From Desulfotignum sp. (GTDB taxonomy: Bacteria > Desulfobacterota > Desulfobacteria > Desulfobacterales > Desulfobacteraceae): a stretch of 35,550 nucleotides of DNA. Under the pieces are notes generated by a model. The model was not told where the DNA came from and searched no databases. It saw only the letters and a list, made by a program, of their open reading frames with translations. This document shows positions 1 through 35,550 of this stretch, in pieces; positions within the stretch are counted from its first letter, which is position 1; each line of letters opens with the position of its first letter. Both the position numbers and the translations under genes were made by a program. The DNA is taken from the NCBI GenBank assembly GCA_011390615.1, contig JAABSB010000012.1, positions 1 to 35,550 of the forward strand, in the 5' to 3' direction.

Positions 1-97
1 CAGTGAGATCGATCGATACGGTGTCATCAAAGAACTTTTCCGCATTCGATTGATAATAGTCAAGCGTCTCTTTTTGCAGGTCAGAATTCTGTGCCAT
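1..97 (-). CDS. SAM-dependent methyltransferase, N-terminal part (runs off window)
   Basis: An open frame begins at the ATG at 97 and stays open to the window edge, giving 32 residues. The stretch TLDYYQSNAEKFFDDTV resembles the N-terminal helix of small class I methyltransferases, where a 'DYYxxNAxxFF' motif precedes the SAM-binding Rossmann fold; the fold itself is outside the window. An in-frame TGA a little upstream limits the start. It begins only 11 bases after the stop of the ferredoxin-nitroreductase gene on the same strand, so the two are probably co-transcribed. The family call rests on this short N-terminal resemblance and is moderate. Confidence 0.55.
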   Translation of the reverse strand, partial: MAQNSDLQKETLDYYQSNAEKFFDDTVSIDLT

Positions 98-108
98 GGC
101 CTTCAGTT

Positions 109-951
109 CTATTCTCTCCCGGAGTCAGATGTTTCATGGTACCGGACAACCGGATTGTTCCTTTTGGGGGCCCGGAAATATTTGAATTTTGGAAAGCCGA
201 CCATCAATGCCCCATGGCAGGAGTGGTTTTCAGGAAAGGATAAAAATTCTGCAAGGGCCGGCCACTGGCTGGCCGCATAGTTGACATATCCGGCCCAGCA
301 GGACCCCAGGCCGAACCCGGGCAGGGCCAGTTCCAGGTAGGCCAGTGCCGTATGGCAGTCGGCGGCGGCGCTGCCGAATTCCTTTGAGGCATGGGCGAAC
401 ACCAGCTGGGGGGCATCCCGGCAGATCCTGTCACTGCCCTGTTCCCAGTGCTGGATCAGGGTCTGCATATTGAACGTCAGCGCGATTTCCGGGTGGGTCT
501 TTACCACGGACCGCATCCATTCAATCACATGGGCCGCGATGGTTTTCACATCCTCTTTGTTGTCAACCACCAGCCATCGAACCTCCTGTCGGTTGCTGCC
601 TGTGGGCGCACAACAGGCAATGCCGAGCGCTTTTTTAAACAGGTCCCTGGGAACCGGTTTGTCCCGGTACCGCCTGACCGCCCTGCGGGACCGCAAAAAA
701 TGCTCGGTGTGTGCGGCATCCAGGGCCAGGTCTTTGTTGAGGGGCATGCAGTCTTCCGGGGACAGAAATTTCAGGGTGAGGGCTCCCCGGGGGCACACGG
801 CCACACAATGCCCGCACCGGATACAGATCTCTTCGGCGCCTGCTGCGGGAACCGGTCCGTTGTCGGTCATTTCAATAATATGGGCCGGGCATTCCAGGGC
901 GCAGATGCCGTCTTTGTCGCATTTTTCATTGTCAATGGTAAACAGGGTCAT
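109..951 (-). CDS. Nitroreductase-family protein with N-terminal 2[4Fe-4S] ferredoxin domain
   Basis: The protein has 280 residues from the ATG at 951, which follows a good GGAG ribosome-binding site; the frame is open further upstream but that part is a different, broken gene. Residues 1-60 are a ferredoxin module: Cys11, Cys17 and Cys21 form a C-x5-C-x3-CP motif and Cys43, Cys46, Cys49 and Cys53 a C-x2-C-x2-C-x3-CP motif, enough for two [4Fe-4S] clusters. From about residue 85 it is a nitroreductase fold: RSRRAVRRYRDKPV is the usual FMN-phosphate-binding start, and the C-terminus has the typical CHGALMVGFPKFKYFRAP ending. Such fusions are known in anaerobes and should pass electrons from the clusters to FMN; the substrate cannot be told. 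A methyltransferase gene follows 11 bases downstream. Two scraps of related C-termini lie at 1912-1955 and 5145-5330. Confidence 0.9.
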   Translation of the reverse strand: MTLFTIDNEKCDKDGICALECPAHIIEMTDNGPVPAAGAEEICIRCGHCVAVCPRGALTLKFLSPEDCMPLNKDLALDAAHTEHFLRSRRAVRRYRDKPVPRDLFKKALGIACCAPTGSNRQEVRWLVVDNKEDVKTIAAHVIEWMRSVVKTHPEIALTFNMQTLIQHWEQGSDRICRDAPQLVFAHASKEFGSAAADCHTALAYLELALPGFGLGSCWAGYVNYAASQWPALAEFLSFPENHSCHGALMVGFPKFKYFRAPKRNNPVVRYHETSDSGRE

Positions 952-1198
952 ATTTACTCCAGTCCGGATTTTCCGTGTGTATGTTGGAAAGGGTTCGGGA
1001 AATCCGCCCACGGTCATCAACCGGTCAAATGCCTCCTTGGCGGTCCCGGCCGTAATCCCAGTTGAAGTATCTTCCGGAAAACCCGGCAGTGTCAAGGATG
1101 TGCTGGGCCAGGAAGGTTTTTCCCACCTGGCGGGGGCCGCCGATGAATACCATTTTACGTTCCAGGTCCTGCAGGATATCATTATGGATGTATCGCAT
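952..1198 (-). pseudogene. Remnant of an AAA ATPase with DUF4143-type domain, internally deleted
   Basis: From the ATG at 1198 the frame reads an N-terminal AAA segment with the Walker A GGPRQVGKTF and the following RYFNWDYGRDR, then stops at 1025-1027. The other reading frame picks up directly with AFDRLMTVGGFPEPF, a motif found in the middle of full-length ATP-binding proteins of this family (usual length near 380-400 residues). The Walker B segment and the C-terminal nuclease-like domain are missing. This is therefore an internal deletion plus frame loss, not a short gene. The nitroreductase ribosome-binding site lies at the downstream edge of the remnant. Confidence 0.75.
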
Positions 1199-1217
1199 AT
1201 GGCTATTTTAACCGTTA

Positions 1218-1245
1218 TTCCAAAACAGTCAAGGCTATTTTGGAA
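1218..1245 (-). promoter_or_regulatory. 8-bp inverted repeat within the promoter of the AAA remnant
   Basis: TTCCAAAA (1218-1225) and TTTTGGAA (1238-1245) form a perfect 8-bp inverted repeat with a 12-base spacer. On the minus strand the spacer contains TTGACT, followed 17 bases later by AAAATA, a plausible sigma-70 promoter reading into the AAA remnant at 1198. An operator overlapping a promoter is the simplest reading; the cognate regulator is unknown. Confidence 0.4.
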
Positions 1246-1250
1246 CAGCA

Positions 1251-1302
1251 GTTAAAACAGCCGGGCAGACATCCGGTGTTCTTTCTAACCCATTGGGTGA
1301 AC
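1251..1302. repeat. 52-bp imperfect repeat, copy 1
   Basis: This copy matches 5078-5129 at 44 of 52 positions by hand alignment, with identical length. Both copies begin GTTAAAACAG and end ATTGGGTGAAC. Inside is a small hairpin (CCGG, 8-base loop, CCGG) whose changes in the other copy preserve pairing. Function unknown. Confidence 0.7.
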
Positions 1303-1370
1303 AATGCAACGGAAAATTCCGATTAACCGGAGAAAGACACAAGCATGTCAGGCGGCAGTGATTTTATGAA

Positions 1371-1883
1371 ATGGGCATCATTATTCATCCATCCGTGTTT
1401 GTCGCCCCCTCGGCCCAGATCATCGGCAATGTCCGCATCGGCAAAGATTCTTCCGTCTGGTTTCAGACGGTCATCCGGGGAGATCTGGACACGATCACCA
1501 TTGGTGAAAAAACCAATATTCAGGATCTGTGCATGTGCCACGCGGATGAAGGCATTCCCCTGACCATCGGCCATGGCATCACCATCGGCCACAGAAGTGT
1601 GATCCACGGATGTACCATTGAAGACGGCTGCCTTGTCGGCATGGGTGCTGTCATCATGAACCATGCCGTGATCGGAGAAGGCTCTGTTATAGCAGCCGGC
1701 GCGGTTGTGCTGGAAAAAACCGTGATTCCGCCGTGTTCCCTTGTAACCGGTTCCCCGGGAAAGGTAAAAAAGATCTATGATAATCCGGAACAGCTTGCCG
1801 AAAGCATCCATGCCATGTCTGAAAGCTATCTGGATAGCGCGAGGGCATTTCTGTCCCCCGGCTCTTTTTATGAAATAAAATGA
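1371..1883 (+). CDS. Gamma-carbonic-anhydrase-like hexapeptide-repeat protein, copy 1 (altered 5' end)
   Basis: The protein has 170 residues and is almost entirely left-handed beta-helix hexapeptide repeats (IIGNVRIGKD, IGHGITIGHR, AVIGEGSVIA), as in the gamma-carbonic anhydrase/YrdA/PaaY family; candidate metal-binding histidines are at 57, 74 and 79. Family members form trimers and bind zinc or similar metals, but many have no proven anhydrase activity. It is near-identical to the product of 29510-30046 (13 differences in 166 aligned residues). The other copy starts MPLYAYKTYIPR; here homology begins exactly at IHPSVF, and the ATG at 1371 has no clear ribosome-binding site. The only good site (GGAG before the ATG at 1345) drives a different frame. 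The gene may be poorly translated or a recent pseudogene. Confidence 0.75.
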   Translation: MGIIIHPSVFVAPSAQIIGNVRIGKDSSVWFQTVIRGDLDTITIGEKTNIQDLCMCHADEGIPLTIGHGITIGHRSVIHGCTIEDGCLVGMGAVIMNHAVIGEGSVIAAGAVVLEKTVIPPCSLVTGSPGKVKKIYDNPEQLAESIHAMSESYLDSARAFLSPGSFYEIK

Positions 1884-1911
1884 ATCTGGACGTGGTTTTT
1901 CAGTTGTTCAC

Positions 1912-1955
1912 CATGGAACCGGACAACCGGATGGTTCTTTTTTGATGCCCGGTAT
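1912..1955 (-). pseudogene. C-terminal scrap of a nitroreductase
   Basis: On the minus strand the segment reads YRASKKNHPVVRFHG, closely matching YFRAPKRNNPVVRYH at the end of the intact ferredoxin-nitroreductase (135-175). The rest of that gene is absent here: directly upstream on the coding strand the sequence is unrelated, and directly downstream lies the 3' end of the first carbonic-anhydrase copy. This is a short leftover of a duplicated nitroreductase locus. Confidence 0.55.
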
Positions 1956-2039
1956 TGGCAAACCAGGCTGGTGTTTTTTCCCGGGGAACGGTATTATATC
2001 AGGGCTGTCTGTTGAACCGGGAAACAATGGAGGAGGACC

Positions 2040-3728
2040 ATGCTGCCTGTGCTGCTGTCTCTGGGAATTGTGTATCTGCTGGCCCTGGGTGCCGGCCGGA
2101 TCAGTGCGTCTCTGGGGATTCCCCGGGTCACCGGTTATCTGGCGGCGGGCGTGGCTGCCGGCCCCTCAGTGAGCGGCATGCTGGGCCTACCCGGGGTGAT
2201 TACCACAGGGCAGTTTCATGCACTGATTCCTGTACATGATATGATTCTGGGGTTGATTGTTTTTACCATCGGCGGCAGTTTCAGCCTGAAGGCGGTGCGG
2301 AAAATCGGATCAGGACTGTTTCTCATCAGTGCCTTTGAAATCGGGCTTACCGCCCTGCTGGTGGGCGCCGGCACCTATTTGCTGAGCCGGTCCGTTCTGG
2401 TGGCCGGGTTTCTGGCGGTGATGTCCGTCACCACGGCACCGGCCGCCACCCAGATGGTCATACGGGAGTGTCAGTCTGAAGGCCGGTTGACCGACACTAT
2501 CCTTCCCTTGATCGGCATCAACAACCTGGTGGCCATTGTCGCTTTCATCCTCCTGGGCAACAGTCTGCCCGATGCGGCTGGATCTGTTTCAAGAACGGTT
2601 TATCAGATTGCTGTCCCTGTGGGTCTGGGCATCGGCACCGGCCTTTTGGTTGCTGTGATGGATCAGCGGCTGACCCGCCTGGTGGACCGGCAGATTCTGG
2701 TTCTTGCCGCTGTTTTCATTGCCGTGGGCACGGCCGCTTTTCTGGATGTATCTGCCATGCTGGCCACCCTTTTTGCCGGTGTCGCCACTGTCAACGCTTC
2801 CCCGTTCGGCCGCCGGACCATCAAAGATCTGTCAGCCGTTGATTACCCTTTGTATGTCCTGTTTTTCATCATGGCCGGTGCGGAACTTCATCTGGAATCC
2901 CTGGTTCATATGGGATGGATCGGTGCGGTGTATGTGGTTTTGCGGAGTGTGGGAAAATATGCCGGCTGCACATTGGGGGCATTTGCCGCCGGGGCATCCC
3001 ATGTCCGGAAAAAATGGCTGGGGCCTGCCATGCTGGCCCAGGCGGGTTTGGCCATCGGCCTTGCCGGGACCCTGGCCCGGTCCTGGCCCGGCCCCGGGCA
3101 GAGCATCCAGACGGTCGTTCTGGCGGCAGTGGTGGTGTTCGAGGTGGCCGGGCCTTTTCTGACGCGGTGGTCCCTGGTGAATGCTGGAGAGGTGACCGTG
3201 TTCAATCTCATGGCCCTGCGGAGTCCGGTGGGGTTCACCGAGGGCCTGGGCCAGGCAGTGCACCAGGTAAAGGATGCCTTTGGGGTCGCCCTTTCCGGGG
3301 CTGCAAACCACCGGGCCGGTATCCGCGTCTCCCACATCATGCGGCGGAATGTGGAGGTGATTTTCAATGACACCCCGTTTGATGAGGTTCTGAAAGCACT
3401 GGGGCATTCCCGCTACGATCAGCTGCCCGTGGTCAACAGGCAGAATGAGCTGTTGGGGGTGATCAAATATGCCGATATCGCCGGAACCCTTTTTGAACCA
3501 GGCCTCCGGCATATCGTGGTGGCCGGGGACATCACCACGCGCATCACCCTGAAGCTGACACCGGACGACACCATTGAAACCGCCATGGAGGCCCTCAAAA
3601 AACATCCCAGCAACACCTGGCTTGTGGTGGTGGACAAAGATGATCCCAAAAAGCTTTTGGGCATGGTACGGCACAATGATGTATTGTCCACGCACCTGTA
3701 CCAGGACACGGAATCAAACAGCCGTTGA
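2040..3728 (+). CDS. Kef/CPA2-type monovalent cation:proton antiporter with C-terminal CBS pair
   Basis: The protein has 562 residues and starts at an ATG after a strong GGAGGAGG site. Residues 1 to about 385 are hydrophobic with around 12 membrane segments and read as a sodium/hydrogen exchanger domain of the CPA2 (KefB/NapA-like) family; LGIPRVTGYLAAGVAAGPS is the usual discontinuous-helix start. Residues of about 420-545 form two CBS domains (ISHIMRRNVEVIFND... and DITTRITLKLTPDDTIETA), which in other transporters bind adenine nucleotides and gate activity. No TrkA-N/RCK domain is present, so control by adenylate binding rather than NAD or glutathione is inferred. It stands alone on the plus strand; a fragment of a minus-strand gene overlaps its last codons. 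Confidence 0.88.
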   Translation: MLPVLLSLGIVYLLALGAGRISASLGIPRVTGYLAAGVAAGPSVSGMLGLPGVITTGQFHALIPVHDMILGLIVFTIGGSFSLKAVRKIGSGLFLISAFEIGLTALLVGAGTYLLSRSVLVAGFLAVMSVTTAPAATQMVIRECQSEGRLTDTILPLIGINNLVAIVAFILLGNSLPDAAGSVSRTVYQIAVPVGLGIGTGLLVAVMDQRLTRLVDRQILVLAAVFIAVGTAAFLDVSAMLATLFAGVATVNASPFGRRTIKDLSAVDYPLYVLFFIMAGAELHLESLVHMGWIGAVYVVLRSVGKYAGCTLGAFAAGASHVRKKWLGPAMLAQAGLAIGLAGTLARSWPGPGQSIQTVVLAAVVVFEVAGPFLTRWSLVNAGEVTVFNLMALRSPVGFTEGLGQAVHQVKDAFGVALSGAANHRAGIRVSHIMRRNVEVIFNDTPFDEVLKALGHSRYDQLPVVNRQNELLGVIKYADIAGTLFEPGLRHIVVAGDITTRITLKLTPDDTIETAMEALKKHPSNTWLVVVDKDDPKKLLGMVRHNDVLSTHLYQDTESNSR

Positions 3729-3893
3729 CCCGCTTCGGAGGAAATAGGTCATTGGGTCCACGATTTGAAGGTTGCCCCGGGAAAAGGGGTGTCGCAGGCG
3801 GGCCACAATCTGGGTGGCTCTGGGGGGATTGAATTTTTCCAGGTAATAGGCCAGGTGGGGGGAAACTGTGTCCTCGGACAGTTTCTGGTTTCA
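3714..3893 (-). pseudogene. 3' fragment of an unidentified gene
   Basis: On the minus strand a frame of about 59 codons reads like genuine protein, containing AYYLEKFNPPRATQIVARLR and VDPMTYFLRSG, and ends at a TGA at 3714-3716. An in-frame stop lies immediately upstream and no start codon or ribosome-binding site is suitable. It looks like the C-terminal end of a gene whose body has been lost. I do not recognise the family. Its stop lies within the last codons of the antiporter on the other strand. Confidence 0.4.
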
Positions 3894-3964
3894 TGCTGCA
3901 ATCCTTTTATTATGCACCCAAGTAAATTATATGCAGACATTTCAATAATTGTTAACCGCTGATT

Positions 3965-3982
3965 CCGTTCAAAAACGGTTTT
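3965..3982 (+). terminator. Weak candidate rho-independent terminator
   Basis: CCGTT, loop CAAA, AACGG, then TTTT. The stem is only 5 bp and the hairpin lies about 240 bases after the antiporter gene, so the call is weak. The rest of 3894-4119 is AT-rich non-coding sequence in which I see no gene. Confidence 0.3.
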
Positions 3983-4119
3983 CATTTATGATCTGTTGTC
4001 TACAGTAGTTTAGGATGATCTTGAACGGCATTTTGCCATGTCTATTGGGAAACCCTTGCGGTATGACCGGATTTGTGCATATAAAAACAGTCTGATTTGA
4101 AAAATGGATGGGATGAAAT

Positions 4120-4959
4120 ATGCTGATAAATACATTTATACATATACCGGGGGTCGGAGCGGTCACGGAGAAACGGTTGTGGTCGGCGGGGCTGCTGGAC
4201 TGGCACCAGGTTGATTCGGCCGGTTCCCGTGATATTCCTGCGAAAAGCCTGATGCGCATTGCCGCCTGTATGGCGGAATCCTGTGAGCATCTGGACAAAA
4301 ACAACCCGGCTTATTTTGCGGATCATCTGCCGGCCGGGGAACACTGGCGGTTTTTTCCGCAATTTAGGAAAACCACGGCATTCATCGATATTGAAACAAC
4401 GGGCATGGAGATGTTCGGAAGCGAGATTACCACCATTGCCCTGTATGACGGTGAATCGATCAGATATTATGTTCAGGGGCAGAACCTGGATGCGTTTATG
4501 GATGATATTGAAAAATACAACGTGATCGTCACATACAACGGCAAAACATTTGATGTCCCCTTTATCGAGAAGTATTTCCGCATCCGGTTGAACCATGCGC
4601 ATATCGATTTGCGATATGTCCTGAAAAGCCTGGGGTTCAGCGGCGGACTGAAGCTGTGTGAAAAGGCCCTGGGGCTGGACCGGGGGGATCTGGACGGGGT
4701 GGACGGCTTTTTTGCAGTCCTGTTATGGCGGGAGTTTGAGCAGACCGGCAATATCAAAGTCCTGGAAACCCTGCTGGCATACAATATCGAGGATGTGGTG
4801 AATTTGGAAACCCTGATGGTCACGGCATACAACATGAAACTCAAGGATACGCCTTTCAGCCGGACCCATGCGCTGCCCTTGCCCGAAATGCCGGACATAC
4901 CGTTCAAACCGGATCTTTCTATCATAGAGAGGCTCAGGCAAAAATTCCCGTTTTTCTGA
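4120..4959 (+). CDS. RNase H-like (YprB-type) DEDD exonuclease-domain protein
   Basis: The protein has 279 residues. Residues 1-30 contain a helix-hairpin-helix-like motif (IPGVGAVTEKRLWSAGLLDW). From about residue 85 is a ribonuclease H-like 3'-5' exonuclease domain: FIDIETTGM supplies the first Asp/Glu pair, VTYNGKTFDVPFI the second Asp region, HIDLRYVLKSLG the third, and YNIEDVVNLETL the final Asp, in the DEDD order expected of YprB-like proteins. It presumably trims or cleaves a nucleic acid in the cytoplasm; the substrate is unknown for this family. It stands alone, with AT-rich DNA upstream. Its 3' end (FPFF, stop, then ATAAAAAGACACAAAA) resembles the junction after the methyltransferase at 11193 and runs straight into a copied LysE fragment. 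Confidence 0.85.
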   Translation: MLINTFIHIPGVGAVTEKRLWSAGLLDWHQVDSAGSRDIPAKSLMRIAACMAESCEHLDKNNPAYFADHLPAGEHWRFFPQFRKTTAFIDIETTGMEMFGSEITTIALYDGESIRYYVQGQNLDAFMDDIEKYNVIVTYNGKTFDVPFIEKYFRIRLNHAHIDLRYVLKSLGFSGGLKLCEKALGLDRGDLDGVDGFFAVLLWREFEQTGNIKVLETLLAYNIEDVVNLETLMVTAYNMKLKDTPFSRTHALPLPEMPDIPFKPDLSIIERLRQKFPFF

Positions 4960-4975
4960 TAAAAAGACACAAAAG

Positions 4976-5069
4976 GTGATCTATCTGATTCTGCTGGGGG
5001 TCAAGAACTGGCGGCAGTCTGTCCAGGATATGGAAATGACTCATACAGGCCTGCCTGTCTCACCGGTCA
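4976..5069 (+). pseudogene. 94-bp fragment copied from a LysE-family exporter gene
   Basis: This matches 11485-11578 inside the intact LysE exporter over exactly 94 bases, with about 10 to 12 differences. It encodes LGVKNWRQSVQDMEM in the same frame as the intact gene. The bases before it (TTTTTCTGATAAAAAGACACAAA) resemble the methyltransferase-LysE junction at 11188-11208. The segment therefore looks like an internally deleted duplicate of that locus rather than a random hit. The reading continues through the second 52-bp repeat to a stop. Confidence 0.7.
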
Positions 5070-5077
5070 CTGCTATG

Positions 5078-5129
5078 GTTAAAACAGCAGGGCAGGCCGC
5101 CTGCGTTCTTTCTTACACATTGGGTGAAC
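5078..5129. repeat. 52-bp imperfect repeat, copy 2
   Basis: This is the partner of 1251-1302 (44 of 52 identical). The internal hairpin here is CAGG, an 8-base loop, then CCTG, so the C-G pair of copy 1 is replaced by an A-T pair. An adjoining G-T wobble becomes G-C. Confidence 0.7.
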
Positions 5130-5144
5130 GATAGGGTTTGTATG

Positions 5145-5330
5145 TCAATCATTGGATCTTTCTTTCCGTTCATTGTCGATGAACGTGTCCACAGCCTCAG
5201 GTGTAGTTCCGATGGGTGCCCGGAAATATCTGACTTTTGGGAATCCTGCCATCAGTGCCCCATGGCAGGAGCAGTGTCGCTGTTTTGGCGTGGTAGACCC
5301 GGTGGTCCAGGAGGCAGGGGCAAACCCGGG
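5145..5330 (-). pseudogene. C-terminal fragment of a second nitroreductase
   Basis: The minus-strand frame reads PGFAPASW and then CHGALMAGFPKVRYFRAP, matching the intact nitroreductase (PGFGLGSCW ... CHGALMVGFPKFKYFRAP) with the intervening part shortened and altered. It ends at a stop at 5145. The N-terminal two thirds of the gene and the ferredoxin domain are missing; upstream on the coding strand lies the left end of the IS200/IS605 element. An intact relative sits at 109-951. Confidence 0.65.
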
Positions 5331-5356
5331 GTATGGAGATGACTGGAATTCCCCTT

Positions 5357-5374
5357 CCATAGCCGAAGGCTTGG
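5357..5374. repeat. Left-end hairpin of the IS200/IS605 element
   Basis: CCA, unpaired T, AGCC, loop GAA, GGCT, TGG. A single unpaired T in the stem of a subterminal hairpin is the kind of feature TnpA recognises in IS200/IS605 ends. It lies 25 bases beyond the tnpA stop. Confidence 0.55.
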
Positions 5375-5398
5375 TGGTGGATGGATAGGCGGCATTGC

Positions 5399-5797
5399 TT
5401 ATTGTCCCTGGTTCTGGATGTACTGTTTGATCACATCTATCGGAGCACCCCCAGAAGACAATAAGCAATATGCCCGGGTCCAGAGAACTGGCTTACTGTA
5501 AAACTTGGCCAAATGTCCCTGATAATTTTTTCTGACCAGTCGGCTTGAAACTGTTTTGAGATTATTGATGAATTTGGACAGGTCGATATTGGGGTATGCC
5601 GCAAACAGAATATGGATGTGGTCGGCTTCGCCGCCAAACTCAATCAAATCCACATCCCATTTTTGACAGATATTTTCTGTGACTTTTTCCAAATACTTCA
5701 AAATTTCATCGGTAAAGCACTTGTGCCGGTATTTTGTCACTAACACCAAATTATATTTCAGATCAAATAAACAGTGATGATGTGAATGTAATTTCAT
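5399..5797 (-). CDS. tnpA: IS200/IS605 TnpA, HUH/Y1 transposase
   Basis: The protein has 132 residues from the ATG at 5797 (MKLHSHHHCLF); a longer frame exists upstream, but the family usually begins at this point. The HUH motif is in GGEADHIHILF and the single catalytic tyrosine is in VIKQYIQNQGQ near the C-terminus. LVLVTKYRHKCFT is the conserved N-terminal strand. Length and all catalytic residues are normal for Y1 single-strand transposases, which cut and join at subterminal hairpins during replication. The gene is transcribed away from the tnpB remnant. It appears intact while its partner is not. Confidence 0.92.
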   Translation of the reverse strand: MKLHSHHHCLFDLKYNLVLVTKYRHKCFTDEILKYLEKVTENICQKWDVDLIEFGGEADHIHILFAAYPNIDLSKFINNLKTVSSRLVRKNYQGHLAKFYSKPVLWTRAYCLLSSGGAPIDVIKQYIQNQGQ

Positions 5798-5882
5798 AAT
5801 ACTATCTTTCATAAATTGATTATAAATTAACTTTACACTAAGCTTAATGTATGATATGAAACTTGTCAAGATGGAAACAATC

Positions 5883-6241
5883 ATGGCCTATAAATACCCG
5901 ATTTATCCGACCAGAATCCAAGCTGAAGAATGAATTCTCCATATGCCGTCATCTGTTCAATTGGAACCTGGAAGAAATGATCAATGCATATAAGGGCCAT
6001 GGGGAAACCATCTCATACAGCCAGCAGTAAAAGGCATTGCCTGGGCATTGATATGGGATTGATTAATTCCTGGTATGATTCTGATGTATATTCCGTCCCG
6101 GCCCCGAAGTATCTACGTCAGAGTGAAAAGAAGTTGAAGCGGTTACAGGCTCGACTTTCTCGGGCCAAGGCGCAGAAGGATTGGCCCCGGGTCCTGAACC
6201 GGGACCACAATGCCGCTATCAATATTTTGACCCTGGGCTAA
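5883..6241 (+). pseudogene. tnpB: Decayed IS605-type TnpB
   Basis: The N-terminus MAYKYPIYPTRIQAEE stops early. Another frame carries on with ICRHLFNWNLEEMINAYKG and stops, and a third reads GIDMGLINSW, then KYLRQSEKKLKRLQARLSRA, then jumps to NRDHNAAINILTLG and the natural end. The RuvC-I aspartate (GIDMG) and RuvC-III aspartate (RDHNAAIN) segments survive. The RuvC-II glutamate and the zinc finger have been deleted, and several frameshifts break the rest. Full TnpB is about 400 residues; little more than a quarter remains. No active guide-RNA nuclease can be made from it. Confidence 0.85.
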
Positions 6242-6269
6242 CAGGGTCAGGACTGTCAGGCCCAAGAAG

Positions 6270-6324
6270 CCCCCCACTAAAGCCGAAGGTCATCCCTGTG
6301 GGATAGCGGTAGCTTAGTGGCGGG
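6270..6324 (+). ncRNA. Right-end hairpin and probable omega-RNA (reRNA) remnant
   Basis: Just downstream of the tnpB end, CCCCCACTAAAGCC pairs with GGTAGCTTAGTGGCGGG around a loop of about 24 bases, with one or two bulges. In IS605 elements this region forms the right-end recognition hairpin and the 3' scaffold of the TnpB guide RNA, which extends to the element boundary. The structure is retained although tnpB is broken, consistent with it still being needed in cis for TnpA. Confidence 0.55.
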
Positions 6325-6373
6325 AGTAGGCACGACCCTGCAAATATGATCATTAAAAACATAACAGGAGGAA

Positions 6374-7210
6374 ATGCTTATCATGAAAAATTTTTGTAGC
6401 TTGTTTGTTTGTGTTGTGTTGATAATTCCGGTTTTGTGTTATGCATCAGACTGGGATTTAGATGCTGATGGAGATGTGGATGGAAAAGATGTGTATCTAT
6501 TGACAGGTGCTTTTTCATCAGATCATCTTGAGCCGTTTGCCGCAGTGTTTGGCAGTGTAGAAACAACCTGTGGCGCTTATGTCGCCCCTGGTGGGGTATG
6601 GAAGGAATTTGACTGCTACAACCTGGCAGCCGTTGGCAGGGATTTAGGCCATAATCCATTCATACCGTCCTGGAGCCTTATCGGAGGTTATTGGCAGTGG
6701 GGCAGGAAGGGGCCTGATCCCAGCGATTGGCATGATATTAATACGGAGCATTTTGCCCATGGACCTACTGGGCCAGGTGATGGGGAAACAAACGAAGGTG
6801 AGATCAGTGGATGGGACCAAACAAATGCTCCCGATGGTGCCTGGTCTGGTAATGACAAGACTGACGATGATCCTTGCCTTGACGGGTTCAGGGTGCCTAG
6901 CATTGCCCAGTGGATGGGAGTAATTACTAACAACATTCAGACCACCGTGGGGACGTGGACAAACAGTGCGACTAACTACAGCAGTGCCCTGATTTTTGGC
7001 ACCGAGCTGATGTTGCCGGCCGCCGGCAGCCGCTACTACACCAGCAGCGGGGCGTTGAGCAGCCGTGGCGACAACGGCTTCTACTGGAGTGGTTCAGAGT
7101 ACTCCGGCACCTACGGCGCATGGGGCATGTACTTCAGCAGTTCGAACGTCGGCGCGGGCAGCGGCGGCTTCCGCCAGGACGGTCACTCTGTCCGTTGTGT
7201 CGCAGAATAA
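6374..7210 (+). CDS. Secreted FISUMP-type C-type-lectin-fold protein; probable DGR variable protein
   Basis: The protein has 278 residues with an N-terminal signal peptide (CSLFVCVVLIIPVLCYAS). A single dockerin/EF-hand-like calcium loop (DLDADGDVDGKDVYLL) follows at about residues 28-43. From about residue 65 it reads as a Fibrobacter-succinogenes-major-paralogous (FISUMP) C-type-lectin domain: WKEFDCYNLAAVG, YWQWGRK, DPCLDGFRVPSIAQW, ELMLPAAGSRYY, GFYWSGSEYS and the terminal HSVRCVAE. In codons 220-271 (7031-7186), 35 of 52 codons end in C, unlike the AT-rich first half. This is what AAC-rich templates leave after adenine mutagenesis in diversity-generating retroelements. No reverse transcriptase or template lies in the window. 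AGGAGG precedes the ATG at 6374 by two bases; the in-frame ATG at 6383 is an alternative start. It sits directly after the IS200/IS605 right end. Confidence 0.8.
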   Translation: MLIMKNFCSLFVCVVLIIPVLCYASDWDLDADGDVDGKDVYLLTGAFSSDHLEPFAAVFGSVETTCGAYVAPGGVWKEFDCYNLAAVGRDLGHNPFIPSWSLIGGYWQWGRKGPDPSDWHDINTEHFAHGPTGPGDGETNEGEISGWDQTNAPDGAWSGNDKTDDDPCLDGFRVPSIAQWMGVITNNIQTTVGTWTNSATNYSSALIFGTELMLPAAGSRYYTSSGALSSRGDNGFYWSGSEYSGTYGAWGMYFSSSNVGAGSGGFRQDGHSVRCVAE

Positions 7211-7374
7211 TCTGACTATTTGACCATTCAACAATTGCGGCAATGCTTTGCCCAGGTATAAAGGCAGAAAAAGCAGTGTGTAATCAGCCGTTTCAATGCT
7301 GTTTTCCGTACTGATTCGGTGGAGAATTTTCTGAAGGCCCTGAGGATTCAGCATTTGGTAAGGAGATCGAATCA

Positions 7375-8889
7375 ATGAAATTTGTCATCGCACAGATGCT
7401 GCACGAGTCACATACATTTATACCGCAATTGACAACACTTGGGGATTTTAATCCGCTGGGGGGCGGTGTGCCGTTTGAGGGGGAAAATGCAATGGCTGCC
7501 CTGCGGGGGAGAAACAGCGGCGCCACTGCATTTCTTGACCTTGCGGAAAGCACCGGTGCAGACGTTGTCGTGCCCATTGCCGGTCAGGCCTTGCCGTCAG
7601 GGCCTGTTGAGAATTCTGCCTTTGAATATTTTTGTGAAAAAATTACAGCCGCTGTCAAAAAAGGATGTGATGCCGTGCTGCTTGATCTGCACGGGGCCAT
7701 GGCGACCCCCGGTTATCCGGATGCAGAAGGAGAACTGCTGTACCGCATCCGCAGTATCGCCCCCGAAATTCCCATTGCCCTGGCACTCGATTTTCACTGC
7801 ATCATCACACCGAAAATGGTCGATAATGCAACGGTGATCTCAATTTACCGGACCACCCCGCATATTGATATGTATGAAACAGGGCAACGCGCAGGGGGAA
7901 CACTGCTCAACCATCTCAGGGGGAAGTGTGAAGCGGTCACGGTTGCAAGGCGGATTCCCCTGATGGCAAGCCTGGAAAATATGGGTAACGACACACCACC
8001 GATGAAACAGTTGCTCGAGATGCTGCAGCAGATGGAAGCAGATCATTCGGAGATCCTTAACGCCGGTCTTTCAGGCGGACATCCTTTTTCAGACATTGCA
8101 CCGGGCGGTATGACAGCCGTCTTCGTTACAGACAAAAATCCTGAGAAAGGTGCCGCAGCAGCTGAAAAACTGCTGAAAACAGCATGGGACAGCCGCAATG
8201 ATTTGATCTATCAGTTAGAACCTATCCGGAAGTCACTGAAACATGCCAAAAGTCTGGATGAGGGACCGGTCATCATGGTTGACTCGGGTGACATCCCTTC
8301 ATCCGGTGGATACGGCGCTGACATGACGGTTCTCAAAGAGGCGGTAGCCATGGGTTTTGCGGATATGGCCGTGGGACCGGTCTTTGACCCGGTATCTGCC
8401 CGGACCATGTTCGCGGCCGGGGTCGGCAGCGAGGTGACACTGGCACTCGGGGGGAAAACGCAAGTACCGCTCCTCAACTATGTGAGCGAACCCATGCAGA
8501 TCAGCGGGATGGTAAGGGCGGTTTCCGATGCGCCGATTACTCTGACCGGACCCATGCTCAAAGGGTTGACCATCTCCCTGGGCCGCATGGCCGTTCTATC
8601 CACAGGGTCCATCGAGATTATGGTAACGGAAAAAAGAGGGGAAGCGATCGATCTTGGCATCCTGGCACACATGGGAATCAATCCGTCAGAAAAGAAGTAT
8701 ATGCTGATCAAATCCAGGCAGCATTTCCGGGCGGCGTTCGGTCCCATTGCCAGACACATGTTATGGGTCTGTGGTCCCGGTCCGACCTGTTCCGATGTGA
8801 CCGGATTTCCATTTGAGCACATTGAAAGACCCGTGTTCCCCCTGGACGAAGATGTCCGGTTTCGTCTGGACAGGCTTGGAAAATGGTAA
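7375..8889 (+). CDS. M81-family (MlrC-like) metallopeptidase
   Basis: The protein has 504 residues. The start MKFVIAQMLHESHTFIP carries the family's H-E-[ST]-[NH]-T-F motif, followed by LLDLHGAM and LALDFHCIIT, the Asp/His-rich metal-binding segments of the MlrC (microcystinase C, DUF1485) N-terminal domain. VDSGDIPSSGGYGADMTVL begins the C-terminal domain. Length matches the family. Characterised MlrC hydrolyses linear peptides containing unusual residues; most relatives are uncharacterised amide hydrolases. GGAGATCG lies before the ATG. A GltS-type symporter gene follows after 60 bases, so a substrate imported by that carrier is a reasonable guess. Confidence 0.88.
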   Translation: MKFVIAQMLHESHTFIPQLTTLGDFNPLGGGVPFEGENAMAALRGRNSGATAFLDLAESTGADVVVPIAGQALPSGPVENSAFEYFCEKITAAVKKGCDAVLLDLHGAMATPGYPDAEGELLYRIRSIAPEIPIALALDFHCIITPKMVDNATVISIYRTTPHIDMYETGQRAGGTLLNHLRGKCEAVTVARRIPLMASLENMGNDTPPMKQLLEMLQQMEADHSEILNAGLSGGHPFSDIAPGGMTAVFVTDKNPEKGAAAAEKLLKTAWDSRNDLIYQLEPIRKSLKHAKSLDEGPVIMVDSGDIPSSGGYGADMTVLKEAVAMGFADMAVGPVFDPVSARTMFAAGVGSEVTLALGGKTQVPLLNYVSEPMQISGMVRAVSDAPITLTGPMLKGLTISLGRMAVLSTGSIEIMVTEKRGEAIDLGILAHMGINPSEKKYMLIKSRQHFRAAFGPIARHMLWVCGPGPTCSDVTGFPFEHIERPVFPLDEDVRFRLDRLGKW

Positions 8890-8949
8890 GATTTTCGGCT
8901 CTTTTTGACCTGGTCGGCAGTGCATTGTTAACAGCAGGATGGAGGAGAT

Positions 8950-10314
8950 ATGGTTCAGCAGTCTTTTATGCCGTTTTTCGCACCCTTTGGGTGGCTTGCC
9001 GTGATGTTGCTGATTGGCGTAATTCTCAGGGCAAAGGTTGGCTTTTTCCAGCGGTTTTTATTTCCGGCAGCCATTATCGGCGGACTGGTCGGCTTTATCG
9101 TTAAAAGTGCCGGATGGTGTGACATCCCTTATGAGACCTTTGTCAGCTTTGCTATCCACCTGTTCACAATCAGTTTTATTTCCATCGGATTGACAGGAAC
9201 AGATGAGGCGGCAGCCAGCCACAGCGGTTCGATGCGCAAGAGTATTGTCCGCGGCATGCTCTGGATGGCCTGTGTTTACGTTGCCATGATTGCGATCCAG
9301 GGCCTTGTCGGCGGATCTGCCATCTATCTGTCCAACCTCATAACCGGCAACCCGATCTGGCCGGGCTTAGGCATGCTGGTCGGAACCGGCTTTGCCCAGG
9401 GACCTGGACAAACCGTTGCACTGGCCGCTGTCTGGGAAAACTCCTTCCACATAAAGGATGCTGTCTCAATCGGACTCTGCTTTACTGCAATCGGCTTCTT
9501 CATCGCCAGTCTGGTGGGGGTGCCCCTGGCCAACTGGGGGGTTCGCAACGGACTGACCACAACAAAGGCCGGAGCGCTTTCCAGGGATATCCTGAAAGGG
9601 CTGCATCCCAGGAAGAAAGGAGATCCCGCTGGAAAACTGACCACCCACTCCAGTAACGCCGACGGCCTTGCCTTTCAACTGTCCATTGTCCTGGCTGTCT
9701 ATATACTGACCTATTTTGAATGTCAGCTCATGGAATCATTGCTGCCGGGACCGATCAAGGCCCTGGCATTCGGGTTGATGTTTCTGTGGGGGATGTTCAC
9801 TGCCATCATCATCCGCTGGCTTCTCGGGAAAATGGGTCTGACAGATTATATTGATAACAATGTCCAGCGGCGTATAACCGGCGTTTCGGTGGATTTCATG
9901 ATTATCGCCACGCTGACCGGAGTCAAGGTCACTGCCATCTGGGGGAACATTATCCCGATTCTGCTGGTGTCTTTGACTGCCGGCCTGGTTACCTTTGGTT
10001 TTATTCTTTATTTCGGACGAAGAATGGAGGAGTACGGTTTTGAGCGGATGCTGGCCATTTTTGGTACTGCGACAGGCACAGGTGCCAGCGGGCTGATGCT
10101 GCTCAGGATCGTGGATCCGGATTTCAAATCCCCGGCCGCAGCCGAACTGGGGTTATATAATGCGTTTGCCCTGGTTCTGCTCCCGCTTACCCTGGTGATC
10201 TTTCCGCTGCCGCAGATGAATGTCCTTATCCTGTTTGCCGTACTGACAGGGTATGCGCTGGCAGCTGTGGCCGGGCTGAAACTGTTCGGGTTCTGGAAGG
10301 CAAGGAGCTGGTAA
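8950..10314 (+). CDS. GltS-like sodium:glutamate symporter (ESS family)
   Basis: The protein has 454 residues with about 10-12 membrane helices. Hallmarks of the glutamate:Na+ symporter family are two repeated halves with re-entrant GTGFAQGPGQ and FGTATGTGASGLML segments, and the opening GWLAVMLLIGVILRAKV. It is somewhat longer than the about 400 residues of E. coli GltS. The ATG follows GGAGGAGATATGG. It is 60 bases downstream of the M81 peptidase gene and probably in one transcript. The transported solute may be glutamate or a related amino acid; only the family is certain. Confidence 0.85.
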   Translation: MVQQSFMPFFAPFGWLAVMLLIGVILRAKVGFFQRFLFPAAIIGGLVGFIVKSAGWCDIPYETFVSFAIHLFTISFISIGLTGTDEAAASHSGSMRKSIVRGMLWMACVYVAMIAIQGLVGGSAIYLSNLITGNPIWPGLGMLVGTGFAQGPGQTVALAAVWENSFHIKDAVSIGLCFTAIGFFIASLVGVPLANWGVRNGLTTTKAGALSRDILKGLHPRKKGDPAGKLTTHSSNADGLAFQLSIVLAVYILTYFECQLMESLLPGPIKALAFGLMFLWGMFTAIIIRWLLGKMGLTDYIDNNVQRRITGVSVDFMIIATLTGVKVTAIWGNIIPILLVSLTAGLVTFGFILYFGRRMEEYGFERMLAIFGTATGTGASGLMLLRIVDPDFKSPAAAELGLYNAFALVLLPLTLVIFPLPQMNVLILFAVLTGYALAAVAGLKLFGFWKARSW

Positions 10315-10331
10315 CTGACCAGCAAAATCTT

Positions 10332-10354
10332 CCGGCCGCCGGTGAGATGGCCGG
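10332..10354 (+). promoter_or_regulatory. GC-rich hairpin between gltS-like gene and methyltransferase
   Basis: CCGGCC and GGCCGG pair around an 11-base loop in the 75-base gap. No T-run follows, so it is not a standard terminator; it could attenuate transcription or stabilise an mRNA end. Confidence 0.3.
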
Positions 10355-10389
10355 CACAATGGGAGGAAAATGGCTTAAGGAGTCTGCCT

Positions 10390-11193
10390 GTGAATGATTT
10401 CAATGTGTTTATGGATGAACTGCCCCTGTGGTCGGCACCGTTCGGCCTGAAGCTGCTGGATATGCTGCGTTTCAGAAAGCATGTCACGGTGCTGGATATC
10501 GGGTGCGGGGAAGGGTTTCCCATCATCGAGATCGCATCCAGGTTCGGGGAAACCAGCCGGTGCATCGGGCTGGACCCGCTGGCAGGACCATTGAAACGGC
10601 TGTCCTTTAAAAAACAGGTGTACGGCCTGCCCGGGGTTTATGCTGTGCAGGGGGCGGTAGAGGCCTTGCCATTTGCGGATCGTTCGGTGGACCTGGTGGT
10701 GTCCAACAACGGCACCAATAATGTGGCGGATGTTCACAAGACTTTCATGGAGTGCCGCAGGATTATGAAGCCGGGGGGCCAGCTGGTGATTGCCGTGAAT
10801 ACCGAGCAGACCATGACCGAGTTCTACCAATTGTTTGAAGCGGTTCTTCTGGAGCAGGGCCTGGCTGAATCCATGGCGAAAATAAAGGACCAGATCCGCA
10901 GAAAACGGCTTTCCAGAACGGAGTTGGAATCTGTGCTGCACACCTGTGGATTTGGGGTCCGGCAGGTGATCAAGGACCGGTTTTCCATGCGGTTTGTTGA
11001 CGGCACAACTTTGTTTCAGCATTATCTGATCCGGAATTTTTTTCTGGATGGCTGGAAAAGTCTGGTGCCACCGGACAGGCAGGAGGAAATCTTTGCCCGG
11101 ATCGAAGCACGCCTGAACAAGACGGCAGGTGAGAAAGGCCATGTCAGCCTGACCATCCCGTATATGGTTCTGGACGGGTTCCCGGTTTTCTGA
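10390..11193 (+). CDS. Class I SAM-dependent methyltransferase
   Basis: The protein has 267 residues from the GTG at 10390, chosen because AAGGAG lies seven bases before it; an in-frame ATG at 10342 has no such site. SAM-binding motif I is VLDIGCGEGFPIIEIA near residue 35. Motif II (GLDPL) and the post-motif segment LPFADRSVDLVVSNNGTNNV follow, then CRRIMKPGGQLVIAV. The C-terminal 90 residues are a helical cap without a known signature. It resembles Methyltransf_11/UbiE-like enzymes acting on small molecules; the acceptor is unknown. A LysE exporter follows 51 bases later, an arrangement that may mean a methylated product is exported. Confidence 0.82.
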   Translation: MNDFNVFMDELPLWSAPFGLKLLDMLRFRKHVTVLDIGCGEGFPIIEIASRFGETSRCIGLDPLAGPLKRLSFKKQVYGLPGVYAVQGAVEALPFADRSVDLVVSNNGTNNVADVHKTFMECRRIMKPGGQLVIAVNTEQTMTEFYQLFEAVLLEQGLAESMAKIKDQIRRKRLSRTELESVLHTCGFGVRQVIKDRFSMRFVDGTTLFQHYLIRNFFLDGWKSLVPPDRQEEIFARIEARLNKTAGEKGHVSLTIPYMVLDGFPVF

Positions 11194-11244
11194 TAAAAGG
11201 CACAAAGCAGTATGCAACCATATTTTTTTCAGGAATATTGATCC

Positions 11245-11865
11245 ATGATGCAGTTGGGTACGTGGTTTACCTTTTTTGTGATGATGACAGCCATTGCCTA
11301 TACCCCGGGGCCCATGACCATGTTTGCCATGTCTTCCAGTGTAAAACATGGGTTATACCGGACTTTGCCGGGCATTTTCGGTGGTTCGGCAGCCTATATG
11401 ATCCAGATGGTCGTGGTGTACCTGGGGCTCGGGGTGATTGTCCAGAACTCCACGGTTGTCTTCAACACCATCAAGTGGGTGGGGGTCATCTACCTGATCC
11501 TGCTGGGGCTCAAGAACTGGCGGCAGTCTGTCCAGGATATGGAGATGACACATAACGGCCTGCCAGTCTCCCCGGTCAAGCAGTTTTCTCTGGGGTGTGC
11601 CACGGGCATGTCCAACCCGAAGTCCATTCTGGTGTTCACTGTTCTGTTTCCCCAGTTTATCCATCCGGATCATTACACCGCCCATTTTGCTGTTCTGGCA
11701 GCCAGTTTCTTCGTCATCCAGGGCAGCAGCGCTCTGGCCTATGCCCTGTTCGGCGCACGGGTGTTCAAGTGGCTGCGGCAACGGCAACTGGTCCATGTTC
11801 AGAACCGTATCACGGCGGTGATCCTCTTTTGCGCCGGCGGGATACTGGCGGTCAGTAAAAAATAG
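11245..11865 (+). CDS. LysE/RhtB-family amino-acid exporter
   Basis: The protein has 206 residues with six predicted membrane helices. It starts with AYTPGPMTMFAMSSSVKHG, the conserved N-terminal signature of LysE-type translocators, and contains LGCATGMSNPKSILVFTVLFPQF, the second conserved repeat. Members export amino acids or related small molecules using the proton gradient. A 94-bp piece of this gene (11485-11578) is duplicated at 4976-5069. AGGA precedes the ATG by about ten bases. Confidence 0.9.
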   Translation: MMQLGTWFTFFVMMTAIAYTPGPMTMFAMSSSVKHGLYRTLPGIFGGSAAYMIQMVVVYLGLGVIVQNSTVVFNTIKWVGVIYLILLGLKNWRQSVQDMEMTHNGLPVSPVKQFSLGCATGMSNPKSILVFTVLFPQFIHPDHYTAHFAVLAASFFVIQGSSALAYALFGARVFKWLRQRQLVHVQNRITAVILFCAGGILAVSKK

Positions 11866-12016
11866 GCGGCCGGATCTCCGGGCGTTTCCTCTGGACCGGG
11901 TCATGAACGGATCAGATTTTCCCAACATTGCCTATGCCTGGGACCGGGAACTCAAGTGGCTGGCCGTTTCCGGCAAATATTTCAAGTCACTTTTGCCGGT
12001 TTCTAATTGACAAGAA

Positions 12017-12033
12017 ATAGGATCTTATCCTAT
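12017..12033 (+). promoter_or_regulatory. ATAGGAT-CTT-ATCCTAT inverted repeat upstream of the peroxiredoxin
   Basis: This is a perfect 7-bp inverted repeat with a 3-base centre. It lies just ahead of a TTGACA-type -35 element, the usual position for an operator. The peroxide regulators PerR, OxyR and Fur have recognisably different boxes, so the binding protein is unknown. Confidence 0.45.
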
Positions 12034-12089
12034 CTTGGTTTTGACATTAAAACCTGTGGATAACAAATTTCAATGTCAAAACTACCAAG
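12034..12089 (+). promoter_or_regulatory. Promoter embedded in a long interrupted inverted repeat before the peroxiredoxin
   Basis: CTTGG plus TTTTGACATT (12034-12048) pairs with AATGTCAAAA, a 3-base bulge, and CCAAG (12072-12089). The 23-base centre includes TGTGGATAACAAAT. TTGACA at 12041-12046 is a good -35 box, and ATAAC/AACAAAT-like bases about 15-17 further on may be the -10. The right arm ends next to the AAGGAGG ribosome-binding site. It could be a dimer-binding operator or, if transcription starts upstream, a leader hairpin. Confidence 0.5.
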
Positions 12090-12103
12090 CAAGGAGGTAA
12101 TAT

Positions 12104-12823
12104 ATGGCAGAAAAATCCACTGTGGGATGCAAGCGCCCTTCGGCCAAAATTGAGAAAAATCCTGAAGAAAGGCCTCAACCCGATACACCTGTGTCACAAG
12201 GAGAACACCACATGATTCAGATCGGACAAAAAGCGCCGGACTTCACTGCTCCGGCCTATTTCAACAATGAATTCACAGAAGTCAAACTGTCAGATCACCT
12301 GGGAAAATGGGTTGTCCTGTGCTTTTATCCCGGTGATTTTACCTTTGTCTGAGCCACTGAAATCTCGGCGGTCGCCGAGAAAAATGCAGAATTCGAAGCC
12401 CTGGACGTCCAGATGCTTTCCATGAGCGTTGACAGCATGTTTGTCCACAAAATGTGGGTGGACAAAGAACTGTCCAAAATGGTTACCGCTAAAACCGTTC
12501 CTTTTCCCATGCTCTCCGACGGCGGCGGCAGTATCGGAAAAATGTACGGGGTATACGACCAGGATGAGGGCGTGGATATCCGGGGCCGGTTCCTGATCGA
12601 TCCGGACGGCATTATTCAGGCGTATGAAATGGTTGCCCCCCCGGTCGGACGGAATATCCCCGAAACCCTGCGCCAGATTCAGGCATTTCAGCTGGTCCGT
12701 GAAGGCAAAGGCACCAAGGCGACACCTTCTGGATGGAGACCGGGTAAAACCGTTCTGGAACCCGGACCCGATCTAGTAGGCAATGTCTGGAAAGTGTGGA
12801 CCGTGGACAAGGCATTTGATTGA
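12104..12823 (+). CDS. Selenocysteine-containing peroxiredoxin (UGA at 12350-12352)
   Basis: Two frames separated only by a TGA join in phase to give a 239-residue AhpC/Prx protein: [25 protein letters not shown]. The U falls exactly at the peroxidatic cysteine of the PGDFTFVCPTE motif. Downstream are the usual [20 protein letters not shown] and GRFLIDPDG segments. A SECIS-like hairpin begins 10 bases after the UGA. Selenoprotein peroxiredoxins are known in anaerobes; the reaction is peroxide reduction with a reductant such as thioredoxin. The proline after the active residue is alanine here, and where 2-Cys enzymes have VCPxxW this protein has ATPSGW, so the C-terminal resolving cysteine is absent. 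A first start (12104, AAGGAGG) gives a 36-residue extension with a cysteine; a second (12212, AAGGAG) starts at [11 protein letters not shown], the family's usual start. Confidence 0.92.
12363..12380 (+). promoter_or_regulatory. Bacterial SECIS element
   Basis: TCTCGGC, loop GGTC, GCCGAGA: a 7-bp perfect stem whose 4-base loop contains the GGUC found in the apical loop of the E. coli fdhF element. The loop lies 17 bases after the UGA, in the range bacterial SelB needs. The hairpin is within the coding region and translates as ISAVAEK. Confidence 0.85.
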
Positions 12824-12831
12824 CATTGAAC

Positions 12832-12864
12832 CTGACACAGGTACGCGCATGGTACCTGTGTCAG
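12832..12864. terminator. 13-bp perfect hairpin after the peroxiredoxin
   Basis: CTGACACAGGTAC, a 7-base loop, then GTACCTGTGTCAG, eight bases after the stop codon. The stem is long and perfect, but no T-run follows on either strand. It lies between two converging genes, so it may slow polymerase or protect mRNA ends rather than act as a classical intrinsic terminator. Confidence 0.45.
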
Positions 12865-12943
12865 ACAACAAACCCTTATACGACCGCACCCCCAGTGTTC
12901 ATCTTGTTCAATTTTGGGGAGAGACATTTTTTTGGAATCTTCA

Positions 12944-14059
12944 TCAGGATGATTTGATGATATCCCTGGCAACGGTAAATTTTTCGATTTTCTTTTCATC
13001 AACCGCCACACCCATGCCGGGGGTGTCCGGCACATCCACGGTGCTGTCGGGGTTCAAAGACATCTGGGGAACAATGATATCGTCGCTCAGATAATACCGG
13101 GGCGGGATGAGATCATTGTGATAGGTGCAGTTGTCAAGGCTGGCCATGGCCAGGCCATAGGTCAGTGCCAGCCCGGTTTCAATCATCTGTCCGACCCAGC
13201 AGCCGATATTATATTTTTTTGCCGTGTCATGGATGGCCAGAGAGGGGGACAACCCACCGCACCGTCCCTGTTTAATGTTGATGATCCGGCAGGCGTTCAT
13301 CAGTCCGGCCATATCTGCGGTATAGGGGCTGGTGATGGATTCATCCAGGCATATCGGCGTGTTGATGGCCGCCTGGAGGCGGGCATGGTAATACAGATCC
13401 TCCCATGTCAGGGGCTGTTCGATCATGGTCAGGTTAAACCGGTCCAGGGCAATTAGAATATCCCGGTCATCCGGCCAGGCATAATCGGTATTGGCATCCA
13501 CCATCAACAGCAGGTCCGGATAGGCATTCCGGACTTTTTCAAGCACCTGGACATCCCAGCCGTGGCTGATTTTCAGTTTTATCCGGTTGAATCCATATGC
13601 CAGGTATTGCGCGATCAGATCCAGCAGCTTTTCCACGGAATCCTGAATCCCGATGCCGTGGCCCACCGGGATCCGGGACCTGGTTCCCCCCAGCAGTCCT
13701 GCAATGGATACATTCTCTTTCAAAGAGTTCAGTGCCCAGACGGCATTTTCCAGGCCTGCCTTGGCCATGTTGTGCCCTTTGAACCGGCCGGCCAGGTTCC
13801 AGAAATCCGCTGGAGAGTGCAGCGCTTTTCCCATGACCGCCGGCAGGATAACGTTTTTGAGGATGGTTCGCACCGTTCCCGGGGTTTCATAGGTGGAAAA
13901 GGGGATGTCCTTGCATACGCATTCACTGAATACGGCAGCATCTTTTGTGAACACCTTGAGAACAATTTTGTCCAGGCAGGTGTTTTTCTGGTAACTGGTC
14001 TGATACGGCAGACGTAATGGTATCTGCACATGGATGATGTCCACCCGGTCGATAATCAT
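12944..14059 (-). CDS. Enolase-superfamily racemase/epimerase (NSAR/OSBS-like, MLE subgroup)
   Basis: The protein has 371 residues. Catalytic and metal-binding residues of the muconate-lactonising subgroup are present in order: Lys161 and Lys163 (RIKLKISHGWD), Asp188 (VDANTDY), Glu214 (MIEQPL), Asp239 (CLDESI) and Lys263 (NIKQGRCGG). The KLKI...GWD and NIKxGRxGG patterns are closest to the N-succinylamino acid racemase/o-succinylbenzoate synthase family. No menaquinone genes are nearby. With a peptide-type ABC importer and an amidohydrolase upstream, racemisation of an N-acyl amino acid or epimerisation of a dipeptide is more likely than menaquinone synthesis. It is the last gene of the GntR-controlled operon, 69 bases after the binding protein. 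Confidence 0.82.
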   Translation of the reverse strand: MIIDRVDIIHVQIPLRLPYQTSYQKNTCLDKIVLKVFTKDAAVFSECVCKDIPFSTYETPGTVRTILKNVILPAVMGKALHSPADFWNLAGRFKGHNMAKAGLENAVWALNSLKENVSIAGLLGGTRSRIPVGHGIGIQDSVEKLLDLIAQYLAYGFNRIKLKISHGWDVQVLEKVRNAYPDLLLMVDANTDYAWPDDRDILIALDRFNLTMIEQPLTWEDLYYHARLQAAINTPICLDESITSPYTADMAGLMNACRIINIKQGRCGGLSPSLAIHDTAKKYNIGCWVGQMIETGLALTYGLAMASLDNCTYHNDLIPPRYYLSDDIIVPQMSLNPDSTVDVPDTPGMGVAVDEKKIEKFTVARDIIKSS

Positions 14060-14128
14060 GACAATTTCCCTGGGGCGGGAGATGGTCCCGAAGCAGGCAC
14101 CATCTCCCCCCTGGCTGGTGTGTTATGG

Positions 14129-15661
14129 TTACATATCCCAGTGTGCGATTTTGAGCAGCAGGGTTTCATTGATGGGCAGCTTCAGGCGCAGGTTTTTGGC
14201 AGCCCCGTATATGGAGTTAACTGTGCTGATGGGCATCCAGTACACATTTTCAATGATGCGTTTCTGGGCTTTTTCGTAGAGCGCCCGTCGTTTTTCCCTG
14301 TCAAAGGAAAACCGTGCCTCTTCTATCCAGGCAGCCAATTCAGCATCGCCGGTATAATTTTTTCTGGACCCTTCACCAAACCAGATGGGCAGGGTACCGT
14401 CCGCATCCAGGAGCATGTAGCTGGCCCATCCGAAATTGCCGACATCTTTGGCCCTGCCGCCGTCCCGCACCTCTATGGCCTGGCCGATATTGCCCCTGAA
14501 ATCCTTGAGAAGCAATGTGATCCCCACTTTTTTGAGAAAACCCATGGCCGCGGAATTGAACTGGTGCTGGATGGGGTAATAATACATCACCTCCATTTCA
14601 AATCCGTTTTCATACCCGGCTTCTTTCAGCAGCTGTCTGGCTTTTTCCGGGTTGTATGCAAGGCCTTCAAGGTCCGGGGTGTAGCCGAAATCAAATGGGC
14701 TCAGGGGGGAGTTGATGAGCTCTGCATGCCCCTGGAACATGGTGTCGATGATTGCCTGGCGGTCAATGGCATGCCAGATGGCCTGGCGGACCCGCTTGTC
14801 CTGAACCGGGCTTTTGCCTGCCCGGCCCAGGGTGTCGAACTGCCAGAAATTGATGCGGTGGGAAGGGGTTTCCAGCACCTTGGTCCTGGGGTTTTTCTCC
14901 ACCAGGGCCACTTTGTCCGGATCCAGTTTCGAGATCAGGTGCACGTTGCCGGATATCAGTTCGGCAATCCGGGTGGACTGCTCTGGAATGACCCGGATGG
15001 TAATATTTTTGATCTTGGGAAGTCCGTCCACCCAGTAGGTGTCATTGGCGGTCAGCACAAGCTGTGATCCCTTGTCCCACTTGACCATTTTATAAGGGCC
15101 GGTGCCCATGGCAACGTGTGCCACTTCCTGGCCCTGGTTTTTTTTACCGAATTCCGGTTCATAGGGGAAAAATGTGCAGAAGCGCTCCAGAATCAGCGGA
15201 TAGGGCCCGGTGGTGTGAACCCTGAAATGCAGATCATCGATGATCTCCACGTCCTTGATAAATGTATAGGCACCCCGGAGCTTGGATTTCATGTCCGGGT
15301 TCAGTATCCAGTCCATGATGGTAAACCGGACGGCTTCCGATGTGAGGGGTTTTCCGTTGTGAAAGGTCACACCCGGCTGAAGGGCAAATTCCCAGGTTGT
15401 GTCATCCAGCCGTTTCCAGGAACGGGCCAGGCCGGGTTTGATGGACAGATCATCCAGGTCTCTTTCCACCAGGGAATCGGACACCATGTGATAGATATTG
15501 GTGAGGTTCAAAGAGGTGGTGGCATAAATGTCCATGGTGGGAATCTTGGTGCTGACCGCCCAGATCAGTGTATCATTTTTGGCTGCACCGGCCGGACCGG
15601 CAACCAGTCCCCAGAAAATGGCGGCTGTCAGGATGATCCCGAAAATTTTACAGGCTTTCAT
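14129..15661 (-). CDS. Peptide-type ABC transporter substrate-binding protein (SBP_bac_5)
   Basis: The protein has 510 residues from the ATG at 15661, preceded by AGAGGAGAA; an upstream in-frame ATG at 15808 would lie inside the preceding oppD gene. Residues 1-26 are a signal peptide ending in AGPAGAA. The mature part shows family-5 features: SLVERDLDDLSIKPGLARSW near the N-terminus, FHNGKPLTSEAVRFT, GTGPYKMVKWDKGSQLVL, and RQAIWHAIDRQAII. It should deliver an oligopeptide or similar ligand to the OppBCDF-like membrane complex encoded just upstream in the same operon. Being encoded near the end of the operon rather than first is unusual but seen. Confidence 0.9.
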   Translation of the reverse strand: MKACKIFGIILTAAIFWGLVAGPAGAAKNDTLIWAVSTKIPTMDIYATTSLNLTNIYHMVSDSLVERDLDDLSIKPGLARSWKRLDDTTWEFALQPGVTFHNGKPLTSEAVRFTIMDWILNPDMKSKLRGAYTFIKDVEIIDDLHFRVHTTGPYPLILERFCTFFPYEPEFGKKNQGQEVAHVAMGTGPYKMVKWDKGSQLVLTANDTYWVDGLPKIKNITIRVIPEQSTRIAELISGNVHLISKLDPDKVALVEKNPRTKVLETPSHRINFWQFDTLGRAGKSPVQDKRVRQAIWHAIDRQAIIDTMFQGHAELINSPLSPFDFGYTPDLEGLAYNPEKARQLLKEAGYENGFEMEVMYYYPIQHQFNSAAMGFLKKVGITLLLKDFRGNIGQAIEVRDGGRAKDVGNFGWASYMLLDADGTLPIWFGEGSRKNYTGDAELAAWIEEARFSFDREKRRALYEKAQKRIIENVYWMPISTVNSIYGAAKNLRLKLPINETLLLKIAHWDM

Positions 15662-15714
15662 GGTGTTTTCTCCTCTTCTGTTGCGTTGATTTATCGACTT
15701 GTCACAGCCGGTGG

Positions 15715-16698
15715 TCAGGTCACCAGCCAGCAGCGACATTTCACGGTTTTCTCCAGTTCTGTCAATGGCGGTTTTTTGTGTTTGCAGATATCTTCTGCCA
15801 TCCTGCATCGCGGTTCAAAAAGGCATCCCGGCGGAAGATGGTGCAGACTGGGCACCATGCCCGGTATTTCATCCAGGGATTTTCTGCCACGTACAAATTT
15901 TTCTCCCAGACGGGGCACCGACTGCATGATTCCTTGTGTATAGGGATGCCGGGGATGATCAAACAGCGTATCTGCAGGGGCATATTCCATGGCCTGGCCT
16001 GCATACATCACCAGGACATGGTCACTGACTTCGGCAATAACCCCTAAGTCGTGGGTGATCATCATCATGGCCATGCCGTATTCCTGTTTCAACGCCATCA
16101 TCAGGTCCAGGATCTGGGCCTGGATGGTGACATCCAGGGCCGTGGTGGGTTCATCGGCAATGAGCAGCTCGGGCCGGCATGCCAGGGCCATGGCGATCAT
16201 CACCCGCTGGCGCATCCCCCCGGACAGCTGGTGGGGATATTCATTTGCCCGCTTTTCAGGGGAGGGGATCCCGACTTTTTCAAGCATGACCACGGCCCGT
16301 GCCATGGCTGTTTTCCGGGAGATCCGGTGGTGGGCCGTGAACACTTCGGCGATCTGGTCACCCACCGTGTACAAGGGGTTCAGGGAGGTCATGGGCTCCT
16401 GGAAGATCATGGAGATCCGGTTTCCCCGAACCTGGCGCATCTGTTTGTCGGACAGCCGACCCAGATCCAGGTTGTCAAACACCATGGTGCCCCGGGAGAT
16501 GTTTCCCGGGGGCCGGCTGATCAGGTTCAGGATGCTCAATGCTGTCACGGATTTGCCACATCCGGATTCTCCCAGAATACCCAGGGTCTGCCCCTTGGTG
16601 ACCGTAAAGGACAATCCGTCCACCGCCTTGACCAGCCCTTCCGGGGTGGCAAACTCGGTGTGCAGATCGTCGACTTTCAGCAGATAGTTATCTGTCAT
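15715..16698 (-). CDS. oppD: Peptide ABC transporter ATPase, OppD type
   Basis: The protein has 327 residues from the ATG at 16698 ([11 protein letters not shown]); the open frame extends upstream but that overlaps oppF. Walker [11 protein letters not shown]-loop [11 protein letters not shown], signature LSGGMRQRV, Walker [13 protein letters not shown] and switch histidine ITHD are all intact. The C-terminal oligopeptide/dipeptide transporter extension has cysteines in [20 protein letters not shown], a cluster-binding-like Cys pattern found in many OppD/DppD proteins. It pairs with the OppF-type ATPase five bases upstream. Confidence 0.93.
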
Positions 16699-16703
16699 GC
16701 CGG

Positions 16704-17690
16704 TTATCCTGTATATTTCAAGCAGCTGACCCAGTGGTTTTCCGATATCTTTACCATGGGTGGTTTTTCCTGCCGGCAGGCAGGAAACATGTCCGGGCAC
16801 CGGGTGTGAAAAACACAACCGGATGGCGGGTTGATGGGACTTGGCACATCCCCTTTTAAAATAATACGGCGGTTCTGTCTGTTTTTTTTGCCGGTGCCGG
16901 GAATTGCACTGAGCAGGGCCCGGGTATAGGGATGGGCAGGCCGGGTATACAGATCCCTGTCCGTGGCCGTCTCCATGATATGTCCCAGATACATGACCAC
17001 CACGCGGTCGGAAATATGCTCCACCACAGCCAGGTCATGGGCGATCACCAGGTATGACAGATCGAATTTTTCCTTCAGTCGGTCCAGCAGGTTGATGATC
17101 TGGGCCTGGATGGATACATCCAGCGCAGAAACCGGTTCATCAGCCACAATCAGGGTGGGATTCATGGCCAGGGCCCGGGCAATGCCGATACGCTGGCGCT
17201 GGCCCCCGGAAAATTCATGGGGATACCGGGCCATGTGGGAGGTACGCAATCCCACATCATGAAGCAGTGCCGCCACACGGTCCTGCCATTCCCCTCTTTC
17301 GGCCAGGCCGTGGACACGTATGGCTTCCCCGATGATATTTCTGATCCGCATGCGCGGGTTCAAAGAGGCATAGGGATCCTGAAAAATCATCTGTATTTTT
17401 TTGCGGAAATCGATCAGTTCCCGCCGGTTGAATGCGGTGATATCTCGTCCTCTGAAAAGAATGCTTCCGCCGGTTATATCATACAGTTTCATCAGGCACC
17501 GGCCCACCGTGGATTTGCCGCATCCGGATTCTCCTACAAGGCCTAAGGTTTCGCCGGCTCGGAGAAAAAAGCTGATATCATCCACAGCCTTTACATGCCC
17601 GGTGGTTTTTTTCATCACCCCGGCTTTGATGGGGAAATATTTTTTGAGATCTCGGACCTCTAGGATATGATCAGGCAGTGACCGGCTCAT
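16704..17690 (-). CDS. oppF: Peptide ABC transporter ATPase, OppF type
   Basis: The protein has 328 residues from the ATG at 17690, with AAAGGA six bases before; a TTG two codons earlier is unlikely. Walker [11 protein letters not shown]-loop [11 protein letters not shown], signature FSGGQRQRI, Walker [13 protein letters not shown] and switch LVIAHD are complete. The C-terminal extension [21 protein letters not shown] is typical of OppF/DppF. It begins two bases after the oppC stop, so the genes are translationally close. Confidence 0.93.
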
Positions 17691-17692
17691 GG

Positions 17693-18610
17693 TCAATCCT
17701 TTCTCATGTGGGGGTCCACCAGGTCCCTAAGGGCATCCCCCAGCAGGTTTATGCCCAGGGCGCTCAGGAAAATGGCAAACCCGGGAAAGGCGGCCAGCCA
17801 CCATTCACCCAGCATATAATCCCTGCCTTCTGCCAGCATCATCCCCCAGGACGGGGTGGGGGGCTGGATTCCCAGGCCCAGAAAACTGAGCAGCGATTCC
17901 CGGATGATGGCCCGGGCCACTTCAACCGTGCCCAGTACCAGGATGGCGGGCAGCAGGTTGGGCAGGATATGGACCAGCAGGATGCGCTTTGTGCTGAAGG
18001 CCAGGGTTATGGCGCACAGGACAAATTCACTTTCCTTGAGTTTGATGGTTTCCACCCGGGTTACCCGGGTAAACACCGGCCAGCCGGTCACCCCCAGGGC
18101 AAAAATGATATTCTGTAAAGAGGGACCGATCACCGCCACCAGGGAGATGGCAAACAGGATAAAGGGGAACCCCATCATGACATTCACCATAAAAGAGATG
18201 ACAGAATCGGTCCTGCCGCCGAAATACCCGGCCATCAGCCCCAGAATTACCCCTATGCCCACCTGGATGCACACGGCGGACAGACCCACAATCAAAGATA
18301 CCCTTGTCCCGTAAATAATGCGGCTCAGGGTATCCCTGCCCACGCCGTCCGTTCCCAGCAGGTGGCGGTCGGATCCATTTTCCATAAATGACGGGGGCAG
18401 CAGCCGCTGTATGATATTTTGCTCATACGGATCATGTGGGGCGATGAGGGGGGCCGCTACTGCAAACACCAGCATCACCGCCAGGATGATGCCGCCCATG
18501 ACTCCCATTTTCAGATGCCACATTTTACGGCAGATGCGGAACAGGGTGGATGGTCTGCCGTGTTGTTCTGCCGGCTGCATGGGCATGGTGTCAGATATCA
18601 TCGGGTTCAT
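17693..18610 (-). CDS. oppC: Peptide ABC transporter permease, OppC type
   Basis: The protein has 305 residues from the ATG at 18610, which follows GGAGTAAATGG; the frame upstream overlaps oppB and is not used. An N-terminal helix (GVMGGIILAVMLVFAVAAP) is followed by the OppC signature HLLGTDGVGRDTLSRIIYG. Further membrane helices follow, with the EAA-like loop (VLGTVEVARAIIRESLLSFLG) near the C-terminus. It forms the membrane channel with the OppB-type permease, whose stop lies four bases upstream. Confidence 0.92.
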   Translation of the reverse strand: MNPMISDTMPMQPAEQHGRPSTLFRICRKMWHLKMGVMGGIILAVMLVFAVAAPLIAPHDPYEQNIIQRLLPPSFMENGSDRHLLGTDGVGRDTLSRIIYGTRVSLIVGLSAVCIQVGIGVILGLMAGYFGGRTDSVISFMVNVMMGFPFILFAISLVAVIGPSLQNIIFALGVTGWPVFTRVTRVETIKLKESEFVLCAITLAFSTKRILLVHILPNLLPAILVLGTVEVARAIIRESLLSFLGLGIQPPTPSWGMMLAEGRDYMLGEWWLAAFPGFAIFLSALGINLLGDALRDLVDPHMRKD

Positions 18611-18614
18611 CCAT

Positions 18615-19535
18615 TTACTCCAGACGGATTCTCGGGTCGATAAGGGCGGTGAGAATATCGGCCAGCAGGTTGCCGAACACCACGCACAGGGCAAAAAATA
18701 CCACAATAGCCTGGACCACGGGATAATCCCCCATGCGGATAGATTCTACGGCCAGCCGGCCCAGGCCGGGCCAGGCAAACACGGTTTCCGTGACCACTGC
18801 CCCGCCCAGGAGCAGGCTCAACTGCATGCCGGTGACGGTTACCAGGGGAATCACCGCGTTTTTAAATGCGTGCTTGACCATGACCTTTCTTTCCAGCAGG
18901 CCTTTGGCCCGGGCCGTCCGGATATAATCCTGGTTCAACACGTCCAGCATGCCGGACCGCACCAGCCGCATGTTCACCGGCAGAAGCCAGGCCCCGAGGG
19001 TAACGGCCGGCAGGATCATGTGCCAGATGGTGTCACTGCCGGAAATGGGCAGCCATCCCAGAAACACGCCGAAAATGATGATGAGCATGATACCCAGCCA
19101 GTACAGGGGCATGGCCTGGCCGACAATGGCCAGAAAAGTGACCAGATTGTCAAATATGGTATAGCGTTTAACAGCAGAAATAATGCCCATGGGAATGGCC
19201 AGTGCATTGGCCAGCACTACGGCCATCAAAGAAAGGCTCAATGTGGCAGGCACCCGCTCCAGCATCAGGGCCAGGGCCGGGGTTTTGGATACAAAGGAGT
19301 TGCCGAAATCACCATGCAGGATGATTTTTTTTAAAAAAACCAGGTACTGCACGATCACGGGCCGGTCCAGGCCCATGGATTTTTTAAAGATCTCGATATC
19401 TTCCAGTCCGGCTTCCGGGGGCAGCAGCAGAAGTGCCGGGTCGGAATTCAAGAACAGCAGAAAAAAAGAGATCATGGAGATGGCCAGACATACCGCCACT
19501 GCCTGGACCAGCCGCCGGATAATATAGGCTTTCAT
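18615..19535 (-). CDS. oppB: Peptide ABC transporter permease, OppB type
   Basis: The protein has 306 residues. The start MKAYIIRRLVQAVAVCLAIS is the canonical first helix of OppB/DppB. MGLDRPVIVQYLVFLKKIIL and GDFGNSFVSK form the conserved periplasmic loop, and RTARAKGLLERKVMVKHAFKN is the cytoplasmic EAA loop that docks the ATPases. Six membrane segments are expected. It is the first transporter gene of the operon, 37 bases after the amidohydrolase. Confidence 0.92.
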   Translation of the reverse strand: MKAYIIRRLVQAVAVCLAISMISFFLLFLNSDPALLLLPPEAGLEDIEIFKKSMGLDRPVIVQYLVFLKKIILHGDFGNSFVSKTPALALMLERVPATLSLSLMAVVLANALAIPMGIISAVKRYTIFDNLVTFLAIVGQAMPLYWLGIMLIIIFGVFLGWLPISGSDTIWHMILPAVTLGAWLLPVNMRLVRSGMLDVLNQDYIRTARAKGLLERKVMVKHAFKNAVIPLVTVTGMQLSLLLGGAVVTETVFAWPGLGRLAVESIRMGDYPVVQAIVVFFALCVVFGNLLADILTALIDPRIRLE

Positions 19536-19572
19536 CTTTCCAACCGGGTTGCCATAAAATTATCGGATGCCT

Positions 19573-20796
19573 TCATGTGTCACAACCCTCATCTATGTTG
19601 ATGCGTTTTCCCCCCATATGGATTTCCAGGAAGGTTTGCTTTTCCAGCAGCACCTGGATGTTTTCCAGAGGGTTGTGATTCAGAACCAGAAAGTCCGCCT
19701 GCATGCCGGGTGCGAGGGTGCCGGTGATATGACTGATCCCGATGGCTCTGGCCGCTTTTCCAGTGGCAGAGAGCAGAATATCGTGGGAATTCATGCCGGT
19801 CACAGCCAGTTCCGATAATTCAGCAGCATTGTTGCCATGCAGGTTGAACGGGGTTCCCGCATCTGTTCCCAGGGCAATGGTAACCCCGGCACGCCAGGCA
19901 TGGATGCAGGACTGAATACGCTCCTGGCGATGGCGTTCGGATTTTTCCACAATAAAGGACGGGATGCCGGATTGCCGTCCATGGCGAATAATGCAGGCCC
20001 CGGCCGCCAGGGTAGGGATAAGGGGTATCTGGTTCTTGTACATCATGTCAATGGCTTCGTTATCCAGGTTCATGCCATGTTCGATGGTATCGATGCCTGC
20101 CGCCAGGGCGACCTTTACCCCTTCCAGGCCCTGGGCATGGGCTGCCGCAGGAATCCCGGCTTTGTGGGCTTCTATGATACCGGCGCGCATCTCTTCAAAA
20201 CTGTACTGAGTATGCCCCGGCTCCACCCCCCGGGTGCAGATGCCGCCGGTGGCCATGAGCTTGATCACATCCGCACCGGCCTTGATCTGGGCACGGACCG
20301 CCTTGCACACCTCGTCAGGACCATCCGCTTCCCGGCCGATCTGCCAGCCGTGTCCGCCGGTCATACAGATCATCTGTCCGGCACACAGAATCCGGGGACC
20401 TGAAATCCGGCCCTGATTGATGGCATCCCTGACCCTGAGCCCCACATGGTTGAGACACCCCAGATCCCGGACCGTTGTAAATCCTGCATTCAGGGTCTGC
20501 CGGGCGTGGATCATCATGCGTATGGCGGCAGTTGCATCATCCATGGTCATCAAGGGCGCGGTGGGATCGGGAGATCCATCCATGACCAAATGAACATGGC
20601 AGTCGATCATTCCCGGCATCACTGTCAGCCCGGAGATATCTGTTTCTTTTGTATTATCTTTTGCATCGGCTGCCTGAGAAAATGCTGTCATGGGGCCGAC
20701 ACCTGCAATGGTATCGTTTTCAACCAGAAGCCAGCCAGGGTCGAGCACATCACCGGTGCCGGTGATGATGGTGCCGTTTTTATAAAGGGTTTTCAT
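19573..20796 (-). CDS. Amidohydrolase (imidazolonepropionase/prolidase-like)
   Basis: The protein has 407 residues. Metal ligands of the amidohydrolase superfamily are present in order: His67 and His69 (MIDCHVHL), carboxylated Lys179 (DVIKLMATGG), His220 (AAAHAQG), His240 (TIEHG) and Asp312 (LGTDAGTP). The pattern matches the binuclear subtype I group that includes Zn-dependent Xaa-Pro or N-acyl dipeptide hydrolases and imidazolonepropionase-like proteins. The C-terminal segment TGTLAPGMQADFLVLNHNPL is the usual small beta-domain. It has no signal peptide, so it acts in the cytoplasm, most simply on whatever the downstream Opp-like importer brings in. It follows the GntR gene by 47 bases. Confidence 0.88.
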   Translation of the reverse strand: MKTLYKNGTIITGTGDVLDPGWLLVENDTIAGVGPMTAFSQAADAKDNTKETDISGLTVMPGMIDCHVHLVMDGSPDPTAPLMTMDDATAAIRMMIHARQTLNAGFTTVRDLGCLNHVGLRVRDAINQGRISGPRILCAGQMICMTGGHGWQIGREADGPDEVCKAVRAQIKAGADVIKLMATGGICTRGVEPGHTQYSFEEMRAGIIEAHKAGIPAAAHAQGLEGVKVALAAGIDTIEHGMNLDNEAIDMMYKNQIPLIPTLAAGACIIRHGRQSGIPSFIVEKSERHRQERIQSCIHAWRAGVTIALGTDAGTPFNLHGNNAAELSELAVTGMNSHDILLSATGKAARAIGISHITGTLAPGMQADFLVLNHNPLENIQVLLEKQTFLEIHMGGKRINIDEGCDT

Positions 20797-20843
20797 TCCG
20801 AATATCTCTTCGCTTTCATATGTGGGTTGTTTCCTGGTGGGTG

Positions 20844-21572
20844 CTATTTTTTGGGATCCAATTCACGGTACCGCTCCACAAGCATTTTTGAGCGTTCAAA
20901 ATGGCCCGCCATCAGTTCCCGGGCCTGGCCGATTCTGTTGTTTTTAATACAGTCAAAAAACTTTTCATTGTATCCAAAATCCTCTTTTGCCTCAGGAAAC
21001 GAAAACGGCAGTTTCGAGGTGAACTCCCTGGAAATTTTAATGGCCGCGCCCATGGAGGATGCCAGCAGGCCGTTGTGGCAGGCCACCGCAATCAGCCGGT
21101 GGAAATCCACCTGGTTGTGGCGGTCGATGGTTCCTTTTTCCAGGGCCTTGCGGCAGGTGTCCAGATTTTTTCTCAACATGGCAAGATCAGAGTCTTCCCT
21201 GCGGGCACATGCCATCTCCAGAACAACGGGTTCAATATTCCGTCTGAAATCGATGACCTCTTCAATGGTCAGCCCCCCCAGGTGGTAACAGTCCAGCACC
21301 ACATGAAGGATGCGTTCAGAATTGCCTTCAGCAACAAAGCTGCCGCCCAGGGCTCCCCTGCGTTTTTCAATCAGGCCTTCTGCCACAAGCTGGCCCAGGG
21401 CTTCGCGCATCACGGTTTTGGATACCTTGAACTGCTTGCGCAATTCTTCTTCCGAGGGCAGTTTGTCTCCGGGTTTCAGTCGCCGGTCATAAATCGCATC
21501 CTTCAGGATATCCCGGACTTTATCAGGGATATTGGATGCCCCCATATCCGGCACAGTTAATACATGGTTCAT
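20844..21572 (-). CDS. GntR/FadR-family transcriptional regulator with FCD domain
   Basis: The protein has 242 residues. Residues 15-80 form a winged helix (AIYDRRLKPGDKLPSEEEL, VSKTVMREALGQLVAEGLI, EKRRGALGGSFVAEG). Residues 95-225 form the all-helical FCD ligand domain, with metal-ligand candidates in VDFHRLIAVACHNG. FCD regulators usually sense small carboxylates or amino-acid-like ligands. It is the first gene of the operon that runs through the amidohydrolase, opp genes and racemase, and a palindromic site overlaps its own promoter, so autoregulation and control of the whole operon are likely. GGGAGATGTC precedes the ATG. Confidence 0.9.
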   Translation of the reverse strand: MNHVLTVPDMGASNIPDKVRDILKDAIYDRRLKPGDKLPSEEELRKQFKVSKTVMREALGQLVAEGLIEKRRGALGGSFVAEGNSERILHVVLDCYHLGGLTIEEVIDFRRNIEPVVLEMACARREDSDLAMLRKNLDTCRKALEKGTIDRHNQVDFHRLIAVACHNGLLASSMGAAIKISREFTSKLPFSFPEAKEDFGYNEKFFDCIKNNRIGQARELMAGHFERSKMLVERYRELDPKK

Positions 21573-21605
21573 GACATCTCCCTCATTGGGGGGTTATGTT
21601 CATAC

Positions 21606-21635
21606 GTCATACTTCATACGTATTAAGTATGTCAA
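21606..21635 (-). promoter_or_regulatory. Promoter with palindromic operator for the GntR-led operon
   Basis: On the minus strand TTGACA (21630-21635) is followed after 18 bases by TATGAC (21606-21611). Between and overlapping them CATACTT (21608-21614) and AAGTATG (21625-21631) form an inverted repeat centred on ATACGTAT. A repressor bound here would cover both promoter boxes. The rest of 21573-21847 shows no gene. Confidence 0.65.
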
Positions 21636-21847
21636 CCCCGTTTTTGCATTTTTTTTCAAATTGGTTGTGGGATTAATACTGTCGAACCTAAAACGCTATG
21701 GATAGAACAAATGAAAGAACGGAAAATCAAAGTTTTTGTTTTTATTAGTGTCTGGTCACGTAGAGCGGTGTAGCCGCTTTTCCTCTGATATCCGGTCAGG
21801 ATGGGTTTTTGCCTGGCGGTCAGCGGTGCTTTTTGTCCGGTTTCAGA

Positions 21848-22930
21848 TCATCTGGCCCACCGGTAGAGCCCCCGGGATACCCGTTCGAGTTTGCCCAGTT
21901 GTACCAGGCGGAACACGATGTTTCTGACCTTCTGGGAATCCATGTCCGATTTTTCGATCACTTCAGCCACTTGGGTGAGCCGTTTTGTCCGCCGTTTGAA
22001 CAGTGCCTCAATGCCGGCTGCATTTTTGATATTTCCTGACGTGGTTTCAGGCGGGGCAGCCTTTTTGGGTCCTTTTTTGAAGGCAGCTTGAGGGGCAGAG
22101 GTTTTTTTGGCAGGTTTGATTTTTTTTAGCCGTTTCAGCCGGGTGGGTGCAATTTTTTCCTTTTTTGTCCGCACCGTTTGGGCGGGTGGTTCTTCAGGAG
22201 TCATGCCGTCATCCAGCTCGACCCCGAACAATCCGGACAGGTCAGCCTGGTCCTCCATGATGCGCGAAGATTTCTGCCTGGACCGGGTCAGCAGCTCTTT
22301 TTTGCCGGCTTTGACTGTTTCAGACACCAGGTCTTTGACATCGGCTTTGCGGAGCACAAAAAACAGGGACGGGTCCTGGTCCAGCCGGGCACCGACCCCG
22401 TACAAAACTGCTGCCACATGCTTGCACATAACGGCCCAGTCCGGGCAGGAGCAGTCCAGGGAGATTTCTTCCGGGGCCGGGAAAAGCCCTTCGCCTTTCC
22501 GGGTGAACACCGCTTCCAGTGTTTTGGGAAACTGGCCGGCCAGCAGTTGTTTCAGACTGTCCATCTGACCTTTGCACCGGGCCTGGATATGGTGCCACTG
22601 TTTTTTTGGGATCGGCTGGATTGTGATGAAGACCCGGTATGGCGGTCCTGCGCTGCCGGCCACCAGTGCCGTGATGGTTCCCGGTGTGATTTGAAGGTCC
22701 AGAACCGCCCCGTGTCGGACATAGCTTCTGCCCCGGCCGATCCGGTTGGCATAATCGGCATACTGTTCCAGGTTCCGGTTCCAGGATTTGCCCCACCAGG
22801 TTCTGGCCAGGGTTCTGCCTTCGATGATAACGGGTTGGATTCCCGGGTTTTTCTTTTTCAGGGCGTTGCGTTTTCTTTCCGCCCGGGCCTTTTTCTGGGC
22901 CACACTGACGTATGCGGGGTAATAGTACAT
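21848..22930 (-). CDS. SWIM zinc-finger protein with basic linker and C-terminal winged helix
   Basis: The protein has 360 residues. Residues 30-130 are the conserved N-terminal domain of bacterial SWIM proteins (RTWWGKSWNRNLEQYADYANR). The SWIM finger is CSCPDWAVMCKHVAAVLYG (C-x-C-x6-C-x-H) near residue 162. Residues 250-300 are rich in Lys, Pro and Ala, and the last 60 residues (IEALFKRRTKRLTQVAEVIE, VFRLVQLGKLERVSRGLYRW) look like a winged helix. SWIM domains bind nucleic acid or protein partners, and bacterial ones are often encoded beside SNF2 helicases, as here (34 bases downstream of one). AAGGA lies seven bases before the ATG. Confidence 0.88.
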   Translation of the reverse strand: MYYYPAYVSVAQKKARAERKRNALKKKNPGIQPVIIEGRTLARTWWGKSWNRNLEQYADYANRIGRGRSYVRHGAVLDLQITPGTITALVAGSAGPPYRVFITIQPIPKKQWHHIQARCKGQMDSLKQLLAGQFPKTLEAVFTRKGEGLFPAPEEISLDCSCPDWAVMCKHVAAVLYGVGARLDQDPSLFFVLRKADVKDLVSETVKAGKKELLTRSRQKSSRIMEDQADLSGLFGVELDDGMTPEEPPAQTVRTKKEKIAPTRLKRLKKIKPAKKTSAPQAAFKKGPKKAAPPETTSGNIKNAAGIEALFKRRTKRLTQVAEVIEKSDMDSQKVRNIVFRLVQLGKLERVSRGLYRWAR

Positions 22931-22964
22931 GGGTAAATCCTTCGCAATTATTCTTGTTCCGAAA

Positions 22965-25760
22965 TCAACCCGGCAGAGAGAGCCGGAACAGATCCATCAG
23001 TTTTTTGTCATCCATTTCAGTGACCAGGGTTTCCCCGGACGGGGCTACCACCTGGTCTGCTATTTCCTGTTTTTCCCGGATCATCCGGTCAATTTTTTCC
23101 TCAATGGTCCCTTTGGTCACGAATTTGTGAACCAAAACCTTTTTTTCCTGGCCGATCCGGAAGGCCCTGTCCGTAGCCTGGTTTTCCACCGCCGGGTTCC
23201 ACCACCGGTCAAAATGCACCACATGGCTGGCCTGGGTGAGATTGAGCCCTACGCCCCCGGCTTTTAACGACAATACCATAAAAGGGCAGTAGGTTTCATC
23301 CTGAAATTGGGCAATCAGCTGCTTTCTTTTTGCCACGGACACACTGCCGTGAAGTACCAGTCCCGGATGGTGAAAAATCGTTTCCAGAAAAGATTGCAGG
23401 GGCCGGGTCATCTCCTTGAACTGGGTAAACACCAGGACCCGTTCCCGTTTGTCATGGATGGTTTCACAGATCTCGGCCAGGCGGAGAAATTTGCCGCTGT
23501 GGTTTGCCGCAAAATCTCCGGAACCGGTCAGCTGGTCCGGGTGGTTGCACAGCTGCTTGAAACGCATGATAGAAGACAAAATCAGCCCTTTGCGCTGAAT
23601 GCCGGATGTGTTTTCGATCTGGTGTGCCAGGTTTTCCACCGCTTGTTTGTACAGGATCAGCTGTTTGGGACTCAGATCAGAATAAACTGTCATTTCCACC
23701 TTGTCCGGCAGATCGGAAATCACGGTTTTATCGGTTTTCAGCCGGCGGAGGATATAGGGAGAAATTAACTGCCGCAGCCTTCCATACCCTTTTGGATTGT
23801 CTTTCAATGTTTTGGCAAAGGTAGAAAATTCGGTTTTGCTGCCTAGAAGCCCGGGATTGAGAAAATCAAACAACGACCAGAGATCCGAAAGCCTGTTTTC
23901 CACCGGAGTCCCGGTCATGGCTATCCGGTGGGTGGCGGGCAGGGCTTTGACGGCCCGGGTCTGGCGGGTGCCGGGATTTTTGATGGCCTGGGCCTCGTCC
24001 AGGATCAGGCAGTGCCAGGTATAGTCCTGCAGCCACTGGTATTTTTTGACCAGGGTGTAACTGGTGATTACCAGATCCAGTTGATCCAGTCGGGATTTAG
24101 AAAGGGAAAGGTCCCCGGCCCGGTTCTGTGTATTTGGGTTCTGCTGCTTCTGGGGCGGTTTTTTCCGGTTCTGTCCGGTCAGGTGCTGCCGGTCCTTTGC
24201 ATTGACAAAACCCGGATGTGCGGCAAAGGTTTTGAGTGTGGGCAGGAAACGGTTGATCTCTTCTTCCCAGTTGGAGATCAAAGACGCCGGCACCACCAGC
24301 AGACTGGCTGCCTGTTTTTTCTTTGAAAAGGTGCTGAGCAGGGCCAGAATCTGGATGGTTTTTCCCAGTCCCATGTCATCGGCCAGGCAGGCCCCGAACC
24401 GGTGGGTGTGCAAAAAGTTCAGCCAGTTGAGCCCCTTTGACTGGTAAGGCCGCAATCCAGCCTTGAACCGCTGTCCCGGACGGACGGCCTTGACCTGTTC
24501 CGGCTGCTGCATTTTATGGATCACAGATGCCAGCCAGTCCCCGTTGGAAACGGTCACTTCCAGATCTGCACTGTCCAGTCCCATCATTTTTTCCGGATGG
24601 AGCCGGGCCCGCATGGCCTCGCCCAGGGTCAGTCCGGATCCGGCCAGGTCTTCGAACCGCTCGCAGGCCTTGAGAGCCTGCCGCAGTTTTTCCGGGTCCA
24701 CGGCCACCCACCGGTTTTTGATAAAGGCCAGTCCCCGGGTTTCTTCAAGGATATTTTCAATTTCTTCCGGGGTGAAAGCCAGATCCCCGATCATTATGCC
24801 GGCCTTGAAATCCAGGAGCGCATCCAGCCCGGCCATGGCCGGTTTATTGTCTCCCAGAGAGATATTCACCCGGGGGGAGGCTGTATGCTGTTTCCACCAG
24901 TCCGGGATGCGGCAGATCACCCCGCAGGCTTCGTAATCAGGAATTTCCTTTAAAAAGGCAAACGCTTCTTCTGCCTCCCAGGCCAGCGGATGGAACAGTT
25001 CTCCGGTCTCGATGAGACCGGCCACGATCCGGCTTTTTTCACCAGCCTTGTAAACCGTTGAAAGTAGATTGAGCAGGGCCTCATCATCATGGGATGCAAT
25101 GGCATGTTTCAGGGGTAGGTGTTTGGGTTTTCCATTGGTGCCCATGCCCGCGGAATAGGTGGCCATAAAGGCAAAGGGCAGGGCCTGGTTTTTGTTTTCC
25201 ACCAGATGGAAGAACACACGGCCGGCAGGATGCAGGTCGGGGTTCCGGCCGTGGAAATAATCGCTGACCCATCCGTCGAATGCCTTAATTTCCCTAACAA
25301 ACGCGTCGTTGAATTCCTGCCACAGGCCCGCTAGCATCCCTTCTGTCACATATTCAGCTCCGGCCATCATGGGGCGGGTGGACAAAAAATCTGCAATGGT
25401 GCCGAAAGGGATGTCCACCTTTGCTTCATGCCGGAGGGTTTCCAGTTCCGGTATACGTGACAGGGCCTGAACGAACCGCCGGGCAAAACGGATATAATAT
25501 GCCAGGGACGGGGAAAACTGTCCCCGGTTTTTTTCAAATCCCAGTTCGAACAGCCAGGAACTTCTCCGGGCAGCAAACCGGCGATGGATTTTTTTCTCCT
25601 GCCCGGCCTGCTCCCGTGAAACAAGTTTTCTGGTTTCCTCCCATTCCAGACACAATGTCTGATCCGGCATGACGGAAACCACCAGTTGTTGTGTATTGCT
25701 GTCCGCCACCGTCGGCGCTTTCATCCATAAATAAGGTGTTTGAAGACTGGCAGGGATCAA
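22965..25760 (-). CDS. SNF2/Rad54-family helicase with SNF2-associated N-terminal domain
   Basis: The protein has 931 residues counted from a TTG at 25760 that overlaps the previous stop (TTGA); an ATG at 25724 would give 919 residues. Neither has a clear ribosome-binding site, so coupling to the upstream gene is likely. Residues of about 290-400 match the bacterial SNF2-associated domain. Helicase motifs follow: DDMGLGKTIQ (Walker A, about 461), LILDEAQAIKNPGT (about 587), MTGTPVENRLSDLWSLFD, VLVFTQFKEM, LSLKAGGVGLNLTQASHVV and QATDRAFRIGQ (about 867). Such proteins translocate on duplex DNA and remodel bound proteins; bacterial examples are mostly uncharacterised. It is the middle gene of a three-gene set. 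Confidence 0.93.
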   Translation of the reverse strand: MIPASLQTPYLWMKAPTVADSNTQQLVVSVMPDQTLCLEWEETRKLVSREQAGQEKKIHRRFAARRSSWLFELGFEKNRGQFSPSLAYYIRFARRFVQALSRIPELETLRHEAKVDIPFGTIADFLSTRPMMAGAEYVTEGMLAGLWQEFNDAFVREIKAFDGWVSDYFHGRNPDLHPAGRVFFHLVENKNQALPFAFMATYSAGMGTNGKPKHLPLKHAIASHDDEALLNLLSTVYKAGEKSRIVAGLIETGELFHPLAWEAEEAFAFLKEIPDYEACGVICRIPDWWKQHTASPRVNISLGDNKPAMAGLDALLDFKAGIMIGDLAFTPEEIENILEETRGLAFIKNRWVAVDPEKLRQALKACERFEDLAGSGLTLGEAMRARLHPEKMMGLDSADLEVTVSNGDWLASVIHKMQQPEQVKAVRPGQRFKAGLRPYQSKGLNWLNFLHTHRFGACLADDMGLGKTIQILALLSTFSKKKQAASLLVVPASLISNWEEEINRFLPTLKTFAAHPGFVNAKDRQHLTGQNRKKPPQKQQNPNTQNRAGDLSLSKSRLDQLDLVITSYTLVKKYQWLQDYTWHCLILDEAQAIKNPGTRQTRAVKALPATHRIAMTGTPVENRLSDLWSLFDFLNPGLLGSKTEFSTFAKTLKDNPKGYGRLRQLISPYILRRLKTDKTVISDLPDKVEMTVYSDLSPKQLILYKQAVENLAHQIENTSGIQRKGLILSSIMRFKQLCNHPDQLTGSGDFAANHSGKFLRLAEICETIHDKRERVLVFTQFKEMTRPLQSFLETIFHHPGLVLHGSVSVAKRKQLIAQFQDETYCPFMVLSLKAGGVGLNLTQASHVVHFDRWWNPAVENQATDRAFRIGQEKKVLVHKFVTKGTIEEKIDRMIREKQEIADQVVAPSGETLVTEMDDKKLMDLFRLSLPG

Positions 25761-26137
25761 ACAGCGACAAACATCCCGTTTTCTGTCTTTTTTATCTTGT
25801 TTTCCTTTTTCAACCGGTATGCATTGTCTGAGATTTGCTTGCCGGTAAGGCCGGTCTCTTTCTGTAATTCTTTGAAATTAATTCCATCTTTGTGTTTTTT
25901 GATGGTTTTAAGGACAGCATTGAGATTTGATTTGCGTGGTTTGGGTTTCTTTTTTGCTGCTGGTTTGGCCGAGACGGTTGCAGGCTTGGGAGCGGTACTT
26001 GTCGATTTTTCAAAAGAAGAATCCTTTTTTTCATAACCACCGGTCAGATCATTGATGCGTTTTGAAAGTTGCATAAGTGATGTTTTAACCAATTGTGAAG
26101 ATTCTTCATCGAGTTGAATAGTAAACGTCAGTTTCAT
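25757..26137 (-). CDS. Small basic protein with C-terminal winged helix
   Basis: The protein has 126 residues. The N-terminal 35 (FTIQLDEESSQLVKTSLMQL) look like a short alpha/beta or helical segment. Residues 45-70 are a Lys/Pro/Ala-rich tail-like linker (KPAAKKKPKPRK), and residues 72-126 form a compact winged helix (LKTIKKHKDGINFKELQKE, TGLTGKQISDNAYRL, ENGMFVAV). The layout repeats that of the C-terminus of the SWIM protein two genes downstream. Its stop overlaps the likely start of the SNF2 helicase. It probably binds DNA; no closer function can be given. AAAGGAG precedes the ATG by seven bases. Confidence 0.75.
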   Translation of the reverse strand: MKLTFTIQLDEESSQLVKTSLMQLSKRINDLTGGYEKKDSSFEKSTSTAPKPATVSAKPAAKKKPKPRKSNLNAVLKTIKKHKDGINFKELQKETGLTGKQISDNAYRLKKENKIKKTENGMFVAV

Positions 26138-26261
26138 TTTTTCTCCTTTGTTGGATATAAAAAGATTGCAATTTAAGATGTATTATCAGTGCAGTACAAA
26201 TTAATCAAGAAGAGGAGAAAAAGAATTTTCAAAGAAATTTGACAGTACAGTGTAACCGGCG

Positions 26262-26291
26262 TTGACAACCATACCTGCCCTGTCCTATTCT
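26262..26291 (+). promoter_or_regulatory. Sigma-70-type promoter for the acylase gene
   Basis: TTGACA at 26262-26267 and TATTCT at 26286-26291, with an 18-base spacer, about 95 bases ahead of the acylase ATG and divergent from the small basic protein. A second TTGACA lies 23 bases further upstream. Confidence 0.5.
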
Positions 26292-26384
26292 CATTCTGGA
26301 AACGGGGTCAGGCAAGCCTCCTGATGGAACAAGGGAGGTGGAAAGGGTCATTCAAGGTTTGACTAAAAAAAGGAATTTCATCCC

Positions 26385-28793
26385 ATGAAACGCTGGATTT
26401 ATTCGGTCATTGCCATCGTTCTGGTGCTGGGAATAGGCGCCGGCATCTATCTCAATCATTTGAAAACAGCGGCCCTGCCGGTCATTGACGGCAACCTGCC
26501 CCTGGCAGGGCTGACAGCGCCGGTCACAGTGTACCGGGATGCCCATGGGGTGCCGTCCATTACCGCGGACAATGAACGCGACCTTTACCGGGCCGTGGGG
26601 TATGTGATGGCCCAGGACCGCCTCTGGCAGATGGATCTGCTGCGCCGGGTCACCCTGGGCCGGTTGTCGGAAATTTTCGGTGAATCCCTGGTGGAAGTGG
26701 ACCTGCTGATGCGGGCCCTGAAAATCAGTCAAAAAAGCCGGGCCATTCTCGAAAACTGCCGCGATCAGGGCCTGCTTTCAGCCCTGGATGCTTTCTGTGC
26801 CGGGGTCAATGCATATATCACAGATGCCGGCGACCGCCTGCCCCCGGAATTCCGGATACTGGGATACGCGCCCGAATCCTGGGAGCCCATGCATTCGGTC
26901 AACCTGATCGGGTATATGGCCTGGGACCTGACCAGCCCCTGGGAGATTGAACCCCTTTTTCACAAAATCCGGCAGCAGGTAGGAGATGCGCTTTACCAGG
27001 AACTGCTTCCAGACCCGGCCATGATGAAAACCCCGGTGCATCTACCCGGATATGAGATGGTTTCCAGCGGCTGGGATGCAAAATTGCGGCAATCGGCAGA
27101 GATCCTGGAAAATTTGGGTGTAACGATATTCCATGGCTCCAATAACTGGGCGGCCGGCCCGGCCCGTACCCAAACCGGTATGCCGTTGTTTGCCAATGAC
27201 ATGCACCTGGGGATTAACGCTCCGGGCCTGTGGTATCCCATGCTCCACCATGCAGAAGGCTACGTCCATGTCACCGGCGTGGTGCTGCCTGGTCAGCCCT
27301 TTGTGATCGTCGGTCACAATGCACATATTGCCTGGGGCATGACCAATGTGACGGTGGATGACATGGATTTTTTCTTTGAAAAAACCGATGACGCCCATCC
27401 GGGGCAATACCAGTACCAGGGGGAATGGATCGATTTTGAAACAGAACCACAGACCATCCATATCAAGGACGGAGACCCCGTCACCCGGGACCTGCAGTTC
27501 ACCCGCCATGGTCCGGTGATCAGCCGGTTCAAGGGCCTGGACAGTGAGGTGGTGTCCATGAAGTGGATCGGCAATGCCATGAGTGATGAACTCGGGGCGG
27601 TGTATCAGCTCAACCGCGCTGAAAACTGGGAAGATTTCCGCCGGGCGGTCCGGGGGTTTGTGGCGGTGAGCCAGAATATCGCCTATGCCGATGTCCAGGG
27701 CAATGTGGGGCTGCAGACCTGTGCCGGTATTCCTGTCCGCAAAAACGGCAGTGGCATGGATGTCTACCCCGGATGGACAGATGAATATGAATGGCTGGGT
27801 ACCGTGCCCTTTGAAGCGCTGCCCTATACCTTCAACCCGGCGGATGGTGTGGTGTCATCGGCCAACAACAAGACAGTTGACGCTGCTTACCCCCACCATA
27901 TTTCCCACTGGTTTGCCCTGCACTACCGCATCGACCGCATCCGGGAGATGCTGGCGGCCAAAAACAATCTGTCCCTGGAAGATTTCATGGCCATGCAGAC
28001 GGATTACCAGTCCCGGCTGGTCACAGACCTGCTGCCGGGCCTGCTGTCCCGCCTGGCACCCCGTTCTGAAGAACTCTCCGACCTGGAACAGGCAGCCCTG
28101 GGTATCCTGACATCCTGGAACGGGGAGATGCGGCAGGATGCCCCGGCCCCGGCCATATTTGACAAGGTCTATGTCACCTGTGCCCGGAACCTGCTGGCCG
28201 ATGAAATGGGCCATGAACTGGTGAGTGAATTTTTGTCCAAGTCCTATCCGGTGCGGCATGCCATGCACAATATCTGGCCGAAGAAAGACTCTGCCTGGGC
28301 GGATAACATCCACACTCCGGGTGTGAAAGAATCCCTTTCAGATATTGTGTACCAGAGTTTTGGCGAGGCTGTGGCGGCCCTGGCTGAAAAAATGGGCACC
28401 GATCCGGAAACATGGCAATGGGGCAGCATTCACACCCTGACACTGTCCCATCCGCTGGGGTCCGTGGCCATTCTGGATACCCTGTTTGCCCTGAACCGGG
28501 GACCGTTTCCCGCCCCCGGCTCCTTTCATACGGTATCCCCTTATGCTTATAAGGTCAATGCACCGTTTGACGTGAAGCACGGGGCTTCCCAGCGCCATAT
28601 CTATGACCTGTCAGACTGGGATAACAGCCGGACCATCATTCCTACCGGCAGTTCCGGCATTCCAGCCTCCCCGTTTTACTGCTCCCAGGCAGAAATGTAC
28701 ATGAAAGGAGCATACCGGCAGGATCTTTTCACCCTGGAACGGATATCGGCTGCAGCAGCACACACCCTGGTGCTGCTGTCTGCCACCGAATGA
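26385..28793 (+). CDS. Penicillin-acylase-family Ntn hydrolase (S45)
   Basis: The protein has 802 residues with an N-terminal hydrophobic helix (IYSVIAIVLVLGIGAGIYL) that serves as a signal or anchor. The alpha-chain part has VYRDAHGVPSITADN and GYVMAQDRLWQMDLLRRVTLG. The autocatalytic cleavage site is HGSNNWAAG, with Ser252 the expected N-terminal nucleophile of the beta-chain, and VVLPGQPFVIVGHNAHIAWGMTN follows as in the family. Members deacylate N-acyl compounds such as penicillins, homoserine lactones or N-acyl amino acids in the periplasm. The substrate here cannot be read from sequence, but an N-acyl amino acid racemase-like gene elsewhere in the window makes N-acyl amino acids worth considering. 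Confidence 0.92.
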   Translation: MKRWIYSVIAIVLVLGIGAGIYLNHLKTAALPVIDGNLPLAGLTAPVTVYRDAHGVPSITADNERDLYRAVGYVMAQDRLWQMDLLRRVTLGRLSEIFGESLVEVDLLMRALKISQKSRAILENCRDQGLLSALDAFCAGVNAYITDAGDRLPPEFRILGYAPESWEPMHSVNLIGYMAWDLTSPWEIEPLFHKIRQQVGDALYQELLPDPAMMKTPVHLPGYEMVSSGWDAKLRQSAEILENLGVTIFHGSNNWAAGPARTQTGMPLFANDMHLGINAPGLWYPMLHHAEGYVHVTGVVLPGQPFVIVGHNAHIAWGMTNVTVDDMDFFFEKTDDAHPGQYQYQGEWIDFETEPQTIHIKDGDPVTRDLQFTRHGPVISRFKGLDSEVVSMKWIGNAMSDELGAVYQLNRAENWEDFRRAVRGFVAVSQNIAYADVQGNVGLQTCAGIPVRKNGSGMDVYPGWTDEYEWLGTVPFEALPYTFNPADGVVSSANNKTVDAAYPHHISHWFALHYRIDRIREMLAAKNNLSLEDFMAMQTDYQSRLVTDLLPGLLSRLAPRSEELSDLEQAALGILTSWNGEMRQDAPAPAIFDKVYVTCARNLLADEMGHELVSEFLSKSYPVRHAMHNIWPKKDSAWADNIHTPGVKESLSDIVYQSFGEAVAALAEKMGTDPETWQWGSIHTLTLSHPLGSVAILDTLFALNRGPFPAPGSFHTVSPYAYKVNAPFDVKHGASQRHIYDLSDWDNSRTIIPTGSSGIPASPFYCSQAEMYMKGAYRQDLFTLERISAAAAHTLVLLSATE

Positions 28794-28871
28794 TTTCAAT
28801 TCCTCCTCCACCCCCAGGATTTTGGACAATAACCTGCAGATGGCTGCTGCCCCCCTTTTGCTAAAAAAGAT

Positions 28872-28905
28872 AAAAAGGCCTTACACAGAAGCGTAAGGCC
28901 TTTTT
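28872..28905. terminator. Strong bidirectional intrinsic terminator
   Basis: AAAAAGGCCTTAC, an 8-base loop, then GTAAGGCCTTTTT: a 13-bp stem with A and T tracts on both sides. It serves the acylase gene on the plus strand and the coiled-coil gene on the minus strand. Confidence 0.9.
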
Positions 28906-28934
28906 AATATCATACACAAGGTTAATGGGTGGGA

Positions 28935-29237
28935 TTAACCCCCAACGTTTCCGCCTTCAAGATCCTTCCAGGCACGGTTTACACTGCTGCCAACGGTGCC
29001 AAAAAGATCATCAAGCTCATTTTTCATGGGTGACCAGTCAGAGGGACACTCTTTTTCCAGCTGATCCACCCGCATCTGGGCTGTGGTAACTTCCTGCTCC
29101 AGCTGTCCGATCAAAGGGAGGATTTTTTCTTTCTGCTGGGTGCCGTAAGAGTCGGCCGTTTTTTTCATTGCATCAAGTTTGTTTTTCCATGCATTAACTT
29201 CGGCCAGCATTGCATTGCAATAGTCTTTTACTTCCAT
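28935..29237 (-). CDS. Small coiled-coil protein (sll1863-like stress protein?)
   Basis: The protein has 100 residues from the ATG at 29237, preceded by AAAAGGAGCACCC. Almost the whole length is heptad-rich helix (AWKNKLDAMKKTADSYGTQQ, LIGQLEQEVTTAQMRVDQLE), ending in VNRAWKDLEGGNVGG. Length and pattern recall the small sll1863-type stress-response coiled-coil proteins; I am unsure of the family. It is monocistronic, ending at the shared terminator. The 270 bases upstream are AT-rich and contain a 12-bp palindrome (ATTGATATCAAT) near 29349-29360 but no gene. Confidence 0.6.
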   Translation of the reverse strand: MEVKDYCNAMLAEVNAWKNKLDAMKKTADSYGTQQKEKILPLIGQLEQEVTTAQMRVDQLEKECPSDWSPMKNELDDLFGTVGSSVNRAWKDLEGGNVGG

Positions 29238-29509
29238 GGGTGCTCCTTTTCTTAAGGGTTGTTTTAGAACTGCTTTGGGAATCCATTTTAAGACTCCGGT
29301 AAGCAAACTCCCCTGTTAAACAGGAATATACAGGAGGTAACAGGGAATATTGATATCAATTGCTAACAGACATATTAATACAATTTTAAACAAAAGCAAT
29401 CTGAAAAAAAGAAAAAAAGTAAATTTTGACTGGATAGCTCTGGTTTCGGACTTTGCGGATAATCAGCAGCAGGGCGCAAAAAAGCGGTGAAAACACAATC
29501 CGGGCATAT

Positions 29510-30046
29510 TCACTTTATTTCATAAAACGCGCTGGGGGACAAAAATGACCGGGCACTTTCCAGATAGCTTTCAGACATGGCATGGATGCTTTTGGCAAGC
29601 TGTTCAGGGTTGTCATAGATCTTTTTTACCGTGCCCGGAGAACCGGTTACAAGTGAACAGGGCGGTATTACGGTTTTTTCCAGCACAACCGCACCGGCTG
29701 CAATGACAGAGCCTTCTCCAATCACGGCATTGTTCATAATGACGGCACCCATGCCGATGAGGCAGCCGTCTGCAATGGTACACCCGTGAATCACAGTTCT
29801 GTGGCCGATGGTGATGCCATGGCCGATGGTCAGAGGAATGCCTTCATCCGCGTGGCACATGCACAAATCCTGGATATTTGTTTTTTCTCCAATGGCGATC
29901 GTGTCCAGATCCCCCCGGATGACTGTCTGAAACCAGACCGAAGAATCTTTGCCGATACTCACATTGCCGATAACCTGGGCTGAGGGAGCCACAAATACGG
30001 AGGGGTGAATCCGGGGGATATAGGTTTTATAGGCGTAAAGAGGCAT
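29510..30046 (-). CDS. Gamma-carbonic-anhydrase-like hexapeptide-repeat protein, copy 2 (complete)
   Basis: The protein has 178 residues, starting MPLYAYKTYIPRIHPSVF, the usual N-terminus for this family. The hexapeptide repeats and histidines are the same as in copy 1 at 1371-1883 (166 alignable residues, 13 differences), but this copy lies on the opposite strand. It follows the ABM-domain gene by 36 bases, so the two may share a transcript. This copy looks complete and is the better candidate for the functional gene. Confidence 0.88.
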   Translation of the reverse strand: MPLYAYKTYIPRIHPSVFVAPSAQVIGNVSIGKDSSVWFQTVIRGDLDTIAIGEKTNIQDLCMCHADEGIPLTIGHGITIGHRTVIHGCTIADGCLIGMGAVIMNNAVIGEGSVIAAGAVVLEKTVIPPCSLVTGSPGTVKKIYDNPEQLAKSIHAMSESYLESARSFLSPSAFYEIK

Positions 30047-30082
30047 GTTGGCCTGCTACATCACTAAAGCATTGCTCCAAAA

Positions 30083-30409
30083 CTAAAGCACTGCTTCAAA
30101 TTTTGGAATAATGCCACCGACAATAGGTTCATAGTAACGGTATTCAGTATTATCGGCTGTCAATTCATTTATCTGGCGCTGAATGGATTGCCGCAACTCA
30201 CTGTTCATCCAGGTATTCCAGTCATCAATCGTATCCCAGATACTGACAACCAGATACTCACCTTGTGAATCCAAAGCAGCAAAGGCCTGATCAGTGATGT
30301 ATCCAGGCTGAATGCTGGCTTGGGATCTCAAGCGGACAATCAGTGGTGCAATCTTTGATGCGATATTTTTATCATCAAATTTTCTTTTTATAATTACACA
30401 TACTGACAT
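30083..30409 (-). CDS. Antibiotic-biosynthesis-monooxygenase (ABM) domain protein
   Basis: The protein has 108 residues and is a single ferredoxin-like alpha/beta barrel domain of the ABM type: MSVCVIIKRKFDD, then LRSQASIQPGYITDQAFAAL, YLVVSIWDTIDDWNTWMNS and YYEPIVGG. Many such proteins are quinol or haem oxygenases or simply dimeric small-molecule-binding proteins. A GGGGG-rich ribosome-binding site precedes the ATG. The second carbonic-anhydrase copy lies directly downstream. Confidence 0.8.
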   Translation of the reverse strand: MSVCVIIKRKFDDKNIASKIAPLIVRLRSQASIQPGYITDQAFAALDSQGEYLVVSIWDTIDDWNTWMNSELRQSIQRQINELTADNTEYRYYEPIVGGIIPKFEAVL

Positions 30410-30549
30410 CTCAACCCCCTTTGCTAATTGATTTTCCTTAAAAAAAAACCTTTATGCCGAATGGGTCTGCATTAAGCCGGAAGCGCTGTATGAACTTTGA
30501 ATATTTTCCCATGCAATTGGCCATATTTGTTGTGTTCGGGAAAATCTGT

Positions 30550-30578
30550 ATAATATCCAAAACCTATCAGATTCCCAA
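30550..30578 (-). promoter_or_regulatory. Candidate promoter for the ABM gene
   Basis: On the minus strand TTGGGA (30573-30578), 17 bases, TATTAT (30550-30555), giving a leader of about 135 bases. The rest of 30410-30670 is AT-rich with no convincing gene. Confidence 0.4.
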
Positions 30579-30670
30579 AAAAAGGGCAATGATTTTTAAA
30601 TATGTGACGGGAAAACAGTTCGATAAAAGTCACATTTCTGGACATGGATTTAGAGGCGGATTCCATTTTT

Positions 30671-30976
30671 CTATTCCATGTGTTCTTTGGCAGTTTTAAG
30701 TGCCAGGTCTTTATCCTTTGTGAATAGATGCCATTTCATTTCTGATGAATGAATGCCGGCTTTCTTGTCTTGGCCTCTGCTGTAATACCAGCGTCCAAAT
30801 CGTTCGACCGTGGAAAAGGGATGATTCTCCGCACAAAAGTATCCGCAAGGTTTATACTCTTCAAAAAAAAGCATTTCATCCGGATCATTATCATAAGAAA
30901 TATCTGCCGGTAATTTTATTTGCGACACATCAATTTTCTGTGCCGTTTTTTTATCCAGCCACGTTGAAATTTTCAT
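30671..30976 (-). CDS. Hypothetical small protein
   Basis: The protein has 101 residues with AAAGGAG five bases before the ATG. Its start overlaps the stop of the preceding gene by four bases (ATGA), so it is coupled to it. Soluble and mixed charge, with an aromatic-rich middle (YKPCGYFCAENHPFSTVERF) and a C-terminal stretch FTKDKDLALKTAKEHME that could be a helix. I do not recognise the family. Its place at the end of the VWA-BON-CsbD row suggests a stress or envelope role, by context only. Confidence 0.65.
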   Translation of the reverse strand: MKISTWLDKKTAQKIDVSQIKLPADISYDNDPDEMLFFEEYKPCGYFCAENHPFSTVERFGRWYYSRGQDKKAGIHSSEMKWHLFTKDKDLALKTAKEHME

Positions 30977-31200
30977 GGTGTCTCCTTTGCTGAGCGATTA
31001 CCCATCAAAGCCTGAAGATGATCGAGCAATCGTTTTTCAGGGGTTTCAATCATAAGATCTTGGTCGGACAGCATCACTATTTTCTCATACTCCGGTCGGG
31101 TGATGATATTCTTATGGATGGCATTTTTAATCATCGACTGTAATCCAGCCTCTTGTTCTAACATGTCGCATGAACTGAACAATTCTTCTTGGTGTTTCAT
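30973..31200 (-). CDS. Hypothetical small helical protein
   Basis: The protein has 75 residues from the ATG at 31200; a GTG three codons earlier, overlapping the csbD stop, is an alternative start. It is mostly helical and acidic (EELFSSCDMLEQEAGLQSMI, SDQDLMIETPEKRLLDHLQA). It sits tightly between csbD-like and the next small gene, overlapping the latter by four bases. I do not recognise the family. Confidence 0.6.
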   Translation of the reverse strand: MKHQEELFSSCDMLEQEAGLQSMIKNAIHKNIITRPEYEKIVMLSDQDLMIETPEKRLLDHLQALMGNRSAKETP

Positions 31201-31201
31201 T

Positions 31202-31381
31202 CTATTCACCCAATACCTTTTTTATCCTGCCGCGTTTTTCCTGAATCTTTCCTTCAATTTTTTCGATTTTACCTTCTTTTTTCAGGCCAGGATTTCCGAC
31301 TATTTTCCCAACCGTCTCTTTTATCTTTCCTTTGACTTTGTGCAGGGTGCCTTCTGCATTATCCTGTGTGCTTGATTTCAT
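31202..31381 (-). CDS. CsbD-family stress-response protein
   Basis: The protein has 59 residues, starting MKSSTQDNAEGTLHKVKGKI and containing KETVGKIVGNPGLKKEGKIE, the typical CsbD pattern of a repeated KGxxKExxGKxxxxxxLxxEGK unit. GGAG in CAGGAGTAAAACC precedes the ATG. CsbD proteins are small, charged, induced by general stress in many bacteria, and of unknown molecular function. It lies in the same orientation as the BON lipoprotein upstream, separated by 166 bases that contain a series of hairpins. Confidence 0.88.
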   Translation of the reverse strand: MKSSTQDNAEGTLHKVKGKIKETVGKIVGNPGLKKEGKIEKIEGKIQEKRGRIKKVLGE

Positions 31382-31434
31382 GGTTTTACTCCTGTTTTAA
31401 TTTTTTTCCTGCCTTTTTTAGATAATTCATCCGG

Positions 31435-31540
31435 TTGAGATGAAGGATTTATTAATCTCAATTATGGGACCGGCACCCGGTGGGGTGGCAGTCCTTCGGG
31501 CTTAAACCGTCATGACTGCCGCTCCCCGGGTACTTTACCC
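31435..31540 (-). ncRNA. Four consecutive perfect hairpins between the BON and csbD genes
   Basis: In minus-strand order: GGGTA/TACCC with a 3-base loop (31528-31540); GGGG plus GGCAGTC paired with GACTGCC plus CCCC around a 20-base loop (31482-31527); ACCGG/CCGGT with a 3-base loop (31469-31481); TTGAGAT/ATCTCAA with a 13-base loop (31435-31461). They are packed with almost no gaps, start seven bases after the BON stop and end 54 bases before the csbD start. A structured leader, a processed small RNA or a complex terminator are all possible. No known riboswitch consensus was recognised. Confidence 0.45.
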
Positions 31541-31547
31541 AGCCCGC

Positions 31548-31862
31548 TTATTTTACAACCATACTGTTCTTAACCGATGTAACCCCTTTCACCTTCCGGG
31601 TGATTTCCACAGCCCTGGCAGAGGCTTCGGCGGAATCCACAAATCCGCTCAGCTGTACTTCTCCCTTGAAAGTCTCCACATTGATCTGGAACATTTTCAG
31701 CATCGGGTCCTCCAGTATTGCCGCCTTAACCTTGGCGGTTATGACGGAGTTATCCACATATTCGCCCGTGCTTTCCCGTGTTTTTGTTCCGGCGCATCCT
31801 GCCAGGAGGGCCGTCAGAAACAATACGATAACCAATTGTCTGAAAAAATTTATCTTATTCAT
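31548..31862 (-). CDS. BON-domain lipoprotein
   Basis: The protein has 104 residues. The lipobox LLAGC gives a lipidated Cys23 after a signal helix. Residues 36-104 are one BON domain: DNSVITAKVKAAILEDPML, INVETFKGEVQLSGFVDS, and ITRKVKGVTSVKNSMVVK. BON proteins such as OsmY act in the periplasm or outer membrane during osmotic and envelope stress, probably by binding phospholipid. It starts 15 bases after the VWA-OmpA gene, with AAGGTG before the ATG, so it is part of that operon. Confidence 0.9.
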   Translation of the reverse strand: MNKINFFRQLVIVLFLTALLAGCAGTKTRESTGEYVDNSVITAKVKAAILEDPMLKMFQINVETFKGEVQLSGFVDSAEASARAVEITRKVKGVTSVKNSMVVK

Positions 31863-31877
31863 AAAGACACCTTTATA

Positions 31878-33032
31878 TTACAAATTCATTGGATGGAGTT
31901 CAACACGCCGGTTCAGTGAACGGCCCTTGTCTGTGCTGTTGGGAGCAGCCGGTTTGGATTGGCCGAATCCCTCAATGATCAGACGATCTTCATGAATTCC
32001 CTTATCCGTCAGATAGGTTTTTACGGCCTTGGCCCGCCTGATGGACAGCGCGTCATTGTAAGCTTTTGTACCGGTACTGTCTGTATGACCTTGCACTTTA
32101 ACAGTAATTTCGGGATGTGTTTTCAAAACGTCGGCAATCTCATTAAGATAATCAAAGGCTCCTGGTTTGATCTCGGATTCATCGAAATCAAAATAGGCCT
32201 CATCCACCACCCAGATACCCTCGGTATTTGTCCCTTCCAATACAGCAGGCTCCGGGGCGGGCGGAGGTGTGACTTCCTTGGCTGCCGGTGCCGGAGCTTC
32301 GGGTTTTTTGGTCAGAAAAACGTTTTCTACAAATTTGGCCATGCCAACGTCTGTCAACAGGTTATCTGCATTGGAGACAAAGCCGCAACCACTGATACGG
32401 GCGATTTCATCCATGAGGACAGCCCCTTTTTCATTATCACCGACAATGATGGGATAATAACAAAGGTCTGGGCCCAATTGATTCTCCAAGGCCTGGGCTG
32501 CTTTGAGGGTAATGGGGGATTCTAAACTGAAGTCCGGCTGACCGTCACTGATGATAATCACAGCGGTTTTACCGGAAACAGAATGCAGTTCTTCCTGCCC
32601 GGAAGCGGTAAGAGCCGTATGCATGGCGCTTGTACCACCTGCTTCAGATATCTCTTTTAATTTTTCACCCAGGGTATTTTCGGAATATTGCTCCATGCCG
32701 TAAAAAAGAACCGTGTTTTCGTCGGAAATTGCAGGGCTGTGCCCAAAGGACCGGAGAGCAGCGTTCTGACCCAGTTCCGGCAGGGTCCGATTGATGCGGC
32801 TGGCAATTTGGGTGGCCACATCAAATTTTTTATTTCCCATGTATGTCTCATCCATGGAACTGGATGCATCAAGAACAATGACAAAATTATCAATGGATGA
32901 CACATGGTCGTTTTCGCTGAACGGGGCCAGGGTAAATGCAGGGATGGTTTTAACCTCCTTTTGGGCATAACACCCTGACAGCAGAAAAGCGATGGCAAGG
33001 GCCGTTAAGAGTTTGATACTGAAAGATTTCAT
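31878..33032 (-). CDS. Lipoprotein with von Willebrand A domain and OmpA peptidoglycan-binding domain
   Basis: The protein has 384 residues. The signal peptide has lipobox LLSGC (Cys21). A VWA domain at about 48-230 has the metal-site motif DASSS (Asp55), and IIISDGQPDFS supplies a further part of the site. After a Pro/Ala-rich linker (PEAPAPAAKEVTPPPAPEP) an OmpA C-terminal domain spans about 275-384: YFDFDESEIKPGAFDYLNEI, VKVQGHTDSTGTKAYND and LSIRRAKAVKTYL. It probably anchors to peptidoglycan from the outer membrane and uses the VWA domain to bind a partner. AAGGAGA precedes the ATG. It heads the BON-CsbD row. Confidence 0.92.
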   Translation of the reverse strand: MKSFSIKLLTALAIAFLLSGCYAQKEVKTIPAFTLAPFSENDHVSSIDNFVIVLDASSSMDETYMGNKKFDVATQIASRINRTLPELGQNAALRSFGHSPAISDENTVLFYGMEQYSENTLGEKLKEISEAGGTSAMHTALTASGQEELHSVSGKTAVIIISDGQPDFSLESPITLKAAQALENQLGPDLCYYPIIVGDNEKGAVLMDEIARISGCGFVSNADNLLTDVGMAKFVENVFLTKKPEAPAPAAKEVTPPPAPEPAVLEGTNTEGIWVVDEAYFDFDESEIKPGAFDYLNEIADVLKTHPEITVKVQGHTDSTGTKAYNDALSIRRAKAVKTYLTDKGIHEDRLIIEGFGQSKPAAPNSTDKGRSLNRRVELHPMNL

Positions 33033-33067
33033 GAAAAGTCTCCTTTATATATTGGGTTTTATGGGTT

Positions 33068-33093
33068 CACGGATGATATGATGTATATCCGTG
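33068..33093. promoter_or_regulatory. CACGGAT/ATCCGTG inverted repeat upstream of the VWA-OmpA gene
   Basis: A 7-bp perfect inverted repeat with a 12-base centre, 36 bases ahead of the VWA-OmpA start. It is either an operator or a hairpin in the leader. Confidence 0.35.
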
Positions 33094-33237
33094 TGATGGA
33101 TGCGTTCACAGACTGATATAATTCAATTAACGTGCCGGGACCTTTGTATCTAATTTATAATCGGCATCCTGTTGACCGGCTGGGGTGTCAGGCCGTAAAG
33201 AATGCGATATCAACCGCATTGAAGAAACAGGAAATTA

Positions 33238-33375
33238 GGTCATATTCAGCCCTTGGTCATATATGACCAAATTTTGACTAAGGTTCTGTAGGGTTCTAAA
33301 AAGATGTCGATAGATCAAGGATTAACGGCCTTGGCACCTCATATGGCAAGGTCATATTTACCCAGGAGGTCATAT
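33238..33375. promoter_or_regulatory. Cluster of GGTCATAT motifs in a 560-base non-coding region
   Basis: GGTCATAT occurs at 33238-33245, 33255-33262, 33350-33357 and 33368-33375. The second lies in a perfect 18-bp palindrome, TTGGTCATATATGACCAA (33253-33270). Motifs come in two pairs spaced 17 and 18 bases start to start. The whole stretch 33033-33592 has no gene. The cluster is nearly equidistant from the divergent VWA-OmpA and GNAT genes, so it could control either or both. Confidence 0.55.
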
Positions 33376-33592
33376 CCTGCCCATTTTTTATAAGATTTTT
33401 AATAGTATCCAGCAGCCCCCCCCTTTGCTGATTATTTATAGATCTTGGGATGATAGATCTCTTTGTTCAGGGTATAAAAATCCTGGCACACAAAATGAAT
33501 ATAAAGTTGGTCACAGTGAATTTATAAAAGGTATCGTCATGTGTTGCAATGGGCATCGGATGGCTTTCCTTTTTTTGTTGGGGAGTATAATC

Positions 33593-34717
33593 ATGGCCGG
33601 CATTGAGATCATTACCGTGGAAGGGGACTCTGAATTAAAAGACTTCATTGAACTGCCCTGGAAGATCTATGTGGCATACCCCAAATGGGTTCCTCCTCTC
33701 AGAAAAGAGGTCCGTCGGATGCTGGATCCCCTCAGACACCCTTTCTGGGAATTTTCCCAGCGCATTCTTTTTCTGGCACGACGGGGCAAAGAGACGGTGG
33801 GCAGAATTGCGGGTATTATAGATGGCCGTTATAACCGGTTCCATAGCGAGAAAATGGGCATCTGGGGGTTCTTTGAATGTGCTGATGATCCACAAGCTGC
33901 GGAAGCCCTGTTCTCTTCCGTGGAAAACTGGGCGCAAAAAAAGGGGATGACCTTCATAAGAGGTCCGCTCAACCCATCCACCAATCACGAAGCAGGATTG
34001 CTCATTCAAGGGTTCGACATACCGCCTTCCCTGATGATGACCTATAACCCGCCGTACTATTCAAGGCTGGTCGAATCGTGCGGCTACTTCAAAGAAAAAG
34101 ACCTGCTGGCTTTCCTTATAGACAGCGATTACAAGCTTCCCGGCTGGATGGATCGTCTGGCCGGCAAGATCGCCAAAAAAAAGGGGATCCGCATCACCCA
34201 TTTTCTTCCAAAGGATGCAGACGCTGAGATTGCTCTGATTCGGCAGATCTATAATGATGCATGGTCTGATAACTGGGGATTCGTTCCCTTGGGCGAAAAG
34301 GAGATGCAGGATATTGGAAAGAACGTCATGGAATTTGTAGATCCTGATATGGCTTTTTTCATCTACTATGAGGATGAACCCGCAGCCTTCTGCCTGGTCT
34401 TCCCCGATATCAACCCTTTGCTTAAGCGTCTCAACGGGCGGGTCGGTCTTTTGGGGGCGCTGAAGTATTTCCTGTATAAAAAAGAGATCGTTGGATTGCG
34501 GTTGTTTATGTTTGGGATCAAAGAAAAATACCGGCAACTGGGACTCCCCATGCTGGCTTTCCACCATATCTATGAGGTTGTGAGAAAAAAAGAGAAATAC
34601 CGTTATATGGAAATGGGCTGGACCCTGGAGGACAATGAGGCGGTCAACTCATTGATAGAGGAAGCCGGGGCAAAAATGGTCAAAAAATACCGCATATTCA
34701 GCAAATCTTTATCATAA
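33593..34717 (+). CDS. GNAT-type N-acetyltransferase-like protein
   Basis: The protein has 374 residues from the ATG at 33593, preceded by GGGGAG; the open frame reaches 33425 but that part is low-complexity and lacks a ribosome-binding site. It matches the large YghO-like family: an N-terminal segment (FIELPWKIYVAYPKWVPPL, then FLARRGKETVGRIAGIID) and a GNAT-fold second half (AFFIYYEDEPAAFCLVFPDI, MFGIKEKYRQLGLPMLAFHH, MGWTLEDNEAVNSLIEEAG). The substrate is unknown. It is followed after 34 bases by the start of a very large PKS-like gene, so it may modify or supply that pathway. Confidence 0.75.
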   Translation: MAGIEIITVEGDSELKDFIELPWKIYVAYPKWVPPLRKEVRRMLDPLRHPFWEFSQRILFLARRGKETVGRIAGIIDGRYNRFHSEKMGIWGFFECADDPQAAEALFSSVENWAQKKGMTFIRGPLNPSTNHEAGLLIQGFDIPPSLMMTYNPPYYSRLVESCGYFKEKDLLAFLIDSDYKLPGWMDRLAGKIAKKKGIRITHFLPKDADAEIALIRQIYNDAWSDNWGFVPLGEKEMQDIGKNVMEFVDPDMAFFIYYEDEPAAFCLVFPDINPLLKRLNGRVGLLGALKYFLYKKEIVGLRLFMFGIKEKYRQLGLPMLAFHHIYEVVRKKEKYRYMEMGWTLEDNEAVNSLIEEAGAKMVKKYRIFSKSLS

Positions 34718-34751
34718 TTAAACCAATGGCTTTGCAGCAAAGGATGTAAAT

Positions 34752-35550
34752 ATGTCGACTGAGCATCAAAATTTCACCATCGCTTTTGTCTGGCGGCCTG
34801 AGGAGATAACCCCGGCGGTGATTCAGATGGCTCAACAAACAGGGAGCTGTGCGATCTTCGATTTTTCCAGGGAAAAGAGAGCAGACGGTCTGTCTTCCTT
34901 ATTACGAAAAACAGACCCTGCCGGTCTTGTCAGGGATATCAAAATTTGTGCCGCAGCCTTTATAAAGACGTCTTTAGAACAGGTATTAAAGGAAACAGGG
35001 ATTCAAAATCTCTGGGTAGAGTGTCCCCCCGGGTTTTCTTGTGAAGATACTGTTCTTTTTTTAAGAAAGCTGGGGGAAGTTTCGAAAAATTATGGCTGCT
35101 TTCCCATCACCGGGGACACCGCGCTCATAACAAAGATGCTGAAGGCCGGCCCAAACATCGAACGTATCGTCTTAAAAGGATGTGAGGCCGCAGGATTCGT
35201 GGGCCGTGAGACAACCATGACGCTCTATTCCATGGTTAGGGAAATGCAGAGATCCTCTGCAGCGCCTTTTGATATTCTTATCTGGGGAAGCGTCTTTATC
35301 CCTGAAGCAGCCGCGGCCTTCCTGTCCACCGGGGCAGCCGGGATCGTTTTTGAGAGTGCCCATTGGCTGACAGACAGGATTGCAGTTGATGATTCCCAAC
35401 GGGAGCGGCTCTCCCGGCTGCGTCCGGATGCCACCGACCTGGTCGGCCTGGATGTGCAGGTTCCCTGCCGTCTGTTCAACAAGGGAAATTCTCTGGCATT
35501 CAAGGAAATTAAGGCATACGAGGACGCACTCTGGGGCGCAGCGGGCATGG
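34752..35550 (+). CDS. Start of a large PKS-type protein with nitronate-monooxygenase-like N-terminal domain (runs off window)
   Basis: From the ATG at 34752 (AAAGGATG upstream) the frame stays open to the window end, 266 codons. The segment resembles a flavin-dependent TIM barrel of the nitronate monooxygenase/enoyl reductase type: FTIAFVWRPEEITPAVIQMA at the start, IKICAAAFIKTSLEQVLKE, and GSVFIPEAAAAFLSTGAAG then VFESAHWLTD, where the family has a GGIxTPEAAAAAL-type flavin loop. The following LVGLDVQVPCRLFNKGNSLA resembles the linker after such domains in very large type I polyketide synthases of Desulfobacterota. The ketosynthase and later domains are outside the window, so that part is inference. 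Confidence 0.6.
   Translation, partial: MSTEHQNFTIAFVWRPEEITPAVIQMAQQTGSCAIFDFSREKRADGLSSLLRKTDPAGLVRDIKICAAAFIKTSLEQVLKETGIQNLWVECPPGFSCEDTVLFLRKLGEVSKNYGCFPITGDTALITKMLKAGPNIERIVLKGCEAAGFVGRETTMTLYSMVREMQRSSAAPFDILIWGSVFIPEAAAAFLSTGAAGIVFESAHWLTDRIAVDDSQRERLSRLRPDATDLVGLDVQVPCRLFNKGNSLAFKEIKAYEDALWGAAGM

Follow-up and report, generated by a model that had tools for sequence, protein, structure and literature searches.

The window analysed here is a stretch of 35,550 nucleotides from Desulfotignum sp., whose genome is represented by a draft assembly of 3.02 Mb in 222 contigs that is 83.2% complete. On the forward strand of contig C24, an open reading frame at positions 6374–7210 encodes a FISUMP-type protein of 278 amino acids. 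The protein begins with a hydrophobic N-terminus, which by eye may be a signal peptide, and continues with a D-x-D-x-DG-rich stretch followed by the FISUMP domain; it would be exported and presumably binds a ligand. By the curated models it belongs to the FISUMP family only weakly, both scores falling below the respective cut-offs (TIGR02145: 23.1 bits, E 9.6e-5, cut-off 41.65; PF09603: 15.4 bits, E 0.022, cut-off 33.9). For the presumed C-type lectin fold, structure prediction yielded a poor model (mean pLDDT 47), a fold search with this poor model returned 0 structural matches at E 0.001, and a sequence search against solved structures gave a single match at E 0.4. Judged by sequence comparison, the protein is clearly homologous to proteins encoded in Bacteroidetes metagenome-assembled genomes (MAGs), on one viral contig and in one other genome of the same order. 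Homologues are present in two of 86 genomes of the family, that is the source genome and the same-genus genome G066. When the homologue from the other genome of the order (hereafter G117) served as query, matches were obtained in three of 389 genomes of the order (the source genome G000, G117 and G370). Neither of these two proteins gave phage or plasmid matches, and searches with the G117 protein and with an alignment of Prevotellaceae stretches (A1, see below) retrieved no viral relatives. On one viral contig, a FISUMP-like domain devoid of the codon signature described below is embedded in a protein of 2780 amino acids (L028:5909–14251).

The gene is preceded by an IS200/IS605-type transposase gene, tnpA, at 5399–5884 on the reverse strand, whose product matches PF01797 at E 3e-39, as well as by a broken TnpB-like remnant of the same element (5885 to ~6240, forward strand), which consists of frames with stops and whose end resembles a TnpB C-terminus by eye. 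Hence, the insertion element that the original prediction placed beside the gene is real. Elsewhere in the window, two very similar genes of hexapeptide-repeat-like appearance, as judged by eye, occupy positions 1371–1883 and 29510–30046, and the frames at 109–1182 and 5145–5468 resemble each other along a stretch close to their ends.

The feature of interest is the C-terminal part of the FISUMP gene, for which the signature of a variable region of a diversity-generating retroelement (DGR) had been predicted. Our analysis places the proposed variable region at 7031–7186 (forward strand, codons 220–271), based on its NNC codons, on its divergence from G117 at codon positions 1 and 2, on DGR templates and on hypervariable columns in paralogues. 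It is followed by the conserved end SVRCVAE and the stop codon (7187–7210, forward strand), with six of the seven residues being identical in G117. Within codons 220–271, 35 of 52 codons end in C as compared to 20.1 expected for this amino acid sequence if codons were used as in 26 genes of the window, chosen from the list of open reading frames (P 6e-6), which confirms the predicted excess. None of 7,993 windows of 52 codons taken from these 26 genes reaches 35 C-ending codons, the maximum being 29. The six tyrosines of the region are all encoded by TAC, as had been claimed, whereas TAT accounts for four of the six tyrosine codons in codons 1–219. The first part of the gene is AT-rich, again in agreement with the original prediction (44% GC in codons 1–100 versus 51.9% for the window), and codons 1–200 are poor in NNC (41 versus 73.4 expected). 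The claimed scarcity of adenine holds in direction, but the difference is mild (18% in codons 220–271 versus 22% in codons 1–139). The AGC codon at 7028–7030, directly before codons 220–271, also falls into one of the hypervariable columns of the Prevotellaceae paralogues.

G117, a genome of the same order that consists of one contig and is 99% complete, offers the decisive comparison. Its gene product is 63% identical to the Desulfotignum protein over 213 residues, and the gene carries the same signature, with 37 of 53 codons being NNC versus 18.3 expected from six neighbouring genes (P 3e-8). In the body of the two genes (codons 66–219), differences at codon positions 1, 2 and 3 amount to 38, 31 and 74, respectively, as compared to 23, 16 and 13 in the variable region, and this shift in the position pattern is significant (Fisher P 0.0007). 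Both genes have C at the third position in 29 of 50 aligned codons of the variable region, and 19 of the 35 codons that differ are NNC in both. In other words, variation of this region at codon positions 1 and 2 is observed between species. On the level of sequence, such divergence is what adenine mutagenesis of AAC codons would predict, and not what codon bias or plain foreign origin would predict. The same test against the signature-free homologues L016, L018 and L028 was not significant (P 0.21, 0.36 and 0.20, respectively), and against L017 it gave an intermediate value (P 0.04). L089, in which 30 of 54 codons are NNC, is likewise intermediate, and an adenine-mismatch scan of its surroundings (L153) detected no template. 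The closest homologue from the same genus, L016, lacks the NNC signature, which counts against the DGR reading as far as sequence comparison goes.

Similarity between the two genes extends into the non-coding 3' flank (7214–7256, forward strand), where a local alignment scores 15, a value that none of 5000 shuffles attained. This flank is possibly a remnant of a homing site, or else reflects plain common descent. Folding of the DNA downstream of the Desulfotignum gene revealed nothing notable (z -0.89); a hairpin of 10 bp is predicted downstream of the G117 gene (z -2.09), which is perhaps a terminator. Searches of G117 yielded no RVT_1 match, no match to a DGR profile and no second copy of the target, and inspection by eye of the open reading frames of at least 120 codons within ~4 kb on either side of the target revealed no transposase. 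Away from its FISUMP gene, G117 contains a repeat pair (L152:18210 and 12398) with seven mismatches at A and three elsewhere per 60 bases.

A further set of sequences is provided by the Prevotellaceae MAG Nc350_bin171 (2.0 Mb), which contains 26 stretches (L049–L074) similar to one FISUMP variable region and represents a large DGR-type repertoire. Twenty-one of these stretches lie at most 700 bases from a contig end. No reverse transcriptase was found in this fragmented MAG, and none of the 24 stretch ends that were read had the look of an AAC-rich template. Alignment A1 comprises 22 of the 26 stretches (L055, L073, L057 and L074 were left out). It contains 19 columns that vary over at least six amino acids with at least 80% of the third bases being C, the variation residing in positions 1 and 2. 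These columns were defined without using the Desulfotignum gene, which nevertheless has NNC codons at 18 of the 19 hypervariable columns versus 27 of 60 others (P 7e-5). Corresponding values for the G117 gene are 17 of 18 versus 27 of 61 (P 9e-5).

DGRs with related targets and authentic templates were found on viral contigs. A literal 18-base motif in generic codons led to three viral contigs, two of which carry DGRs (L130 and L131); two literal motifs in the gene's own codons gave 0 viral matches. Both loci (L130:5891–10082 and L131:1314–4648) comprise a template, a target and a reverse transcriptase (RVT_1), and differences between template and variable region occur at template adenines in 26 of 26 and 17 of 19 cases, respectively. 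L130 additionally has an avd-like gene that scores below the Pfam cut-offs, and its template and reverse transcriptase lie within one open frame. The L130 target protein matches the Desulfotignum protein at E 6e-5 and the G117 protein at E 3e-8. The L131 target matches the G117 protein at E 8e-8, and its direct comparison with the Desulfotignum protein is not significant (E 0.49). Neither viral target matches the Pfam family Fib_succ_major at E 0.1. At non-adenine template bases, identity to the Desulfotignum region is 59% for L130 and 53% for L131. All AAC codons of both templates face NNC codons of the Desulfotignum gene (14/14, P 0.0005 for L130; 13/13, P 0.002 for L131); these P values should be read as guides, since the tests assume independence of codons and the templates are related to each other. 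For the signature-free homologues L016, L018 and L028, the corresponding counts are 2/14, 2/14 and 2/14 with the L130 template, and 2/12, 2/12 and 1/13 with the L131 template. L017 reaches 7/13 with both templates (P 0.07 and 0.12). For two of the Prevotellaceae paralogues, the same comparison with the L130 template did not reach significance (P 0.18 and 0.07).

The original prediction also stated that no DGR machinery lies near the target. This agrees with a scan of the window in segments of 60 bases, which detected no near-copies differing at A; as a control, the adenine-mismatch scan recovered the known template in three of three loci. A near-copy of the variable region was to be sought in the remainder of the genome, where the 83%-complete assembly yielded none: the best other blastn match spans 24 bp at 88% identity, and a hypothetical template peptide matched the FISUMP gene alone. 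This method works at such a distance, since the same peptide recovers the real templates in the same-family genomes G002 and G004. Among 389 genomes of the class, the peptide matched five at E 0.001 or better (G000, G002, G117, G370 and G184), and it had no match in viral contigs. The accessory gene avd (PF22296) likewise gave no match in the 83%-complete source genome; of 15 genomes searched with this profile, four contain a match at E 0.001 and one a match above the cut-off.

The reverse transcriptase that had been envisaged elsewhere in the genome was not found in the 83%-complete assembly either. The single RVT_1 match is truncated where contig C69 ends and scores 92.7 bits with a profile built from six DGR reverse transcriptases. 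As a candidate for the missing enzyme it was rejected: the group II maturase model TIGR04416 scores it at 200.6 bits over residues 16–168, as compared to 88–147 bits for five DGR reverse transcriptases. In a tree of 17 rows, from which G370_c and G370_d were left out, it falls outside the DGR clade (support 95/97) and groups with other reverse transcriptases with weaker support (85/70). No Rfam match was obtained for the region (L002, 1–1000) at E 1. By sequence, this open frame looks like a fragment of a group II intron.

Several relatives of the source organism do carry DGR components, which the search methods applied to the source genome recover. The same-genus genome G062 harbours a prophage-like DGR with target, avd, template and reverse transcriptase in this order (L043:6210–9131), and G072, also of the same genus, has a phage-type DGR target accompanied by avd and a template (L091:3–1960). 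A partial RVT_1 match is located at a contig end elsewhere in G072. DGR cassettes are present in G002 and G004 as well. As judged by eye, the DGRs or templates of these four genomes belong to other target types. As a side observation, a DGR-type reverse transcriptase and avd are encoded at L041 of G087, with a template that by eye is of the sulfatase-modifying-factor type.

Codon statistics, the divergence pattern relative to G117, the Prevotellaceae columns and the template AAC codons all agree with the predicted nature of the C-terminus. Very probably, it represents the DGR variable region of a FISUMP-type protein that is either orphaned or served from afar. Mechanistically, an AAC-rich template would have been copied by an error-prone reverse transcriptase misreading A, and the resulting cDNA would have replaced codons 220–271 at least once, thereby converting AAC to NNC codons and leaving C at the third positions. 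The outcome would be a lectin-like variable protein of the FISUMP type. Since neither the template nor the DGR that would have written 7031–7186 was found, adenine specificity is deduced from distant templates. To account for the present state, the cassette may have been lost, or the target may have arrived alone and already diversified. The IS200/IS605 element at 5399–5884 is a reasonable candidate for the agent that separated the target from its DGR, by analogy to cyanobacteria: there, IS200/IS605 transposases are reported near nine variable proteins in six species and are the most widely distributed transposases in this setting (PMC7517822). The adjacency of such an element to a DGR-type target is common to both cases, but the cyanobacterial variable proteins come from genomes with annotated DGRs (PMC7517822). 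In G117, however, a target of the same kind occurs where no transposase is seen by eye within ~4 kb, among open reading frames of at least 120 codons.

Within this explanation, a less likely course is that the DGR resides in the missing 17% of the genome or on another replicon. That is, a reverse transcriptase and a template encoded in the unassembled part, or on a phage or plasmid within the same cell, may still diversify the gene in trans. Incompleteness of the assembly and its 222 contigs leave room for such a system, relatives carry DGRs or sets of avd, template and target, remote targets have been published (PMC7517822) and the gene is an open frame. On the other hand, none was found in the assembled 83%, the templates of the relatives belong to other target types by eye, and G117 harbours a target of the same kind without a reverse transcriptase match or second copy despite being 99% complete on one contig. 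Taken together, we regard a living DGR as possible but rather doubtful. More speculatively, FISUMP targets of Desulfobacterota may travel between DGR-less hosts as pre-diversified cassettes composed of the gene and a 3' homing flank, being rewritten only when a phage or a neighbour brings reverse transcriptase and template; G117 and Nc350_bin171 would be further cases. We consider this idea improbable.

It is very unlikely that no DGR ever acted on the gene and that the region is instead an acquired GC-rich, C-ending segment or the product of local codon bias or base composition. GC content rises to 67% at 7019–7190 versus 48% at 6374–6985, which is also expected of a foreign segment. However, it is C rather than G that prevails at the third positions of codons 220–271 (35 C and 10 G), G117 diverges at positions 1 and 2 while third positions remain C, and NNC codons occupy every AAC position of the L130 and L131 templates. 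Still less credible is an origin of the variation in gene conversion between FISUMP paralogues, or in diversifying selection, without reverse transcription. For this, the 26 matching stretches of Nc350_bin171 in the apparent absence of a reverse transcriptase could be cited, but this MAG is fragmented, blastn revealed no second copy in the source genome, and selection on amino acids would not keep the third base C across many replacements.

With a DGR-type variable region as the preferred reading, the gene belongs to a kind that is already published, namely orphan targets and Fib_succ_major targets. Isolates of Treponema denticola possess DGR target genes that lack a reverse transcriptase or template (PMC4891356). 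The Desulfotignum gene resembles these orphans in having a DGR-pattern variable region with no reverse transcriptase or template identified in the genome; it differs in the organism and in that the T. denticola orphans have a matching template in DGR-bearing isolates of the same species (PMC4891356). The domain Fib_succ_major has been catalogued as a target of DGRs, with nine putative DGR variable proteins in human microbiome data (PMC4159848, Table 2). These proteins have the domain name in common with ours but were identified by looking for DGR systems, whereas the Desulfotignum protein was found without a DGR and its domain scores are below cut-off. To the viral DGRs L130 and L131 it is linked by related targets and by template AAC codons falling on its NNC codons, but these are complete DGRs, with a reverse transcriptase and a template encoded in cis, and are distant in sequence. 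Full DGRs have been reported for Gammaproteobacteria among sulfur-cycling MAGs from salt marsh (PMC10686091). Judged by title and abstract opening, none of the papers retrieved reports a FISUMP target of Desulfobacterota that has been orphaned.

Surveys anchored on the reverse transcriptase overlook targets such as this one, and Roux et al. 2021 note that remote targets would escape their own approach (PMC8144416). The codon-position test needs nothing but the target and one homologue to reveal a diversified region, and it flags two genes of Desulfobacterota type, those of Desulfotignum and G117, without a visible DGR. If a template acts in trans, the gene at 6374–7210 would count among the remote DGR targets, in a lineage of sulfate reducers; if there is no template, it would be a relic, left either by the loss of a DGR or by a target being transferred on its own.
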